The notes below the pieces were generated by a model, which was not told the DNA's origin, did not search any database, and worked only from the letters and a program-made list of their open reading frames with translations. A stretch of 64,000 bases of DNA from Ignavibacteriota bacterium (lineage in GTDB: Bacteria; Bacteroidota; Ignavibacteria; UBA10030; SZUA-254): positions 1-64,000 of the forward strand of contig JACREZ010000023.1 in assembly GCA_016212665.1 (NCBI GenBank). The letters run 5' to 3'. This document shows positions 1 through 64,000 of this stretch, piece by piece. Position 1 is the first letter of the stretch, and every line of letters begins with the position of its first letter. Position numbers and translations under genes: made by a program.

Positions 1-262
1 CTGTTTTCTTCACACGGATTTAGATGCCGAAACAAGTTCGGCATGACGGGATTTCTGTTTTCTTCACACGGATTTAGATGCCGAAACAAGTTCGGCATGA
101 CGTATCGAAACAAATTCGGCATGACGTGTCGAAACACCCGCCTGCTCAACGAGTCGAGTTATAGACCGGACGGGCAGGAGTTCGGCATGACGGCATTTCG
201 CGGATATTTCGGCATCAATCTACATCACGATGCAATAGATTCCGACATGCGTCGGAATGACG
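1..262. repeat. Cluster of REP-like palindromes
   Basis: Positions 1-48 and 55-102 are identical 48-bp copies with a period of 54. Each contains the hairpin ATGCCGAA-ACAAG-TTCGGCAT followed by GACG. The end word TTCGGCATGACG recurs at 37-48, 91-102, 115-126 and 181-192. A related hairpin, ATTCCGAC-ATGC-GTCGGAAT followed by GACG, ends at 262. An open frame crosses this block but only reads repeat sequence, so I do not call a gene here. The element resembles the intergenic repeat at 14295-14366, whose ends also read AATGAC. Confidence 0.85.
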
Positions 263-296
263 ATTGGTTGTTTTTTCAATTGAGACCTTCCATACG

Positions 297-3137
297 ATGA
301 GACACACGTTTATTAAATTGCTCCTTCTCATTTGTCTCGTTGCGGAAGTGGCGACAGCGCAGTTTTTCTATTTCGGAAGAAACAAAGTTCAATACACGCA
401 GTTCAACTGGCATGTGCTGAAGACCGACCATTTCGATATCTATTATTATCCTGAGATGAAAGAACTTGCCGAGCGGGGCGCGGCATTTGCGGAGGAGAGT
501 TACAAGGCACTGGAGCAAAAATTCAATCACAATGTCGGCAACAGGATTCCACTGATTTTTTACAGTTCACATCTGCATTTCCAACAGACGAACACAACGC
601 CCGGATTTCTTCCGGAAGGCGTCGGCGGATTTTTCGAATTTATGAAAGGTCGTGTCGTTATTCCGTTCAACGGTTCGCTGTGGGATTTTCGTCATGTCAT
701 CCGGCATGAGTTGGTGCATGTCTTTATGCACAGTAAAGTTACACGTGTGCTTGCCGACCATCGCTTGCCGCAGGATAGACTCCCTCCGCTCTGGTTCACG
801 GAAGGGCTTGCGGAGTTCTGGTCAATTCCGAATTTCCGCGAGGATGCACAGGCAGAGATGGTGATGCGCGATGCGGTGGTGAATAATTATGTCGTTCCGC
901 TCGATGAGATGTCGAGAATTTTCGGCTCGTTCCTGATGTATAAGGAAGGTCAGAACATTTTACAGTTCATTGCCGAGCGATATGGCGACGAAAAAGTGTT
1001 GTTACTTATGGAAAACATGTGGAAGGCGACTTCGTTCGAGGAAGTGTTCAAGATGACGCTGAACAAATCGTACGAAGAGTTCGACAACGATTGGACGTAC
1101 TGGTTGAAGAAAACGTATTACCCGTTGCTCGCTCTTTCGGATGCGCCGAGCGCGGCAAGCAAAGCGCTTGTCACTGAAGGATTCAACGCGAAGCCGGTCT
1201 TTTATCAAAAAGGAAAAAGGAAAGAAATTTATTTCATCGGGAATCATTCGGGGTACACGAGCATTTACCGCGTTCCGTTCGATAGCGCAAAGGCGAAGCC
1301 GGAAGTTGTGATTGAGGGGGAGCGGACGGATGAACTCGAAGCATTTCATCTGTTCCAAAGTAAGTTAAGCATTTCAACGGACGGGCGACTTGCGTTTGTT
1401 ACCAAGAGCGGAGAGAACGATGTGCTTCATGTTTACAACATCGAACAAAAAACAATTGAGCAGACGTTGAAGTTTGATAGTCTTGTCGTGCTTGGTTCGC
1501 CATCGTGGTCGCCGGACGGGAAGCGGATTGTATTTTCTTCGGTTGATAAATCGGGAAGCAGTGATTTGTACATCTGGGATAACGAGCAAGAAACGCTGAC
1601 GCGATTGACGAAAGATTTCTACGACGATAAAGACCCTGCATGGTCGCCGGATGGAAATTGGATTGCGTTCAGTTCGGACAGAACTCCGTTCGGTAAACAG
1701 GGAAAATATAATTTGTTCCTCCTGAATTTGTCGAACAACGATATTGAATACCTGACGTACGGGAATGAAAGTTATTACTCGCCCTCGTGGTCGCCGGATG
1801 GGACGTTGTTGGTGTTTACGTCGGAACTTGGAGGGGCGAGGAATGTTTGGTGTGTTGACCTCACAGACCTCACCCCTGGCCCCTCTCCTGGGAGGAGTGG
1901 GGAACGAGAGATGAAGAAGTTGACACATTTTACAACGGCGGCGTTTGACCCTTCGTGGACAGATAGCGGATTGGTGTTTACCGCGTTTGAGAATTTCAGT
2001 TTTCAGATTCGTCATGTGAAGAATGTTCGTGCGTTGGTTGATTCATCGAAGACGGTGAAGAAGTTGGATATTGTTCCGCTCGAAAAACCGTGGTCGCCGA
2101 AAGCGATTGCCGCCGCTGACAGTATTGATGAATTGCAATACACCGGTGATTACAGTCTGGACATTGCCGGAAGTCAGATTTCTACCGACCCGGTATTCGG
2201 GACGGCGGGCGGCGCGTATCTGGCGCTCAGCGATTTGCTTGGGAACGAGCAATATTATTTCCTGCTCTATAATACTGCGCAAGCGACGGATGAAATTTTA
2301 GAAAGTTTTAACATTGCCATCTCTCGTATGTCGTTGCAGAAGCGGACGAGTTACTCGTACGGTGTGTATCGTTTCTCCGGCAGGCGGTACGATTTGCGTG
2401 ACCCGGATTTGTATTTTTATGAGCGTGTGTTCGGCGGGTACTTTGCGTTGAGTTACCCGCTTTCGAAGTTCCGCCGGCTCGAATCCACGACAAGCGTGAG
2501 CAATTCGGAGAAGGAAGTGATTTACGGAGTTGAACAGCGGCGGGCGTTGTTTCTTTCGAACTCGATTTCGTTTGTGCATGATAACTCGTTGTGGGGACCG
2601 AGTGGTCCTTTAGATGGCAGTCGCTTCAACGTTACACTTGCCTACACGACGGACATTCAATACTCAAATGCAAATTACTACTCGGCAATATTCGATTACC
2701 GTCATTACTTCCGGCTGGCGCAACGCTCGGCATATGCAGTGCGGTTCTGGTTGTTTTTCAATGAAGGAAAAGAAGCGCGGCGGTTTTTCATGGGGGGAAG
2801 TTGGGATTTGCGCGGTTACCCGCGATGGAGTATCCGCGGCAAAAAACTCTGGCTTACGTCGCACGAGTTACGCTTTCCGTTTGTTGACCAACTTTCATTC
2901 CGGTTTCCGTTCGGTGGAGTCTCATTTGTCGGGTTGCGCGGCGCGCTCTTTTTTGATGCAGGCAATGCGTGGGATGAAAACTACAACCAAACACTCGGGA
3001 GTGTTGGCGGCGGCGTTCGACTGAACTTCGGCGGCGCGTTTGTGTTGCGGTATGATGTCGGCAAGCGAATCGTTGACGATTTCAAACGCATCGAGAGCGA
3101 AACCTTCCAACAGTTTTTCTTCGGATGGGACTTTTGA
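297..3137 (+). CDS. Peptidase-MA / PD40 propeller / outer-membrane barrel protein
   Basis: Predicted exported protein of 946 aa. The start at 297 was chosen because it gives a signal peptide directly (MRHTFIKLLLLICLVAEVATAQ, cleavage after TAQ); an upstream in-frame start at 264 would add 11 residues. Around residues 140-190 it has a gluzincin-like metallopeptidase signature: HELVHV, then WFTEGLAEFW with the expected third zinc ligand Glu. Residues about 400-630 carry PD40/TolB-like propeller repeats (PSWSPDG, PAWSPDG and PSWSPDG motifs). The last ~300 residues are rich in alternating hydrophobic/aromatic strands and end in ...FFFGWDF, like BamA/TamA-type barrels. An in-frame repeat (1868-1910) interrupts the propeller. 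It heads a run of exported-protein genes. Substrate unknown; the peptidase and barrel assignments are family-level. Confidence 0.8.
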   Translation: MRHTFIKLLLLICLVAEVATAQFFYFGRNKVQYTQFNWHVLKTDHFDIYYYPEMKELAERGAAFAEESYKALEQKFNHNVGNRIPLIFYSSHLHFQQTNTTPGFLPEGVGGFFEFMKGRVVIPFNGSLWDFRHVIRHELVHVFMHSKVTRVLADHRLPQDRLPPLWFTEGLAEFWSIPNFREDAQAEMVMRDAVVNNYVVPLDEMSRIFGSFLMYKEGQNILQFIAERYGDEKVLLLMENMWKATSFEEVFKMTLNKSYEEFDNDWTYWLKKTYYPLLALSDAPSAASKALVTEGFNAKPVFYQKGKRKEIYFIGNHSGYTSIYRVPFDSAKAKPEVVIEGERTDELEAFHLFQSKLSISTDGRLAFVTKSGENDVLHVYNIEQKTIEQTLKFDSLVVLGSPSWSPDGKRIVFSSVDKSGSSDLYIWDNEQETLTRLTKDFYDDKDPAWSPDGNWIAFSSDRTPFGKQGKYNLFLLNLSNNDIEYLTYGNESYYSPSWSPDGTLLVFTSELGGARNVWCVDLTDLTPGPSPGRSGEREMKKLTHFTTAAFDPSWTDSGLVFTAFENFSFQIRHVKNVRALVDSSKTVKKLDIVPLEKPWSPKAIAAADSIDELQYTGDYSLDIAGSQISTDPVFGTAGGAYLALSDLLGNEQYYFLLYNTAQATDEILESFNIAISRMSLQKRTSYSYGVYRFSGRRYDLRDPDLYFYERVFGGYFALSYPLSKFRRLESTTSVSNSEKEVIYGVEQRRALFLSNSISFVHDNSLWGPSGPLDGSRFNVTLAYTTDIQYSNANYYSAIFDYRHYFRLAQRSAYAVRFWLFFNEGKEARRFFMGGSWDLRGYPRWSIRGKKLWLTSHELRFPFVDQLSFRFPFGGVSFVGLRGALFFDAGNAWDENYNQTLGSVGGGVRLNFGGAFVLRYDVGKRIVDDFKRIESETFQQFFFGWDF
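1868..1910 (+). repeat. In-frame palindromic repeat inside the PD40 gene
   Basis: This segment forms a hairpin (CCCC-T-CTCCT, loop GGG, AGGAG-T-GGGG) and encodes LTPGPSPGRSGERE between two propeller blades. The LTPGPSPG peptide is the typical translation of a palindromic intergenic repeat seen in many genomes, not of a conserved domain. It keeps the reading frame, so the host protein is probably still made. Confidence 0.7.
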
Positions 3138-3221
3138 AATTTCGGATTTCGGATTGCCAATTTCGGATTTATATTGATGATTGCAGATTTATGATTTCTG
3201 ATTTATGATTGCTGATTGTGA
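3137..3221. repeat. Word-like intergenic repeat (GATTTCGGATT / GATTTATGATT)
   Basis: The gap between the PD40 gene and the PQQ gene is made of near-repeats of GGATTTCGGATTGCCAATTTCGGATT followed, in shorter words, by GATTTATGATTTCTGATT. Much the same string, TTTCGGATTG...CCAATTTCGGATT, recurs at 38157-38192, and a shorter version lies inside mfd near 35216. No gene is seen in it. Confidence 0.7.
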
Positions 3222-3254
3222 TTGAATACTGAAATGGTTACACAAATTGATAAG

Positions 3255-4466
3255 ATGAAAATACTCTCGCGTACCCGCGCTCGCCTGCACCCGCGCTGGA
3301 TAGTTTCATCGAAGAAGATACGATTGATATTTTTACTTTTTATTTTTTACTTTTTACTTTTTCAGGGTTGTAATTATCTCCGATTGCCCGAAACACAGAA
3401 AGTAAGCGAGAGGAATTGGGCGCAGTACGGAGGGGTGAAAGAGCGGACGAATGTTTCTTCGTTTTCACTTACGCCGCCGCTTGAAGTGGCTTGGATGTAT
3501 GATGCCGCCGCGGGATTCAGTGAGTACCCGGTTTCGGTTGCCGATAGTTTTGTGTTTCTCGGTACGCTTCAGGGGGAGTTGCATGTTATTCATCTGCGAA
3601 CGGGGAAGTCGGTCGGCTCGGTGGATTTTGACAAAGCGCTTATCGGAACGCCTGTTGTTGATGGCGAGATGGTGTATATCGCGATTGCAAACACAGAAGA
3701 AAGTCTTCAGGCGTATGACCTTGTGAAAGGAAAAGTTGTGTGGAAAGCAAAACTCGGTGGCATCGAAACGTCACCATTGCTTATCAATAATAAACTGTAT
3801 GTGACCACATTAAACGGTTACACATATTGCATTGAGAAAAACTCCGGTGCGGTTGTGTGGAAGTTCCTCCTTCCGTTGTTCGAGCGGTCGGCGTTCATTC
3901 ATTCCTCGCCTGCAAGCGACGGGAACGTGCTTGTGTTCGGTTGCGATGACGGCTCAGTCTTTTGTCTTTCACTCGAAGATGGAAAATTATTGTGGCGGAC
4001 GGAAACAGGGAAAAGTATTTTCGCTTCGCCATCAGTCAGCGATGGGAAAGTGTTTTTCGGTTCTCAGGATGAATTCTTCTACGCATTGAATATCAACGAC
4101 GGAACGGTTGCATGGAAGCAACATCTTGGCGCGAAAATATTTTCCTCACAGGCGGTTGATGAAACGCGAATGTATGTTGGTACGAGCGGAGGAGAAATAT
4201 TTTGCCTTGAGAAAACATCGGGCAAGATTGTTTGGAAGGAACGAGTTCAAAGCGCAATCAGTTGTGCACCGTTGGTTTCGGGAAAAGTTGTCTATGTCGG
4301 TTCGCTCGATAAAAATCTCTACGCTTTCGATGCAACAAACGGTACGCGGTTGTGGAATTACGTTGCTGAGGGACGAATCAAATCCATGCCGGTAATTTTT
4401 GGAGACTATTTGATATTGCCGCTCGATAACAGGATGGTGGTTGGATTGAAGTCGGAGGAACGATGA
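3255..4466 (+). CDS. PQQ-binding-like beta-propeller lipoprotein (BamB-like)
   Basis: About 403 aa. A strongly hydrophobic stretch ending in LLFQGC is a lipobox, so the protein is probably lipid-anchored. The remainder has seven or eight repeats of the PQQ/BamB propeller type, such as GKVVWKAKLGG, NSGAVVWKF, EDGKLLWRTETG, NDGTVAWKQHLG and SGKIVWKERV. The start is uncertain: 3255 gives a long, basic N-region, an upstream TTG at 3222 is possible, and a TTG near 3324 would place the start directly before the hydrophobic core. It ends in a 4-bp ATGA overlap with the PEGA gene, so the two are translationally coupled. Ligand or partner unknown; a BamB role is not shown, because no bam genes lie here. 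Confidence 0.75.
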   Translation: MKILSRTRARLHPRWIVSSKKIRLIFLLFIFYFLLFQGCNYLRLPETQKVSERNWAQYGGVKERTNVSSFSLTPPLEVAWMYDAAAGFSEYPVSVADSFVFLGTLQGELHVIHLRTGKSVGSVDFDKALIGTPVVDGEMVYIAIANTEESLQAYDLVKGKVVWKAKLGGIETSPLLINNKLYVTTLNGYTYCIEKNSGAVVWKFLLPLFERSAFIHSSPASDGNVLVFGCDDGSVFCLSLEDGKLLWRTETGKSIFASPSVSDGKVFFGSQDEFFYALNINDGTVAWKQHLGAKIFSSQAVDETRMYVGTSGGEIFCLEKTSGKIVWKERVQSAISCAPLVSGKVVYVGSLDKNLYAFDATNGTRLWNYVAEGRIKSMPVIFGDYLILPLDNRMVVGLKSEER

Positions 4467-5077
4467 AGCAGTTTGTAGTTTTTGGCTGGCTGTTTTTCGT
4501 GTTGATGGTTCAAACATCAGCACAAGAAACAAGTTGGTTATCGGTAACAAACGATACAGGAACAATCAATGTGTATGTTGATTCTGTTTTGCTTGGTGAA
4601 ACGCCGCTTGATTCTGTTTCGCTCATTTCAGGAACGCACGTGTTGAGATTTGTTCAGCCCGGAACAAGAAGTTGGTATCAGATTCCTGTTGTTGAAACGG
4701 TGAGCGTCGCGGGCGGTGAACATCTGAAACGAACCGTTGTTCAACCTCCTTCGCCGATATATCAGAGCAGGATGTTGATTCATCCACTTGAAAACGTTAA
4801 CAGCGATTCCGGTTCGATTGTACCAAGACACGCGCTTGCGAACGGATTACCATCGAATAATTTGCCGCTGTATCTTACTTCATCTGCCGCAATAGTTTCC
4901 GGCGCGGTCGCGGCGTTTTTTAAAATCAAGGCAGACAATCTTTACGATGAATTTGAACGGACGGGGGACCAAAGCGCACTTGATAAGGTGAAAACGTATG
5001 ACACGGTTTCGGGAATCGCGCTCGGTGTGTGTGAAATAAATCTTGGCTTGCTGACGTACTTTTTACTCTCAAAGTAG
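4463..5077 (+). CDS. PEGA-domain exported protein
   Basis: A 204-aa protein with a signal peptide (MKQFVVFGWLFFVLMVQTSAQ). Residues 24-80 read as a PEGA domain: WLSVTNDTG..VYVDSVLLGETPLDSVSLISGTHVLRF, the usual layout for this surface-associated beta domain. A hydrophobic segment near residues 140-155 (SSAAIVSGAVAAFF) may anchor it. It overlaps the PQQ propeller gene by 4 bp, so the two are probably expressed together. A convergent perfect hairpin lies just after the stop. Confidence 0.75.
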   Translation: MKQFVVFGWLFFVLMVQTSAQETSWLSVTNDTGTINVYVDSVLLGETPLDSVSLISGTHVLRFVQPGTRSWYQIPVVETVSVAGGEHLKRTVVQPPSPIYQSRMLIHPLENVNSDSGSIVPRHALANGLPSNNLPLYLTSSAAIVSGAVAAFFKIKADNLYDEFERTGDQSALDKVKTYDTVSGIALGVCEINLGLLTYFLLSK

Positions 5078-5083
5078 TTGGTA

Positions 5084-5115
5084 AGGTGGACTCCATCTGC
5101 AGATGGAGTCCACCT
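5084..5115. terminator. Perfect 32-nt palindrome between convergent genes
   Basis: The 16-nt arms AGGTGGACTCCATCTG and CAGATGGAGTCCACCT are perfectly complementary. The palindrome lies between the stops of two converging genes (5077 and 5122) and could act as a bidirectional terminator, although neither side has a long T tract. It could also be a dispersed intergenic repeat. Confidence 0.6.
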
Positions 5116-5121
5116 AAAAGA

Positions 5122-7041
5122 TTACTCTTTCAACAACATCTCAATTTCCTGAACCATCTCTTCTACCATCTGCGGACCATCGAACCCGATTGATGTGTAG
5201 GCGATGTTTCCCTTCTTATCAATAATAAATTTTGTCGGGATGCCTTCCACTTCATAATGGTTGACAACCTCATTTTTATCGAACAGCACGGGGAAAGAAT
5301 ATTTATTTGTCCCCATAAACTTTTTCGCGTTTTCAATAATTGCCGAGTCTCCCTTGATGCGTTCCCATGTATTGAGCGCGAGAATCTTCACGTTTTCGTT
5401 CGACTGATATTTCTCATACACGTATTGCAAATACGGAAATGATTGCTTGCAGGGACCGCACCACGTCGCCCAGAAATCTACGATGACAACTTTTCCTTTC
5501 AGGGCAGAAAGAGTGACTGACGTTCCGTCCCAATCGCTTAACGTGAAATCAGTCGCTACCTTGTTCGTTCGTTCCTCTTTGATTTTCTTTTCGATTTTCG
5601 CCGCATGTTCTTTTCCTGCTTTCGTGATTGCTTCTTCGAATGCTTTTTTCTTTAGCGTCAAGGCATCGGCAAAATTTTTCTCCGAACCATCCCGACCGAT
5701 ATATGCCTCTTTCAAATTATCCAAGAGCATTGCGTTGTCTTTTTGTTTGTTGATGCACGCCAGTCCAACTTCTATTGCTTTCCCGAACTGTTTATTTTTT
5801 GTCAATGCTACCACGTATCGCTGATTGATGTCAGGACTTGCGCCGCCGTTTGCTTCGTATGCTTCATGGAGAACAGGCTCCGCTTCAGTGAACTTTTCCA
5901 TTTTCAGAAGCGCGTTGCCATACGTTCCAAGCGATGCGCCCAACTTATTTTTCGTGTCGGCTTCAAAATCGCTTTGACGCATGTATGACTTTTTCTCATC
6001 GGAAGAAATTGCTTTGTTCAATGCAACCGCCTTCTGTGCAAGCAAGGATGCTTTTTCAAGATTTGTTCCGTCGTCCACCATCGTGCGTGCAAGGTAATTA
6101 TAATAGACGCCGTTCGGCTTCGGCAATTTCAGCAACCATTCTTCCGCTTTTTCGAACTGCTTTTCATTCGTGTATCTATAGACAAGATTTTCCAGCCGTG
6201 ATTGTTTTACCTCTGTTTCAAGGTCGGGAAATGTTTCCACCGCAGTCCGGATAATTTCCGCCGCCGCATCCGTGTTCTGTTCGTTGTAATATGGACGGAG
6301 GAGTTTCTGTTGTGCAAAATATCCTTTCGGATTGTCAGCGATAACGCTCTCCTCCAACGCCTTCGATTTTTCTTTTTCTCCAATCATAGAAAACAGAAAT
6401 ACAAGGCGGTGGAGTTTTTCTTCATCGTTTTTGAATTTCTCAGCCAGCGTGTTGAGTGTCGTGACAAGCCGCTCTGTTGTTTCGGGATTCCGTTCCGCAT
6501 CCGCGTGTTGCTTCACATAGAGCACAAGCGCATCGGAGTTGTCCGGGTAGAGTTCCAGTTCCCTTGCAATTTCCGCTTTCGCCTGCTCGACATCCTGATT
6601 TTCTCCGAAATATTGTCCGCCATTTTGAAGCACTTCTGCAAGCGAAGAATGCGCTCCTTGCACCGGCTTATCATTTTTATCATACACAAAAAGTGTCCAG
6701 CAATCCCGTTCGTTATCGTCGTACGTTTCATCGGCGACAAACTGAAATGCAAGGTGTCGGGCATTTTTTTCTGTCAGTGAAAATGACGCCGTCCATGTTG
6801 TTCCGTTTTTCTTCATCGGTGATTCGAGCGCTAATGGGTCTTCCTCGCCCCGATAGACGAGACACAACGCTGTGATGGATTCCGCTTTGGCAAGAAGAAC
6901 ATCGGGATTTTCCGCTCTGTATGTAACGGTAATTTTATCTCCGACTTTTGGCTGTTCGGGAGTGATGGAAACGTGAGAAGATTGTGCAAAAGAAAAGAAC
7001 GTGAATATGATGAATAACGAAACAACAAATAACAGTTTCAT
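5122..7041 (-). CDS. TlpA/ResA-like thioredoxin with N-terminal TPR region
   Basis: 639 aa with signal peptide MKLLFVVSLFIIFTFFSFAQ. An Ig-like region (about 22-120) is followed by helical TPR-like repeats (about 140-480). The C-terminal ~145 residues form a redoxin domain, VATDFTLSDWDG...VVIVDFWATWCGPCKQSFP, with the catalytic WCGPC and the cis-Pro context GIPTKFIID. This layout is common for extracytoplasmic thiol-disulfide oxidoreductases in Bacteroidota. Likely role: periplasmic thiol reduction or redox maintenance; the electron donor is not identified. Confidence 0.85.
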   Translation of the reverse strand: MKLLFVVSLFIIFTFFSFAQSSHVSITPEQPKVGDKITVTYRAENPDVLLAKAESITALCLVYRGEEDPLALESPMKKNGTTWTASFSLTEKNARHLAFQFVADETYDDNERDCWTLFVYDKNDKPVQGAHSSLAEVLQNGGQYFGENQDVEQAKAEIARELELYPDNSDALVLYVKQHADAERNPETTERLVTTLNTLAEKFKNDEEKLHRLVFLFSMIGEKEKSKALEESVIADNPKGYFAQQKLLRPYYNEQNTDAAAEIIRTAVETFPDLETEVKQSRLENLVYRYTNEKQFEKAEEWLLKLPKPNGVYYNYLARTMVDDGTNLEKASLLAQKAVALNKAISSDEKKSYMRQSDFEADTKNKLGASLGTYGNALLKMEKFTEAEPVLHEAYEANGGASPDINQRYVVALTKNKQFGKAIEVGLACINKQKDNAMLLDNLKEAYIGRDGSEKNFADALTLKKKAFEEAITKAGKEHAAKIEKKIKEERTNKVATDFTLSDWDGTSVTLSALKGKVVIVDFWATWCGPCKQSFPYLQYVYEKYQSNENVKILALNTWERIKGDSAIIENAKKFMGTNKYSFPVLFDKNEVVNHYEVEGIPTKFIIDKKGNIAYTSIGFDGPQMVEEMVQEIEMLLKE

Positions 7042-7215
7042 TGCTATCTTTCGGTCTGAGGTGATTAGAGATGATGATTAATGCGGATGCAAAGTACGAA
7101 AATGATGATTGGGAATCAAATCAAAGAAGTTCAATTTTTTAGAAATATTCAGAGTAGTTCCAACGGATTTTTTCAATTTGGAATTGGAACCTCAATTTGT
7201 ATATTAAGCACGCAA

Positions 7216-7647
7216 ATGTTTCAAGTATCCAATATTTTGCACAACGCAATCAGATGTATCGTTTTCTCGATGTATTTGATTTCTCTTGTTTTCGGAAGCG
7301 GTCTTCATCTTCACGAAGATGATGGTTCTGTTCATGAGGATGAATTGGTTCTTCATGCTCATGATAGTATTGAAACTTTTCAAACACACGTTAACGATGC
7401 GACTCTGACTCAGAATGAGCAGACGCATAATCATTCCGTTGCTACGGTTCATCTTCTTGCTTCGCTGACACGAACACAGCACTCAATTGTTTCCTATTCA
7501 AAACAGATTGAGATGGAGTCTTGTTCAGATATTTCGATTTCCTCTTCGATGGAAACTTGCAAACAACTGTATTTGCATGACTCCGATCCTCCGATTCTCC
7601 AAGGAATCACTCCCGACCGCGCAGGTCGCGCTCCCCCGACAGTCTAA
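7216..7647 (+). CDS. His-rich exported protein upstream of metal efflux genes
   Basis: Start chosen at 7216 because it places a hydrophobic segment (CIVFSMYLISLVFGSG) near the N-terminus; the frame is open back to 7081. About 143 aa, with dispersed His in acidic contexts (GLHLHEDDGSVHEDELVLHAHD, then NEQTHNHSVATVHL). The C-terminus RAGRAPPTV resembles the RAPP ends of small proteins encoded next to RND metal pumps, but I cannot assign a family. Inferred role: periplasmic metal binding for the adjacent RND system. The order His-rich protein, adaptor, pump supports co-transcription. Confidence 0.55.
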   Translation: MFQVSNILHNAIRCIVFSMYLISLVFGSGLHLHEDDGSVHEDELVLHAHDSIETFQTHVNDATLTQNEQTHNHSVATVHLLASLTRTQHSIVSYSKQIEMESCSDISISSSMETCKQLYLHDSDPPILQGITPDRAGRAPPTV

Positions 7648-7750
7648 GCCCCCTTTTTCTTTCCGTGCATATTTTCCTGTTGATAAACAATCAACAAGGA
7701 AGAGATGTATTTTTATTTCACTACAATTTTATCATTATGAAGATAATAGT

Positions 7751-9289
7751 ATGAAACATCACGTTTTCATTTTCATCATCGCGGTTATTCTTTTTGTTTC
7801 AGGATGCGCACAACAAGAAGAGTCATCAAAGCCTGTTGCCAAAGGCGGCGGCTCGGTTACACTCTGGACAAACAAGACAGAATTATTTATGGAATATCCT
7901 GCGCTCGTTATTGGGAAAGAGGTGCGGTTCGCCGTCCATCTCACATGGATTTCCAATTTCAAAGCGGTTACCGAAGGGCAACTCACTCTTGAGTTTACAT
8001 CGTCGGATGGGGTTCATTTTACCGCTTCGACAGATAGTCCGACATCGCCAGGAATATTTCGTCCAACAGTAACATTCAATCAAGCAGGAACATTTCATCT
8101 GACCATGATTGTGAACGGCGTGGAAACGGATACACTTCAGATTGAAGATTTACTGGTACAACCTTCTGAAGCCGACATTCCGGAGGAAGCAGAAAGTTCA
8201 TCGGGCGAAGAACTCATCACCTATTTGAAAGAACAGCAATGGAAAACCGATTTCCGTACTGAGCCTGTTCGGCAGGAACGAATCAGCAATACAATTCATG
8301 CCGCCGGTGAAATTGTTCCGAAACTCAATGCGGAAGCAATTGTCGCCGCGCCGTTTACCGGATACATTCCTGCGGAAAAGAATCTCCGATTGCCTGTCCC
8401 GGGTTCGCTGGTCGAGCGAGGAACAATTCTCGCACTCATGATGCCTTCGGCAGAAACTCAGGGAGGAAACGAGGATTTCGCCTCGCGCTTTACCGATGCA
8501 GAAACAGAACGGGATCTTGCAAAGCGTGAGTTGGAGCGCGCTAAGAAATTATATGCCATCCAAGGTATTTCTGAAAAGGAGTTGCAGGAAGCCGAGTCTG
8601 AATTTCGTCGCGCGGTTGCCACGTACAAAACTCTGAGCAGTTACATTCAAACGAAAAATGATACATTCTCGTTTTCACTTGCAAATGGATTTCAGTTGAT
8701 TGCTCCGATTTCAGGAACGATTTCTGAGTTATCTATCGTGCCTGGAAAACAAGTGAACGCCGGCGAACCGCTGTTCCGCATCATTGATACAAAAGAAGTG
8801 TGGATACGAGTCAACGTTCCTGTCACCGATATTGGAAAAGTGTCGCATCCCCAAAAAGCGTGGATGCAGATTTCTGGTGTAGAGGAACCGCTTTCAATAG
8901 ATGAACAGAATGGAAAATTAATTTCTGTCGGAAATGTTGTTGAAGAAATGACGCGAACCGTTCCGGTGATTTTCCAGGTGAACAACTTCCTGAACACACT
9001 TCGCATCGGGATGATTGGCGAGGTACACATTTCAACCGGGAACGAACGTGATGCGCTTGTCGTGCCTGAATCTGCTCTCATTGAGGAAGAAGGACGATAC
9101 AGCGTTTATGTTCATGTGGAAGGCGAAGCGTTTGCAAGGCGGGAAGTTCAACTTGGAGCGAAGGAAGCGGACCGGGTGGAAATTATCAGTGGAATTCTGG
9201 AGGGCGAACGTGTTGTAACGATCGGTGCATATCAGGTACGACTGGCATCGCTTTCGTCACAACTTCCGGCACACGGACACGCGCATTAA
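7751..9289 (+). CDS. RND efflux periplasmic adaptor (CusB/CzcB-like)
   Basis: Start at 7751 gives a lipoprotein signal (MKHHVFIFIIAVILFVSGC); the frame is open upstream to 7487 but that part runs through the preceding gene. About 512 aa. Residues ~35-140 form an Ig-like N-terminal domain. Next comes the adaptor core: a lipoyl-like half (AGEIVPKLNAEAIVAAPFTGYI), a coiled-coil hairpin (AETERDLAKRELERAKKLY...) and a second half with SGTISELSIVPGKQVNAGEPLF. It then closes with the beta-barrel and membrane-proximal domains. It links the inner-membrane pump encoded 18 bp downstream to an outer-membrane channel. No channel gene (CusC/CzcC) is nearby. Confidence 0.88.
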   Translation: MKHHVFIFIIAVILFVSGCAQQEESSKPVAKGGGSVTLWTNKTELFMEYPALVIGKEVRFAVHLTWISNFKAVTEGQLTLEFTSSDGVHFTASTDSPTSPGIFRPTVTFNQAGTFHLTMIVNGVETDTLQIEDLLVQPSEADIPEEAESSSGEELITYLKEQQWKTDFRTEPVRQERISNTIHAAGEIVPKLNAEAIVAAPFTGYIPAEKNLRLPVPGSLVERGTILALMMPSAETQGGNEDFASRFTDAETERDLAKRELERAKKLYAIQGISEKELQEAESEFRRAVATYKTLSSYIQTKNDTFSFSLANGFQLIAPISGTISELSIVPGKQVNAGEPLFRIIDTKEVWIRVNVPVTDIGKVSHPQKAWMQISGVEEPLSIDEQNGKLISVGNVVEEMTRTVPVIFQVNNFLNTLRIGMIGEVHISTGNERDALVVPESALIEEEGRYSVYVHVEGEAFARREVQLGAKEADRVEIISGILEGERVVTIGAYQVRLASLSSQLPAHGHAH

Positions 9290-9307
9290 AAAAGAGGGAA
9301 GAAGAAT

Positions 9308-12300
9308 ATGCTCGATAGAATCATAAAAGCATCATTGAAAAACAGACTCCTCGTCATCATCGCGGGAGTTGCGCTTCTTGTTGTCGGTGCGTTTACCGTT
9401 ACACAAATTCCCGTTGACGTTTTTCCCGACCTCACTGCCCCAACGGTCGTCATCCTCACCGAGGCGCATGGAATGGCAACGGAAGAAGTAGAAACCATGG
9501 TAACGTTTCCCATCGAAACTGCGGCGAACGGTGCTACGGGAGTGCGTCGTGTTCGTTCCTCCTCGGCGATGGGAATTTCGATTATCTGGGTAGAGTTTGA
9601 TTGGGGAACGGATATTTTTATTGCGCGTCAAATCGTCAATGAAAAACTTCAGCTTATCAGCGCTCAATTACCGACAGGAGTCTCTGCTCCTGTTCTCGCT
9701 CCGATTTCTTCAATTATGGGAGAGATTATGCTCGTCAGTGTTGCAAGCGATAACCATTCACAACTCGATGTACGTACGGTTGCCGATTGGACGATTCGGA
9801 AACGGTTGCTTGCAGTTCCGGGTGTGTCGCAAGTCGTTCCGATCGGCGGCGGGAGAAAACAATATCAGGTTCTCGTTGATCCTGATAAGCTTCTCTCATA
9901 CAATGTGTCGGTGGAGGATGTGTTACATGCAGTTGAAGAATCAAATGCAAATTCCTCAGGCGGTGTATTCATGGAGAAGGGGCAAGAGTATTTGATTCGC
10001 GGATTAGGGCGCGTCTATTCAGTGGATGACATTGGCATATCGGTCGTTACAGTGAGAAACAATGTTCCCATCCTCGTCAGCGATGTTGCAGAAATAAAGA
10101 TTGATGCCGCAACGAAAATCGGTGATGGCTCGGTGAATGCAAAACCTGCTGTTGTTATTTCCATTCAGAAACAGCCCGGGGCAAATACACTTGAACTTAC
10201 GGAACGTATCGAAGTAACTCTGGCGGATATTCAAAAAACACTTCCCGAAGGAATGAATATCAACTCACACATCTTCCGTCAGTCGGATTTCATTCAGATT
10301 GCCATCAACAATATTCTTGCCGCACTCCGCGATGGAGCGATTCTCGTCATCATTATTCTTATCCTGTTTCTTGGCAATGTTCGGACAACCTTCATCTCGC
10401 TAACAGCAATGCCGCTCTCTCTCATCTTTGCAATTTTTGTGATGAAGTTCTTTGATATTACTATCAATACGATGACACTCGGTGGAATGGCGATTGCGAT
10501 TGGCGCGATTGTGGATGATGCAATCATTGATGTCGAAAATGTGTTCAGGCGATTGAAAGAGAATTCGAAGAAAGAGGAGAGTGAACGCCACCCCACGTTT
10601 GACGTTATCTTCGATGCTTCGCGTGAGATACGTTCATCCATCGTGAATGCCACACTCATCATCATCGTTGTTTTTTTGCCGCTCTTTTTCCTGAGCGGAG
10701 TTGAAGGACGGTTGCTCGCGCCGCTTGGGATTGCCTACATCGCCTCCATCGGTGCATCGCTGATTGTCGCGTTAACAATTACTCCCGCACTCTGTTTCTA
10801 CTTATTACCGCGTGCGAAGTTCATGGCGAAAGATGGAGATAGTACTGTTGTAAGCGTGTTGAAACGAATGTATCTGAAAACGCTCAATCGGGTTCTGGCA
10901 AAACCAACGGCAATCCTTATTGGCGCGGCAATAGCATTAGTTGTTGCACTTGCGATTCTGCCGTTTCTCGGTCGGGCATTTCTGCCTGAGTTTAACGAGG
11001 GCTCGCTTACCATCAGCGTTGTAACGATGCCCGGAACATCGTTGGATGAATCAAACAAATTGGGAAATCTGGTGGAACAAATTCTGCTTGAACATCCTTG
11101 TATCAAATCAACAGCGCGGAGAACGGGACGCGCAGAACTTGATGAACACGCTCAGGGTGTCAACTCCGCCGAGCTGGATGCACGGTTCGAGCTTGATGAC
11201 CGCTCGAAAGAACAAATGCTCAATGAACTTCGGAAAAGTTTAACGGTTGTCCCCGGAACAAATATTACGATTGGTCAACCGCTCGGACATCGCATTGACC
11301 ACATGTTAAGCGGGACACGAGCAAATATTGCAGTGAAGATTTTCGGTTCAGATTTGCAACGACTTCGTTTGCTTGCTGAAACGGTGAGAAAGCAGATGGA
11401 GACAGTGGAAGGCGTTGCTGACCTTGCAGTCGAACAGCAAATGGATGTTCCGCAGATTCGTATCAAAGCGAACAGGCTTGCAATGGCAAAATACGGAATG
11501 ACGGTTGCCGATTTTTCCGAAGCAATTGATGTTGCGTTCAATGGCGAGGTAGTATCGCAAGTGCTTGAAGGACAGAAATCATTCGATTTGCTTGTACGTT
11601 ACAATGACAACCATCGGGGAAGTATTGAAAAAATTAAACAAGCTCTCTTTGATACACCGTCCGGGAAAAAGATTCCTATTCAGGAACTTGCAACCATCAC
11701 TTCGGAAAAAGGAGCGAACAGCATCAGCAGGGAAAATGTTCAGCGTAAAATTGTTGTGCAGGCAAACGTTGCGGGACGGGATTTGAGAAGTGTCATCGAG
11801 GATATACAAAAACTTGTCGGAGCGAATGTCTCGTTTCCTGAAGGATATTATGTCGAGTACGGTGGTCAGTTCGAGAGCGAACAACGGGCGACGCGCATCA
11901 TCGCTCTCCTCAGTCTTGCCGCAATTCTCGCAATCTACCTGATATTGTATCTTGAATTCCGTTCATTCAAAACGGCGTTATTAGTGATGGTAAATCTTCC
12001 TCTCGCGCTCATTGGCGGCGTGATTGCAGTTTTCTTTTCCAATGGTATTATCAGTATCGCATCGTTGGTTGGATTCATCACGTTGTTCGGTATTGCAACA
12101 CGCAACGGAATCCTGATGGTATCGCACTACAACCATCTCATCGAAGAAGGAGTGAAGTTTCGTGAAGCAATCGTTCGCGGTTCGTTAGAGCGACTCAGTC
12201 CGATTCTCATGACGGCGTTGTCAGCCGGTCTTGCGCTTATTCCGCTTGCGATTGCCGGCAGTGAACCGGGAAACGAGATTCAATCACCGATGGCAATTGT

Positions 12301-12385
12301 TATTCTTGGCGGCTTACTCAGTTCAACTGCTTTGAATATGATTGTGATACCCGCGCTGTATGTGAAGTTTGGAAACAGGAAGTAA
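9308..12385 (+). CDS. Heavy-metal efflux RND pump (CusA/CzcA family)
   Basis: 1025 aa, the full length of an HME-RND permease: 12 membrane segments and two large periplasmic loops. The TM4 motif reads IAIGAIVDDAIIDVEN. As I recall the family, CusA-type pumps have IAIGAxVDxAI here, whereas CzcA-type pumps have a DFG-containing version, so monovalent Cu(I)/Ag(I) is the better guess; this is inference. A purine-rich Shine-Dalgarno (AGAGGGAAGAAG) precedes the start. It lies 18 bp after the adaptor gene and forms one operon with it. Confidence 0.88.
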   Translation: MLDRIIKASLKNRLLVIIAGVALLVVGAFTVTQIPVDVFPDLTAPTVVILTEAHGMATEEVETMVTFPIETAANGATGVRRVRSSSAMGISIIWVEFDWGTDIFIARQIVNEKLQLISAQLPTGVSAPVLAPISSIMGEIMLVSVASDNHSQLDVRTVADWTIRKRLLAVPGVSQVVPIGGGRKQYQVLVDPDKLLSYNVSVEDVLHAVEESNANSSGGVFMEKGQEYLIRGLGRVYSVDDIGISVVTVRNNVPILVSDVAEIKIDAATKIGDGSVNAKPAVVISIQKQPGANTLELTERIEVTLADIQKTLPEGMNINSHIFRQSDFIQIAINNILAALRDGAILVIIILILFLGNVRTTFISLTAMPLSLIFAIFVMKFFDITINTMTLGGMAIAIGAIVDDAIIDVENVFRRLKENSKKEESERHPTFDVIFDASREIRSSIVNATLIIIVVFLPLFFLSGVEGRLLAPLGIAYIASIGASLIVALTITPALCFYLLPRAKFMAKDGDSTVVSVLKRMYLKTLNRVLAKPTAILIGAAIALVVALAILPFLGRAFLPEFNEGSLTISVVTMPGTSLDESNKLGNLVEQILLEHPCIKSTARRTGRAELDEHAQGVNSAELDARFELDDRSKEQMLNELRKSLTVVPGTNITIGQPLGHRIDHMLSGTRANIAVKIFGSDLQRLRLLAETVRKQMETVEGVADLAVEQQMDVPQIRIKANRLAMAKYGMTVADFSEAIDVAFNGEVVSQVLEGQKSFDLLVRYNDNHRGSIEKIKQALFDTPSGKKIPIQELATITSEKGANSISRENVQRKIVVQANVAGRDLRSVIEDIQKLVGANVSFPEGYYVEYGGQFESEQRATRIIALLSLAAILAIYLILYLEFRSFKTALLVMVNLPLALIGGVIAVFFSNGIISIASLVGFITLFGIATRNGILMVSHYNHLIEEGVKFREAIVRGSLERLSPILMTALSAGLALIPLAIAGSEPGNEIQSPMAIVILGGLLSSTALNMIVIPALYVKFGNRK

Positions 12386-12503
12386 ATGAAAAGATAATTC
12401 AACGTGGTTGATTCTGAAGTTTATGGTAAGAATGTCGGGAGAATTATTCGATAATACGTTGGAATGAATTATTTTCTCCAAACATTTCGTATCTTTCTCC
12501 TCA

Positions 12504-14264
12504 ATGAAATCGCTCCTTCGCCTCAAACCATATCTCTGGAAATACAAGAAAACGCTTCTCTTTGGTTTCATCACAGTTATTGCAAGTAATTTGTTTACTG
12601 TGGTTCAACCGAAATTAATCGGTCGTGCGGTTGATGAATTAAAACGAGGATTGGAAATCAGACAGATTGATGAATGGACGCTGGCACAATATGCGGCAAT
12701 CATAGTCGGATTGACATTGGTTGCCGGCGTGTTTACGTTCCTGACGCGGCAAACAATCATCGTCATTTCGCGGCACATCGAGTTTGATATCCGGAACGAT
12801 TTTCTGGCGCACATCCAGAAACTCCCTCTTTCGTATTTTCAAAATACTCCCACCGGCGATTTGATGGCGCACTCTACCAACGATATCGGCGCGGTGCGAA
12901 ACGTTCTCGGTCCCGGCGTTATGTACCCGACCGATACGCTCATGACCTTCAGCATGACGCTCGCGATGATGTTTGCCGCCGATTGGCAGTTGACATTGTA
13001 CGCGCTTCTTCCGCTTCCGTTCGTTTCGTTTGCGGTTTATAAACTTGGCAAAATTGTCCACAAGAAATTTGAAGAGCGGCAACAGCAATTCTCCGAAATC
13101 ACGATGCGGGCGCAGGAAAATCTTTCCGGCATTCGCATCGTGCAGGCGTACGTGCGGGAGAACTACGAGATTGAACTCTTTGAGAAACTCAGCTTCGATT
13201 ACCTGAAACGTAATTTGGTTCTGGCAAAAGTTCAATCCATTATGTGGCCCCTGATGTTTCTGCTTGTCGGTTGTTCGCTCGTCATCACGGTGTATGTCGG
13301 CGGACTGAAAGTGATTGACGGAGAAATGTCCATCGGTACGCTCACAGCATTTTTTGGTTATTTGATTTTGCTTATCTGGCCCATGATTGCATTCGGTTGG
13401 GTGACAAACATTTTACAGCAGGGCGCCGCTTCAATGGAACGACTCGGGAAAATATTCGATACGGTTCCTGAGATTCAAAATTCAAACGAGACAGATTTTT
13501 CCATCAAGGAAATTCAAGGAACGATTGAGTTTAGAAATGTTTCGTTCACACACAAAGGAGCGAGTAAGCAAACGCTCGAAAAACTCAACCTGAAGATTGA
13601 GCAGGGAGTAACACTTGCGATTGTCGGTTACACCGGTTCGGGAAAATCGTCGCTCATTAATCTCATTCCCCGTTTGTATGATGTTACGGATGGTGAGTTG
13701 CTTATTGACGGGATTGATGTAAAAAAAATTCCGCTGGAGGTTCTGCGACAACACATCGGCTATGTTCCACAGGAGACATTTCTTTTTTCCGATTCGATTG
13801 CCGACAACATTTCTTACGGCACTGATAACGGAACGGAAGAACATGTCAGAGAAGTTGCCGAGATTTCCCAAATCGCCAAAGACATTCAGGAGTTTCCGAA
13901 AGGATTTGAAACGATGATTGGCGAACGAGGCATCACACTCTCCGGCGGACAGAAGCAACGAACAAGCATCGCCCGCGCCATTATGCGCAATCCCAAAATT
14001 TTAATTCTTGATGATTCCCTCTCTGCAGTTGATACTTATACCGAAGAAGAAATTCTGAAGCGACTTCGCACTGTCATGAAGAACCGAACGAGCATTATCA
14101 TCAGTCACCGAATTTCCACAGTTAAGGATGCTGATTTGATAGTTGTCTTAGATAAGGGGCAAATTAAAGAACAAGGTTCACACAGTGAATTGTTGGAGCT
14201 TGGTGGAATTTATGCTGAATTGTATGAGAAGCAACTTCTTGAACAAGAATTAGAAATGCTATGA
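12504..14264 (+). CDS. ABC exporter half-transporter 1 (degenerate site)
   Basis: 586 aa: a six-helix ABC exporter membrane domain (about 15-310) and a nucleotide-binding domain. Motifs: Walker A GYTGSGKSS, Q-loop YVPQETFLF, signature LSGGQKQR, Walker B ILILDDSLSAVD, H-loop SHRIST. The residue after the Walker B Asp is Asp instead of the catalytic Glu. It pairs with the next ABC gene (14398), which has a canonical Glu but an altered signature. The pair therefore matches asymmetric heterodimeric exporters of the TM287/288 or BmrCD type. Substrate unknown, either drugs or lipids. Confidence 0.9.
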   Translation: MKSLLRLKPYLWKYKKTLLFGFITVIASNLFTVVQPKLIGRAVDELKRGLEIRQIDEWTLAQYAAIIVGLTLVAGVFTFLTRQTIIVISRHIEFDIRNDFLAHIQKLPLSYFQNTPTGDLMAHSTNDIGAVRNVLGPGVMYPTDTLMTFSMTLAMMFAADWQLTLYALLPLPFVSFAVYKLGKIVHKKFEERQQQFSEITMRAQENLSGIRIVQAYVRENYEIELFEKLSFDYLKRNLVLAKVQSIMWPLMFLLVGCSLVITVYVGGLKVIDGEMSIGTLTAFFGYLILLIWPMIAFGWVTNILQQGAASMERLGKIFDTVPEIQNSNETDFSIKEIQGTIEFRNVSFTHKGASKQTLEKLNLKIEQGVTLAIVGYTGSGKSSLINLIPRLYDVTDGELLIDGIDVKKIPLEVLRQHIGYVPQETFLFSDSIADNISYGTDNGTEEHVREVAEISQIAKDIQEFPKGFETMIGERGITLSGGQKQRTSIARAIMRNPKILILDDSLSAVDTYTEEEILKRLRTVMKNRTSIIISHRISTVKDADLIVVLDKGQIKEQGSHSELLELGGIYAELYEKQLLEQELEML

Positions 14265-14294
14265 CACAGGTAAACGAAACCTACTTACTCACTG

Positions 14295-14366
14295 TGTCAT
14301 TCCCGTGCCAACGGGAATCCAAAATCATCGAGAGCGAAATGGATTCCTGCTTTCGCAGGAATGACA
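14295..14366. repeat. REPIN-like doublet repeat
   Basis: Two hairpins (ATTCCCGT-GCCA-ACGGGAAT and ATTCCTGC-TTTC-GCAGGAAT) are enclosed by the inverted ends TGTCATTCC (14295-14303) and GGAATGACA (14358-14366). The whole 72-nt unit can fold back on itself, as REP doublets do. It sits between the two halves of the ABC exporter operon. Confidence 0.75.
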
Positions 14367-14397
14367 ATGCATACGATTTGACTTTTTGATTTGATCA

Positions 14398-16251
14398 ATG
14401 AACGAAGAAGAAATCCTCGGTAAAGCCTACGACACCCGTTTAATGAAACGGCTTCTCAGATACTTGAAGCCGTATCGCTGGCATGTGGTGATTGGTATCG
14501 GACTCAGCGTGATTGTTGCCGGGATGGAAGCGGTGCGCCCGTGGTTTACACAACATGCGGTTGATGTCAACATCAAGCAAGGAGACAAAACCGGATTGCT
14601 GATTACCGCTGTCGTTTTCTTTCTTGTATTGATTTTGCGCGGGTTGATTCAGTATGCGAATACGTACCTGACACAGTGGGTCGGACAAAAAGCTATCTTC
14701 GATTTGCGGATGGAAGTCTTCAAGCATCTGCAGGGGTTAGGGCTGAAATTCTTCGACCGGAATCCGATTGGGCGATTGGTTACCCGCGTTACAAACGACA
14801 TCGAAGTGCTGAATGAAATGTTTGCGTCGGGAATCGTCATGGTCTTCAGCGATGTCTTTACGATTGCAGGAATTGTGTGGTTCATGTTTTCCATGAACTG
14901 GGAACTTGCGCTTATTTCCCTCAGTGTTGTCCCGATTTTATTTTATGGAACATTTCTGTTCAGAAAGAAAGCGCGGGAGACGTACCGGGATGTCCGGCTT
15001 CATCTTGCCCGCATCAACACATTCATGCAGGAACATATCACCGGCATGATGGTTGACCAAATTTTCAACCGCGAGAAGAAATCGTATCACAAATTTTCCG
15101 GCATCAATGCCGATTTACGCGACGCTCATGTACGCTCAATCTTTTATTACGCACTCTTTTATCCCGGAATTGATTTGGTCGGTGCTGTTGCAATCGGTTT
15201 GTTGCTTTGGTACGCAGGACTCGATTCACTTGGCGGTAACATAACAGTCGGAACCGTGATGGCGTTTTTGCAATTCAACGAAATGTTCTGGCGTCCCATT
15301 CGCGATTTGTCTGAGAAATACAATATCATGCAAACAGCGATGGCATCATCAGAGCGCGTCTTCAAATTGCTTGACGACAATACAAAAGTTGAGTACACGG
15401 TTCCGATTGATGATTCACGATTGAAGGTTCACAATTCACAACTTGCGCCACAGGCGCATCCGCCTTTGGCGGACACAACTCACGACTCACCATTTAAGGG
15501 AAGAATCGAATTCAAGAATGTCTGGTTCGCCTACGATAAAGAAGACTGGGTGCTAAAGAACGTTACACTGAAGATTGAGCCGGGGGAAACAGTGGCGATT
15601 GTCGGACATACGGGCGCGGGGAAAACGACCATTACGAATTTGCTCTGCCGTTTTTACGAATTCCAGCGCGGTGAAATTCTTGTTGATGGAATTGATATCA
15701 GATTGTTCAACAAAGAAGATTTGAGAAAACATATCGCCATTGTGTTGCAGGATGTGTTTCTCTTTTCGGGCGACATCAAAACAAACATCACTCTGGGGAA
15801 CGAAGAAATTTCGTCTGATAGAATGAAGGCGGCGGCGAGAGTTGTTGGCGCTCATCGGTTCATCGAGGCGTTGCCGAATCAGTACGATGCGGAAGTGAAA
15901 GAGCGCGGCTCAACGCTTTCCGTCGGACAAAAGCAGTTGATTTCCTTCGCGCGTGCGCTTGCCGTTCATCCCAAGATACTGATTCTCGATGAAGCGACAT
16001 CAAGTGTGGATACCGAAACCGAAATTTTAATCCAACAAGCAATAAGAAAGTTGTTGCAAGGAAGAACTTCCATTGTCGTTGCGCATCGTCTCTCAACCAT
16101 TCAGCGGGCGAACAAGATTATCGTCATGCACAAAGGTGAAATCCGTGAGATGGGAACGCATCAGGAATTGCTTGTGCTTGGCGGAATTTACTACAAGTTG
16201 TATCAACTACAGTATAAAGAGCAGGAAAAATTAACCACGGATATTCACTGA
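14398..16251 (+). CDS. ABC exporter half-transporter 2 (consensus site)
   Basis: 617 aa: six transmembrane helices, then a nucleotide-binding domain with Walker A GHTGAGKTT, Q-loop VLQDVFLFSGD, signature LSVGQKQL, Walker B ILILDEATSSVD (catalytic Glu present) and H-loop AHRLST. The signature has Val where the first Gly of LSGGQ is expected, which complements the Asp-for-Glu change in the partner. One composite site should thus be consensus and the other degenerate. A repeat-derived linker insertion lies at residues ~338-365. The last residues (TTDIH) come from another intergenic repeat that overlaps the stop. Confidence 0.9.
   Translation: MNEEEILGKAYDTRLMKRLLRYLKPYRWHVVIGIGLSVIVAGMEAVRPWFTQHAVDVNIKQGDKTGLLITAVVFFLVLILRGLIQYANTYLTQWVGQKAIFDLRMEVFKHLQGLGLKFFDRNPIGRLVTRVTNDIEVLNEMFASGIVMVFSDVFTIAGIVWFMFSMNWELALISLSVVPILFYGTFLFRKKARETYRDVRLHLARINTFMQEHITGMMVDQIFNREKKSYHKFSGINADLRDAHVRSIFYYALFYPGIDLVGAVAIGLLLWYAGLDSLGGNITVGTVMAFLQFNEMFWRPIRDLSEKYNIMQTAMASSERVFKLLDDNTKVEYTVPIDDSRLKVHNSQLAPQAHPPLADTTHDSPFKGRIEFKNVWFAYDKEDWVLKNVTLKIEPGETVAIVGHTGAGKTTITNLLCRFYEFQRGEILVDGIDIRLFNKEDLRKHIAIVLQDVFLFSGDIKTNITLGNEEISSDRMKAAARVVGAHRFIEALPNQYDAEVKERGSTLSVGQKQLISFARALAVHPKILILDEATSSVDTETEILIQQAIRKLLQGRTSIVVAHRLSTIQRANKIIVMHKGEIREMGTHQELLVLGGIYYKLYQLQYKEQEKLTTDIH
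15412..15493 (+). repeat. In-frame repeat insertion in the ABC exporter linker
   Basis: The block carries two adjacent perfect hairpins, TGCGCC-ACA-GGCGCA (15444-15458) and TCCGCC-TTT-GGCGGA (15459-15473), set between CACGATTGAAGGTTCACAA-type words. It encodes a low-complexity linker (residues ~338-365, SRLKVHNSQLAPQAHPPLAD) between the membrane and nucleotide-binding domains. The hairpins and the absence of a comparable block in the partner subunit point to an inserted element. Confidence 0.65.
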
Positions 16252-16316
16252 AAAAGCCACAGATAAAACGCGGATTATGTCTGTGTAAATCCGTTACATC
16301 CGTGTAATCCGTGATG
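16231..16316. repeat. Intergenic ACCACGGAT / ATCCGTG repeat overlapping a stop codon
   Basis: The segment starts inside the ABC gene (ACCACGGATATTCACTGA, where TGA is the stop) and ends with ATCCGTGTAATCCGTG. CACGGAT and ATCCGTG words are inverted across it. The downstream gap to 16386 holds no gene. Confidence 0.55.
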
Positions 16317-16386
16317 AATTATTATGGAACATTTTGTAACTTCCGTTGGTACAATCTCAAGTTAAAAACAAAAAACAAGGTGACTT

Positions 16387-17829
16387 ATGAAATACTTATT
16401 GATTTTCTCAATTCTTCTAACTCTCACGACTTCGTTTGGTTTAGCACAAACAAAACAAGCGGAACGAACTTCTGTTGACCTCACTATTTATAATCAGAAT
16501 CTTTCCTTGATTCGGGAAGAGCGTGTATTGAAATTGCCCAAAGGAACAAGTAGGGTTGTTGTCCCGGACATCCCTGAGACAATTGACGGCACTTCCGTCC
16601 ATTTCCTCAGCCTGACTGCGCCCGATGCGGTGAAAGTGCTCGAACAAAATTATCAATACGATTTGGTGAATCAAAATAAATTGATGGAAAAATATATCGG
16701 CAAGCAGGTAGAGTTCGTCCGGCTTGATGAATCAACGAAGAAGGAATTTACTGTTGAAGGAAAAATCCTTTCCATCAACCCGCTTGTGGCGGAAGTGAAA
16801 GAGAAAATCGAAATCAATCCCGCCGGGCGATTAGTTCTTCCATCGCTCCCTGAAGGATTGATTCTTCGACCGCAACTTGAGTGGCTTGTTTCGAACTCGA
16901 AAGAAGGAGAACACAAAACGGAAATCAGTTACTTGGCGGGGCAACTTTCGTGGTCATGCAATTACGTTGTGTTGTTGAATAAAGAAGACACAAAACTTGA
17001 TATGACGGGTTGGGTGACGCTGATAAATAATTCGGGGACAACATTCAAGGATGCAGGATTGAAATTAGTTGCAGGCGATGTGAATATTGTCCGGCAACAA
17101 TTTGATTATGAGGCGCGTGGAGTGATGGCGATGAAAACAATGGATGCCGCCGAACCGCAATTCAAACAGACAGATTTATTTGAGTATAAACTTTATTCGC
17201 TTCAACGGAAAACCGATTTGAAAGATAATGAGACAAAGCAAATCGAATTAACGTCCGGGAAGAATGTAGCAAGTAAAAAAGTGTTCATCTACGACGGGAT
17301 GTCGAACGAGTGGCGGTGGTACCGGAATAACTACTCGTATCGTTCGGAGGGAAATTTCGGTCAACAGTCAAATCCCAAAGTCGGTGTATTCGTGACATTC
17401 AAAAATGAAAAGGATGCGGGACTTGGAATTGCATTGCCAAAAGGAAAAGTACGTGTCTATAAACGGGATGACGAAGGAAAAGAACAATTCATCGGCGAGG
17501 ACGAGATTGACCACACTCCGAAAGATGAGGAACTTCGTCTCTACTTAGGCAATGCGTTTGATATTGTTGGCGAGCGTGTACAGAAAGATTTCAAATCGTT
17601 TTCGAACGGGCGGGTTGTCGAGGAAACTATCGAAATCAAAGTTCGCAATCATAAATCTGAACAAGCGGAAGTTCTTGTGTATGAACACCCTTGGCGATGG
17701 AGCGAATGGGAAATCACCAAGAGCAACACCGAGTGGCAGAAGGTTGACCAATCCACACTCAAGTTTCCTGTGAAGATTGCAAAGGATGGGGAGAAAGTGG
17801 TGACGTACACGATTAGATATTCGTGGTGA
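16387..17829 (+). CDS. DUF4139-type exported protein
   Basis: 480 aa with signal peptide MKYLLIFSILLTLTTSFGLAQ. The body reads like DUF4139 (mucoidy inhibitor A-like) proteins: an N-terminal VDLTIYNQNLSLIREERVLKLPKGTSRV segment, a central SYLAGQLSWSCNYVVLL strand region and a C-terminal LRLYLGNAFDIVGER...VYEHPW segment. Predominantly beta, probably periplasmic or surface associated. Function unknown. It is flanked by repeat DNA upstream and a strong terminator downstream, so it may be monocistronic. Confidence 0.75.
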   Translation: MKYLLIFSILLTLTTSFGLAQTKQAERTSVDLTIYNQNLSLIREERVLKLPKGTSRVVVPDIPETIDGTSVHFLSLTAPDAVKVLEQNYQYDLVNQNKLMEKYIGKQVEFVRLDESTKKEFTVEGKILSINPLVAEVKEKIEINPAGRLVLPSLPEGLILRPQLEWLVSNSKEGEHKTEISYLAGQLSWSCNYVVLLNKEDTKLDMTGWVTLINNSGTTFKDAGLKLVAGDVNIVRQQFDYEARGVMAMKTMDAAEPQFKQTDLFEYKLYSLQRKTDLKDNETKQIELTSGKNVASKKVFIYDGMSNEWRWYRNNYSYRSEGNFGQQSNPKVGVFVTFKNEKDAGLGIALPKGKVRVYKRDDEGKEQFIGEDEIDHTPKDEELRLYLGNAFDIVGERVQKDFKSFSNGRVVEETIEIKVRNHKSEQAEVLVYEHPWRWSEWEITKSNTEWQKVDQSTLKFPVKIAKDGEKVVTYTIRYSW

Positions 17830-17888
17830 TGATTAGTTTGATTCATTGTTGACGGTTGACAGTTCGTAGTTTGTCCTCATCAAGGTAG

Positions 17889-17926
17889 AAAGCGTTAGAG
17901 AAAGTAATTTCTGTAACGCTTTTTTG
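17889..17926 (+). terminator. Rho-independent terminator
   Basis: AAAGCGTTA and TAACGCTTT arms are separated by a short loop and followed by a T tract. It ends transcription of the DUF4139 gene. The rest of the gap (17927-18134) is AT-rich and shows no gene. Confidence 0.8.
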
Positions 17927-18134
17927 TTGTATTGTTCAACACGTACAATTGAATAATTCATCACTACGCTTACTTGTTGCTGTATAATTATTTAGCAGAA
18001 TATTTCTTGATTCGATTCGGTTTGTGTTGAAGGATGCAACGCTTACCAAGTTGAAGTTTTCTACACAATCGAAATTTTCCTTCTTTTCAATTTCTTTTTA
18101 GCTGATTTATCGGAGTTGTTCGGGTACGTCTTCG

Positions 18135-18150
18135 TGGCACAATTCTTTCC
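18135..18150 (+). promoter_or_regulatory. Possible sigma54 promoter for the redox operon
   Basis: TGGCAC-AATTC-TTTCC matches the sigma54 -24 element exactly, with five spacer bases, but has TTTC where the -12 element TTGC is expected. It lies about 85 bp before the first redox gene, and an inverted TGAGCC-N13-GGCTCA follows it. An NtrC-family activator is encoded in the same cluster. The -12 mismatch makes this tentative. Confidence 0.4.
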
Positions 18151-18235
18151 TTAGTAATGAGCAAATGAGCCTGCTGTTTCATTCGGCTCACAAGTGAAAA
18201 CTATTTGAACATTAACTACCTAAGGAATTACAAAA

Positions 18236-18913
18236 ATGACTGTACTATTTGTCATTGCAACTATCATTGTCTTTTTAACTATTGATTGGTTCGTGCGAAG
18301 AGCGAAGGAACGGAAAGCCGCTCCCGTTCTCGCACAGAAACCTGTCATGCAATCTTTTTCCGTCCGTACGCCGGAAGGAATTTACTTCGCGCCTTCCCAC
18401 ACATGGATGAATCTCTTCCCGTCCGGCAAAGTCAGAATCGGAATTGACGATTTTGTCAGCCGTATGTTGGATAAACCACGTGTCACGATGCTGAAAAAGG
18501 CAGGCGAGAAAGTCGGAAAAGGTGAACCAATTTTATTACTTCAGGAAAATGAACACTCGATGACCGTTCGTTCTCCCATCGAATGTGAAATCCTCAATAC
18601 GAATGAAGATTTGCTACAACATCCTGACCTGATGCAAACAAATCTCTTCAGCGATGGCTGGGCATACACAATTAAACCAACACGGTTTGCAGATTTACGC
18701 TCGCTCATGCTCGGTCCCGATACGCGCTCGTGGATGAACCGTGAGTTTGCACGGCTGAGAGATTTCGTTGCAGGCATTGGCGGAAGCGAACCGGTCCCCG
18801 CATTATTGCAGGATGGCGGACTTCCCGTTGCCGGCGCGATGAAGACGATGAGCAAAGAACTCTGTCGGCAATTTGAACATGAATTCCTCTCTGTCACTGA
18901 AAGGGAGATGTAA
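18236..18913 (+). CDS. Membrane-anchored GcvH-like protein lacking lipoyl lysine
   Basis: 225 aa with one N-terminal membrane helix (VLFVIATIIVFLTIDWFV). Residues ~50-150 follow the glycine-cleavage H-protein fold: YFAPSHTWMNLFPSGKVRIGIDDF, GEKVGKGEPILLLQENEHSMTVRSPIECEI. In H protein the lysine eight residues before the Pro of the SP pair is lipoylated; here that position is Glu and no Lys is near. A lipoyl cofactor is therefore unlikely. The C-terminal LLQDGGLPVAGAM resembles the end of the second GcvH-like protein (20901). First gene of a four-gene redox operon, overlapping the ferredoxin gene by 1 bp (TAATG). Confidence 0.75.
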   Translation: MTVLFVIATIIVFLTIDWFVRRAKERKAAPVLAQKPVMQSFSVRTPEGIYFAPSHTWMNLFPSGKVRIGIDDFVSRMLDKPRVTMLKKAGEKVGKGEPILLLQENEHSMTVRSPIECEILNTNEDLLQHPDLMQTNLFSDGWAYTIKPTRFADLRSLMLGPDTRSWMNREFARLRDFVAGIGGSEPVPALLQDGGLPVAGAMKTMSKELCRQFEHEFLSVTEREM

Positions 18914-19689
18914 TGACTACGAAAAAAGCAATGCTCATTGACCTGACATTGTGCGTCGGATGTAACGCATGTCAGGAAGCGTGCAAAACGGAAAATAAAT
19001 TGCCTGAAGGAGAAGAACATTCTCTTTCCGCAACCGCTTACACCGCGTTGAATGAATATGACGGGACGTACGTGAGACGGATGTGTCAGCACTGCGTTGA
19101 CCCAACGTGCGCATCCGTTTGCCCGGTCGGAGCGTTCGATAAATTGGCTTCCGGTCCGGTGTTGTATGATGAATCGAAGTGCATCGGATGCCGCTACTGT
19201 ATGCAGGCGTGTCCGTTCCAGGTTCCGCGCTATCAGTGGAGCAGTACCTATCCAAAAGTGATGAAATGCAAGTTCTGTGCAGACAGACAGGCAAAAGGAT
19301 TGCAACCTGCATGTACAGAAGCTTGTCCGAGCGGCGCGACAAAGTTCGGCAACCGCGACGATTTGGTTCGTGAAGCGTACGACAGAATCAAAGCCGAGCC
19401 GGAAAAATATGTCAACAAAGTTTATGGCGTTGATGAAGTCGGTGGGACATCCATTCTCTACATCTCAAGCGTTCCGTTCGAGCAACTCGGCTTCAAGACG
19501 AATTTGCAATCTACCGCGTTACCGATGCTGACGTGGAATGTTCTCTCGAAGATTCCGAACATTGTCAGTGTTGGCGGCGTGATGCTCTACGGCATCTGGT
19601 GGATTACGAATCGAAGAAAAGACGTTCAGAAGGTCGAGAAAGAACTTCTGGAAAAACGCGGCAACGGCAATCACTCATCAATGAATTAA
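18913..19689 (+). CDS. Four-cluster ferredoxin subunit (HybA/DmsB/NrfC-like)
   Basis: 258 aa with four ferredoxin-type Cys motifs: CVGCNACQEACKTEN, CQHCVDPTCASVCPVG, CIGCRYCMQACPFQVP and CKFCADRQ...CTEACPSG. This is the pattern of electron-transfer subunits of molybdopterin oxidoreductases and [NiFe] hydrogenases. A single C-terminal membrane helix (IVSVGGVMLYGIWWIT) resembles HybA. No catalytic molybdoenzyme or hydrogenase subunit is encoded nearby. It should pass electrons to or from the NrfD-type protein encoded 9 bp downstream, which has a clear AAGGAGAG ribosome site. Confidence 0.9.
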   Translation: MTTKKAMLIDLTLCVGCNACQEACKTENKLPEGEEHSLSATAYTALNEYDGTYVRRMCQHCVDPTCASVCPVGAFDKLASGPVLYDESKCIGCRYCMQACPFQVPRYQWSSTYPKVMKCKFCADRQAKGLQPACTEACPSGATKFGNRDDLVREAYDRIKAEPEKYVNKVYGVDEVGGTSILYISSVPFEQLGFKTNLQSTALPMLTWNVLSKIPNIVSVGGVMLYGIWWITNRRKDVQKVEKELLEKRGNGNHSSMN

Positions 19690-19698
19690 GGAGAGAAT

Positions 19699-20886
19699 AT
19701 GAAAAATCTTTTATCAAAAATTACAGTATGGCGCGCAATTGCGTTTATGATTCTCGCAAGCGGCGTTGTAGCAACATATATCCGGTTCACACAAGGATTG
19801 GGCGAGTCAACAAATCTCAGCGATGAATTTCCGTGGGGTTTGTGGATTGGCTTTGATATTCTGTGCGGCGTTGGACTTGCGGCGGGTGGTTTTACTATCG
19901 CGGCAATCGTGTACATCTTCAACATCAAACGGTTTGAACCGATTGTGCGACCGACAATTCTCACAGCGTTTCTTGGTTACCTGCTCGTTATCGTTGCGCT
20001 CATGTTTGATTTGGGGCGACCGTTGCAAATCTGGCACGCACTCATTATGTGGAACCCGCGCTCGGTGATGTTTGAAGTTGCCTGGTGCGTGATGCTCTAC
20101 ACGACAGTGCTTTCGCTTGAGTTCGCCCCGGTTGTCCTCGAAAAATTCAAGATGACAAAAACGCTGAACATTTTACACAAAGTCAGTGTTCCGCTCATCA
20201 TTCTCGGCGTGATACTTTCAACGCTTCATCAATCATCGCTCGGCTCGCTCTATCTTATTGTGCCGGAGAAGTTGTACGGTTTATGGTACTCGCCATACTT
20301 GCCTGTCTTCTTTTTCGTTTCGGCAATTTCTGTCGGTTGTGCGATGGTGATATTTGAATCGTTCCTCAGCAGTCGTGCATTCAAACGCGGCTTGGAAATG
20401 GATTTACTTACGGAAATCGGGCGCATCAGCGTCGTCATGCTTGCGGTGTTAACAACGATGAAGGTCGTTGACTTGCTTGACCGGCATGCAATTTCGTTGC
20501 TCTTTATTCCGCGCATGGAAACATACTTATACTGGGCGGAAGTCTCAATCGGAATCCTGATTCCGATGGCGATGCTGGCAATCCGGAAGGTTCGTGAAAG
20601 TCATGGCGGATTATTTGCAAGCGCGGCGATGATTATCATCGGGTTCATCTTTAACAGAATGAACATTGGCATCACAGGTATGGAAGCATGGGCTGGGGTT
20701 TCATACTTCCCGAACTGGATGGAAATTTCTGTCACGTTAAGCATTGTTGTTCTCGGCTTTATCGTGTTTTCACTTGCGGCAAAGTATCTGCCAATTTTCA
20801 AGCATGAACAACCGAAGTTGCATGAAGTTGCATTGCATCCGCTGGTCGAAGATTTACTCTCAGTTTCTCAGCAACAACGCGCATAA
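19699..20886 (+). CDS. NrfD/HybB-type quinone-interacting membrane subunit
   Basis: 395 aa and highly hydrophobic with about ten membrane helices. Family features include an FPWGLWIGFDILCGVGLAAGGF segment in the first helices and the MWNPRSVMFEVAWCVMLY stretch, both typical of HybB/NrfD/PsrC proteins that exchange electrons with menaquinone. Third gene of the redox operon. Without a catalytic partner here, the ferredoxin-NrfD pair may serve a distant enzyme or the GcvH-like proteins. Confidence 0.9.
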   Translation: MKNLLSKITVWRAIAFMILASGVVATYIRFTQGLGESTNLSDEFPWGLWIGFDILCGVGLAAGGFTIAAIVYIFNIKRFEPIVRPTILTAFLGYLLVIVALMFDLGRPLQIWHALIMWNPRSVMFEVAWCVMLYTTVLSLEFAPVVLEKFKMTKTLNILHKVSVPLIILGVILSTLHQSSLGSLYLIVPEKLYGLWYSPYLPVFFFVSAISVGCAMVIFESFLSSRAFKRGLEMDLLTEIGRISVVMLAVLTTMKVVDLLDRHAISLLFIPRMETYLYWAEVSIGILIPMAMLAIRKVRESHGGLFASAAMIIIGFIFNRMNIGITGMEAWAGVSYFPNWMEISVTLSIVVLGFIVFSLAAKYLPIFKHEQPKLHEVALHPLVEDLLSVSQQQRA

Positions 20887-20900
20887 AGAAAGTCATCACC

Positions 20901-21635
20901 GTGCAAGAGCAATCCCGTTTCTTCAATTTGACTGACGATGTTCCGTGCGTCTGGACAACGGCGGGAATTCTTTCGTACCAACTCTGCAACCGTGAGTACG
21001 ATTGTTACGACTGCCCGATTGACCATGCGTTGCGGGAACATTTCTTTCATGAATCAATGCAACACCAACAGACTGCGCAGGCGACCCACGCAACACCGGC
21101 AGAACCGTTGCGTGCAGACCGCGTCTATAGTCATGGACATTGTTGGATTGAGAAACGGGATGCAAACACATTTCGGGTCGGAATCGAACCACAATTTGCG
21201 CGTGTTTTACTCATCCCGAAATCTATCGTACTTCCGTCGAAAGGACAAGCGCAGAAGAAAAAGCAAGCATCTGTGTGGATTATTTTAGAACAAGGAACAT
21301 TTCCACTCGTTGCGCCGCTCGATGGAATGATTACGGAACGGAATCCCTTCGCGACAGAAAATCCGTCCGAAGCGCTTTCGCATCCGTTTGATGATGGATG
21401 GTTGTACGAACTCTCTTGCACGGCTGATGATGCGAACGGGTTGATGAATCATCTCGAAGCGAAAGAACAATACGAGCATGATATCAAACAGTTCAATGAA
21501 CTTGTCCTCAACTCGCTGAAGCCAACTTCCGAAATCGGACCGACGCTCGCCGACGGCGGAGTGATGCTTCAGCATGTTGCCGACATGTTAGGTCAAAAAA
21601 AATATATCAAAATTCTCAGGGCGGTTTTCGGATGA
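20901..21635 (+). CDS. GcvH-like protein with N-terminal Cys motif
   Basis: 244 aa from a GTG start 14 bp after the NrfD gene. The N-terminal ~35 residues hold PCVWT..., then LCNREYDCYDCPIDHALR: four Cys in a C...C-X5-C-X2-C layout that could bind metal or an Fe-S cluster. Residues ~70-170 are GcvH-like (VYSHGHCWIEKRDANTFRVGI, EQGTFPLVAPLDGMITERN). The lipoylation position is Gln/Gly, with no Lys. The C-terminal LADGGVMLQHVADML matches the DGG region of the first GcvH-like protein, so the two are paralogues. Function unknown; the context suggests a redox complex or its sensing. Confidence 0.7.
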   Translation: MQEQSRFFNLTDDVPCVWTTAGILSYQLCNREYDCYDCPIDHALREHFFHESMQHQQTAQATHATPAEPLRADRVYSHGHCWIEKRDANTFRVGIEPQFARVLLIPKSIVLPSKGQAQKKKQASVWIILEQGTFPLVAPLDGMITERNPFATENPSEALSHPFDDGWLYELSCTADDANGLMNHLEAKEQYEHDIKQFNELVLNSLKPTSEIGPTLADGGVMLQHVADMLGQKKYIKILRAVFG

Positions 21636-21754
21636 CGTCCTCTTGTTTCACTCTTGGTGAGTGAGATGACGGTATGAACTTCTCACGGCTGAGAAACATT
21701 TCCTATCTCAATGAAATAGTTCTCTAATTCCTTAGCTATTTCACCATTTCAGAT

Positions 21755-21792
21755 GGCACACTGTTTGAAAATTCATCACTCAACAGTGTGCC
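21755..21792 (+). promoter_or_regulatory. Sigma54-like element and palindrome before the sensor kinase
   Basis: TGGCAC-ACTGT-TTGAA (21755-21770) has a perfect -24 box and TTGA in place of TTGC. It overlaps a perfect 11-bp inverted repeat, GGCACACTGTT (21756-21766) and AACAGTGTGCC (21782-21792), whose right arm contains the upstream GTG start and ends just before the ATG at 21794. The palindrome could be an operator or an RNA hairpin that blocks translation initiation. Confidence 0.45.
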
Positions 21793-21793
21793 T

Positions 21794-23380
21794 ATGAAAT
21801 TTTTTCACTCCCTGACGTTCCGCGTTCTGGGCGGGTCGTTTGTCCTCCTTCTTATCCTGTTTGGATTCTATTCGTATTTCGCGATTCAGTTTCACAGCGA
21901 ACAAATGATGGAATATGTTTTGCAAAACGCAAGCCGTTCGAGCGACGTCATAAAAAAATCAACCCACTACAGCATGTTGCTGAACCGCCGAGAAGATGTG
22001 TATCAAATCATCAACACGATCGGAACAGAACCGGGCGTGGAAGGAATCCGCATTTACAACAAGCGGGGAGAAATTATGTTCTCCACGAACAAAGCGGAAG
22101 AACAAACGGCGGTAGACATGAACGCGGAAGCGTGCGTAGCATGTCATGAACAGCAACAACCGTTGCAGTCGCTCCCGATGGATAACCGGATGAGAATTTA
22201 TCAATCGCAAAACGGACACAGGGTGTTGGGACTAATCAACCCGATTCGGAATGAACATGCTTGCTCGAACGCAGAGTGTCATGCGCATCCGGCAGAACGA
22301 ACGGTGTTGGGTGTGCTTGATGTGCGCATGTCGCTCGACCAGGTGGACAAAGATATTTTTGAAGCGCAGGTACGTATGGGAATTTTTGCCGTGCTTGCGG
22401 TGATGGCGCTCGCCGTGTTTTCGTTACTGTTTGTGTACAACACCGTTCATCGTCCCGTGAAAAAACTTATCACGGGAACGAAAGAAATTTCATCAGGGAA
22501 TCTTACGTATCACATTCCTTCCGATTCAAAAGACGAACTTGGAATGTTGGCACAGTCATTTAATGTGATGACGGAATCACTGAGAACGGTGATGGAGGAA
22601 AATGAACGCTGGTCGAACGAACTGGAAATCCGGGTGAAAGAAAAAACCGCCGAGTTGAAACGCCTGCACGAACAAATGCTTCAAATCGAAAAAATGGCTT
22701 CGCTCGGAAAACTTTCTGCGACCGTAGCGCATGAGTTAAACAACCCGCTCGAAGGAATTCTAACCTACTCGAAGTTGATAGCAAAACGCTTGCGGAAAGC
22801 GGAGCCACTTACAGAAGCCGCACAACAAATGCTGGAAGAATTGGAAGTAGTGTCGCGGGAAACACAACGGTGCGGAAACATCGTGAAAAATCTGCTTCTG
22901 TTCTCGCGGAAACAAGTCGGCGAACTGACGCTTGCCTCTGTCCGGCACATCGTAGAAAAAGCTGCGCAACTTGTTCAACATCATTTTCAGATTTCGAATG
23001 TCGAGTTTACGGCGGAATATCCACCTGAGGAAGTTGTATTGCTGTGCGATGAGAATCAGATTCAACAAGCGTTGATTGCATTGTTTGTCAATGCCGTTGA
23101 AGCGATGCACGGAGGAGGAAAAATTCATGTACAAGTTCGGAAGGAGCTGCAAAACGATTCCGTACTCATCGAAGTTTCCGATACGGGTGTAGGAATTGCC
23201 GAAGAAGATGTGCCGCATATTTTCGAGCCGTTCTTCACGACGAAGAAAGATGGCAAAGGTGTCGGCTTGGGACTTTCGGTCGTGTATGGAATTGTCGAGC
23301 GGCACGGCGGCGATATCTCCGTCCGTTCCGAGCATGAAAAAGGAACAACATTTACATTGGTGTTTCCACATAAGAAATAA
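21794..23380 (+). CDS. Diheme c-type sensor histidine kinase
   Basis: About 528 aa. Two membrane helices (about 14-34 and 197-215) flank a periplasmic domain with a CVACH haem-c motif near residue 116 and a second, CX4CH motif (CSNAECH) near 160; NPIRNEHAC and VLGVLDVRMSL are typical of this sensor class. A HAMP domain follows, then a coiled coil, HisKA with MASLGKLSATVAHELNNPLEG (His near 313), and HATPase_c with NAVEAM, DTGVGI and GKGVGLGLS. Likely senses redox state or a small ligand through haem and phosphorylates the response regulator encoded next. The ATG at 21794 is preferred over the in-frame GTG at 21788. Confidence 0.9.
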   Translation: MKFFHSLTFRVLGGSFVLLLILFGFYSYFAIQFHSEQMMEYVLQNASRSSDVIKKSTHYSMLLNRREDVYQIINTIGTEPGVEGIRIYNKRGEIMFSTNKAEEQTAVDMNAEACVACHEQQQPLQSLPMDNRMRIYQSQNGHRVLGLINPIRNEHACSNAECHAHPAERTVLGVLDVRMSLDQVDKDIFEAQVRMGIFAVLAVMALAVFSLLFVYNTVHRPVKKLITGTKEISSGNLTYHIPSDSKDELGMLAQSFNVMTESLRTVMEENERWSNELEIRVKEKTAELKRLHEQMLQIEKMASLGKLSATVAHELNNPLEGILTYSKLIAKRLRKAEPLTEAAQQMLEELEVVSRETQRCGNIVKNLLLFSRKQVGELTLASVRHIVEKAAQLVQHHFQISNVEFTAEYPPEEVVLLCDENQIQQALIALFVNAVEAMHGGGKIHVQVRKELQNDSVLIEVSDTGVGIAEEDVPHIFEPFFTTKKDGKGVGLGLSVVYGIVERHGGDISVRSEHEKGTTFTLVFPHKK

Positions 23381-23439
23381 TTGTAGGGTCGAATTTCAAT
23401 TCGACCATCATGGTGGACGAATTAAAATTTGTCCTACAA
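23381..23439. repeat. Palindromic TTGTAGG...CCTACAA repeat between kinase and regulator
   Basis: A 59-nt element starts directly after the kinase stop. Its outer ends TTGTAGG/CCTACAA are inverted, and it contains the inner perfect hairpin GGTCGAATT-TC-AATTCGACC. It lies inside a two-component operon and could cause partial termination or mRNA processing. Confidence 0.7.
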
Positions 23440-23458
23440 AAACATAAAGGAAAGAATT

Positions 23459-24802
23459 ATGAACGAACACATTGCCTTATTAATAGTAGATGATGAACAA
23501 ATCGTCCGGGATTCACTGACAAAATGGTTTCGCGAAGACGGGTACATTGTCGGCGCGGCGGCGAACGCGGCAGAAGCGTTGAGACTGATGCAGGAACAAC
23601 GATGGCACATTATTTTGCTCGATATTAAAATGCCCGGCATGGACGGAATGGAATTGCAACAACGCATCCGCGATATTGATGCGCACGCAATCATCATCTT
23701 CATCACCGCTCATGCTTCGGTTGATACGGCGGTGCAGGCGCTCAAGTGCGGCGCGTTCGATTACATCACGAAACCGATTGACCCCGACCATCTTTCGCAT
23801 CTTGTCAGCAATGCCATCAAGCAACGCGCACTTGCAATGGAAAACCTGAAACTGAAAGAACAAGTTGTCGAGTTCTCAAAACCGGATGAAATCATCGGTG
23901 ATTCATCACAAATAAAAAAAGTGTTCGAGATGATTAAGACCGTGGCAGGGACGGATACGACAGTGATGATTCGGGGAGAAAGCGGAACGGGAAAAGAATT
24001 AATTGCGCGGGCGATTCATGCAAACAGTCAACGAAGATATTTCCCGATTGTTACTATCAATTGCGGCGCGTTGCCGGAAGGAGTGTTGGAGAGTGAATTA
24101 TTCGGTCATGAACGAGGAGCGTTCACCGGAGCGCAATACCGCCGGAAAGGAAAACTCGAACTTGCCGATGGCGGAACGCTGTTCCTCGATGAAGTCGGGA
24201 ACATTGATATGAAAACGCAGATGGATTTGCTTCGCGTGATTGAAACGAAACAGTTTACCCGCGTGGGCGGGAATGAGACTATCAAAGTGGACTTCAGAAT
24301 CATCTGTGCGACGAACAAAGACCTCGAACTTGCAGTGAAAGAAGGAACATTCCGCGAAGATTTTTATTATCGCTTGAATGTTTTCACGGTCAGCATCCCG
24401 CCGTTGCGTGAACGGAAAAGCGATATTCCGTTGCTCGTCAATTATTTTGTGAACAAACACAAGCGGGCGATGGGAAAAGACATCTCCTCCGTTTCTCCTG
24501 AAGCGATGGATATTCTCGTCCAGTACGATTGGCCCGGAAACGTGCGCGAACTGGAAAACGCGATGGAACGTGCGATGGTGGTCGGGAAATCCTGTGCAAT
24601 CACCCCGGCTGATTTACCCTTCCAACTTTCCGAACGAAACAACGAACCGCAATCCGGCTCGCTGGCGGACATGGAGAAACGACATATCGCCCGTGTGCTG
24701 GAAGAACAGCGGTGGAACATTACCCACTCGGCGGAAGTGTTGCAGATTGACCGCGTCACGCTGTATAATAAAATTGCCAAGTACGGTTTCCGGAAACCGT
24801 AG
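23459..24802 (+). CDS. NtrC-family sigma54-dependent response regulator
   Basis: About 447 aa; the start at 23459 has an AAAGGA site 6 bp before it, and the in-frame ATG at 23429 lies in repeat DNA. Receiver domain with phospho-acceptor Asp near residue 55 (IILLDIKMPG). AAA+ domain with Walker A GESGTGKE, the sigma54-contacting GAFTGA loop, Walker B GGTLFLDEVG and the arginine-finger region. C-terminal Fis-type helix-turn-helix (WNITHSAEVLQIDRVTLYNKIAKYGF). Partner of the diheme kinase encoded upstream. Two near-consensus -24 elements in the cluster suggest that it may control this same region. Confidence 0.93.
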   Translation: MNEHIALLIVDDEQIVRDSLTKWFREDGYIVGAAANAAEALRLMQEQRWHIILLDIKMPGMDGMELQQRIRDIDAHAIIIFITAHASVDTAVQALKCGAFDYITKPIDPDHLSHLVSNAIKQRALAMENLKLKEQVVEFSKPDEIIGDSSQIKKVFEMIKTVAGTDTTVMIRGESGTGKELIARAIHANSQRRYFPIVTINCGALPEGVLESELFGHERGAFTGAQYRRKGKLELADGGTLFLDEVGNIDMKTQMDLLRVIETKQFTRVGGNETIKVDFRIICATNKDLELAVKEGTFREDFYYRLNVFTVSIPPLRERKSDIPLLVNYFVNKHKRAMGKDISSVSPEAMDILVQYDWPGNVRELENAMERAMVVGKSCAITPADLPFQLSERNNEPQSGSLADMEKRHIARVLEEQRWNITHSAEVLQIDRVTLYNKIAKYGFRKP

Positions 24803-25344
24803 TGCCGTTTCCGGTTCACATTCTCAATGCTTCTTCGCTCCCGCTTGCCGAACTTGAATCCGTTGCAGAAACTATCCGACAACTTCTCGGACTTTCTGTA
24901 AGTGTTGCACAGTATCGTCTCGAACTCGAGCGCGCGTTTGATAGTTCGCGGGTACAGTACAATTCTTCCGTGTTGATTGCGCATATACTTTCAACTATCA
25001 CTTCCTCAGAGAAACAAAAACTTATCACCATCGTTGATGTTGACCTGTACATTCCTGTCCTGACATTCGTGTATGGTGAAGCGCAACTCGATGGAACAGC
25101 TGCAGTTGTTTCTACCCACAGACTTGCCAACGAGTTTTATGGTGTTGAAGAAAACCGCTCGCTCCTGTTAGAGCGGTTAACGAAAGAACTTGTTCACGAA
25201 CTGGGACATACATTCGGATTATTTCACTGCAAGCAGTTCGAGTGCGTCATGCGCGCATCAACCTATGTGGAGGAGATTGATTTGAAGAAGATGACATTGT
25301 GTGAGGAATGTGCAAGAAGGTTATTTGAAAAAATCCATAACTGA
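24802..25344 (+). CDS. Archaemetzincin-type metalloprotease
   Basis: 180 aa from a GTG start that overlaps the TAG stop of the regulator gene by 1 bp. It contains the archaemetzincin signature HELGHTFGLFHC near residue 132, followed by FECVM and CEEC, which fits the family's HEXXHXXGXXHCX4CXMX17CXXC zinc motif exactly. No signal peptide, so it is predicted cytosolic. Translational coupling to an NtrC-type regulator is an unusual context. Substrate unknown. Confidence 0.9.
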   Translation: MPFPVHILNASSLPLAELESVAETIRQLLGLSVSVAQYRLELERAFDSSRVQYNSSVLIAHILSTITSSEKQKLITIVDVDLYIPVLTFVYGEAQLDGTAAVVSTHRLANEFYGVEENRSLLLERLTKELVHELGHTFGLFHCKQFECVMRASTYVEEIDLKKMTLCEECARRLFEKIHN

Positions 25345-25386
25345 GAAGGAATACCTTTTCCTACCTTTTGCTTCTTCAGAGGGAAT

Positions 25387-25414
25387 TTGAAATACTTTTT
25401 CATCCTGCTATAAT
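25387..25414 (+). promoter_or_regulatory. Sigma70-type promoter before a possible small RNA
   Basis: TTGAAA (25387-25392), 16 bp spacer, TATAAT (25409-25414). No open reading frame of useful length follows before the terminator ending at 25549. Confidence 0.5.
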
Positions 25415-25420
25415 ATTGAC

Positions 25421-25549
25421 AACTTACAAGATGCCGTGAAGAAGTTGGATAAATAGTGTAGTGTTAGTAGATAGTTGTAAATATTAAGGTAAGACTTTGT
25501 AGGACTTTTAGATTTGATGAAGGGGGAGTTGAAAACTTCCCCTTTTTTT
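25421..25549 (+). ncRNA. Candidate small RNA between promoter and terminator
   Basis: About 130 nt lie between a consensus-like promoter and a strong intrinsic terminator. The segment has no plausible coding frame: the only early ATG is followed at once by a stop (ATGCCGTGA). I do not recognise a known RNA family. The alternative is that the terminator only serves the archaemetzincin operon, which ends at 25344. Confidence 0.35.
25520..25549 (+). terminator. Strong rho-independent terminator
   Basis: AAGGGGGAGTT and AACTTCCCCTT pair over 11 bp with one G-U wobble and a three-base GAA loop, followed by seven T. Plus-strand orientation, just before the 3' end of the convergent tRNA gene. Confidence 0.85.
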
Positions 25550-25550
25550 G

Positions 25551-25624
25551 TGCGCCAGAAGGGAGTCGAACCCCTAACCCTCAGCTCCGTAGGCTGATGC
25601 TCTATCCAGTTGAGCTACTGGCGC
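25551..25624 (-). tRNA. tRNA-Arg (anticodon ACG)
   Basis: On the minus strand the cloverleaf reads: acceptor GCGCCAG, D-arm GCTC/GAGC, anticodon arm TCAGC-CTACGGA-GCTGA with anticodon ACG, T-arm AGGGG-TTCGACT-CCCTT, and acceptor CTGGCGC plus discriminator A. The CCA end is not encoded. A34 would be edited to inosine by TadA to read CGN codons. Confidence 0.93.
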
Positions 25625-25656
25625 TTTTTGTGGGAATTTCTTTGAAATGCGGTACA

Positions 25657-25685
25657 AATATACAAAACTTCAAATGGAAAACCAA
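25657..25685 (-). promoter_or_regulatory. Promoter of the tRNA-Arg gene
   Basis: On the minus strand TTGGTT (25680-25685) and TATATT (25657-25662) are separated by 17 bp and lie about 33 bp upstream of the mature tRNA 5' end. The rest of the gap to 25897 shows no other feature. Confidence 0.5.
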
Positions 25686-25897
25686 TGGGTAGTTTTTACA
25701 ACACAAACAAAGTTCTTTACTATTCTTGAACGAACGAAGTACGTATCAGAAATCAATAAATGAAAATTGTTCGATTGAAATTATTATCGTTCGGCTTCGT
25801 GTAGAGGGTAATGTATTTGCTTTGTCATCGAGTCCTTGTTTTTTCCATCTGTAATTGTATATTCCTTCCACTATTTCAGAATACTTCTCCATCTTCG

Positions 25898-26848
25898 ATG
25901 CTTCAATTCTCCGACATTCAACTCGCATACGAGCGAATACATACCGTCATCAACACTACACCGTTGCTTTCCTCACAAACATTTAATGAAATAACCGGGA
26001 ACCATGTTTGGTTCAAAGCGGAAAATTTTCAACGCATCGGCGCATTCAAATTTCGAGGCGCGTACAATAAAATTTCTTCGTTACGTGATGAAGAACGGAA
26101 GCGAGGTGTGATTGCACATTCCTCCGGCAACCATGCACAGGGAGTTGCTCTTGCGTCAAAGATTTTCGGAATCAAAGCGGTTATTGTGATGCCGCATGAT
26201 TCGGTAAAAAGCAAAGTAGAAGCAACCAAGGGATACGGAGCGGAAGTTGTCTTTTGCGGAACATCTACAGATGACCGGGAACGTACGACGAATGAACTGA
26301 TGCAGAACCACGGATACACTCTCATTCATCCGTACAACGATGAACAACTGATTGCTGGGCAGGGAACTCTCGTTCTTGAAATCGCACAGAAAAGGAAAGA
26401 ACTCGATTATTTATTTATTCCGGTTGGCGGCGGCGGATTGATTTCCGGATGTGCGGTAGCGGCGAAACACATGTTCCCGAACATTAAAGTGATTGGCGTG
26501 GAAACAGAGGGAGCGAACGATTGCTACCAATCATTCCGCGAACAAAGAATAGTAAAAATTGAGAAAGCAACCACCATTGCCGACGGTATGCGAACGCTCT
26601 CTGTCGGGCAACTCAACTTTGAAATTATTATGAAGCATGTTGATGATGTTATCACCATTAACGATGAAGAAATTTACCCGATGATGAGATTCTTTCTTGA
26701 GCGGATGAAAATTCTCGTCGAGCCGACCGGGGCAGTCGCTTCTGCGGCAATTTTGAAAAATAATCTTGCACTTTCCGGCAAAAAAGTATGTGCCGTCATT
26801 AGCGGGGGAAATGTGGATGCGGAAGTGCTTCAGAGAATTCTTCGCTGA
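25898..26848 (+). CDS. Threonine/serine dehydratase (PLP fold type II)
   Basis: About 316 aa from the ATG at 25898; an upstream in-frame start (25811) adds a hydrophobic stretch that does not belong to the family. PLP-lysine motif FKFRGAYNK, substrate loop SSGNHAQGVA and glycine-rich cofactor loop VGGGGLISG are all present. The short length and lack of a regulatory ACT domain fit catabolic TdcB-like or serine-racemase-like enzymes rather than full-length IlvA. Product: 2-oxobutanoate and ammonia from threonine. Confidence 0.88.
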   Translation: MLQFSDIQLAYERIHTVINTTPLLSSQTFNEITGNHVWFKAENFQRIGAFKFRGAYNKISSLRDEERKRGVIAHSSGNHAQGVALASKIFGIKAVIVMPHDSVKSKVEATKGYGAEVVFCGTSTDDRERTTNELMQNHGYTLIHPYNDEQLIAGQGTLVLEIAQKRKELDYLFIPVGGGGLISGCAVAAKHMFPNIKVIGVETEGANDCYQSFREQRIVKIEKATTIADGMRTLSVGQLNFEIIMKHVDDVITINDEEIYPMMRFFLERMKILVEPTGAVASAAILKNNLALSGKKVCAVISGGNVDAEVLQRILR

Positions 26849-26896
26849 GCGTATGACACATGCTGTACGTGAATATCTCAATAATTCCGGGGGAAT

Positions 26897-28096
26897 TTAT
26901 TTTTTCCTCAACGCCTGATTGAAATCCTCAATCAAATCGTTGATACCTTCTACACCGACGGAAATCCGAATCATTCCCGGAGTCACTCCATGCTGTTTCA
27001 ATTCCGCTTCACTCATGTTTACGTGTGAAGAATAGACCGGAATACTCACGAGGGTTTCTACTCCTCCCAGCGACATCGCATTAACAGCCACCTTCAGCGA
27101 GTCACATACCTTTGCCGCCGCTTTTGCGCCACCAGCCACTTCGATTGTGACCATTCCGCCAAATCCTTGCATCTGTTTTTTTGCAAGTTGATGTTGAGGA
27201 TGTGAAGGAAGCCCCGGGTAAATAACGCGATTGACTTTGGGATGCTTCTCTAATGCCGTGGCGAGTAAAAGTGCATTTTCGTTTTGCCGATGAACACGTA
27301 ATTCAAATGTTTTCAGACTTCTCTCAAGCAGGAACGCGGCAAACGGGTCCGCACAACCGCCGAGATGCTTGGCAAGATTTTTTGTTCGCTTGATAAACTT
27401 GCTCGAACCGAGAACCACTCCGCCCATCAAATCAGTATGACCGCCGAGATACTTCGTACTGCTCTCAACAATGACATCAACGCCAAGTTCAAACGGATTT
27501 TGGTTCAGAATCGTAGCGAATGTATTGTCTATTATGATGGTAATCAATGTCCGATGCTCTTTCTGGACTTGTCTTGTGAGACGAACAAGTTTTTGAATAT
27601 CTACCAAACCTAACGTGGGATTTGTCGGCGTTTCGAAGTAAACAAGTTTTGTTTTTGGCGTGATGATATACAGCAGGTCGTTCAAAGAATTTGCATCAAC
27701 ATAGTTTACAGTTATTCCATAATTCGGAAGAGTATCGCGGAAGAAACGATACGTTCCTCCGTACAACGCCGGCGTACTGACAATTTCATCACCGGAGGTA
27801 CACGCGGAAAGAATTGCCGTGGTAATTGCCGCCATGCCGGAAGAAAATAACGCGGCTGATTCTCCTCCTTCCATCAATGCAATTTTTTCTTCAACTTCAT
27901 TCACGGTCGGATTGTGGTAACGTGTATATACCAACACGCTTTGGTCCCCCTGCGCGTAACGAATAGCATCGTTCGAGTTTTCGAAACGATATGTGCTTGT
28001 CTGGTAAATGGGAAACGAGACCGGACCTTTGTACGCATGCGTATGTTTACCATGGATTGCTCTGGTTGCGAGAGAATGTTTTGTTTTCTTCTTCAT
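26897..28096 (-). CDS. Trans-sulfuration PLP enzyme (cystathionine/methionine gamma-lyase family)
   Basis: About 399 aa; the start at 28096 (MKKKTKHSLATRAIHG) is preferred over an upstream ATG at 28156, which overlaps the SDR gene. Contains YTRYHNPTVNEVEEKIA (cofactor contact), SSGMAAI, and the PLP-lysine motif ESSTKYLGGHTDLMGG. Cystathionine beta/gamma-lyase, methionine gamma-lyase and O-acetylhomoserine sulfhydrylase share this fold and cannot be separated by eye. It follows the SDR gene by ~48 bp and probably shares its transcript. Confidence 0.87.
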   Translation of the reverse strand: MKKKTKHSLATRAIHGKHTHAYKGPVSFPIYQTSTYRFENSNDAIRYAQGDQSVLVYTRYHNPTVNEVEEKIALMEGGESAALFSSGMAAITTAILSACTSGDEIVSTPALYGGTYRFFRDTLPNYGITVNYVDANSLNDLLYIITPKTKLVYFETPTNPTLGLVDIQKLVRLTRQVQKEHRTLITIIIDNTFATILNQNPFELGVDVIVESSTKYLGGHTDLMGGVVLGSSKFIKRTKNLAKHLGGCADPFAAFLLERSLKTFELRVHRQNENALLLATALEKHPKVNRVIYPGLPSHPQHQLAKKQMQGFGGMVTIEVAGGAKAAAKVCDSLKVAVNAMSLGGVETLVSIPVYSSHVNMSEAELKQHGVTPGMIRISVGVEGINDLIEDFNQALRKK

Positions 28097-28143
28097 AATT
28101 TTGGTAATGGTTCTTTGTAACTGCAATTTGGATTCTGAATTGA

Positions 28144-28914
28144 CTATCTGGCGCACGTTTGCGCTCTACCTCCATCAATACTAAAACTTCCGCCGGTAAT
28201 CCATCCGGCACGGTCGGAGGCGAGGAACAGTATTAACTCGGCAACTTCTTCCGGCGAACCGACTCTCCCGATAGGATGTGTGCTTTTTCCATGCTCAAGA
28301 AATTTCTGATATGTTTCTTCAGGCATTCCGCTTGTGCGATGGAGATTCGTGATGACAACGCCCGGGTCGATCGCGTTGATACGAACTCCTTTCGGTCCGA
28401 GTTCAAGAGCCGCACAGTGAGTCAGTTGGTCAACACCTGCTTTGCTGACACAATAAGCAAGCACATTCGGAAACGAACGGATTCCCGTTACGCTGGAAAC
28501 ATTCACGATGTTTCCCTTTCGTTCGATGATAGACGGAAGCGCAAGTTGTGTTAATCTGAACAACGAGCGGAGGTTGATGTCGAGCATCGAATCCCATTGT
28601 TCGAGCGTTGTATTTTCGATTGTTCCGTTCCCGATGATTCCGGCGGCGTTGACGAGTACGTCAATTCCACCGAAGCGTTTGATTGTTTGTTCGACAATGA
28701 AAGTGCGGTCGTCGTCTTTTGTAATATCAGCCGCGATGATTTCGATGTTCTCAGGATTTAGTTGAAGGGCAACTTCTCGTAATTTCTCTTCACGCCGCGC
28801 AACAAGAGAAACGTTCGCACCCCGTTCAAGCGCCAACCGTGCCGTTGCTTTTCCGATTCCGCTTGATGCGCCGGTGACAATAAATACTTTATCTTTGAAT
28901 TCCTGTTTGTTCAT
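28144..28914 (-). CDS. SDR-family oxidoreductase
   Basis: 256 aa, classical short-chain dehydrogenase. NAD(P)-binding TGASSGIGKATA, NAAG-type motif VNAAGIIGNG, catalytic Ser in NVSSVTG and YXXXK in AYCVSKAG. The end SIDGGRAQTCA is a common C-terminus for the glucose/3-oxoacyl reductase-like group. Substrate not predictable. It lies directly upstream of the trans-sulfuration enzyme on the same strand. Confidence 0.9.
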   Translation of the reverse strand: MNKQEFKDKVFIVTGASSGIGKATARLALERGANVSLVARREEKLREVALQLNPENIEIIAADITKDDDRTFIVEQTIKRFGGIDVLVNAAGIIGNGTIENTTLEQWDSMLDINLRSLFRLTQLALPSIIERKGNIVNVSSVTGIRSFPNVLAYCVSKAGVDQLTHCAALELGPKGVRINAIDPGVVITNLHRTSGMPEETYQKFLEHGKSTHPIGRVGSPEEVAELILFLASDRAGWITGGSFSIDGGRAQTCAR

Positions 28915-28967
28915 GGTTCTTTGCTCTTTGTTTGTTGTATTGTGTGCTTGTCGTTAGTTATTGGTGA

Positions 28968-29648
28968 TTATTTCGAATACTCTTTTGCTTTTCGGAAAAC
29001 ACTGTCAAACATCGGCTGTGTCAGTCTTTTTGTAAATGTATTTTGTTGACTCGGATGATACGATGCGAGAAGGATAATGTCCTCGTTCAGTTGCACGGAA
29101 GAATTGTGTTTGAACACAGGTCGTTTCGTCAACGAAGTTTTGCCTAACGACACTATCGAGTCGAACACAGCATCATGCGCAATTTTTCCAAGTGCAATGA
29201 TGACATTGATGTTCTTCATCGTTTTCAACTCTTCAAGTAAATACGGGCGACAGTTTAGAGACTCTTCTTTTGTCGGTTTGTTCTGAGGTGGAGCGCATCG
29301 TACAGTTGCGGTAATGTAACAATCGTTTAATTTCATCTCATCATCTCTGGAAACTGAATTCGCATGAGAAGCAAACCCGAACTTGTGCAGAGCCCGGTAA
29401 AGCCACAATCCACTCTGGTCGCCGGTAAACATTCGTCCTGTTCTATTTGCACCATGCGCCGCCGGAGCCAATCCTACAATGAGGAGTTTTGCATTTGCAT
29501 CGCCGAAACTCGGAACAGGTTTTCCCCAATATTCCTGTTCGCAAAAGCGGGCAACTTTTTCCTGTGCTATGGTTTCGCGCCATTCAACAAGTCGCGGACA
29601 CTTGTGGCATTGAACAATGGAGCGTTGTAATTGTTGGAGATGTTTCAT
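28968..29648 (-). CDS. Family 5 uracil-DNA glycosylase (UdgB-type)
   Basis: 226 aa. Motif 1 GLAPAAHGANRTGRMFTGD is the hallmark of family 5 (UDGb), and the C-terminal ASYHPSQQNTFT is the second active-site motif. Four Cys (CHKC near residues 14-17; VRCAPPQNKPTKEESLNC near 118-133) form the expected 4Fe-4S ligand set. It removes uracil and possibly hypoxanthine from DNA. Repair context: mfd lies in the same minus-strand block. Confidence 0.92.
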   Translation of the reverse strand: MKHLQQLQRSIVQCHKCPRLVEWRETIAQEKVARFCEQEYWGKPVPSFGDANAKLLIVGLAPAAHGANRTGRMFTGDQSGLWLYRALHKFGFASHANSVSRDDEMKLNDCYITATVRCAPPQNKPTKEESLNCRPYLLEELKTMKNINVIIALGKIAHDAVFDSIVSLGKTSLTKRPVFKHNSSVQLNEDIILLASYHPSQQNTFTKRLTQPMFDSVFRKAKEYSK

Positions 29649-29780
29649 TCGAAATTACCGGACGAAAGTACGGAAAAAATATGAGAGCCAAAAAGAAAAA
29701 CGAATTGTATCAGATGATAAGAAAATGTACCGTTACTCTTCAGAATGGTTCTGAGGCAGTGCCATGATGAATGTTAGCCA

Positions 29781-30608
29781 TCAGCCCATACAAAAACTTC
29801 GTAACGCACCGGTTAACTCTTTTGGTATTTCTAAAGGTACCGAGTGTGCACATTCCGAAAACAACTGAAGTGTGGAATTTGGAATGAGGTTCTGAAATTC
29901 TCTCCCGTGCTTAGGTACAACAGTTACATCATTCTCACCCCAAAGAATTAGTGTTGGTGTTTGTATCTCTGTTAATTTCTGTTTGAATTCCCTTCCTCCG
30001 GTGAACACATTATAAAGACAATTCAGCCACGCATCTTGATGTCCCGGTTTGGAAAGTTGCTCGAAGAACTTCCGGCATAAATCTTCGGGTCGGGAAGCAA
30101 CATCATAAAACGAACGGCGTCCCATCAAACAAAGCAATGCTTGGTTTGTGAGGATAACTACTTTCACAACAAAAGAAAACAGTTCCCGGAGAACCGTATT
30201 TGAAATGATGAACGGAGTTGGCGCCAATCCCGTACTGCAGGTGAGCACTAATTTTTCAACTCGTTCAGGATACATTGCCGCAAAGGTCGCGGCAACTTGC
30301 CCGCCGTATGAAACACCGGCGAGAGAAATGTTTTCAAGAGTAAAATGTTGTAAGATTTTAACAAGGAGTTCCGCGTGTTCTTTCGTAGAATAGGTTTTGT
30401 TTGATGATTCCGATTCTCCAAAACCGGGTAAATCAAGAACAAACAGACGGAAATGTTCTGATAGCGGTTCGACAACCCTCTGCCACATCAGCGAGCCGCC
30501 CAAGCCGTGAACGAGAACCAACGGTTTCCCTTCACCGGCTTCTTCTACATGAATCTTACAGTTATCAATTGAAATGTAATAATGCCGACCGTTCACTTTC
30601 TTGACCAC
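29781..30608 (-). CDS. Alpha/beta hydrolase
   Basis: 275 aa. Oxyanion-hole segment LVHGLGGSLMWQRV, nucleophile elbow GVSYGGQVA (Ser), acid GENDVTV and a His in ECAHSVPLE complete the triad. No signal peptide. Its start overlaps the end of the TrmH-like gene by 16 bp, so the two are co-translated. Substrate not identified; homologues include esterases and C-C hydrolases. Confidence 0.87.
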   Translation of the reverse strand: MVKKVNGRHYYISIDNCKIHVEEAGEGKPLVLVHGLGGSLMWQRVVEPLSEHFRLFVLDLPGFGESESSNKTYSTKEHAELLVKILQHFTLENISLAGVSYGGQVAATFAAMYPERVEKLVLTCSTGLAPTPFIISNTVLRELFSFVVKVVILTNQALLCLMGRRSFYDVASRPEDLCRKFFEQLSKPGHQDAWLNCLYNVFTGGREFKQKLTEIQTPTLILWGENDVTVVPKHGREFQNLIPNSTLQLFSECAHSVPLEIPKELTGALRSFCMG

Positions 30609-31171
30609 GCATCAAACATGTGCTGAAGTTCTTCTTCACTGAATTGCGACGAGTCATACATTTCCGCCTTCAATCTCTGACGAAATGCTTCATACAATGT
30701 TACCGCGCAAGCAACAGAAACATTGAGACTTTCAATCATTCCAACCTGAGGAATAAGAAAATTTTCATCAGAGAGTTTTGCCGCTTCATCCGAAACGCCG
30801 CGGTGTTCGTTCCCGAAGACGAACGCAACCTTCTTCGTCAAATCAAGTTCGTACAGCATTTTTGATTTCTTTCCGAGATGTGTTGCGTAAATAACGAAGC
30901 CCTCATCATGCAATTTTGCAAAACATTCTTCGACGGTTTTAAATTGACGGCGGGAAATCCATTTGTTTGCGCTTGCAGAACTTTTCCTTCCCAACTTCGG
31001 AAATTTTTCACCGACGTAAAGAAGTTGCACTTCCGTAATTCCCACTGCATCGGAAGAACGAAGCATCGCGCTCACGTTATGCGGGTCATGAATATCTTCC
31101 ATCACAACTGTCAATCCCGGCTGTCGTCGGCGAATCACCGAGAGCATCTTTTCTTTTCGTTTCTCAGTCAT
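30593..31171 (-). CDS. TrmH/SpoU-family RNA 2'-O-methyltransferase
   Basis: 192 aa. N-terminal LTVVMEDIHDPHNVSAMLRSSDA (motif 1), central FVFGNEHRGVSDEA (motif 2) and C-terminal IPQVGMIESLNVSVACAVTLYEA (motif 3) form the SPOUT knot that binds AdoMet. The length and motifs fit TrmH, which makes Gm18 in tRNA, but other SpoU enzymes are possible. It overlaps the EamA gene by 8 bp and the hydrolase gene by 16 bp. Confidence 0.88.
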   Translation of the reverse strand: MTEKRKEKMLSVIRRRQPGLTVVMEDIHDPHNVSAMLRSSDAVGITEVQLLYVGEKFPKLGRKSSASANKWISRRQFKTVEECFAKLHDEGFVIYATHLGKKSKMLYELDLTKKVAFVFGNEHRGVSDEAAKLSDENFLIPQVGMIESLNVSVACAVTLYEAFRQRLKAEMYDSSQFSEEELQHMFDAWSRK

Positions 31172-32054
31172 GAATTAACTCATCTCTCTTCCATTGCAAA
31201 ATGATAATGGCAATGATGACAAGGATCGCTCCGATAACTTGCACAAGGGTCAACTGCTCCTGCAAGAAAATAAAGGCGGAACCGATGGCAACAATCGGTT
31301 CGAACGATGCCGTAATGATTGCTCTCGCCGCTGTCAGGTGCTTGATGCCGTTATAATAAAACGAATGCGGAATCAGAATCGAAATGATGGCAAAGCCGGA
31401 AAACATCAACCATGTGTCGGCAGAGTAATTTGCTTCGATGAGTTCGAGCGGAGAATTGACGAAGAACCAGAAGAGCGAAGCAAACACAAACGAGTAAATA
31501 AGAACTGTCCACGCGTTGTACGAATGCATTAACCGTCGCATCGCAAGATTGGAAAATGCCCACGTTCCGGCGGAAAGAAATCCGGTGAATAAACCGATGT
31601 TACTAATGGAGGAAAGTGAAAAGTTTTCTCCGCCGACAGCGAGAAAGCATCCTGCAAGAGAGATAATTCCGGCAATAACCTTCCCGACACTCAGTTTTTC
31701 CTCTTTTGAAAATGCCGCGTACGCAAGCACAAGCAACGGCGCGAGATATTGCAAGAGAATTGCAGTCGCCACATTGGTTTCTTTGATAGTATAATAGTAA
31801 GTGAAGTTACATGCCGCGCTTCCGAACACTCCGAGCATAATAAACTTCCAAACGTCCGCACGTTTGAGACGAAGATACTCCCGCTTGAACATCACGAAAA
31901 ACGAAACGAGAAGAAGACAGGATATCGTCATGCGGAGTTGCACCAGCACGAGCGCGCTTGTTTGTTGGTTGAACAAAAACTTCGCAACAGTCGCGGAGAC
32001 TCCCCAGAAGAGCGTCGCGCTCAGAACATACACATAGCCTTTATATGATTTCAT
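31164..32054 (-). CDS. EamA/DMT-family transporter
   Basis: 296 aa with about ten membrane helices in two EamA repeats. Each repeat includes the family's ATLFWGVSATVAKFLF or LSAGTWAFSNLAMRRLM style first helix, and the second ends in ASFEPIVAIGSAFIFLQEQLTLVQVIGA. Likely exporter or permease for amino acids or nucleotide-related metabolites; substrate unknown. It lies 7 bp after the next upstream gene on the same strand. Confidence 0.88.
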   Translation of the reverse strand: MKSYKGYVYVLSATLFWGVSATVAKFLFNQQTSALVLVQLRMTISCLLLVSFFVMFKREYLRLKRADVWKFIMLGVFGSAACNFTYYYTIKETNVATAILLQYLAPLLVLAYAAFSKEEKLSVGKVIAGIISLAGCFLAVGGENFSLSSISNIGLFTGFLSAGTWAFSNLAMRRLMHSYNAWTVLIYSFVFASLFWFFVNSPLELIEANYSADTWLMFSGFAIISILIPHSFYYNGIKHLTAARAIITASFEPIVAIGSAFIFLQEQLTLVQVIGAILVIIAIIILQWKRDELIHD

Positions 32055-32060
32055 GCAGAG

Positions 32061-32594
32061 TTACTGCCCGGAACTTTCCCCGCCAAGCCGCCGGTAATAT
32101 TGCGTCATCTCGTCGTTGCCGAGTTGGTCATACAAATATGCAAGACGTTGATATAACATTCGCGGGTCAGAGACGTGCGGAATTCCGGTTTTGACAAACT
32201 CGATAAGATTTTTTGCCGGAGGGATTTTTACATCGGGGTCGTAGCAGAGCACGGCTTTGACGTATGGCTCAAGCGCATCCGGACGAACCGTTGCGGCTTT
32301 TTGAAAATAGTTCATTGCGCTTTCAAAATTATCTTCCGATGCACGAGTGAGCGCACACATTTCCGCAAGCCACATGAACGCATCGAATCCGAGTGCGGGA
32401 AATTGCTTCACCAACTGTTCACCGAACAACGCCACTTCATCTGCCGAGAGCGATTTGTTCCAGAACAGTTTTTTGTATAGTTCGAGGTCGTCGAGCCGCA
32501 ATTCCAATGCTTGTTCAAACGCATCAAAGATGTCGTTGAACTCGCTTGCAAACTCGAACTGATGCTGAATTTCTTCTACTGAGAACTTTGCCAT
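32061..32594 (-). CDS. Small TPR-like helical protein
   Basis: 177 aa, cytosolic, acidic, with helix-rich repeats resembling two or three TPR units (WLAEMCALTRASEDNFESAMNYFQKAATVRPDALEP and LYQRLAYLYDQLGNDEMTQYYRRL). I do not recognise a named family. It is followed closely by the EamA gene and preceded by mfd, all on the minus strand. Confidence 0.6.
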   Translation of the reverse strand: MAKFSVEEIQHQFEFASEFNDIFDAFEQALELRLDDLELYKKLFWNKSLSADEVALFGEQLVKQFPALGFDAFMWLAEMCALTRASEDNFESAMNYFQKAATVRPDALEPYVKAVLCYDPDVKIPPAKNLIEFVKTGIPHVSDPRMLYQRLAYLYDQLGNDEMTQYYRRLGGESSGQ

Positions 32595-32640
32595 GCGGAG
32601 TCAAAATAGCAAAGCATTTGATGAAAGTCAAAAAATTGGT

Positions 32641-35600
32641 TTACTTGCCAAGCACATCTGTAGCAAGAGATAGGTTTACAACGATTTCCCTTGTCTTCTC
32701 CACCGCCGCCTCAACCCGCGCCTGTTGCGTTGCCTGTTCTTTCAATCGTACAACGACTTTCAGTTCTTTCGCTTGTTGTTCCAATGTTGCCGCCCCTTTC
32801 GGCTGCTGTGAAATGTATGCAATCAATTTTTGAAACGGAGAAACGGTCTCGTTCAGGTTTCCATAAAACTCTGTGTCAGTTTCAGGAGGAAGTGTGAGCG
32901 AAAGAATATTTCCTTTCACTTCGAGTTTTTGAAATCGTGCCTGCGTTGCAAGCAATCGTAAGAGTACGGTGAGAAGCAAATGTTCGACCTCTTCGGGATA
33001 TTCTCCGAATCTGTCCTGAAGTTCATTTCGCATTTCGTTTAACTCCTGTTCATTCAACATCTTGGAGAGACGGCGATAGATATCAAGCCGCTCAGTGTCG
33101 GATTCAATGTAGAAATCGGGGATGAAGGCGTCAACGTCAATGTCCACAACTGATTCGATAGATGTGGGATATGTGATTTGAGATGTGGGTGTTTGGTCTT
33201 TGAATAATTCTTTGAATTCTTCCTGCTTGAGTTCTTCAACCGCTTCGCGGAGAATTTGTTCGTACATCTCGAAACCCATATCGGCGACAAAACCGGATTG
33301 TTCCGCGCCGAGCAGATTGCCCGCGCCGCGGATTTCCAAATCACGCATCGAAAGATTGAAGCCGGAACCGAGTTCATTAAATTCCTCAATTGCCTGTAAT
33401 CTCCGCAAGGTGGATTTCGGTACAACGCTCAACGGCGGCGTGAAGAGATACGCGTACGCCTGCACATTCGAGCGACCAACACGCCCGCGCAATTGATGCA
33501 ACTCCGCCATGCCAAATCTATCTGCACGATTGATGATAATCGTGTTCACGCTCGGAATATCCAATCCCGACTCGATGATTTTTGTACAGACCAGCACGTC
33601 ATATTTTTTCTCAAGAAAATCGAGCATTGTTTTCTCGAGTTCATGTCCTTCCATCTGTCCGTGCGCGACATGAACTTTCGCCTCAGGAATTTTCGACCGG
33701 AGTTGGTCGGCAATCGCATCAATATTTTCTACGCGGTCGTGAACAAAATAAACCTGCCCGCCGCGATACAATTCATGTATGATTGCTTCACGCGCAACAT
33801 TCCAATGCGTTTGTTTTCCATCCGCTCCGAACGGGACCATTTCCGTTTGAATCGGAAGACGATTACGCGGCGGCGTTGCAATGATTGAAAGGTCACGCGC
33901 ACCGAGAAGGGAAAACTGCAACGTGCGGGGAATCGGCGTTGCAGTCATTGAAAGCGTATCCACCGCGGCGCGAAATTGCCGCAACCGTTCCTTCGCCGAA
34001 ACACCGAAGCGATGCTCTTCATCAATAATAAGCAAGCCCAAATCTTTGAAGCCGATATCTTTCGAGAGCAACCGATGCGTTCCGATGATGACATCAACCG
34101 TTCCGCTTTTCATTCCTTCAACGATTGCCTTTTGTTCTCTCGTCGTTCGGAATCTGTTCAGATGCTCGACACGCACGGTGTATTTTGAAAGCCGGTCCAT
34201 GAATGTGTTGTAATGTTGCATGGCGAGAATGGTTGTGGGAACAAGAACGGCAACTTGCTTCCCGTCGCTCACAGCTTTGAATGCGGCACGCACAGCAACT
34301 TCCGTTTTCCCGAAGCCGACATCGCCGCAAACAAGCCGGTCCATCGGCGCAGTGTCTTCCATGTCGCGTTTCACTTCGAGTGTTGTGCGCGCTTGGTCGG
34401 GTGTGTCTTCATACATGAACGATGCTTCGAGTTCCTTCTGCCAATGCGAGTCGGAAGCGAACGAATATCCCTGTTCGAGTTTTCTCTTTGCGTAGAGTTT
34501 GATTAAATCACGCGCAATATCCTTGATGCGTTTCTTCGCTCTGCCGGTCACGCGTTCCCAATCGCCCGAACCGAGTTTGTTAAGTTTCGGAACGAATCCT
34601 TCCTTCGATGCATACTTCTGAACACGCATCAGCGAAGCAAGATTGACGTACATGACTCCGCCTTCATCGTACATCAATTTCATCACTTCCTGCTCAACTC
34701 CCGCAACTTTGATTTTGTTCAAGCCGATAAATTGCCCGATGCCGCGGTCAACATGAGTAACATAGTCGCCGCGCCGCAGTTGCTGTAATTCTTTCTGAGA
34801 AAATCCTTTGAAGCGTTTTCGTTTACCCGCTCCGCGACGTTTCAATCGTCCGAAAATTTCATGCTCTGTGAACACCGCAATCTTCGCCGGAGGGAAGATG
34901 AAGCCGGAGTGAAGAGTCTCTGCTACTATGTGATAGGTTACGGGTTTGGGGTTTGGGGTTTCGGGTTTACTGTTTACAGTTTCCTGTTTCCTGTTTTCTG
35001 TTTCAAGCCGTGCGCGTGGTACCTGTAACCCGTGACCCGTAACCTCTTCAGGTTTTGTAATCTCTTCCTCTAAAAGTTCACTGAGTCGTTCTGCTTCGTT
35101 CTTTGTGTCGCATGTAAGATAGACGTTGTAGCCATCGTTTGTTAGTCGGTTGATGGAATCAACGAGGAGATTGATGCTGCCGTTGAGAGAGGGCTGAGAT
35201 GTCGAATGAAATTCGATTTCGGATTTCGGATTCAGGATTGATGATTGAAAAGTGGTACTTTCAATTTTTGAGAATTGTTGTGCGAATGAAAGAACATCTG
35301 TATATGAAAAAAGATTTACTGCGCCTTCTTTGAACAGTTCTTCGATTTCTTTTTCGATGAACGCCGGTTCGTCGAGAATGATGACAGCGTTTTCTTCAAG
35401 ATAATCGAACAGGGAAGCGGAGGAAATTTGTTGAGATTGTTCATCAGAATCGCTGTTTTGCGAGATGAACGATGGAACAACGCTTGCCGAATCTAACTTG
35501 CGGATGGAGCGTTGAGAAAGAACATCAAACTCGCGGATAGATTCAATCGTGTTTCCCCAAAACTCGAAGCGAACAGGATTTTCACCGACGAACGAGAAGA

Positions 35601-36156
35601 CATCGAGGATTCCGCCACGCACGGCAATGTCGCCATAGTGTTCGACAAAATCTTTTTTCTCGAAACCAAGTTGCAACAGTTGTTCGATGAGTTGTTGAAA
35701 ATTGTATTCCTGCCCGACACTTAGTTCGATAGTTTGTTGTTGGAATTTTTCCGGCGGCGGAACAGGCTGAACAATCGAGTGCGGCGAGGCAACAACGATG
35801 AGTGTGTTTCCGGCGGAAAGTTTTTTGAGCGTTTCAATTTGTGCGATGGGCGAACTCATATCGAGAAGAGTCGCCGCGTGGGCAGGATGAAATCCGAAGA
35901 GACTGACTTGTGTTTCACCAAGCAACGTCGCACAATCATCGCGCAACTTCTCTGCTTTCTCCTCGTCCGATGCGATGAGAACTACTTGCGCTTTGCATTG
36001 TTCGAAAACCGTCGCCGCCACAAACGCAAGGAGAGAGCCGGAAACATTTCTCAATTGTAATTGTGTCCCCGCGGAAAACGATTGCAACTCGTGCTTCAGT
36101 TTGACAAACGGCTCGGAGGAAAGAACCTGCTGTCTAATGGTTTTCAAATCTTTCAT
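32641..36156 (-). CDS. mfd: Transcription-repair coupling factor Mfd
   Basis: About 1171 aa. UvrB-like N-terminus (residues ~1-330); RNA-polymerase-interacting domain with RGDYVTHVDRGIGQFIG; translocase domain with Walker A GDVGFGKTE, DEEH box, TATPIPRTL, and TRG motif IIINRADRFGMAELHQLRGRVGRS; C-terminal D7 region. Start at 36156 (MKDLKTIRQQ) is chosen; an ATG at 36189 is 11 codons upstream. Displaces stalled RNA polymerase and recruits UvrA. Two low-complexity insertions, residues ~371-407 and ~300-313, come from repeat DNA and lie before the conserved HSGFIFPPAKIAVFTEHE segment. Confidence 0.95.
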   Translation of the reverse strand: MKDLKTIRQQVLSSEPFVKLKHELQSFSAGTQLQLRNVSGSLLAFVAATVFEQCKAQVVLIASDEEKAEKLRDDCATLLGETQVSLFGFHPAHAATLLDMSSPIAQIETLKKLSAGNTLIVVASPHSIVQPVPPPEKFQQQTIELSVGQEYNFQQLIEQLLQLGFEKKDFVEHYGDIAVRGGILDVFSFVGENPVRFEFWGNTIESIREFDVLSQRSIRKLDSASVVPSFISQNSDSDEQSQQISSASLFDYLEENAVIILDEPAFIEKEIEELFKEGAVNLFSYTDVLSFAQQFSKIESTTFQSSILNPKSEIEFHSTSQPSLNGSINLLVDSINRLTNDGYNVYLTCDTKNEAERLSELLEEEITKPEEVTGHGLQVPRARLETENRKQETVNSKPETPNPKPVTYHIVAETLHSGFIFPPAKIAVFTEHEIFGRLKRRGAGKRKRFKGFSQKELQQLRRGDYVTHVDRGIGQFIGLNKIKVAGVEQEVMKLMYDEGGVMYVNLASLMRVQKYASKEGFVPKLNKLGSGDWERVTGRAKKRIKDIARDLIKLYAKRKLEQGYSFASDSHWQKELEASFMYEDTPDQARTTLEVKRDMEDTAPMDRLVCGDVGFGKTEVAVRAAFKAVSDGKQVAVLVPTTILAMQHYNTFMDRLSKYTVRVEHLNRFRTTREQKAIVEGMKSGTVDVIIGTHRLLSKDIGFKDLGLLIIDEEHRFGVSAKERLRQFRAAVDTLSMTATPIPRTLQFSLLGARDLSIIATPPRNRLPIQTEMVPFGADGKQTHWNVAREAIIHELYRGGQVYFVHDRVENIDAIADQLRSKIPEAKVHVAHGQMEGHELEKTMLDFLEKKYDVLVCTKIIESGLDIPSVNTIIINRADRFGMAELHQLRGRVGRSNVQAYAYLFTPPLSVVPKSTLRRLQAIEEFNELGSGFNLSMRDLEIRGAGNLLGAEQSGFVADMGFEMYEQILREAVEELKQEEFKELFKDQTPTSQITYPTSIESVVDIDVDAFIPDFYIESDTERLDIYRRLSKMLNEQELNEMRNELQDRFGEYPEEVEHLLLTVLLRLLATQARFQKLEVKGNILSLTLPPETDTEFYGNLNETVSPFQKLIAYISQQPKGAATLEQQAKELKVVVRLKEQATQQARVEAAVEKTREIVVNLSLATDVLGK
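34935..35045. repeat. In-frame repeat block with terminal inverted repeats inside mfd
   Basis: The 111-bp block (37 codons) has perfect 11-bp terminal inverted repeats, AGGTTACGGGT (34935-34945) and ACCCGTAACCT (35035-35045). The interior is made of GGGTTTGGGGTTT and TTTCCTGTTTCCTG words plus a GTGCGC-rich piece. In mfd it encodes the low-complexity segment containing ENRKQET and NSKPETPNPKPVT. Confidence 0.75.
35216..35260. repeat. Second word-like insertion inside mfd
   Basis: GATTTCGGATTTCGGATTC followed by AGGATTGATGATTG encodes SSILNPKSEIEF in a poorly conserved stretch of Mfd. The same GATTTCGGATT words fill the intergenic gaps at 3137-3221 and 38157-38192. Confidence 0.5.
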
Positions 36157-36333
36157 AATAATCGGATTGACGATGTACGATTGAAACATTGAATCATCTA
36201 CAAGTTCAAATCGTCAATGATTCAATCGTAAATAAAAACAGTAATCCCTTGCCGCCAAGAAATTTCAGGGCAGCAAAGGTCGGGTTGAAAATACGGATTT
36301 TGCACAATGAATCCGATTTTCAGAAAAACAATT

Positions 36334-36361
36334 TTGATTTTTTTACAGGATTAGATATAAT
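36334..36361 (+). promoter_or_regulatory. Promoter of the ParE-type toxin-antitoxin operon
   Basis: TTGATT (36334-36339), 16-bp spacer, TATAAT (36356-36361), 17 bp before the antitoxin ATG. This leaves almost no leader, which suits autoregulation by the antitoxin. Confidence 0.5.
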
Positions 36362-36378
36362 GGTTTAGAAAAACTGAT

Positions 36379-36594
36379 ATGGATACTCAAACAACACCTA
36401 AAAATCAAGCGATGAATATTATTCGCTCGCTTCCTGATGATTGTTCGATGGAAGATATTCAATATCATCTCTATGTCCGGGAAAAAGTTGAAGCAGGTAT
36501 CAAGGCAATTGATAATGAACCTCTCTTCACACAGGAAGAAGCAGAGAAAAAAGTCAGTGAATGGCTCGGGTCGTTTGGACAACCCCGGCGTTAG
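36379..36594 (+). CDS. Antitoxin of a ParE/RelE-type module
   Basis: 71 aa, acidic. N-terminal helical segment AMNIIRSLPDDCSMEDIQYHLYVREKVEAGIKAI, then an EEAEKKVSEWL tail, as in short antitoxins encoded before ParE toxins. It overlaps the toxin gene by 34 bp. It has no recognisable DNA-binding domain beyond the helical region. Confidence 0.75.
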   Translation: MDTQTTPKNQAMNIIRSLPDDCSMEDIQYHLYVREKVEAGIKAIDNEPLFTQEEAEKKVSEWLGSFGQPRR

Positions 36595-36875
36595 CCGATG
36601 TTCAACAGATTATTGAGTACATTTCCAATGATTCTCAATTCTATGCAGAACGGGTCGGGACTCGAATAGTACAGGCACCACGGAGACTAAAACAATTTCC
36701 ATTATCCGGTCGCATTGTCCCTGAATTTTCTGACAACAATATCAGAGAAATTATTTACGGCGCATACCGAATCATCTATCAGACTAGAGAAGATGTATGT
36801 TGTATTGTTGCAGTTATTCACGGAAGCAGGAACTTACTACTCCATGTTAATCCCGATGATTGGGTATTACAATAG
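36561..36875 (+). CDS. ParE/RelE-family toxin
   Basis: 104 aa. Family features are VVWTTPALADVQQIIEYI at the N-terminus, RLKQFPLSGRIVPEF and a YRIIYQ...VAVIHGSRNLL C-terminal region, which together are typical of ParE/RelE toxins with the core beta sheet and a basic Arg. Type II TA toxin that targets gyrase or mRNA; the group is not resolved here. Confidence 0.88.
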   Translation: MARVVWTTPALADVQQIIEYISNDSQFYAERVGTRIVQAPRRLKQFPLSGRIVPEFSDNNIREIIYGAYRIIYQTREDVCCIVAVIHGSRNLLLHVNPDDWVLQ

Positions 36876-36898
36876 TTCTGTAAAAATAATTGTCGTAA

Positions 36899-37330
36899 TT
36901 AATCATCTTCACGCTTCCCCTTTCTTAGTTTTTTAATAGTACTTCTCTTCTTTTTTTCCTCAAGCCGTTTCTCTTTCGCTTCTGCCGAGGGTTTTGTTTT
37001 GATACGCTTCTTTCTTTTCGCGAGTGCGTGTTTCATCAGTTGAACAAACTTCTTCGTCGCTTCTTCCCTGTTTTTGTTTTGCGTTCGATGTTCCTGTGAG
37101 ACGACGTGAAGCACTCCTTCAGAATCAATTCGGGATTCGAGACGATGAAGAACTCTCTGCCGTTCTTCATCAGAGAGATTTGGCGATTGGAGAACATCAA
37201 ACAGCAACTCCACTTTCGTTTCGACTTTGTTGACGTTCTGCCCGCCTCGTCCGCCACTTCGTGCAAAACGAAACGTCAACTCCGAAGACGGAATGGAAAC
37301 GGTGTGTGTGATGGTAAGTGGTTCAGTCAT
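36899..37330 (-). CDS. arfB: Ribosome-rescue peptidyl-tRNA hydrolase ArfB
   Basis: 143 aa. Contains the release-factor RF-1 domain motif RSGGRGGQNVNKVETKVEL, with GGQ at residues 29-31, and a basic C-terminal tail (AKRKKRIKTKPSAEAKEKRLEEKKKR) that enters the empty mRNA channel. The short length and lack of codon-recognition domains separate it from RF1/RF2. Confidence 0.9.
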   Translation of the reverse strand: MTEPLTITHTVSIPSSELTFRFARSGGRGGQNVNKVETKVELLFDVLQSPNLSDEERQRVLHRLESRIDSEGVLHVVSQEHRTQNKNREEATKKFVQLMKHALAKRKKRIKTKPSAEAKEKRLEEKKKRSTIKKLRKGKREDD

Positions 37331-37482
37331 GACGATTCAAACATACAAAATTTTGAACAAATGAACGATGACCAATCCCGAAACACACAAAAACTCGAAA
37401 AGAACAGTCAATCAAAAGCGAACTGAAAACCGAGATTATCTCGTTTGTTTCTTCGTCCTCCATTTCATACTTTAGGAGAGTT

Positions 37483-38154
37483 ATGAAACACAAAACGCTT
37501 CTCATTCTTCTGATTTCCCTAATATGCTCGGTTGATGCGCTTGCACAGGGTGTGGTCAACAGTTCGTTCAAAATCGCACGACTCAAGTTCAATGGCGGCG
37601 GCGATTGGTACAACGACCCGCAGGAGGAAGTGGAACTCCTCAACTACGTCCGCACACACACAAACATTGATGTTGACCCGAAATATGAGTTCGTCGAAAT
37701 TATGAGCGATAAGTTTTTTACGTACCCGTTTATCTTCGTTACCGGGCATGGAAACATCACGTTCTCCGATATTGAAGCGCAACGCGTGCGAACATATCTC
37801 GAGCGGGGCGGCTTCATGTACGTGGACGATGACTATGAATTAGACAAAGCGTTCCGCCGGGAAATCAAAAAAGTCTTTCCCGAACAAGAGTTAACCGAGT
37901 TACCGTTTTCCTTCGGGTTGTATCATGCGCAGTTCGATTTCCCCAACGGTCCGCCGAAGACACACGAGCATGATGGCAAACCGCCACAGGGATTCGGGCT
38001 GTTCCATAACGAACGGCTCGTCCTCTATTATACGTATGAATCAAATCCAAGCGACGGCTGGAATCCACCGGAAGTTCACGGTACAACTCCGGAGAAACGG
38101 GAAGAAGCGCTTCGGTTCGGAACAAATATTGTCGTTTGGGCGTTGACACATTGA
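37483..38154 (+). CDS. DUF4159 exported protein
   Basis: 223 aa with signal peptide MKHKTLLILLISLICSVDALAQ. ARLKFNGGGDWYNDPQEEVELLNYV, PFIFVTGHGNITFSDIEAQRVRTYLERGGFMYVDDDY and the C-terminal EKREEALRFGTNIVVWALTH are typical of DUF4159 proteins, which have a Rossmann-like fold and unknown function. Elsewhere this family sits near MoxR/DUF58 (Bat aerotolerance) genes; here it sits near a DUF4175 protein. Confidence 0.85.
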   Translation: MKHKTLLILLISLICSVDALAQGVVNSSFKIARLKFNGGGDWYNDPQEEVELLNYVRTHTNIDVDPKYEFVEIMSDKFFTYPFIFVTGHGNITFSDIEAQRVRTYLERGGFMYVDDDYELDKAFRREIKKVFPEQELTELPFSFGLYHAQFDFPNGPPKTHEHDGKPPQGFGLFHNERLVLYYTYESNPSDGWNPPEVHGTTPEKREEALRFGTNIVVWALTH

Positions 38155-38156
38155 CT

Positions 38157-38192
38157 TTGATTTCGGATTGCGAATTGCCAATTTCGGATTAA
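38157..38192. repeat. Copy of the GATTTCGGATTG repeat
   Basis: GATTTCGGATTGCGAATTGC followed by CAATTTCGGATTAA recapitulates the word-like segment at 3137-3170. It fills the gap between the DUF4159 and YgiT-like genes. Confidence 0.6.
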
Positions 38193-38198
38193 TTATTT

Positions 38199-38411
38199 AT
38201 GAAATGTATTCACTGCAATGGAACATTGAAAAAGAAAACGGCGCCTTATCATGTTGACCGAAACGGGTATCACCTGATTTTGGATACTCTTCCTGCATGG
38301 GTGTGTAGTCAATGCGGCGAACATTTTTTTGAAGAAAAAGAAGTGGACTCAATTCAGGAAGCAGTACGAACATTAGATAGTCGTTTGTCAAAGTTTGCAA
38401 AGTCTGCATAA
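38199..38411 (+). CDS. YgiT-type zinc-finger protein (orphan antitoxin-like)
   Basis: 70 aa. Two CxxC pairs (CIHC at residues 3-6 and CSQC at 36-39) form the YgiT/MqsA-type N-terminal zinc finger, with the AWVCSQCGEHFFEEKEVDSIQEAVRTL tail. There is no helix-turn-helix domain and no MqsR- or DUF4258-type toxin gene next to it, so it is an orphan or a stand-alone variant. Confidence 0.7.
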   Translation: MKCIHCNGTLKKKTAPYHVDRNGYHLILDTLPAWVCSQCGEHFFEEKEVDSIQEAVRTLDSRLSKFAKSA

Positions 38412-38419
38412 GAAATCAT

Positions 38420-41400
38420 ATGAACCATCAATCAAATTTCTACAACGAAATACTTCAACGTCTTTCCGGCGTGCGGATGAAGGAACATCGGCTCGCGTTG
38501 TTTTACGGAACGCTTGTTACACTGTTGATATTTCTGTCGTCATTTCTCTCCGTCGTTGTTCTTGAACAACTGTTTTCATTCGAGACAACAGGCAGAACTA
38601 TTCTTGTTTCTATTTTCTCGTTGCTTGTTCTCGGCGCAGTCGGGTTGTTTGTCGCGCCTTCCATTCTCCGGCTGCTTGGCGTGTTGAAATCGGAAGAGAA
38701 TCATGCGACGGCAATTAAAGTTGGAAAACATTTTCCGCACATCCACGACCGGTTGATTGATGCGCTTCAAATGTATGAACGCAGAAGCGGTCTTGAGCAG
38801 TATTATTCTCTCAGTTTGATTGATGCTTCGTTCAACGATTTATACACGGCAATTCAATCGCTCGATTTTCGCGAGGCGGTGAGCGATGCACGCGTCCGGA
38901 AAATCAGGAAGGTTGCCATCTATGGCGTTGCGCTTTTCATGCTCGTGTTCGTTGTTTCGCCTTCGGGGTTTCTTGATTCGTTCTACCGGCTTTCGCATTT
39001 CAATACTTCATTCGCCGCGTCGCTCCCGATTCAATTTATTATTGAGCCGGGAAATCTTGAAGTCGTGCGGGGCGAGAATGTTCCCGTTACGATTCGCACG
39101 AGCGGAAAACCGGTGAAATCAATCGAACTCCTCACAAAAGGGGAAGGGCAAACCGACTTCGATAAGCAAACGCTGAACATCGGAAGTGATGGAACATTTC
39201 AAACAGAATTGAAGAGCATCAAAACCTCGACCGAGTATTTTGCAAGTGCGGATGAAGTGGCAAGTGAGAAATTTAAAATTTCCGTGCTTGACCGTCCGCT
39301 CATTCGCACGTTTCAGTTCACCGTAACGCCGCCTGCCTACACGCGCATTCCACCCAACGTGCTTGATGAAAACACGGGCGACCTCAGCGTCTATCCCGGA
39401 ACAAATGTTGACCTCAAACTTCTCACAAGCAAAGAAGTTGAATCGGCAACACTCATGTTTCATGATTCGACAACGCTTGCACTTTCGGTTCAGGAAAAAG
39501 AAGCAACCGGGCATTTCATCGTCAAGCAAAATCGCTCGTACCATATTCTGCTGACCGATAACAGCGGCTTGCACAACAGTGACCCGATTGAATACACGAT
39601 TCGGACCATCCCCGATGAATATCCGACAGTCGAAATCATTCAACCGGGAAAAAATACTGACCTGAACGAAAGTATGTCGCTCAATCTTTTCATCAACATC
39701 AAAGATGATTTCGGATTTTCACGGCTCCGGCTTGCACACAAATTGGCGCACTCGAAATACGAACAACCGCCGGAAGAATTTTCTTTTATTGATTTGCCGT
39801 TGACGCGCCCGCATCAAACCGCATCGGAAGTTCCGTATCAATGGAATCTCTCGCAACTCAATCTCGTGCCGGAAGATGTCGTCGCGTACTATGTCGAAGT
39901 GTTTGATAATGATAACATCAGCGGACCGAAATCGGGAAGGAGTGAATTGTATTTGATTCGCTTCCCGTCACTCGAAGAAGTCTTCAGCGATGTTTCAGAA
40001 AGTCATCAGCAGTCGTTTGAATCCATGCAGAGCGTCGCGAAGGAAACCGAGCAGTTATCGAAAGATATCGAACAACTGCAACGCGAAATGAAAAAGCCGA
40101 ACAAGAACGATTGGCAGATGCAGAAAAAAGCAGACGAGATGGTGAAGCGGTATGAGGCGATGAAGCAGAAGATGGAAGAGACATCTCAAAAAATGAATGA
40201 GATGGTGAACAAGATGGAAGAGAACAAATTGCTTTCGGAGAAGACGCTTGAAAAATATTCCGAGATGCAGAAATTGTTAGACCAACTTCGCTCACCCGAA
40301 CTGATGGAAGCGTTGAAGAAACTTCAGGAGAAGATGAAGGGTCAGCAGTTGAACGAGGAGCAACAGAAGCAGGCAATGGACCAACTCAAAGCAAATGAAG
40401 ACGCGTTCCGGAAAGCATTGGAGCGAATGATTGAACTGCTGAAGCGAGTCCACATCGAACAAAAGATTGATGAACTTGTGAAGCGCACTCAGGAAATGCT
40501 GAAACAACAGGAACAACTGCAACAGCAAACATCACAAACAAAACAGGGTGACAAGCAAAAGCAAAACGAACTTGCACAGAAACAGCAGGACATGAAAAAG
40601 CAAGCGGAGGATTTGCAGAAAGAAGCCTCCGACCTGACGAAGAAGATGGAAGAGTTTCCGAAAGAGATGCCGCTCAACGAAATGAAAAAAGCAGAGCAGA
40701 ACATGCAACAGAAGAACACACCCTCGAAAATGCAGAAGTCTTCTCAACAAATGCAGTCGGGCGATATGGAGGGCTCACAGGAAAGTCAGGAACAGGCAGA
40801 GGAGGACATGAAGGAATTTCATGAGCAGATGAAGCAGGTGCAGAACTCGCTTCAGAGTAAACAACAACAACAAATCGTGAACGAGTTGAAAAAGCAGTTG
40901 GATAATGTCGTCGAACTTTCGAAGCGTCAGGAGGAATTAAAGAATCAGACGCAGGGACTCGACCCGAATTCACAACGGTTCCGCGAGAACACGCAACAGC
41001 AAAGCGACATCATGCAAGACCTTAACAACGTTGCCAACGCTATGGGTGAGTTGGGGAAGAAAACATTCGCAGTCAGCCCGGAGATGGGAAAAGAACTTGG
41101 CAACGCAATGAAACAAATGAATGATGCGATGGGGCAAATGGAAAACCGAAATCCCGGAGGCGCAGGACAAAAGCAGGGCGAAGGAATGGGCGCACTCAAC
41201 CGCGCCGCAATGATGATGCAAAATACACTTAACGGAATGATGAAGGGGGGTAAGGGCGGAGGCGGCATGGGAATGGCGGGATTGATGAGTCAACTCGGAC
41301 AAATGGCGGGAGGACAAAGCGGACTCAATCAGGAGACACAGCAGGCAGCCGGTTCGCAGGGACAGGGTGGAATATCGGGCGAACAGGCGGCAGAGTATCA

Positions 41401-41833
41401 GCGACTCGGCGGACAACAAGCCGCGCTGAGAAAATCGCTGGAACAACTTGCACAGGAAGCGAAGAACGCGGGTGAGTTCAGCAAACTGCTTGGTGATTTA
41501 GACCGCGTTGCACAGGAGATGCAGGAAGTGCAAACCGACCTTGAACAGGGGGATGTCAATCCGGCAACACTGCAAAAGCAAGAACGCATTCTCTCCCGTT
41601 TGCTTGATTCACAACGTTCAATGCGGGAAAAAGATTTTGAGAAACGTCGCCGCTCGGAAGCGGGAAAAAATCAACAACGGCAAAGCCCGACTGACATTGA
41701 CTTCACCACGCAGGAAGGAAAAAATAAACTGCGCGAAGAACTTCTGAAAGTGCTGGAAGGAAAATACTCGAAGGACTACGAGAATTTGATTCGGAAGTAT
41801 TTTGAAGAATTAGAAAAGGAAGAGATACACTAA
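38420..41833 (+). CDS. DUF4175-like large coiled-coil membrane protein
   Basis: 1137 aa. Three membrane helices in the first ~180 residues, Ig-like/periplasmic domains to ~residue 520, then a very long Gln/Lys/Met-rich coiled coil (about 520-900), a Gly/Met-rich segment (about 950-1000) and a C-terminal coiled region. The layout matches DUF4175 proteins of Bacteroidota. It starts 8 bp after the YgiT-like gene. Function unknown; scale and topology suggest an envelope scaffold. Low complexity makes start and internal boundaries hard to judge, but the frame is uninterrupted. Confidence 0.75.
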   Translation: MNHQSNFYNEILQRLSGVRMKEHRLALFYGTLVTLLIFLSSFLSVVVLEQLFSFETTGRTILVSIFSLLVLGAVGLFVAPSILRLLGVLKSEENHATAIKVGKHFPHIHDRLIDALQMYERRSGLEQYYSLSLIDASFNDLYTAIQSLDFREAVSDARVRKIRKVAIYGVALFMLVFVVSPSGFLDSFYRLSHFNTSFAASLPIQFIIEPGNLEVVRGENVPVTIRTSGKPVKSIELLTKGEGQTDFDKQTLNIGSDGTFQTELKSIKTSTEYFASADEVASEKFKISVLDRPLIRTFQFTVTPPAYTRIPPNVLDENTGDLSVYPGTNVDLKLLTSKEVESATLMFHDSTTLALSVQEKEATGHFIVKQNRSYHILLTDNSGLHNSDPIEYTIRTIPDEYPTVEIIQPGKNTDLNESMSLNLFINIKDDFGFSRLRLAHKLAHSKYEQPPEEFSFIDLPLTRPHQTASEVPYQWNLSQLNLVPEDVVAYYVEVFDNDNISGPKSGRSELYLIRFPSLEEVFSDVSESHQQSFESMQSVAKETEQLSKDIEQLQREMKKPNKNDWQMQKKADEMVKRYEAMKQKMEETSQKMNEMVNKMEENKLLSEKTLEKYSEMQKLLDQLRSPELMEALKKLQEKMKGQQLNEEQQKQAMDQLKANEDAFRKALERMIELLKRVHIEQKIDELVKRTQEMLKQQEQLQQQTSQTKQGDKQKQNELAQKQQDMKKQAEDLQKEASDLTKKMEEFPKEMPLNEMKKAEQNMQQKNTPSKMQKSSQQMQSGDMEGSQESQEQAEEDMKEFHEQMKQVQNSLQSKQQQQIVNELKKQLDNVVELSKRQEELKNQTQGLDPNSQRFRENTQQQSDIMQDLNNVANAMGELGKKTFAVSPEMGKELGNAMKQMNDAMGQMENRNPGGAGQKQGEGMGALNRAAMMMQNTLNGMMKGGKGGGGMGMAGLMSQLGQMAGGQSGLNQETQQAAGSQGQGGISGEQAAEYQRLGGQQAALRKSLEQLAQEAKNAGEFSKLLGDLDRVAQEMQEVQTDLEQGDVNPATLQKQERILSRLLDSQRSMREKDFEKRRRSEAGKNQQRQSPTDIDFTTQEGKNKLREELLKVLEGKYSKDYENLIRKYFEELEKEEIH

Positions 41834-41915
41834 GAGTGTTGTCGGGGTACAATATCCCGATGTCAGTTTCTCAGACAAGAGGTAGTATGTACTTCCACTG
41901 AAATGATAAGGGTGT

Positions 41916-42584
41916 TCAACCATGTGTTGGACTCTTTACCTTTGAAGTAAGCCAGCGCGCCATGTCGTTTAAACTCTCCTCGCTGATTTGATGCATCATT
42001 GGATATTCTTTGTATGTCAAATCCGCGTTTGCTTGTTCGAATAATAATCTTGCACGTTGTCCCATCGAAACGGGAATAATCGGGTCGTGTGTTCCATGTG
42101 CAACGAAGAAAGAAGTTCCGCTCAGGTTGTTCCACTGAAAAGTCAGTTCGGTTTCTTCCGGGATGTAACCGCTGTTGGCAATCACTCCGGCAATTTCGTG
42201 CGGACGAGTCAACGCAAGCGAGTAGGACATCATCGTTCCCATGCTGAAACCGAGAAGGAACAAGTTTGATTCATCAACAGGATAATGCTTTTTACAATCA
42301 GCAACGAATTGAGTGAGCCGCTTGTAACTTTCTACAAACATCTTCGGTTCCGGTCGTCCTACTTCGAGAATATCGTACCACGTAAATCCTCCTCCGTATT
42401 GAAACGGATACGGCGCTCGTGCGCTGATGACCAAAAACCGTTCATCAAGATAGTCTGCGAGTCCGAACAAATCATATTCATCCGCTCCTCTGCCATGAAG
42501 CATGATAAGTGTTGGAAATTTAGTATCGACCGGTTTGCGCGGTTCTTGAATGATGTGAACAAGTGATGATTGAAGTGCTTTCAT
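41916..42584 (-). CDS. Carboxylesterase/phospholipase family hydrolase (MhqD-like)
   Basis: 222 aa. Oxyanion motif MLHGRGADEYDLFGLADYL, nucleophile elbow GFSMG, acid in VAHGTHDPIIPV and His in MMHQIS. This is the abhydrolase_2 group that includes Bacillus MhqD. It lies downstream of, and on the same strand as, a ring-cleaving-dioxygenase-type gene (43775-42717), as in the mhq quinone-resistance operons. Confidence 0.87.
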   Translation of the reverse strand: MKALQSSLVHIIQEPRKPVDTKFPTLIMLHGRGADEYDLFGLADYLDERFLVISARAPYPFQYGGGFTWYDILEVGRPEPKMFVESYKRLTQFVADCKKHYPVDESNLFLLGFSMGTMMSYSLALTRPHEIAGVIANSGYIPEETELTFQWNNLSGTSFFVAHGTHDPIIPVSMGQRARLLFEQANADLTYKEYPMMHQISEESLNDMARWLTSKVKSPTHG

Positions 42585-42716
42585 TTCGGATTTCGTTTTT
42601 GTGATTTCGCCCGCCTGCCGAAGTCACGCTTACGGGACGGTGCGCAGGGATTCAAAATTGGTCTTGAGTCAAAAAAATGACTTTTGAATAACAAGTAATA
42701 AAGAGCGGATTACGGT

Positions 42717-43775
42717 TCATACAACAAGAGGAGTGATATTTTCTTCAATCTCCTTCCGGCGCGGTTCAAACCACGGAGGAAGTTTTAGATTTTTACCGAG
42801 TTCTTCTTTGCTTTCATCAACCAGGAATCCCGGTTTCAGTGTTGCGATTTCAAGAATATGCCCGTCCGGGTCGGAAAAATAAATAGATTTGAAATAGACA
42901 CGATTCATAACGGGCGAAACATGTAGCCCTGCTTTCAGTAATCTGATTCGCCAGAGAAGTTGTTCTTCTTCATTCTCGACGGCGAACGCGAAGTGATGCG
43001 TCATTCCCGTTCCAAGTTTTCCATAACGCATTTTCTCCGGCGCATATCCGAAATACGTGATGATTGTTCCCGGCGCCCCGTCACCTACTCCGTAATAAAA
43101 ATGAGGCGCGGTCGTGTCGTCGTAGTTTACCGTTCGTTTCACCAAACGCATTCCGAGTGTTTCGGTATAAAATTGTGTCGTTGTTTCAATGTTCGATGCG
43201 ATGGCGGTAATGTGGTGAATGCCTGCAAGTTTCATATCGTTCGTGAGTTCATGGACGGGTTCGTCCCATGTCGTCTGGAAAATCTTCTCTTCATTTCGTC
43301 CGGCTCTCGTTCGCTCCACAGGCGGAGTGATTTGATGCGTTCCCAATTCACCGGCAGATTCATCAACCGTAAACCCCGGAGAGCGAGTTGCAATTTCCAA
43401 AATTAATCCGTCCGGGTCGTTGAAGTAAATAGATTGAAAATATGTTCGGTCGTACGGACCCGAGACCGCAACTCCATGTTCAATCAACCATCGTTTCCAT
43501 TTCAATTGTGCTTCTCGCGACCCGACACATAACGCGAGATGATGTGTCGTCCCGATTCCCCAATTCCCTTTCGGCAGATGCGACCACTCGAAAAATGTGA
43601 GCAATGTTCCGGGCAAAGCGTCATCATCGCCGAAATACAAATGATACGAACCCGGGTCATCGAAATTAACAGTCCGCTTCACGAACCGCAGACCAAGAAC
43701 GTTCGTGTAAAAATTTACAGTTCTTTGCGCATTCGAGCAGATGGCGGTGATATGATGGATACCTAAGATGGACAT
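42717..43775 (-). CDS. Ring-cleaving dioxygenase, two VOC domains (MhqO-like)
   Basis: 352 aa. Two glyoxalase/VOC repeats: GIHHITAICSNAQRTVNFYTNVLGLRFVKRTVNFDD at the start and GIHHITAIASNIETTTQFYTETLGMRLVKRTVNYDD near residue 185, each followed by the metal-binding Glu in DPDGLILEIAT or DPDGHILEIAT. Bacillus homologues (MhqA/E/O) cleave hydroquinones. Probable role: detoxification of quinones or aromatic compounds together with the esterase gene. Confidence 0.88.
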   Translation of the reverse strand: MSILGIHHITAICSNAQRTVNFYTNVLGLRFVKRTVNFDDPGSYHLYFGDDDALPGTLLTFFEWSHLPKGNWGIGTTHHLALCVGSREAQLKWKRWLIEHGVAVSGPYDRTYFQSIYFNDPDGLILEIATRSPGFTVDESAGELGTHQITPPVERTRAGRNEEKIFQTTWDEPVHELTNDMKLAGIHHITAIASNIETTTQFYTETLGMRLVKRTVNYDDTTAPHFYYGVGDGAPGTIITYFGYAPEKMRYGKLGTGMTHHFAFAVENEEEQLLWRIRLLKAGLHVSPVMNRVYFKSIYFSDPDGHILEIATLKPGFLVDESKEELGKNLKLPPWFEPRRKEIEENITPLVV

Positions 43776-43924
43776 TGAATAGTGAATGTTGTTTGTAATG
43801 ATATTCGCTCTAATCTAATAAAAATATATTCTCTAACCAGATTCAACGTTTCAACATTTGTAGAATTAAGAACAACCGTCATAAAGATTCCTGTTTCAAG
43901 GGTGATACTTCACTCATTGTGAAT

Positions 43925-44065
43925 GCCAAACCAAACACTCCGTTTTATCCAATTCCTAACCCACAGCCTTCCCACTTCATTAGTAGTCAATGCAAGTGTA
44001 TCAGAAAAATATTGTCAGAGTGCTGATAATCCTTCAACCGGAAATATGATTCACCGAGCAACTAT
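43925..44065 (-). pseudogene. Decayed 3' fragment of a peptidase-MA paralogue
   Basis: On the minus strand this segment reads LLGESYFRLKDYQ and then, after a frameshift, QYFSDTLALTTNEVGR followed by LWVRNWIKRSVWF. The intact gene at 44959-47253 reads LLGESYFRLKDYQQAKKYFADE with LLLVQNEAGRKRVEDWMKRCEWF at the same place. DNA at 44023-44062 also matches 45088-45127 nearly base for base. It is a remnant of a second, tandem copy. The rest of the 43776-44265 gap shows no gene. Confidence 0.75.
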
Positions 44066-44265
44066 CATCTTGTTCCCAATCTCTGAAAAATTATCAAGCA
44101 TGGAAATGTACAGTCCGACGCACAGCGTTTGTAATACCTTGAGTAACTGACAATCAATGAGATAAACAGAATAAATGATAGCAAAGGATAGTTTAAGAAT
44201 GATGTCGGTGTCATGACATCTGTTTATAACTCGTAGAGTTAGTAAACGTGGGAACAAGAGTAAAA

Positions 44266-44598
44266 TTACAAAAACTCAATGTGGTTTTTCATATCGTCCG
44301 GACTTAACGCCTCAGCAATTAAATGGAGTCCTTCTATTATTTCTCCGATAGTGTGAGGGCGTGTGATATAAACAATGCCTTCATGGCGTGGAGCACTTTT
44401 ATGGAGAACCATAAAATCTTGGTCTTGGGTTACAAGCGTACTTCCAATTTGCGTAGCGTACGCTAATTGTTCATCATCGGTTCGTTGCAACATTCCGGCA
44501 TCACCTGCAGTAAGAACTTCAATGTTCCTTCTCCGCAAACCTTTTGCAATTGCGGTAGCGAGATTTTCATCCAGATAAAATTTAATCTTCAAGCTCAT
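44266..44598 (-). CDS. DUF5615 PIN-like toxin
   Basis: About 110 aa from the ATG at 44598, inside the end of the DUF433 gene; an ATG at 44613 is also possible. IKFYLDENLATAIAKGLRRR gives the first PIN-type Asp, followed by AGDAGMLQRTDDEQLAYA and LVTQDQDFMVLH. It is the usual partner of DUF433 antitoxins. Confidence 0.85.
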   Translation of the reverse strand: MSLKIKFYLDENLATAIAKGLRRRNIEVLTAGDAGMLQRTDDEQLAYATQIGSTLVTQDQDFMVLHKSAPRHEGIVYITRPHTIGEIIEGLHLIAEALSPDDMKNHIEFL

Positions 44599-44893
44599 GA
44601 ACAATCTGAGCAAGTTTTGATGGATTTGTTCTTTTCATCTCTCGCAACAATGCCTCACCCCGCGCCATACTTGCATCAATTTCAGGCTTATGGTCATAAT
44701 AGTACGCCATCGCCGCATAAATATCTGAAAGAGAAATGTTATAGTCGTCAGCGATTTCATCGGCTGTCATCCTAAGCCGGTCATGCCAAATAACAATGTT
44801 TTCAACTGTAATGCGATGTCCGGCAATACGCGGTTTTCCACCACAAATTCCAGGAGTTGTTTCGATATGATTGTTGACGGTTACGTTATCCAT
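44582..44893 (-). CDS. DUF433 antitoxin
   Basis: 103 aa. ETTPGICGGKPRIAGHRITVENIVIWH and MTADEIADDYNISLSDIYAAMAYYYDHKPEID are the DUF433 winged helix-turn-helix signature. It overlaps the DUF5615 toxin gene by 17 bp. Together they form a standard TA pair; the antitoxin is encoded first. Confidence 0.88.
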   Translation of the reverse strand: MDNVTVNNHIETTPGICGGKPRIAGHRITVENIVIWHDRLRMTADEIADDYNISLSDIYAAMAYYYDHKPEIDASMARGEALLREMKRTNPSKLAQIVHELED

Positions 44894-44958
44894 ACAATTT
44901 TCCTTGAGAATGTTTTACTGTGAATAAAGTAATGAATAGGAAAGAAAGATGCAATTGT

Positions 44959-47253
44959 CTATCTAAACAACAATGACTCTAAGTGATGACTAAACCACTC
45001 GCACCGTTTCATCCAATCTTCAACTCGTTTTCTTCCCGCTTCGTTTTGAACAAGCAACAATTCATCGGCAAAATATTTTTTTGCTTGTTGATAATCTTTT
45101 AACCGGAAATATGATTCGCCGAGTAACCGAAGTCTCGGTGATGCTAAATCAGGTGATAGGTTGTAGGTGATAGGCATGTCCGCCGTAAGCGGATGAATTA
45201 GTAGTTGAATAACTTCATCGTACTTTTGTAAGCGGAAAGAAATTTTTGCTTTCAGGTATTTCAACAAAGGACTTGAAAATTTTAAAAGCGCAGAATCAAT
45301 AAACACCATTGACAATTCCCCAGAAGCGGGACTTGTAAAATATGGTCGAAGGTAGTTTGCTAAGGAGGTATCGTTCAATGCTTCAATCCGGAGAAGTGCC
45401 GACTCGTTCGTCCGGTCAGACAAATCGTATTCGAGAATCTTGGTGAAGACGATTCTTGCAGTCGCAGTATCGCCTGTTTGCCAGAGAGAATTTCCGTACG
45501 TCGAAAGAACTCCCGCCACAGGAGATTTGCGTGATGAATCTTGAATTAGTTCTTTCATCAATTGAATTACTTTGGCATGGTTCGATGTGGCGTATTCAGT
45601 GGAGATAAGTCCCATGAATGCCTGCGTATTCCAACTCTGCTCGAGCGATAATTGAAAAAACTCCTTTGCTTGAACATGTTGTCTGTTGATGAGAGAACGG
45701 AAGCCTTCTTCATTGATTCGAGCAATTACTCTTGCACACTCTTTTGCGAAGATTGATTGTCGGCGAAAGAAATATTCGACATGATTTTTCCACGCATCGG
45801 GAACGGCGACGCGGTCAATCGTTAATTGCCATTCCTGAATTAACTCAGCGTATTCCTTCTTGTACACCGATTGAACCGAACTGCCGCCATAGAGTTGTTT
45901 GAAATTTTCAATCCCGTATTCATCAATTACAAATTTGCAGAACGAACCCATCAGCACGTAACTGAGACTCGATGCCTGAGACATGAAACCTTCAGGCGAA
46001 ATTAATTTTTCCGGGTGAGAAGCAATTTCAAACTTCTTGATTGCCGCCGCGTACTCGTGCAATGTTCTGTTTCCCCAATCGTCGTCAATCGCGGTGGCAA
46101 GTCCTTCCGTCAATCCAATATTATAGTGTGCTTTGATGATTGGCAATCCGAACTCTCCAGCGAGGACGTGAACGAGTTCGTGCTTCAACACTTCTTGCCA
46201 TGAATCTTTGTTGAGATGAATTTCCTTCCGCCATGGTTTGGAGATGTTTGTTGTTCCTGTTCCGATAAACTTACGTTTTGTTTCTGCATCGGGATAAATG
46301 TATGAAGTAATGATTCCGTTAAACTTCATGTTCAATGCTTCTTTATCCTGATACAATCGGAATTCGTGCTCAAGTCCGACAAATTCCCGTTCCTGCCGAG
46401 TAAACATTCCCGGCGCGTAGTGAATGATGAAGTGTTCTGTTTGATATGTTTCTGTCAATGTTCGTTGGATGGAAAATACGCTTGACTCAAATCCTATTGC
46501 GAAGCGGAAAATCCAAGCGATGAAAAGAACGAGTAACAAAAGGAGGAATGGGATGTACTTGAAATCCCATCGAAAAGCACGGGCTGCATTTTGTATTTTT
46601 TCTTTGAATGTTGAACCGAGCGTTGATGACGAAACTATCAACCACGAACCAAAACCGAAAACCAACAAACTAAAAACTGTGACGAGACGAAAAAGAACAA
46701 GCGTTGGCGTTATCGTCAGCACTTCATCGTACGAGAAGCCGGGGAAGTAGCCGTAAATGAAATTGTAAGAATAAATTGCGGGAGTGAAGTAACCGAGATA
46801 CAGGGGATGCAACAATGCAAAAGTCACAATGCAAAAGTAAAAAAGAATTGCCCGATGGAAGAGAACGGCGCACAATAATGCAAGTGAAATTGACCAGAAC
46901 GCTGTAATGACCGGAATCAACAGATAGAAGATGATGCCTTCTGAGTACGAACAGTTTTTTACAAGAACTATGTTCAGCGTTGCAACGACGAATGGAATTG
47001 CAAGTAGAACGGAAGTTTTATTTAGTGATTCTTTGAGTGTGTTACGGAAAATGTCGGTTGCTGAAAATTCTTGACCGGCATTGTATTGACGGAATATGTT
47101 TATCGTCATCGGTCCGGCAAGAAAAGGGATGACGAACGCAACTGCGGCGGAGAATTCGTAGCCGAGATAGTTGAAGAGTGGGAGTTGAATCAACCCGACA
47201 GAAAACAAAACCATGAAGATGAGAGAGAGGTTTTGTTTGAATTTCATTAGCAT
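44959..47253 (-). CDS. Membrane peptidase-MA protein with TPR tail
   Basis: 764 aa. About seven N-terminal membrane helices (residues ~10-250), then a peptidase-MA-like domain with KHELVHVLAGEFG (HExxH), a downstream Glu in LTEGLATAIDDDWG, and a TPR-rich C-terminus (about 520-760). The same motif pair occurs in the 297-3137 protein. ATG at 47253 or 47247 would serve. A repeat-derived peptide (PITYNLSP, residues ~685-701) lies between two TPR units. A broken tandem paralogue lies at 43925-44065. Role unknown; perhaps envelope proteolysis. Confidence 0.75.
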   Translation of the reverse strand: MLMKFKQNLSLIFMVLFSVGLIQLPLFNYLGYEFSAAVAFVIPFLAGPMTINIFRQYNAGQEFSATDIFRNTLKESLNKTSVLLAIPFVVATLNIVLVKNCSYSEGIIFYLLIPVITAFWSISLALLCAVLFHRAILFYFCIVTFALLHPLYLGYFTPAIYSYNFIYGYFPGFSYDEVLTITPTLVLFRLVTVFSLLVFGFGSWLIVSSSTLGSTFKEKIQNAARAFRWDFKYIPFLLLLLVLFIAWIFRFAIGFESSVFSIQRTLTETYQTEHFIIHYAPGMFTRQEREFVGLEHEFRLYQDKEALNMKFNGIITSYIYPDAETKRKFIGTGTTNISKPWRKEIHLNKDSWQEVLKHELVHVLAGEFGLPIIKAHYNIGLTEGLATAIDDDWGNRTLHEYAAAIKKFEIASHPEKLISPEGFMSQASSLSYVLMGSFCKFVIDEYGIENFKQLYGGSSVQSVYKKEYAELIQEWQLTIDRVAVPDAWKNHVEYFFRRQSIFAKECARVIARINEEGFRSLINRQHVQAKEFFQLSLEQSWNTQAFMGLISTEYATSNHAKVIQLMKELIQDSSRKSPVAGVLSTYGNSLWQTGDTATARIVFTKILEYDLSDRTNESALLRIEALNDTSLANYLRPYFTSPASGELSMVFIDSALLKFSSPLLKYLKAKISFRLQKYDEVIQLLIHPLTADMPITYNLSPDLASPRLRLLGESYFRLKDYQQAKKYFADELLLVQNEAGRKRVEDWMKRCEWFSHHLESLLFR
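45150..45200. repeat. In-frame word repeat in the peptidase-MA gene
   Basis: AGGTGATAGGTTGTAGGTGATAGG followed by TCCGCC-GTA-AGCGGA-type hairpin DNA encodes TADMPITYNLSPDL. The frameshifted paralogue fragment shows no such block at the equivalent distance from LLGESYF, although its upstream sequence is too decayed to be sure. Confidence 0.5.
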
Positions 47254-47268
47254 ACTATTGGTCGGATT

Positions 47269-47316
47269 TTTTTAACCGCAGAGTTCGCGGAGGAGGCGCA
47301 AAGTTCGCGAAGAGTT
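47269..47316. repeat. CGCAGAGTTCGCGGAG-type intergenic repeat
   Basis: AACCGCAGAGTTCGCGGAGG followed by AGGCGCAAAGTTCGCGAAGAG fills most of the gap between murA and the peptidase-MA gene. It is built from repeated GCAGAGTTCGCG-like words and holds no gene. Confidence 0.55.
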
Positions 47317-47323
47317 CAATGAA

Positions 47324-48586
47324 TCAGTATTCAGAACCGGTTGCGCGTTTGATGTTTGCGCCCAAAACACGGAGTTTCTTTTCGAGCGATTCGTAGCCGC
47401 GGTCGAGATGATAAACGCGGAGAACTTCAGTTGTTCCTTGTGCGGCTAATCCTGCCAGCACCAAACTTGCAGAAGCGCGCAAATCAGTGGACATGACTTT
47501 CGCTCCGGTCAGTTGCTTCACACCTTTTACTATTGCAGCGTTTTTGCTGATTTCAATGTTCGCACCGAGACGGATTAATTCAGGAACGTGCTTGAACCGG
47601 TCGAAATAAATTGTATCGGTGATGACTGAAGTACCCTTCGCGAGAGCCATGAGCGAGATCCATTGTGCCTGCATATCGGTCGGGAAGCCGGGATAAACAG
47701 CCGTTGTTACATCAATTGCTTTGATTATTTTCGGTGATTTGATTTTTATCCAGTCGGTTCCGGTTTGAATTTGTGAACCCGCCTCCTGAAGTTTTGCAAC
47801 GACCGATTCGAGATGCAACGGACTGCATTGCTCAAGTTTAATGTTGCCGCCGGTGAGCGCGCACGCGACGAGAAACGTTCCCGCTTCGATGCGGTCGGGA
47901 ATCATCGCTTCATCACACGGATGCAGAGCGTCAACACCTTCGATTTCTAATCGTGTTGTCCCGATGCCATGAATCTTCGCTCCGGTTTTTACAAGAAAGT
48001 CTGCAAGCGCGATTATCTCCGGTTCCATTGCCGCGTTTTCAATGATGGTTGTTCCTTTTGCAAGCACCGCCGCCATCATCACATTGCCGGTTGCGCCGAC
48101 ACTCGATACATCGAACACAATCTTCGTGGCTTTCAATCGTTTTGCTTTTGCGATGATATATCCTTGGTCGAGCTGAACATCGGCACCAAGTTTTTTCATT
48201 CCTTCAATGTGGAGATTGACCGGACGAGGTCCCCACGCGCAACCGCCGGGAAGAGAAACTTTTGCGTATCCGTATCGTGCAAGGAGCGGCCCGAGAACAT
48301 AGATGGATGCACGCATCTTCTTCACATGTTCATACGGCGCTTCGAAGGTATTCACACGAAATGTGTTGATGCTGAGTGTCGTTCCTTTCTTTTTCAGTTC
48401 CACTCCCATTGTTTGAAGAAGTCTCGCCATCGTGGAAATATCACGAAGTTCCGGCACGTTGGTAAACGAATATTTCCCGCTTGCAAGAAGTGTTGCGGGA
48501 ATAAGCGCAAGCGCGGCATTCTTCGCCCCGCCGATAGTGACAGTTCCTTGAAGTTTGTTTCCGCCGTGAATTATGAATTTGTCCAT
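47324..48586 (-). CDS. murA: UDP-N-acetylglucosamine 1-carboxyvinyltransferase
   Basis: 420 aa, the family's usual length. PEP-binding Lys in GGAKNAALALIPA (residue 22), catalytic Cys in LPGGCAWGPRPVNLHIEGM (residue 116), conserved SSVGATGNVMMAA loop and YPGFPTDMQAQ. First committed step of peptidoglycan synthesis. The active-site Cys implies fosfomycin sensitivity at this step. Stands alone here without other mur genes. Confidence 0.95.
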   Translation of the reverse strand: MDKFIIHGGNKLQGTVTIGGAKNAALALIPATLLASGKYSFTNVPELRDISTMARLLQTMGVELKKKGTTLSINTFRVNTFEAPYEHVKKMRASIYVLGPLLARYGYAKVSLPGGCAWGPRPVNLHIEGMKKLGADVQLDQGYIIAKAKRLKATKIVFDVSSVGATGNVMMAAVLAKGTTIIENAAMEPEIIALADFLVKTGAKIHGIGTTRLEIEGVDALHPCDEAMIPDRIEAGTFLVACALTGGNIKLEQCSPLHLESVVAKLQEAGSQIQTGTDWIKIKSPKIIKAIDVTTAVYPGFPTDMQAQWISLMALAKGTSVITDTIYFDRFKHVPELIRLGANIEISKNAAIVKGVKQLTGAKVMSTDLRASASLVLAGLAAQGTTEVLRVYHLDRGYESLEKKLRVLGANIKRATGSEY

Positions 48587-48636
48587 GCCTTGTTTTCAAT
48601 AGTAATGCGAGTTATTTGAGAATCATATTATTAATA

Positions 48637-48900
48637 TTACCTCTTTGATGCATCCAAAACTGTAAGTCCTACAACTTCTTTTCCGCGGTAACGAATGAGG
48701 ATACCCTCTTTGAGCATCTCCGAAGTTGTTGCTTTCTGTGGTCGCTTGAAACTGATGTACAAGACATCGGCTTCTTTATCATAATCAAACGACATTCTTC
48801 CGTGTGGTAATCGAAGCAGATGTGGAGTAACCTCAAAAACTTCTTGCAACATTCTTTTATGGAAAAAATTTCCATTCATTAATTTTGTTTCTTTGCCCAT
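48637..48900 (-). CDS. DUF2283 protein (putative antitoxin)
   Basis: 87 aa. The DUF2283 core reads MSFDYDKEADVLYISF and GILIRYRGKEVVGLTVLDASKR. Its start overlaps the end of the upstream toxin-like gene by 22 bp. A second DUF2283 gene occurs at 57472, again directly after a small toxin-like gene. Confidence 0.8.
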   Translation of the reverse strand: MGKETKLMNGNFFHKRMLQEVFEVTPHLLRLPHGRMSFDYDKEADVLYISFKRPQKATTSEMLKEGILIRYRGKEVVGLTVLDASKR

Positions 48901-49190
48901 AATATATTTACCTTGTTCAGTTGTAGTTTGTTGGTAAAATATGCAGTGATAACAAAACCATCTTTCGATGATAATTCTTTATAAACTGCAGCTAACATTT
49001 TCTTTTTGTTGATAGTCTTTAGTGCGATAAGTGCATCGCGATATCCCTCGATAATAAAATCGGGGTCTTCGATTGTTTCTAGAACGGTATCATAGTAGCC
49101 CGCGATGTCATCATGGTTCTCAATTATATGGAACCATCTTTCTTCAGTGAGTCGAATTGGTATTTTATTCTTCGAGTTGACAATGTCCAT
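48879..49190 (-). CDS. PBECR/DUF4258-like putative toxin
   Basis: 103 aa. KIPIRLTEERWFHIIENHDDIAGYYDTVLETIEDPDFIIEGYRDALIALK is typical of small PBECR or DUF4258-like RNase-toxin families encoded next to DUF2283 proteins. The C-terminal LSSKDGFVITAYFTN matches the last strand of that fold. Its upstream gap to pydC (49191-49342) has no clear features. Confidence 0.7.
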   Translation of the reverse strand: MDIVNSKNKIPIRLTEERWFHIIENHDDIAGYYDTVLETIEDPDFIIEGYRDALIALKTINKKKMLAAVYKELSSKDGFVITAYFTNKLQLNKVNILWAKKQN

Positions 49191-49342
49191 AGTTTTTCGA
49201 TTTTATCGCTTGCATTGAATTTACGTCAAAAGATAGTCAAAAACCTTTAATGGAAAAATTATTTTATTTGATTCTTGTCTGGAAATACAGTAATTTCACC
49301 CTGCAATTAAATTTCAAAAAGAAAATATAAAAGGAAATATTT

Positions 49343-50218
49343 ATGCCCAGAACCGTTCGCGGCGGATTGATTCAAGTAACGTTAGCCGGCTCATCCGAGC
49401 AGCCGATTGAAACCATCAAACAAGCAATGATAGAGAAGCATCTCAAGATGATTGATGATGCGGCAAAACAAGGTGTGCAAATGTTGTGTATGCAGGAATT
49501 GTTTTACGGTCCCTACTTTTGCGCCGAGCAGAAAAAGAAATGGTACGCACTCGTCGAGAAAGTGCCGGATGGTCCAACGGTGAAACTATTTCAAGACGTT
49601 GCAAAAAAATATTCCATGGTAATTGTCGTCCCGATGTACGAGGAAGAAATCCCCGGTGTCTATTATAATACCGCTGCGGTGATTGATGCTGATGGAAAGT
49701 ATCTGGGAAAATACCGAAAGCATCACATCCCGCAAGTTGAGCCGGGATTTTGGGAGAAGTTTTATTTCAAGCCGGGCAATTTAGGATTCCCCGTGTTCAA
49801 GACTGCGTACGCTGATATCGGTGTGTATATTTGCTATGACCGGCATTTTCCCGAAGGCGCACGCATCCTCGGTTTGAACGGAGCGGAGATTGTGTTCAAT
49901 CCTTCTGCAACCGTTGCCGGACTCTCAGAATATTTATGGAAACTTGAACAACCCGCGCACGCAGTCGCCAACGGATATTTTGTCGGTGCAATTAACCGCG
50001 TCGGATTTGAAGCGCCGTGGAACATCGGCGAGTTTTACGGGCAAAGTTATTTCTGTACGCCGCGAGGAAAAATCATCGCCGAAGCGCCGCGTGATAAAGA
50101 TTTTCTCGTCGTCGCCGATTTGAATCTTGACGAGATTCAGGAAGTGAGAGAGACGTGGCAATTCTTCCGCGACAGAAGACCGGAAGAATATGGGGCGATA
50201 AGCGCAGTTGAAAGATAA
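49343..50218 (+). CDS. Nitrilase-superfamily beta-ureidopropionase
   Basis: 291 aa. Catalytic Glu-Lys-Cys triad: Glu52 in CMQELFYGPYF, Lys126 in GKYRKHHIP and Cys164 in GVYICYDRHFPEG. Family relatives hydrolyse N-carbamoyl-beta-alanine or N-carbamoylputrescine. In this window dihydropyrimidinase and PreT/PreA genes lie downstream, so beta-ureidopropionase (PydC) is the favoured role: N-carbamoyl-beta-alanine to beta-alanine, CO2 and ammonia. Confidence 0.85.
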   Translation: MPRTVRGGLIQVTLAGSSEQPIETIKQAMIEKHLKMIDDAAKQGVQMLCMQELFYGPYFCAEQKKKWYALVEKVPDGPTVKLFQDVAKKYSMVIVVPMYEEEIPGVYYNTAAVIDADGKYLGKYRKHHIPQVEPGFWEKFYFKPGNLGFPVFKTAYADIGVYICYDRHFPEGARILGLNGAEIVFNPSATVAGLSEYLWKLEQPAHAVANGYFVGAINRVGFEAPWNIGEFYGQSYFCTPRGKIIAEAPRDKDFLVVADLNLDEIQEVRETWQFFRDRRPEEYGAISAVER

Positions 50219-50225
50219 TGACGAA

Positions 50226-50697
50226 GTTTTTAGTTTTTGGTTATTAGTTGTAGTTACTTGTTGATAGTTATGTTCAGATGGCAACAGGGTTAGAAAATCT
50301 TTGGATTTATAAACTTGCGGAAGACCTCGAAGTGAAAGTCTATGAAGTAACCAAAGTATTTCCAAGAGATGAATTCTATCGCTCGGTTGACCAACTCAGG
50401 CGTTCGTCCTCATCGGTATCGGATAATCTTGCTGAACATTATCACAAAACTACAGTGAAAGAAAAGGTACGATTTCTGAATATTGCCAAAGGTGAGATGG
50501 AAGAGACTCGAAGAGGGATAATAAAATCTGCTCGCAAGAAATTCCTATCCGATAAACTTGCCTTGGAATTAGTTGAACAGTACACTGTCTTAATGAAAGG
50601 AACTACTTCGTACATCCGTTTTCTTGAGCTAAATAATATCGGCAAACGTCAGACTCCAACAACCAAAGACTGAAACCACAAACTACGAACTAAAAAC
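50226..50697. mobile_element. Four-helix-bundle cassette with 10-bp inverted ends
   Basis: GTTTTTAGTT (50226-50235) and AACTAAAAAC (50688-50697) are perfect inverted repeats around the four-helix-bundle gene. Both ends continue as looser words (TTTTTGGTTATTAG; CAACAACCAAAGACTG). The last eight codons of the gene come from the right arm. No transposase is seen. Confidence 0.5.
50278..50673 (+). CDS. Four-helix-bundle protein (23S rRNA IVS-protein family), copy 1
   Basis: 131 aa. LENLWIYKLAEDLEVKVYEVTKVFPRDEFYRSVDQLRRSSSSVSDNLAE is the signature of the S23/IVS family, and the C-terminal half is helical (KFLSDKLALELVEQYTVLMKGTTSYIRFLE). In Leptospira and Coxiella relatives are encoded within intervening sequences of 23S rRNA; the Avd protein of retroelements has the same fold. 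Molecular function unknown. The gene lies between beta-ureidopropionase and the aminotransferase, within inverted repeat arms. Confidence 0.85.
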   Translation: MATGLENLWIYKLAEDLEVKVYEVTKVFPRDEFYRSVDQLRRSSSSVSDNLAEHYHKTTVKEKVRFLNIAKGEMEETRRGIIKSARKKFLSDKLALELVEQYTVLMKGTTSYIRFLELNNIGKRQTPTTKD

Positions 50698-50708
50698 ATC
50701 ACAGATTT

Positions 50709-52052
50709 ATGGATAACGATAAATTTCAAAATCTTTCAATTTCCGAACTCACTGCAAAATACACCTACGGCACATGGCGTTTCCAGAAAGGATGGAAGCC
50801 GCTTCATGTTGTTGATGGTGAAGGATGCTATTTTATTGATGCGAACGGAAAACGCTATCTCGATTTTTCCGGACAGTTAATGTGTTTGCATCTCGGTTAC
50901 AAAAATCAGGCAATGATTCGCTCGATTGAAGAACAAGCAAGGAAACTTTCGTTCATCGGTCCCGGGTTTGCAACAGATGTTCGCGTTGAGTTGACGAAAC
51001 TCTTGCTGGAAGTTCTTCCTGAAGGATTGGAGAAATTTTTCTTCGCAACATCGGGAACCGAGGCGAACGAAGCGGCATTTAAGATTGCGAGAATGTACAC
51101 AGGCAAAACAAAAATCATTGCCCGCTACCGTTCGTATCACGGTTCGACGATGGGTTCGATTGCGGCAACAAGCGACCCGCGCCGTTGGGCGATGGAACCG
51201 GCAGGGAAAATTCCCGGGGTGATTTTTGCCCCCGAGGTGAATTGCTACCGTTGTCCGCTCAAACATCATTATCCCGAATGTGAAATTGCTTGTGTTGAAT
51301 ACATTGAACACATGATTGAAAACGAAAGCGACGTTGCGGCAGTTCTTATTGAACCGATTGTCGGGACGAACGGAATTCTCATTCCGCCGAAAGAGTACAT
51401 GCCTCGGCTTCGACAGATTTGCGACAAACATAATGTACTGCTCATCGCCGATGAAGTGATGACCGGGTGGGGAAGAACCGGAGCGTGGTTCGCTCTCGAC
51501 CATTGGAACGTGAAGCCGGATATTCTCACGACAGCAAAAGGAATCACCGCCGCGTACATTCCACTCGGACTTTGTGCAACGACAAAAAAGATTGCCGACT
51601 TTTTCGACGACCATTACTTTTCACACGGTCATACGTACGAAGCGCATCCACTTACATTAGCGCCCGCTGTAGCCGCCATCCATGAATACAAACGACTCAA
51701 TCTCATTGAGCGTGCGAACGAAATGGGCGCGTACATGAAAATGAAATTGGAAGAACTTAAAGCCAAACATAAATCCGTTGGTGATGTTCGCGGGATTGGT
51801 CTGTTCTGGGCGGTAGAACTTGTCAAAAATCAAACAACGAAAGAGCCATTCAATACTTACAAAGATAAAGTAAGCGGAACTCCGTTGCTTGTTGATAAAG
51901 TCGCTGCTGAGATGATGAAGAACGGTGTGTTTATACAAGCATGGGTGAGTCACTTCGTGATTGCGCCGCCTTTGATTGTCAGTAAAGAAGAAATTGATTT
52001 GGGGGTAAAGGCGTTGGATGATGCGTTAAGTCTCGCTGACGCTCTCTGTTGA
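50709..52052 (+). CDS. Class III aminotransferase (beta-alanine:pyruvate-like)
   Basis: 447 aa. PLP fold type I: SGTEANEAAFKIARMYTGKTKII, D in LLIADEVMTGWGRTGAWFAL, PLP-Lys in ILTTAKGITAAYIPLG and HGHTYEAHPLTLAP. Closest in look to beta-alanine or taurine:pyruvate aminotransferases. In this cluster it would convert beta-alanine to malonate semialdehyde. Confidence 0.88.
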   Translation: MDNDKFQNLSISELTAKYTYGTWRFQKGWKPLHVVDGEGCYFIDANGKRYLDFSGQLMCLHLGYKNQAMIRSIEEQARKLSFIGPGFATDVRVELTKLLLEVLPEGLEKFFFATSGTEANEAAFKIARMYTGKTKIIARYRSYHGSTMGSIAATSDPRRWAMEPAGKIPGVIFAPEVNCYRCPLKHHYPECEIACVEYIEHMIENESDVAAVLIEPIVGTNGILIPPKEYMPRLRQICDKHNVLLIADEVMTGWGRTGAWFALDHWNVKPDILTTAKGITAAYIPLGLCATTKKIADFFDDHYFSHGHTYEAHPLTLAPAVAAIHEYKRLNLIERANEMGAYMKMKLEELKAKHKSVGDVRGIGLFWAVELVKNQTTKEPFNTYKDKVSGTPLLVDKVAAEMMKNGVFIQAWVSHFVIAPPLIVSKEEIDLGVKALDDALSLADALC

Positions 52053-52185
52053 AGTATGGAAAAAAATAATATTTGTAATCAAACGTCAAATTTATGATAC
52101 TGACGTAGTAACATCATCACTCCAAGCGAAAACCGGAAGTGATAAGCTAAATAACTCATCAATCATTATTAAAAGGTTCGGTAGT

Positions 52186-53736
52186 ATGAAAAAATACTTA
52201 CTGGTATTGTTCTTATGTTTTTGCTTTGCATTCACACTGCAGGCACAAGTCACAAATCTCTTTGTCAGCGGCTCCGACACAAATTTTACATTTGTAACTG
52301 GCAGTGAAATAGGTTGGCACTATAATGTTTCACCAAACGGCGCCACTGCTACAGTTGAATTGTGGTTAGATGTTAATGATAACAATAGCATTGATACCGC
52401 TATTGATAAAAATCGCTTTACTTTTACACAAACCGACGGGGTGAGTAATGGAAATAATGGTCCTGGCGACAACGATACGACACAAGGCGTTATTGCTTTT
52501 TCTCAAGCGAGCGGTATCGGAATTGCTCCCGGAAAGTATGTCTTTCAAGTAACACAAGGTGGATCTTCATTAAGTGTTAAAGGTACAATAACACATTTGT
52601 CCTCTCCTGCCCATACAGTCTCGGGAACTGTTACTCCACCTTCCGGCAAAAGCGCAGCGAATATCTTTATGCAAATCCAACCAAGCACCGAAGGCGATGA
52701 TAAACCATTCTGGGAAGCTATTTCAGATGCAAGCGGAAATTTTTCCATCGAAATGGAGGGTGATACTGCAGGAAATCCATGGCGGCTAAGATTAGCCGAT
52801 AACTATAATCCATTTCCCGGGTCAGTTATTTCTCCGAGTGAATATTCATTCGATATGATTGGAAATCCTAACGGCTATACGTTTTCATTTAGTTCTGCCG
52901 CAGCAAAAATTGTGGGATATGTCAAGGATGATGACGGTAATTTTTTGACAAATTATAATGTATGGATGAACAGAAATAATTCTAGTTTTAATGCCAATGT
53001 AAATACCGACGGATCAGGGTATTTCGAATTTGGATTATCTTCAGGTGATCTGTCCAACGATGATTTTACACTTGGAACAAACTTCAATAGTAACGAACCT
53101 ACACATACGCACTTAGCCGCAAGTGTAACAATCAATGGAATTCAAAGCAACGATAGTCTTTACTATACTCTTATTGTTTATAAAGTTAATTCTTCCATTC
53201 AGGGACAGGTTCTTGTTAACGGAAATCCTCCGGGGTTCCCGATTGAAATTTCCGGTAGTATTCAAGATTCAGCATGGACTTCAACATGGGCAGATTCAAC
53301 GACGGGAAACTTCTCGCTTGAAGTTTCTAATAAACTGTACAATTATAATCTTTATGCAAATAATTTACCGAACAATTATTTTGTTAGCGGTGTAACTGCT
53401 CACCCCGGCGAAACAGGAGTGATAATTAATATTACTGTTAACGGAGTATCAGAGCGTGAATCCGGAATACCATCTTCATATTCTCTTGGACAGAATTATC
53501 CCAATCCGTTCAATCCTACAACAGTAATTGATTACGACCTGAAGTACGCAAGTCACGTTCAATTATCTCTCTATAATGTGTTAGGAGAAGAGGTGTTGAA
53601 CGTTGTCAATCAGGAACAATCTGCTGGAAAATATAGAGCAACCGTTGATGCGTCATCGCTTGCAAGCGGGATGTATTTTTACAAACTTCAGGCAGGACAA
53701 TTTTCAAACATCAAGAAATTGATTTTGATAAGATAA
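52186..53736 (+). CDS. T9SS-exported protein with carboxypeptidase-regulatory-like repeats
   Basis: 516 aa with signal peptide MKKYLLVLFLCFCFAFTLQAQ. Three beta-sandwich repeats of the carboxypeptidase-regulatory-like type (HTVSGTVTPPSGKSAA; KIVGYVKDDDGNFLTNY; SSIQGQVLVNGNP). The C-terminal ~85 residues form a T9SS type A sorting domain with NYPNPFNPTT, VQLSLYNVLGEEV, LASGMYFYKLQAG and KLILIR. It is thus secreted and anchored by the type IX system. No enzymatic domain is seen. It lies inside the pyrimidine region but is not obviously part of it. Confidence 0.85.
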   Translation: MKKYLLVLFLCFCFAFTLQAQVTNLFVSGSDTNFTFVTGSEIGWHYNVSPNGATATVELWLDVNDNNSIDTAIDKNRFTFTQTDGVSNGNNGPGDNDTTQGVIAFSQASGIGIAPGKYVFQVTQGGSSLSVKGTITHLSSPAHTVSGTVTPPSGKSAANIFMQIQPSTEGDDKPFWEAISDASGNFSIEMEGDTAGNPWRLRLADNYNPFPGSVISPSEYSFDMIGNPNGYTFSFSSAAAKIVGYVKDDDGNFLTNYNVWMNRNNSSFNANVNTDGSGYFEFGLSSGDLSNDDFTLGTNFNSNEPTHTHLAASVTINGIQSNDSLYYTLIVYKVNSSIQGQVLVNGNPPGFPIEISGSIQDSAWTSTWADSTTGNFSLEVSNKLYNYNLYANNLPNNYFVSGVTAHPGETGVIINITVNGVSERESGIPSSYSLGQNYPNPFNPTTVIDYDLKYASHVQLSLYNVLGEEVLNVVNQEQSAGKYRATVDASSLASGMYFYKLQAGQFSNIKKLILIR

Positions 53737-53753
53737 ATTTAATTTCCAATATT

Positions 53754-53802
53754 AGGTTCGGGAATCGTAGAATAAAGGCGAATCCCGAACCTTTTATTTT
53801 TT
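53754..53802 (+). terminator. Terminator after the T9SS gene
   Basis: AGGTTCGGGAATCG and CGAATCCCGAACCT pair with one mismatch and are followed by TTTTATTTTTT. It separates the T9SS gene from the aldehyde dehydrogenase gene. Confidence 0.85.
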
Positions 53803-53824
53803 AAAACGAAAAGAAGAAAACGAA

Positions 53825-55303
53825 ATGCAAACTGTAAAAAACTACATTAACGGCAAATGGATTGAATCAACAAGCGGTAAAACCGTTCCGAATGTCAATC
53901 CGGCAAACACGAACGAAATACTTTGTAATACTCCTCTTTCTACTCGCGAAGAAGCGAAGGCGGCTATAGCGGCGGCGAAGGAAGCATTCCCGAAATGGAA
54001 AGCGACTCCCGCGCCGGTGCGAGGAAAGTTAATGTTCAAAGCAATGAATCTAATGCAGGAACAACTCGATGATGTTGCTACAGCATTGACGAAAGAAGAA
54101 GGAAAAATTCTCCGCGAAGCAAAAGGAGAAATTCAACGCGCGCTCAATATTATGGAGTTTACAGCCGGACATGGAAGACGATTGAATGGAGAGACGATTC
54201 CATCAGAGTTACCCAACACGTTTATCTATACAATTCGTCAGCCGATTGGTGTCGTTGGACTTGTCACGCCGTGGAATTTTCCTGTCGCCATTCCGATCTG
54301 GAAAATCGCGCCTGCGTTAGTTGCAGGAAACACCGTCGTTTTCAAACCTGCAACACTCACCCCACTTACTGCCGTGAAGATTTGTGAGATATTTGAAAAA
54401 ACCGGATTTCCTCCTGGAGTTCTCAACATGGTCATCGGCGGCGGCGGAACGGTCGGAGATGAAATTGTCAATCATCCCGATGTGCATGGAATTTCGTTCA
54501 CCGGCTCGAATGATGTCGGTTGTGCTTTATACTCACAGGCATCTCGTCGCGGCGTTCGTGTGCAATGTGAAATGGGTGGAAAGAATCCGCTTGTCATTAT
54601 GAGCGATGCAGATTTGCCGCTCGCTGTAGAAGGCGCTGTACTTGGCGCGTTTGGTTCAACGGGACAACGATGTACAGCGGCAAGCCGCGTGATTGTGGAA
54701 GAATCAATTGTTGAAAAGTTTACGGAAATGCTGCTGGCACGGTTAGAAAAATTCAAAGTCGGAGATGGAATGGATTCGACAGTTGATATGGGTCCATCGG
54801 TTGATGAAGGACAAATGAATACGGTTCTCAGTTACATCGAAATCGGTAAATCGGAAGGCGCGAAAATGCTCAAAGGAGGTAAGCGATTAACCGACGGAGC
54901 GTTCGGCAAGGGATTTTTTGTTGAGCCGACAATTTTTAGTAATGTTACTCCCGATATGAGAATCGCACAAGAAGAAATTTTCGGTCCCGTACTTTCCATC
55001 ATCAAAGCAAAAGATTTTGATGAAGCGCTTCACATTGCTAACAACGTGAAGTTCGGACTTTCCGCCTCTCTCTATTCAAATGATAATTCCAAAATCATGC
55101 GTTTTGTCGAACACTCTGAAGTCGGAAAAGTACACATCAATTCCTCAACCATCGGCGGCGAAGCGCAAGCGCCGTTCGGCGGAACGAAAGCCACCGGCAT
55201 CGGTCCCCGCGAGTGCGGAACGGAAGTCTTCAACTTCTACACAGAAGTGAAAACCGTGTATAATGATTTTACGGGGAAGAAGAGAGAGTCGAATATTTAC
55301 TGA
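53825..55303 (+). CDS. NAD(P)-dependent aldehyde dehydrogenase
   Basis: 492 aa. Catalytic Cys in GSTGQRCTAASR and general-base Glu in QCEMGGKNP are present; Gly-rich turn FTGSNDVG; Asn in VVTPWNF-type motif LVTPWNFPV. The Glu implies a hydrolytic enzyme, unlike CoA-acylating methylmalonate-semialdehyde dehydrogenases, which lack it. In context it could oxidise malonate semialdehyde, but related enzymes act on 2,5-dioxopentanoate, so the substrate is open. Confidence 0.85.
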   Translation: MQTVKNYINGKWIESTSGKTVPNVNPANTNEILCNTPLSTREEAKAAIAAAKEAFPKWKATPAPVRGKLMFKAMNLMQEQLDDVATALTKEEGKILREAKGEIQRALNIMEFTAGHGRRLNGETIPSELPNTFIYTIRQPIGVVGLVTPWNFPVAIPIWKIAPALVAGNTVVFKPATLTPLTAVKICEIFEKTGFPPGVLNMVIGGGGTVGDEIVNHPDVHGISFTGSNDVGCALYSQASRRGVRVQCEMGGKNPLVIMSDADLPLAVEGAVLGAFGSTGQRCTAASRVIVEESIVEKFTEMLLARLEKFKVGDGMDSTVDMGPSVDEGQMNTVLSYIEIGKSEGAKMLKGGKRLTDGAFGKGFFVEPTIFSNVTPDMRIAQEEIFGPVLSIIKAKDFDEALHIANNVKFGLSASLYSNDNSKIMRFVEHSEVGKVHINSSTIGGEAQAPFGGTKATGIGPRECGTEVFNFYTEVKTVYNDFTGKKRESNIY

Positions 55304-55325
55304 TGAATGGAGTTTCGAGTTTTGG

Positions 55326-55800
55326 GTTTTGAGTTTTGTGAAATATACTATGGAAATGCAGGGATATAAGAAATTGCAGATTTATCAAATGGCTCATCAA
55401 CTTGCTGTGAGGGTTCACACTATGAGTCTATCGCTACCTTCTTTTGAACGATATGAGGAAGGAAGTCAAGTGCGTCGCTCCTCCAAATCTGTTTCATCAA
55501 ATATTGTAGAGGGACATGCCCTGAGAAAGTATAAGAACGAATTTCTTCATTATCTTTTTCGAGCGTATGGTTCGTGCGAAGAAACGATAGAACATCTTGA
55601 ACTTCTTTTTGATACCAAGTCGTTGAAAGACGAACAAGTATTTAAGGGACTTCATCTTGAGTACAATAATCTTTGTGGAAAGATTCTTAGATTTATTCAA
55701 ATAGTTGAAAAAGAATTTGACACACCACAATTTTTGAAAGAGCCGTTGGTTGAATATTACGTTAGCGCGTCTGAAAATCATGTAGAACAAAACTCAAAAC
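55326..55800. mobile_element. Four-helix-bundle cassette with 14-bp inverted ends
   Basis: GTTTTGAGTTTTGT (55326-55339) and ACAAAACTCAAAAC (55787-55800) are perfect inverted repeats around copy 2 of the IVS-type gene. Outside them more such words follow (GAGTTTCGAGTTTTGGG; CACGAAACCCAAAACAC). The right arm encodes the protein tail EQNSKHETQN. No transposase is seen. Confidence 0.55.
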
Positions 55801-55841
55801 ACGAAACCCAAAACACTTCATCACATACTTTCAATTCTTGA
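55350..55841 (+). CDS. Four-helix-bundle protein (23S rRNA IVS-protein family), copy 2
   Basis: About 163 aa; the ATG at 55350 fits the family start (MEMQGYKKLQIYQMAHQLAVRVHTM), and the longer frame from 55263 reads the repeat arm and the preceding gene. Core motifs: PSFERYEEGSQVRRSSKSVSSNIVEGHALRK and FLHYLFRAYGSCEETIEHLELL. The ~20-residue tail is repeat-encoded. Unlike copy 1, it keeps the NIVEG(H/Y)-type motif closely. Molecular role unknown. Confidence 0.85.
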   Translation: MEMQGYKKLQIYQMAHQLAVRVHTMSLSLPSFERYEEGSQVRRSSKSVSSNIVEGHALRKYKNEFLHYLFRAYGSCEETIEHLELLFDTKSLKDEQVFKGLHLEYNNLCGKILRFIQIVEKEFDTPQFLKEPLVEYYVSASENHVEQNSKHETQNTSSHTFNS

Positions 55842-55847
55842 TCAACG

Positions 55848-57203
55848 ATGAATAACACAGTACCTAAACTATCTCCGAAACAATACGAAGAGAATTTCTC
55901 AGAACTTCATCCCGCGTTCACGCAGAATCAGGCAGTGGCGGAAGCGAACCGATGTTTGTATTGCTATGACTCGCCGTGCATGAAAGCATGTCCCACACAC
56001 ATTGACATTTCAACATTCATCAAAAAGATTGCAACAGGAAATGTCAAAGGTTCGGCAAAGACAATTCTTGAATCGAACTGGCTTGCCTTGACCTGCGCGA
56101 AAGCGTGTCCTGTTTCGGAGTTGTGTGAAGGTGCGTGCGTTTATAACGAACGTGGAGAGAAGCCGATTGAAATCGGTCGTTTGCAACGCTATGCAATGGA
56201 TAAATATTTTGAAATGGGAATGCCATCGTTGTTCAGACCCAAGCAGAAGAATGGAAAATCTGTCGGCGTGATTGGCGCGGGACCTGCCGGACTTGCATGT
56301 GCGGCAGAACTTGCATTGCTTGGTTACGATGTAACTATCTATGAAGGAAAAGAGCAGGCAGGCGGACTGAGTAATTTTGGAATCGCTCCGTACAAGATGA
56401 AGTTTCAGGACAGCCTGAATGAAATCAAACTGATTGAAAGTTTCGGCGTGAAAATTCAAACAGGAGTTTGGATAGGAAAAGATATGACGTTTGGTGAACT
56501 TGAGCAGAAACATGACGCGTTGTTCCTTGGAATGGGACTTGGGCTGGCAACCAAACTAAATATTCCGGGAGAAGACTTGAACGGCGTTGTTGATGCGAAT
56601 GAGTTTATCGAAAAAGTAACTCGCCGGGAATGGCATGCAGTTGATGTCGGGAAAAAAGTGGTTGTCATCGGCGGCGGGAACACAGCAATTGATGCGGCGA
56701 CGGAAGCAAAGCGTCTCGGCGCGAAACGGGTAACAATTCTCTATCGTCGCGGAGTCGAAGATATGCCTGCGTACAAATTCGAGCAGGAACTTGCAAAACT
56801 TGATGATGTTATCTTTCATTTTTTGGCGGCGCCGAAACGAATACTTGGCAACGCTTCCGTTGAGTCAGTAGAATGTTTGAGAATGAAACTCGGCAAACGC
56901 GAAAAAGGCGGAAAGAGAAAAGTTCAACAAATCGGCGGTTCTGAGTTTCAGTTGAAAGCGGACATGGTGATTAAAGCCGTCGGACAGAGTGTGAATATCA
57001 GTCACCTATTTAAAATAGCCGATTTGAAGACGCAAGATGGAAATGTCTGGGTCAACCCGAAGAACATGCAGACATCGAATCCGAAATATTTTGCTGGCGG
57101 CGATTGCATCAATGGCGGGAAAGAAGTTGTGAATGCGGCCGCTGATGGAAAGAAGGCGGCACATGGAATTGATACAATGCTCTTGAAAAAATCTGCAAAG
57201 TAG
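55848..57203 (+). CDS. preT: PreT-like NAD-dependent dihydropyrimidine dehydrogenase subunit
   Basis: 451 aa. N-terminal Cys-rich region CLYCYDSPCMKACPTHIDI and CAKACPVSELCEGACV (two 4Fe-4S sites), FAD-binding GVIGAGPAGLACAAEL, NAD-binding VVVIGGGNTAIDAATEAKRLGA, and C-terminal YFAGGDCINGGKEVVNAAADGK. This is the GltD-like subunit that feeds electrons to PreA (58131). Start has only ~7 bp after the IVS copy 2 stop. Confidence 0.88.
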   Translation: MNNTVPKLSPKQYEENFSELHPAFTQNQAVAEANRCLYCYDSPCMKACPTHIDISTFIKKIATGNVKGSAKTILESNWLALTCAKACPVSELCEGACVYNERGEKPIEIGRLQRYAMDKYFEMGMPSLFRPKQKNGKSVGVIGAGPAGLACAAELALLGYDVTIYEGKEQAGGLSNFGIAPYKMKFQDSLNEIKLIESFGVKIQTGVWIGKDMTFGELEQKHDALFLGMGLGLATKLNIPGEDLNGVVDANEFIEKVTRREWHAVDVGKKVVVIGGGNTAIDAATEAKRLGAKRVTILYRRGVEDMPAYKFEQELAKLDDVIFHFLAAPKRILGNASVESVECLRMKLGKREKGGKRKVQQIGGSEFQLKADMVIKAVGQSVNISHLFKIADLKTQDGNVWVNPKNMQTSNPKYFAGGDCINGGKEVVNAAADGKKAAHGIDTMLLKKSAK

Positions 57204-57204
57204 C

Positions 57205-57468
57205 ATGAGCCCGAAATTCTCTCCTCATGCAGAGTACGAATTAGGCGCACGAGATATTGATAGAAAAGTTGTTTTAGAAACATACGAAAACCCGGATTCC
57301 AAAGTAAAGGGAAAGGGAAGCCGGGAAATTTATCAAAAGGTATATCACGATCCTTTGTTCGATAAACCAATGCTTTGTAGAGTCGTGATTGAAGATAAGG
57401 CTGGAATACCTTACATTGTAACCGTCTATAAGACGTCTCAAATGAAAAAATATTTATCAAGGAACTAA
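57205..57468 (+). CDS. DUF4258-like putative toxin
   Basis: 87 aa. Starts 1 bp after the PreT stop. FSPHAEYELGARDIDRKVVLETYENPDSKVKGKGSREIYQKVY followed by LCRVVIEDKAGIPYIVTVYKTSQMKKYL is the DUF4258/PBECR-like pattern. It is followed 3 bp later by a DUF2283 gene, mirroring 48879/48637 on the opposite strand. Confidence 0.75.
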   Translation: MSPKFSPHAEYELGARDIDRKVVLETYENPDSKVKGKGSREIYQKVYHDPLFDKPMLCRVVIEDKAGIPYIVTVYKTSQMKKYLSRN

Positions 57469-57471
57469 ACA

Positions 57472-57681
57472 ATGAAAATAATTTATGACCCCGATACAGA
57501 TATTATGAATGTTATCTTCAAAGATGATAAAATCAAAGAGAGTGACGAAGTAAAAGAGGGAGTTATCATTGATTATGGATTCGATGGTACAATCGTCGGT
57601 TTTGAAATTCTTGATGCGAAACGCCATATATCTCAACCCAAAATGTTTAGTTATGAACTTCGGGAAAAACAAGCCGCGTAA
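57472..57681 (+). CDS. DUF2283 protein (putative antitoxin), second copy
   Basis: 69 aa. KIIYDPDTDIMNVIFKDDKIKESDEVKEGVIIDYGFDGTIVGFEILDAKR is a complete DUF2283 domain. Partner of the DUF4258-like gene 3 bp upstream. The gap after it to 57817 holds only frame remnants. Confidence 0.82.
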   Translation: MKIIYDPDTDIMNVIFKDDKIKESDEVKEGVIIDYGFDGTIVGFEILDAKRHISQPKMFSYELREKQAA

Positions 57682-57817
57682 ATCTATTAAGAGAATAGAA
57701 AACAAGAATCACTCGATTTCCACAATAGTTGAGATGGAAAAGATGAGAAGTAGAATAGATTCGTATATTGTTAAGAAACCAAAATCATAATCATTCAGTA
57801 ACAGATAAGGAATACGT

Positions 57818-58063
57818 ATGGAAGAACAAGTGAAACAATGGACAAAAGACCAACAACGTGTATTGATGGAATCATTTCGAAAGAATAAGACTCCTTTCTG
57901 CCCAACCGATAAAGCGGAACTTCAGTTATCATTTCGCGGGAAACCAAAGGGGAAACATCTTCAAGAGGTACATTATCTCTGTGGAACGTGCAATACTTCG
58001 TTTGATTTTCAACCGACCGGCGAAGATATGAAGTGGCGAAGAATGAATGGTCCAAAAAAGTAG
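57818..58063 (+). CDS. Small protein with possible zinc-ribbon Cys
   Basis: 81 aa, basic. Cys residues FCP near residue 28 and YLCGTCN near 54-57 could form half of a zinc ribbon. I do not recognise a family. It lies directly before preA. Confidence 0.5.
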   Translation: MEEQVKQWTKDQQRVLMESFRKNKTPFCPTDKAELQLSFRGKPKGKHLQEVHYLCGTCNTSFDFQPTGEDMKWRRMNGPKK

Positions 58064-58130
58064 CAACAGTGTTTCTTTGAATCATAAATCCTTCATCTTG
58101 AATCCTGAAACAAGTATCAAGTAAAAACTT

Positions 58131-59441
58131 ATGGTCAATCTCTCAATCAATTGTGCAGGAATAAAATCACCGAATCCGTTCTGGCTTGCCTCTGCGCCGC
58201 CGACGAACTCCGGCTATCAGGTGCAGAAAGCATTTGAAGCAGGATGGGGCGGCGCGGTTTGGAAAACAATCGGCGAGCCTGTGATGAACGTGTTCAATCG
58301 CTACGGCGCGATTGATTACAACGGGCAGAAAATTTTCGCACTCAATAATATTGAACTCATTAGCGATAGAAATATCGAAACAAACCTGAAAGAAATTACC
58401 GAGACGAAAAGGAATTGGCCCGACAGAGCCGTCGTAGTTTCACTCATGGTTGAATCGAAGCGGGAGACATGGCACGACATCGTGAAACGAACGATTGATA
58501 CCGGTGCAGACGGCATTGAACTGAATTACGGTTGTCCGCACGGAATGAGCGAGCGCGGAATGGGTGCGGCAGTCGGACAGGTACCTGAATATTGCGCGAT
58601 GATTACAGAGTGGGTGACTGAAGTTTCGACGATTCCGGTGTTAGTAAAACTGACTCCGAATATTTCTGACATTCGTTTTCCCGCGCGTGCGGCGAAGAAA
58701 GGAAAGGCGCACGGAGTTTCGCTCATCAACACTATTAACAGTATCATGGGAGTGAATCTCGATACGCTTGAAATTACTCCATCGGTAAATGGGAAGGGAA
58801 CGCACGGCGGACTGGCGGGTCCTGCTGTGAAACCGATTGCGCTCAACATGGTTTCACAAGTAGCAATTGACCCGGAAGTGAATCTCCCGATTTCCGGCAT
58901 CGGCGGAATTACGACATGGCGCGATGCGGCTGAGTTTATTCTTCTCGGTGCAACGAGTGTTCAGATTTGCACCGCGGCGATGCACTACGGTTTCCGCATC
59001 ATTAATGATTTAACGGAAGGACTTGCAAACTGGATGGAAGAAAAAGGCTTCAGCACGATTGAAGATTTCCGGGGCAAGTCGCTTTCGTGCATTACTGATT
59101 TTGGTAATCTCAATCTTCTTGCAAAAACCGTCGCACAGATTGACGACAAGAAATGTATTCAATGCAACTTGTGTTACATCGCCTGTGAAGATACGGCGCA
59201 CCAATGCATTGACATGATTCCGCACAACGGCAAGCAACAGCCGAAGATTCGTCAGCAGGATTGTGTCGGGTGCGCGCTCTGCTTCCTCGTTTGCCCTGTT
59301 GATAAATGTATCTCGATGGTTCGAAAAGATGATGGCAAGGAAGCAATCACCTGGAACGAGCTGGTTCAACAACTTCCCCAGCCGATGACGTGGGAAGCAT
59401 TAAGACAATTTCAAGCGAAACATGGGATTGAAATTCACTAA
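58131..59441 (+). CDS. preA: PreA-like dihydropyrimidine dehydrogenase subunit
   Basis: 436 aa. FMN-binding TIM barrel with ELNYGCPHGMSERGMGAAVGQ, KLTPNISDI and GIGGITTWRDAAEFILLGATSVQICTA, then two 4Fe-4S motifs, CIQCNLCYIACEDTAHQC and CVGCALCFLVCPVDKC. Reduces uracil/thymine with PreT. Mammalian DPD has a catalytic Cys in the loop GMGLACGQ (Cys671, recalled); here the loop is GMGAAVGQ, so that Cys is Val. Whether bacterial PreA proteins normally differ here needs an alignment. Confidence 0.9.
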   Translation: MVNLSINCAGIKSPNPFWLASAPPTNSGYQVQKAFEAGWGGAVWKTIGEPVMNVFNRYGAIDYNGQKIFALNNIELISDRNIETNLKEITETKRNWPDRAVVVSLMVESKRETWHDIVKRTIDTGADGIELNYGCPHGMSERGMGAAVGQVPEYCAMITEWVTEVSTIPVLVKLTPNISDIRFPARAAKKGKAHGVSLINTINSIMGVNLDTLEITPSVNGKGTHGGLAGPAVKPIALNMVSQVAIDPEVNLPISGIGGITTWRDAAEFILLGATSVQICTAAMHYGFRIINDLTEGLANWMEEKGFSTIEDFRGKSLSCITDFGNLNLLAKTVAQIDDKKCIQCNLCYIACEDTAHQCIDMIPHNGKQQPKIRQQDCVGCALCFLVCPVDKCISMVRKDDGKEAITWNELVQQLPQPMTWEALRQFQAKHGIEIH

Positions 59442-59489
59442 TCAATTCAAAAATAAAAAATACAAAAGGAAAAAATATAAACGTCCACA

Positions 59490-59727
59490 TTGCATAGTTC
59501 AGGTCGCACATCGAAGAGTAAACCGCGCGCGTTTTTCATCCATTGGAATAAAGAAGAATTGTCTGCAAAGGTTCAACTTCTCCGTTCGCTTGGGTTCGTT
59601 GTTGCATCGGAACATGAAGATGACGCGAGGCGCAAAAAAAGTTGCCAGGGTGAAACTAAATATCCCTTCCGGCGTGTTCACTACCGAAGATAAATTACAA
59701 AGTGTTTTATCATCATTAATTAACTAA
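59490..59727 (+). pseudogene. Frameshifted, shortened response-regulator-like gene
   Basis: From a TTG at 59490 the frame reads PRAFFIHWNKEELSAKVQLLRSLGF and VVASEHEDDARRKK, then passes an A7 run at 59634-59640 and goes off frame. Removing one A restores a frame that continues to 59727 as KVARVKLNIPSGVFTTEDKLQSVLSSLIN. The two halves look like the start and end of a receiver-like FFIHWN-type protein whose middle is missing. Either a genuine pseudogene or a homopolymer error plus an internal deletion. Confidence 0.5.
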
Positions 59728-59758
59728 CTGTTCTTAACAAATAATAAAGGAAAAATTT

Positions 59759-60250
59759 ATGTCAGAAAGAGAAATGTGGCTTCAGACAAGAGAGATGGAG
59801 CTTCAAACAACATTAAAAGTTCTGCGGGCTATACCTACGCATCGGCTTGAGTATAGACCGCATGAAAAATCACGTTCGGTCGGTGAACTTGCGTGGGTGT
59901 TTGCTTCCGAAGAGGGATTTCTAAATATGATTATCAATGGAAAGATTGAAATGGAGAACTTAGGCGCGCCAAAGGTTCCTGCAACCATGGACGAAATTAT
60001 CTCCGGATTGGAATCTTCCTATAAAGCAAGCAATGACCGTGTCAGGAATATGTCCGATGACGGATTCAATGCCATGATGGACTTCTTTACAGCTCCCGGA
60101 AAAATGGGAAAGATGCGTAAAGGAGACCTTCTCTGGATGATGGTGATGGACCATGTTCATCATCGCGGGCAAATGTCCGTCTATCTCCGTCTCGTCGGAG
60201 CGAAAGTTCCTTCGATTTACGGACCGACCGCAGACGAACCCTGGATGTAG
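59759..60250 (+). CDS. DinB-family protein
   Basis: 163 aa, four-helix bundle. RSVGELAWVFASEEGFL and MVMDHVHHRGQMSVYLRLVGAKVPSIYGPTADEPW supply the three-His metal site typical of DinB/YfiT proteins. Function in this group is varied (thiol-dependent transferases or metal binding); not assigned. Confidence 0.88.
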   Translation: MSEREMWLQTREMELQTTLKVLRAIPTHRLEYRPHEKSRSVGELAWVFASEEGFLNMIINGKIEMENLGAPKVPATMDEIISGLESSYKASNDRVRNMSDDGFNAMMDFFTAPGKMGKMRKGDLLWMMVMDHVHHRGQMSVYLRLVGAKVPSIYGPTADEPWM

Positions 60251-60269
60251 TAAACCAATTTCCATCAGG

Positions 60270-60611
60270 TTGAATATCATCTATACAATTGATATTGCTC
60301 ATCCTCCGCTTTCGAGTGATGAAGCAGAACATGTACTTTCTTCATCGCTGAGAAAAGTTCAATCTTCCTCACACTTCCGTGTCCTGAAAATTATTCATGG
60401 ATACGGAAGCGGGGGAAGAGGCGGAACATTGAAAACAGTTGTGCAAAACTGGATTCATGGTAACCGCGGTCGAATGAAACTTTCAATTGACGGAATGAAT
60501 ATTCATCCATTTGATGCAAGCGTACAACGACTCTGCGCTGAATGTCATCTCACTGCCTCAAATGATTTGGGCGAACCCAATAAGGGAATTACCATTGTGT
60601 GGATTAAATAA
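60270..60611 (+). CDS. Smr-domain-like protein
   Basis: About 113 aa from a TTG at 60270; no good ATG lies close, and an in-frame ATG at 60153 lies inside the DinB gene. IYTIDIAHPPLSSDEAEHVLSSSLRKVQ followed by VLKIIHGYGSGGRGGTLKTVVQNWI gives the Smr hallmark (HGxGxG-x-L). Smr domains nick DNA or bind RNA. The C-terminal part (CAECHLTASNDLGEPNKGITIVWIK) fits a single-domain Smr protein. Confidence 0.65.
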   Translation: MNIIYTIDIAHPPLSSDEAEHVLSSSLRKVQSSSHFRVLKIIHGYGSGGRGGTLKTVVQNWIHGNRGRMKLSIDGMNIHPFDASVQRLCAECHLTASNDLGEPNKGITIVWIK

Positions 60612-60732
60612 CAGTTTCCGGTTTTCCTGCCTACGGCTCGAAGAGTCTTCGGTCAGATAATGGAATCATGAAACAGAAAAACCTTTTTATCAAATAATAA
60701 AAACAACAAACAAAACTAAGTAAGGTCAAGGT

Positions 60733-62118
60733 ATGTCAACACTCATTCGTAACGGACGCATCATAACTGCCGAGCAGGATTACACGGCGGATGTTCTTAT
60801 CGAAAAAGAAACTATCACTGCCATCGGCTCAAATCTCCAAATGAAAGCCGACACGGTCATTGATGCAAGCGGGAAGTACGTCATTCCCGGCGGGATTGAT
60901 GTTCACACGCACATGGATATGCCGTTCGGCGGAACGACTTCGAGCGATGATTTTGAAACCGGCACACGTGCCGCGGCATTTGGCGGAACGACATGCCTGA
61001 TTGATTTTGCCATTCAAACAAAAGGGCAAAAAATCCGCGAAGCGCTCGACATTTGGTGGAAGAAAGGAGAAATCTCGACAATTGATTTCAGTCTCCATAT
61101 GATTGTTACTGATTTACCCGAAGCGCATCTCGAAGACATGAACGAGATGGTGCGGGAAGGAGTGACGAGTTTCAAACTCTTCATGGCGTATCCCGGTGTC
61201 TTGATGGTTGATGATGCAACGATTTTCCGCGCGATGAAAAAGACGGCGGAGAACGGTGCGCTTGTCTGTATGCACGCCGAGAATGGAAGCGTCATTGATT
61301 TGTTCGTGCAGAAAGCAATTGCTGAAGGAAAGAAAGCGCCGATTTACCACGCACTCACCCGACCAACAACTGCGGAAGGAGAAGCGGTGAACCGGGCAAT
61401 CGCTCTTGCACAAATGGCAGGCGCGCCGGTGTACATCGTTCATCTTTCTTCTGCTGATGCGCTGGAAAAAGTTGCCGAAGCGCGTGACCGCGGCATTCCC
61501 GCATTTGCGGAAACATGTCCGCAGTATCTGTTGCTTTCGATTGAAGATTTAGAGCGACCGGATTTTGAAGGTGCGAAGTATGTCTTCACACCGCCGCTAC
61601 GCGAAAAATGGCATCAGGAAAAACTCTGGGCGGGAATCAAGAAAAATACATTGCAAGTTGTTTCGACTGACCATTGTCCGTTCTGTTTCAAAGAACAGAA
61701 AGAATTAGGGCGTGATAGTTTTGCAAAAATTCCGAACGGCGGGCCCGGAGTGGAAAACAGGTTGCAACTGCTTTTCCATCACGGTGTCAATCTGGGAAGA
61801 ATTTCGGTGAATCGCTGGGTGGAAATTGTTTCGACTGCACCTGCCAAAATGTTTGGTCTCTACCCGCGCAAAGGAACGATTTCTATCGGAAGCGACGCAG
61901 ACCTCGTCATCTGGAACCCAAACACCGAGCATACAATTTCCGCGTCAACGCATCACATGCGTGTTGATTACTCTATGTTTGAAGGATTTAAAGTGAAAGG
62001 GAACGCAGAAACAATTCTTTCACGCGGAGAAGTTATTGCTGATAAAGGCAAATGGTTTGGTAAAGCCGGTCGAGGAAAGTTTATCAAACGGGATGTGTTC
62101 GCAGGAGCGTGGAAATAA
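60733..62118 (+). CDS. Dihydropyrimidinase
   Basis: 461 aa, amidohydrolase fold. Metal ligands HTHMDMPFGG (His58, His60), carboxylated Lys148 in GVTSFKLFMAYPG, later His residues in CMHAENGS and IVHLSSADAL, and Asp in STDHCPF. Hydrolyses 5,6-dihydrouracil to N-carbamoyl-beta-alanine. It completes the reductive pyrimidine route with PreT/PreA and the beta-ureidopropionase at 49343. Confidence 0.92.
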   Translation: MSTLIRNGRIITAEQDYTADVLIEKETITAIGSNLQMKADTVIDASGKYVIPGGIDVHTHMDMPFGGTTSSDDFETGTRAAAFGGTTCLIDFAIQTKGQKIREALDIWWKKGEISTIDFSLHMIVTDLPEAHLEDMNEMVREGVTSFKLFMAYPGVLMVDDATIFRAMKKTAENGALVCMHAENGSVIDLFVQKAIAEGKKAPIYHALTRPTTAEGEAVNRAIALAQMAGAPVYIVHLSSADALEKVAEARDRGIPAFAETCPQYLLLSIEDLERPDFEGAKYVFTPPLREKWHQEKLWAGIKKNTLQVVSTDHCPFCFKEQKELGRDSFAKIPNGGPGVENRLQLLFHHGVNLGRISVNRWVEIVSTAPAKMFGLYPRKGTISIGSDADLVIWNPNTEHTISASTHHMRVDYSMFEGFKVKGNAETILSRGEVIADKGKWFGKAGRGKFIKRDVFAGAWK

Positions 62119-62177
62119 AATTACTGCTTCTATTTACATGAAGATAAGTATTTTCTGGTAAATGAAGATGAGGTAGT

Positions 62178-62933
62178 GTGAGTAAAAAGAAAAAAGTAAA
62201 AAAACCTAATAATTCTAACTCTGTGCCAATAGAATTAGAAAAGAGGAATCAAAACAAACATGCTTATAAAGTTTTGGTTGGGATAATCTCCATTTTCTTT
62301 ACTATTACGATATCGTTGTATTCAACAGAGTTGAGGGGATTCGTTGACTCGATCTTTGGGTGGACTCGTCTTCAATTTGCAACAGATCCGGAAATGAAAG
62401 TGGTAAGGTCAATGTTTGGACATGATTTTTCTGTTATTAAGTCATCTTTAGGAAAAGATTCTATAGTTGTACCATATGAAGGAGCAACTACTTACCAAAT
62501 TATTTTACACATAAAAAACTTATCTGAAGAAGAGTTAATTATCCAAAATGCTAATATTATTAATGATACTGAAAACAAAGTATTTCTTGATCTGGGAGTA
62601 CCTCAGAAAATTAATGATAAAGACCTAATAAATCACCTTAAATATGAAGAAACTACTTATTTACGGTTTGAAAGATATATTAATAAGATTGAATTGAGTC
62701 AACGCAACGAGCTATTAAAATGTATTGAGTCAGCTAATTTAAAAATTCAACTTCAAACTAATTTTAAAAAATACATATTAGCAGTTAATTGTATTTGGTT
62801 TCATAATGGGGACAGATATTCAATAATAGGAACAGACACAAACATCGCCAATTTTGAATATAATGATTCTGAAGGAGTAAAAGTTGGAGGACTTCTTACA
62901 CAACAGCCATTACAGTGGCCCAATTTTAAATAA
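62178..62933 (+). CDS. Membrane-anchored orphan protein, AT-rich
   Basis: 251 aa from a GTG. A Lys-rich N-terminus (MSKKKKVKKPNNSN), one membrane helix (VLVGIISIFFTITISLYS), then a soluble mainly beta domain. The DNA is clearly more AT-rich than neighbouring genes (runs such as AATTTTAAAAAATACATATTA, Asn/Ile/Lys-heavy codon use), a sign of recent acquisition. I recognise no family. Confidence 0.65.
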   Translation: MSKKKKVKKPNNSNSVPIELEKRNQNKHAYKVLVGIISIFFTITISLYSTELRGFVDSIFGWTRLQFATDPEMKVVRSMFGHDFSVIKSSLGKDSIVVPYEGATTYQIILHIKNLSEEELIIQNANIINDTENKVFLDLGVPQKINDKDLINHLKYEETTYLRFERYINKIELSQRNELLKCIESANLKIQLQTNFKKYILAVNCIWFHNGDRYSIIGTDTNIANFEYNDSEGVKVGGLLTQQPLQWPNFK

Positions 62934-62988
62934 TAAAATAGAACCTAAGTTTTAGTTGATTCAATTTATTCTCTATCTTCGGGGGGCG

Positions 62989-64000
62989 ATGAACGGTAAC
63001 TTGTTCAAATATTCATTTGTGTTCAGCCTCTTGGTGTTGGCTATGTACTGCTCTGGATATTTCTATCCCGTGAGCTTGAGTTGGGGATTTCATTTCTTAG
63101 GATTTCTACCGCCGTTTATATTTATATCATTCCTTGTTGTCTCTCCCCTTGTGCTTCTACTCATCTGGAAAAATTATCTTGACAAGCCGGTAGAGATTGT
63201 TTCAAGTTTAATGGAGAGGAAACCGTTTCTCTTTCTTACGGCTGTAATTGGATTGTTCGTATTGTTTGCAGTTTTTCTTCGAGTGAACATTCCATTGCTC
63301 GGCGATAGCTTTGTGTTGCTCAATAATTATGAGTTCACCTTCAGCGGCGACCATGAATTGTATTTACATCGTTCCCCTCTTTCGTTCTTCTATTTTTATA
63401 TCATCGCATCGTTGTTGAATGTGACAAGTTACCCCGCGTTAATGGATGCGTTCCTTGTCGGTGAACTGTTGCTCGGCGGGGGATTCATCGTGAATACCTT
63501 TTTTACTGTTAAACATTTATTTGAAGAACCCAAGGCACGACTTGTTATCTTCTGCTTTCTTCTGACTCTGCCGTATATGCAATTGTTCTTCGGCTATGTT
63601 GAATTGTATTCGGTCGTGTTGTTTGCGCTTTCATTATTCACACTTGTATCAGTTTTATCAATGAAGAAAATATTGCCGTTTTATTTTGTACCACCGGCGT
63701 TTCTCTTTCTTCTCACTTCTAATTATTTAAACGTAATCCTTTCCTTTGCACTTCTCTTTGTAACGGTTCAGGAATTTCGGAATGGAAAAAAGTGGACGAT
63801 TCCGGTTGGTTATCTCCTTTGCGGCGTGTTCATCGTTGTGGTCTTTGCTCTTGTCGGATTTGATGTGCAAAGATTTTTTTCGGCGGCGGAACACAGTCAC
63901 TGGCTTTCGCTCACCCATGACAAAGGAGACGAGTTTCAGGCATATGGATTATTTTCGCCGTTTCATGTACTTGATTTGGTCAATCTCTTTGTCATGCTTG
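62989..64000 (+). CDS. GT-C-like polytopic membrane protein (partial)
   Basis: Starts with ATG at 62989 and is open to the window end (337 codons plus one base). At least seven or eight membrane helices. A GDSFVLLNNYEF motif after the second or third helix is followed by HRSPLSFFYFYIIASLL and LTLPYMQLFFGYVELYSVVLFAL, which resembles GT-C/ArnT-type glycosyltransferases. The 3' part is outside the window, so the call is provisional. Confidence 0.6.
   Translation, partial: MNGNLFKYSFVFSLLVLAMYCSGYFYPVSLSWGFHFLGFLPPFIFISFLVVSPLVLLLIWKNYLDKPVEIVSSLMERKPFLFLTAVIGLFVLFAVFLRVNIPLLGDSFVLLNNYEFTFSGDHELYLHRSPLSFFYFYIIASLLNVTSYPALMDAFLVGELLLGGGFIVNTFFTVKHLFEEPKARLVIFCFLLTLPYMQLFFGYVELYSVVLFALSLFTLVSVLSMKKILPFYFVPPAFLFLLTSNYLNVILSFALLFVTVQEFRNGKKWTIPVGYLLCGVFIVVVFALVGFDVQRFFSAAEHSHWLSLTHDKGDEFQAYGLFSPFHVLDLVNLFVML

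Follow-up and report, generated by a model that had tools for sequence, protein, structure and literature searches.

Genes of the 23S rRNA IVP family between matched inverted arms of tandem 7-nt units in bacterial operons

Genes of the four-helix-bundle family PF05635 (23S_rRNA_IVP) are found in a widespread class of cassettes, in which the IVP gene lies between reverse-complement arms built of tandem 7 (or 8) nt units. At orthologous sites, as read from the sequences compared, the word that makes up the units has been replaced in both arms together.

The cassettes of the window

The window is the whole stretch of DNA that was analysed, 64,000 nt of contig JACREZ010000023.1 from an Ignavibacteriota bacterium (genome G000, 3.9 Mb). 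One cassette lies there in an operon-like run of metabolic genes:

53825..55303, + strand, upstream operon gene, aldehyde dehydrogenase (PF00171)
55310..55339, + strand, left arm, tandem 7-mers GAGTTTC GAGTTTT GGGTTTT GAGTTTT GT
55350..55841, + strand, four-helix-bundle gene, PF05635 / TIGR02436, 163 aa (ATG at 55350, stop codon ending at 55841)
55787..55816, + strand, right arm, inverted copy of the left arm, also coding the C-terminal tail NSKHETQN
55848..57203, + strand, downstream operon gene, Fer4_20/Pyr_redox_2 oxidoreductase (GltD/PreT-like)

The left arm starts 6 nt past the stop codon of the aldehyde dehydrogenase gene. The preliminary description had reported 14-bp inverted repeats around the gene and a tail, NSKHETQN, encoded by the right one; GTTTTGAGTTTTGT (55326-55339) and its exact reverse complement ACAAAACTCAAAAC (55787-55800) are both present, and the coding of the tail was confirmed. 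The full arms (55312-55339 and 55787-55814) are longer than the 14 bp first stated, being 28 nt with 86% complementarity. They consist of degenerate 7-mers, for which TRF gives a period of 7 at 55310-55338 and 55787-55816. Their match has a p value of 0.003 when the null is formed by pairing upstream flanks with the downstream flanks of other such loci.

PF05635 is the sole profile match in the cassette protein (E 1.8e-24). The protein scores above the curated cut-offs of both PF05635 (86.4 bits vs 33.8) and TIGR02436 (84.1 vs 24). Its AlphaFold model (pLDDT 88) has the predicted fold of the S23/IVP four-helix bundle (2GSC chain D, TMt 0.95, rmsd 1.1), with 2RLD also matched.

A second cassette is present in the window, with a weak arm match:

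50224..50262, + strand, left arm, degenerate AGTTTTT 7-mers (arm match score 10.5, p=0.13)
50278..50673, + strand, four-helix-bundle gene (TIGR02436 1.4e-22)
50658..50698, + strand, right arm, CAACCAAAGACTGAAACCACAAACTACGAACTAAAAACA, read from the sequence

The genome has 11 genes of this family. Among the other copies read in this genome, most likewise lie between inverted arms of 7- or 8-mers, made of different words such as GGTTAGT, TGGAGTA, TGCAGGG, TGAGCGG, GTTTCCT and AAAGTTC. On contig C16 of this genome (194540-197703, L136), an IVP cassette and two gene-free hairpins, all of the word AAAGTTA, occupy consecutive gaps among permease genes.

Anatomy and spread

The arms were assessed by comparing each upstream flank with the reverse complement of the downstream flank of its own locus and with those of other loci. 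In the order to which the window belongs (95 loci, 25 genomes), the median arm score is 15.5 within a locus vs 8.5 when swapped, and 48 of the 95 loci lie beyond the 99th percentile of the swapped null. A separate collection of 75 loci from many phyla gave medians of 18.0 vs 8.5, with 52 loci beyond the 95th percentile and 28 beyond the 99th. The phyla, taken from record titles, were Bacteroidota, Verrucomicrobiota, Acidobacteriota, Omnitrophota, Planctomycetota, Nitrospirota, Proteobacteria, Armatimonadota, Elusimicrobiota and others. An arm score of 14 was reached in 29 of the 37 loci of a further set, mostly from Flavobacterium. This anatomy recurs in the genome of the window, its order, Flavobacterium and over ten other phyla, with words that differ from locus to locus. 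It had been proposed that the family be collected and searched for inverted flanks and empty sites; the outcome is positive in more than ten phyla, with presence and absence at shared sites.

Autocorrelation of the flanks peaks at lags of 7, 14 and 21 (0.34-0.41 vs 0.25 in controls, which were stretches a few hundred bases away and were flat), and weakly at 8 and 15. The best period among 149 arms is 7 in 99 and 8 in 39, and their median length is 32 nt, with 4-5 tandem units. Arms are weak or decayed in approximately a quarter to a half of the loci, including the second cassette of the window. At one locus from Kiritimatiellae (L226) the IVP gene lies between far longer inverted repeats (~105 nt) that have internal palindromes and are unlike the 7-mer arms. 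No description of inverted 7-mer arms around IVP genes outside rRNA was found in the literature searched, which does not cover most subscription journals or preprints.

Different states at one site

At one site the cassettes can be present, absent, gene-free or replaced. In the gap before the oxidoreductase gene of the window locus, two relatives (the congener G001, and G005) have an orthologous IVP gene with GTTTCAG arms and another (G027) has an IVP gene with GATTCAG arms. This location is gene-free in the congener G002, where it carries a short inverted GATATGG hairpin, and other relatives have nothing. One Flavobacterium operon gap contains an IVP cassette in two species and a different IVP, with another word, in one species; in other species the gap has a gene-free inverted hairpin, a palindromic repeat of unrelated sequence, or little more. 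A conserved Flavobacterium palindromic repeat (GGAGCTAATCCTGCT...ATCAGGGCTAG) was seen at L330, L332-L336, L338, L339, L343, L345 and L348 in the gap that holds an IVP cassette in other species.

Both neighbours are co-directional with the IVP gene at 128 of the 144 loci with clear neighbours, and at only 2 of the 144 is the IVP gene antisense inside a co-directional pair. The background is 620 co-directional pairs among 787 neighbouring long ORF pairs (79%). Median distances are 4 nt from the upstream stop codon to the outer edge of the left arm and 7 nt from that of the right arm to the downstream start. The cassette is probably transcribed together with the operon. The IVP genes are under strong purifying selection, with dN/dS of 0.00-0.13 where estimable.

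Matching and joint change of the arms

The two arms of a locus agree at 85% in register, and a shift of one unit reduces this to 74%, the same value as between adjacent units within an arm. When the letters of each unit column are permuted among the units, the match score drops from 20.4 to 14.6. The in-register match and the loss on scrambling show that the arms are complementary copies and share more than a common word. The alternative that they are independent binding sites with only a word in common is disfavoured, since order and variant positions also match.

For orthologous pairs, defined by the same flanking genes, arm similarity within the locus exceeds that between species in 96 of 126, although these pairs are phylogenetically non-independent and a good match within the locus was the criterion for choosing the arm segments. 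Pairs below ~80% nucleotide identity mostly have within-locus values of 0.4-0.9, the same arm across species often giving 0.15-0.5; the window locus and its congener have 0.60 within the locus and 0.24 between. Close pairs follow ordinary descent: above ~85% identity an arm resembles its counterpart in the other species no less than its partner in the locus, so the concerted change is slow. At unrelated sites, arm words track protein similarity only above ~50% identity (Mantel r=0.29, p=0.001). The arms therefore travel with the gene yet turn over fast.

Gene-free arrays

Arrays of 7-mers without an IVP gene are also found in the window:

34935..35045, - strand, gene-free inverted 7-mer array in mfd (ORF 32641-36189), translated in frame as TENRKQETVNSKPETPNPKP
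35208..35248, - strand, second gene-free mfd array, GATTTCG 7-mers, in frame, without an inverted partner
3139..3225, strand not given, gene-free 7-mer array directly after an ORF, for which an inverted partner was not found

The peptide NSKPETPNPKP, previously noted in mfd, is indeed within this ORF, and the insert is in frame in a linker that is variable among relatives. A perfect 14-nt direct tandem repeat, ACAATGCAAAAGTC, is present at 46812-46838 of the window.

The genome contains 82 further 7-mer arrays in the 463 kb examined. Of these, 48 are intergenic, although ~90% of the sequence is coding, and only 13 are accompanied within 400 nt by an inverted partner, where 3 would be expected. 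Most are therefore single arrays and not gene-free cassettes; the idea that they are empty cassettes is rejected. A shared vocabulary had been taken to link the gene-bearing cassette with gene-free insertions. This stands in part: gene-free 7-mer arrays are abundant in the genome, but most are unpaired. Contigs C16 and C23 of this genome (window, L127-L146) have ~18 gene-free 7-mer arrays per 100 kb, enriched about six times between genes, and the word GATTTCG occurs several times among them.

In several relatives that carry 8-14 IVP genes, 40 kb of sequence away from these genes is free of arrays. The paired arms thus belong to the IVP cassette, loose arrays being a trait of some genomes. The number of IVP genes as a driver of gene-free arrays across genomes found weak support (Spearman 0.40, p=0.076) and is confounded by GC. 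The same 463 kb was searched for other genes enclosed by matched arms, with arm pairs allowed up to 4 kb apart; once short hairpins and IVP copies were set aside, the pairs were mostly cross-matches of neighbouring elements of one word.

Copies nested in methylase genes

In three genomes (G020, G006 and G019) the cassette is within Eco57I-type methylase ORFs of more than 1000 aa (L013, L014 and L035), inserted between the YYTP and D(I/P)ACGSG regions; L035 is at the corresponding position of a different methylase. The methylase frame is open across the whole insert (~150 residues in L013 and L014) and the IVP gene is read in another frame. Between L013 and L014, the IVP frame has dN 0.017 and dS 0.335, and the host frame of the insert has dN 0.186 and dS 0.047. 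With its frame of the insert more diverged than that of the IVP, the host seems to need merely an open frame. These are an unusual case of a gene within a gene, in a second frame. A second open frame is not a general trait of IVP genes, the +2 frame being free of stop codons in 3 of 164, all of which are the nested copies.

A proposed DNA-level process and its alternatives

The predicted RNA fold of the window locus pairs the arms despite a 447-nt loop (z=-2.1). If such a stem in the transcript were under selection, an excess of mismatches compatible with G-U pairing in the sense RNA would be predicted. Among 551 mismatches at 122 loci there are 118 of these in the sense and 126 in the antisense orientation, with no strand asymmetry. 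The transcript stem as the conserved entity is thus not supported. From these comparisons a DNA-level matching of the arms is favoured, and the RNA stem may have a second role.

It is possible that the arms form a fold-back hairpin. Where the region becomes single-stranded in replication or repair, one arm would template the correction of the other, and one-unit slippage would alter both length and word, the arms staying matched while the word drifts. The stem may also close around the IVP message in the transcript and set it apart from the host message, as RNase III does for the 23S rRNA IVS. The IVP pentamer, which is related to the protein Avd, probably binds its own arms, and this putative binding would explain the tie of paired arms to the IVP gene. 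No catalytic motif is known from the IVP protein. Arm-to-arm templating would have to span the 400-500 nt loop, and intermediates were not observed. As a whole, the explanation by an IVP cassette in operon gaps, with fold-back arms and autogenous IVP binding, falls a little short of being probable. A broader proposal is that this is a distinct class of cassette in many phyla, with ends rewritten jointly into new 7-8 nt words by a copying that involves the IVP, inserting in operon gaps or in coding genes whose frame stays open; in that full form it is rather doubtful.

The element could instead act only at the RNA level, as an IVS proper that has moved into mRNA, where a selected transcript stem is cut by RNase III and the insertion removed with the operon unharmed. 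In the Coxiella IVS, inverted repeats that form a 28-bp stem flank the same gene, and RNase III excises the element (PMC4990558). The sense orientation within operons and the pairing of the arms in the predicted fold are in line with this, as is the scarcity of C in the 5' arms, which limits self-folding. It is nevertheless an improbable account overall, as mismatches tolerable as G-U pairs in the transcript are not in excess. Slippage of 7-nt units as a generic property of the host, with IVP genes tolerating or preferring such spots and the pairing of the arms incidental, draws on the abundance of 7-nt tandem repeats in bacteria (summarised in PMC4679880) and on the density of gene-free arrays in the genome of the window. 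This is disfavoured and is considered very unlikely: genomes rich in IVP genes can lack arrays away from them, and gene-free arrays are mostly without an inverted partner, whereas the IVP arms match in register.

A mobile element with the arms as terminal inverted repeats, the word at both ends being recognised by the IVP or by a recombinase in trans, much as REP hairpins are by RAYT proteins, is also to be considered. RAYT/REP systems likewise have a gene with hairpin-forming repeats and dispersed gene-free repeats, although RAYT is a tyrosine transposase, unlike IVP, and the words of the IVP cassettes are not conserved between copies. Mobility fits the range of states at a single site, the words that follow protein similarity at unrelated sites, and the related cassettes of the same word in different taxa (L237 and L240). 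On the other side, the IVP lacks known catalytic motifs, and an HUH transposase with a catalytic Tyr, as in RAYT/REP and IS200/IS605, was not found in the cassette protein, in which only PF05635 matched. Near-identical copies at different sites of one genome were not found among the loci compared, there were no plasmid matches to the window protein and no phage matches to the L033 protein used as queries, many sites are old and vertically inherited, and a target-site duplication could not be defined. A mobile element of this kind is therefore regarded as unlikely, and the DNA-level matching of fold-back arms is preferred.

Relation to known systems

The 23S rRNA IVS of Leptospira and Coxiella resembles the cassettes in its protein family, 400-500 nt length, stem-capable inverted ends of ~28 bp and patchy distribution (PMC4990558). 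IVP ORFs also occur within 16S and 23S insertions of CPR bacteria (PMC11270868). The present cassettes differ in being situated in operon gaps or methylase genes and in having arms of tandem 7/8-mers, and their IVP gene is under purifying selection where the Coxiella ORF is decaying. The window copy lies between two protein genes, outside the 23S rRNA gene, and the 23S signature motif was not found in any IVP locus examined. The earlier suggestion of an IVS-type element outside rRNA is upheld by the same protein family between inverted ends of ~30 nt and by presence and absence at shared sites, and the cassette is supported as an IVS-like element outside rRNA.

The P6b stem of the cyanobacterial tRNA-Leu group I intron (PMC4476775; Nostoc) is likewise made of degenerate, complementary 7-nt repeats (TDNGATT or NNTGAGT), and replacement of the whole motif is known there. 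This hairpin is part of an intron, at a single locus, and has no protein gene, whereas the arms described here enclose a gene and are found at many loci, each with its own word. Tandem heptanucleotide repeats, such as TAACTGA arrays, share the period of 7 and the mostly intergenic location (PMC4679880); they are direct arrays of one word, in contrast to the arms, which are inverted, specific to each locus and associated with one gene family. Avd of the diversity-generating retroelements (DGR) has the same predicted fold as the window protein (4DWL, TMt 0.85), a family relation noted in PMC10053308. No reverse transcriptase lies beside the window gene, whose neighbours are metabolic enzymes.

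The function and origin of the 23S rRNA IVS have been called unclear (PMC4990558). With matched unit arms and a fixed orientation, as well as its gene, the cassette gains a definable anatomy. To our knowledge, IVS elements and their proteins have been recognised for more than 25 years, with neither a function nor a mode of movement assigned to them. The many natural word replacements make the binding, pairing and copying of the arms directly testable. The data suggest a common operon cassette, of which the copies in rRNA may be one special form.
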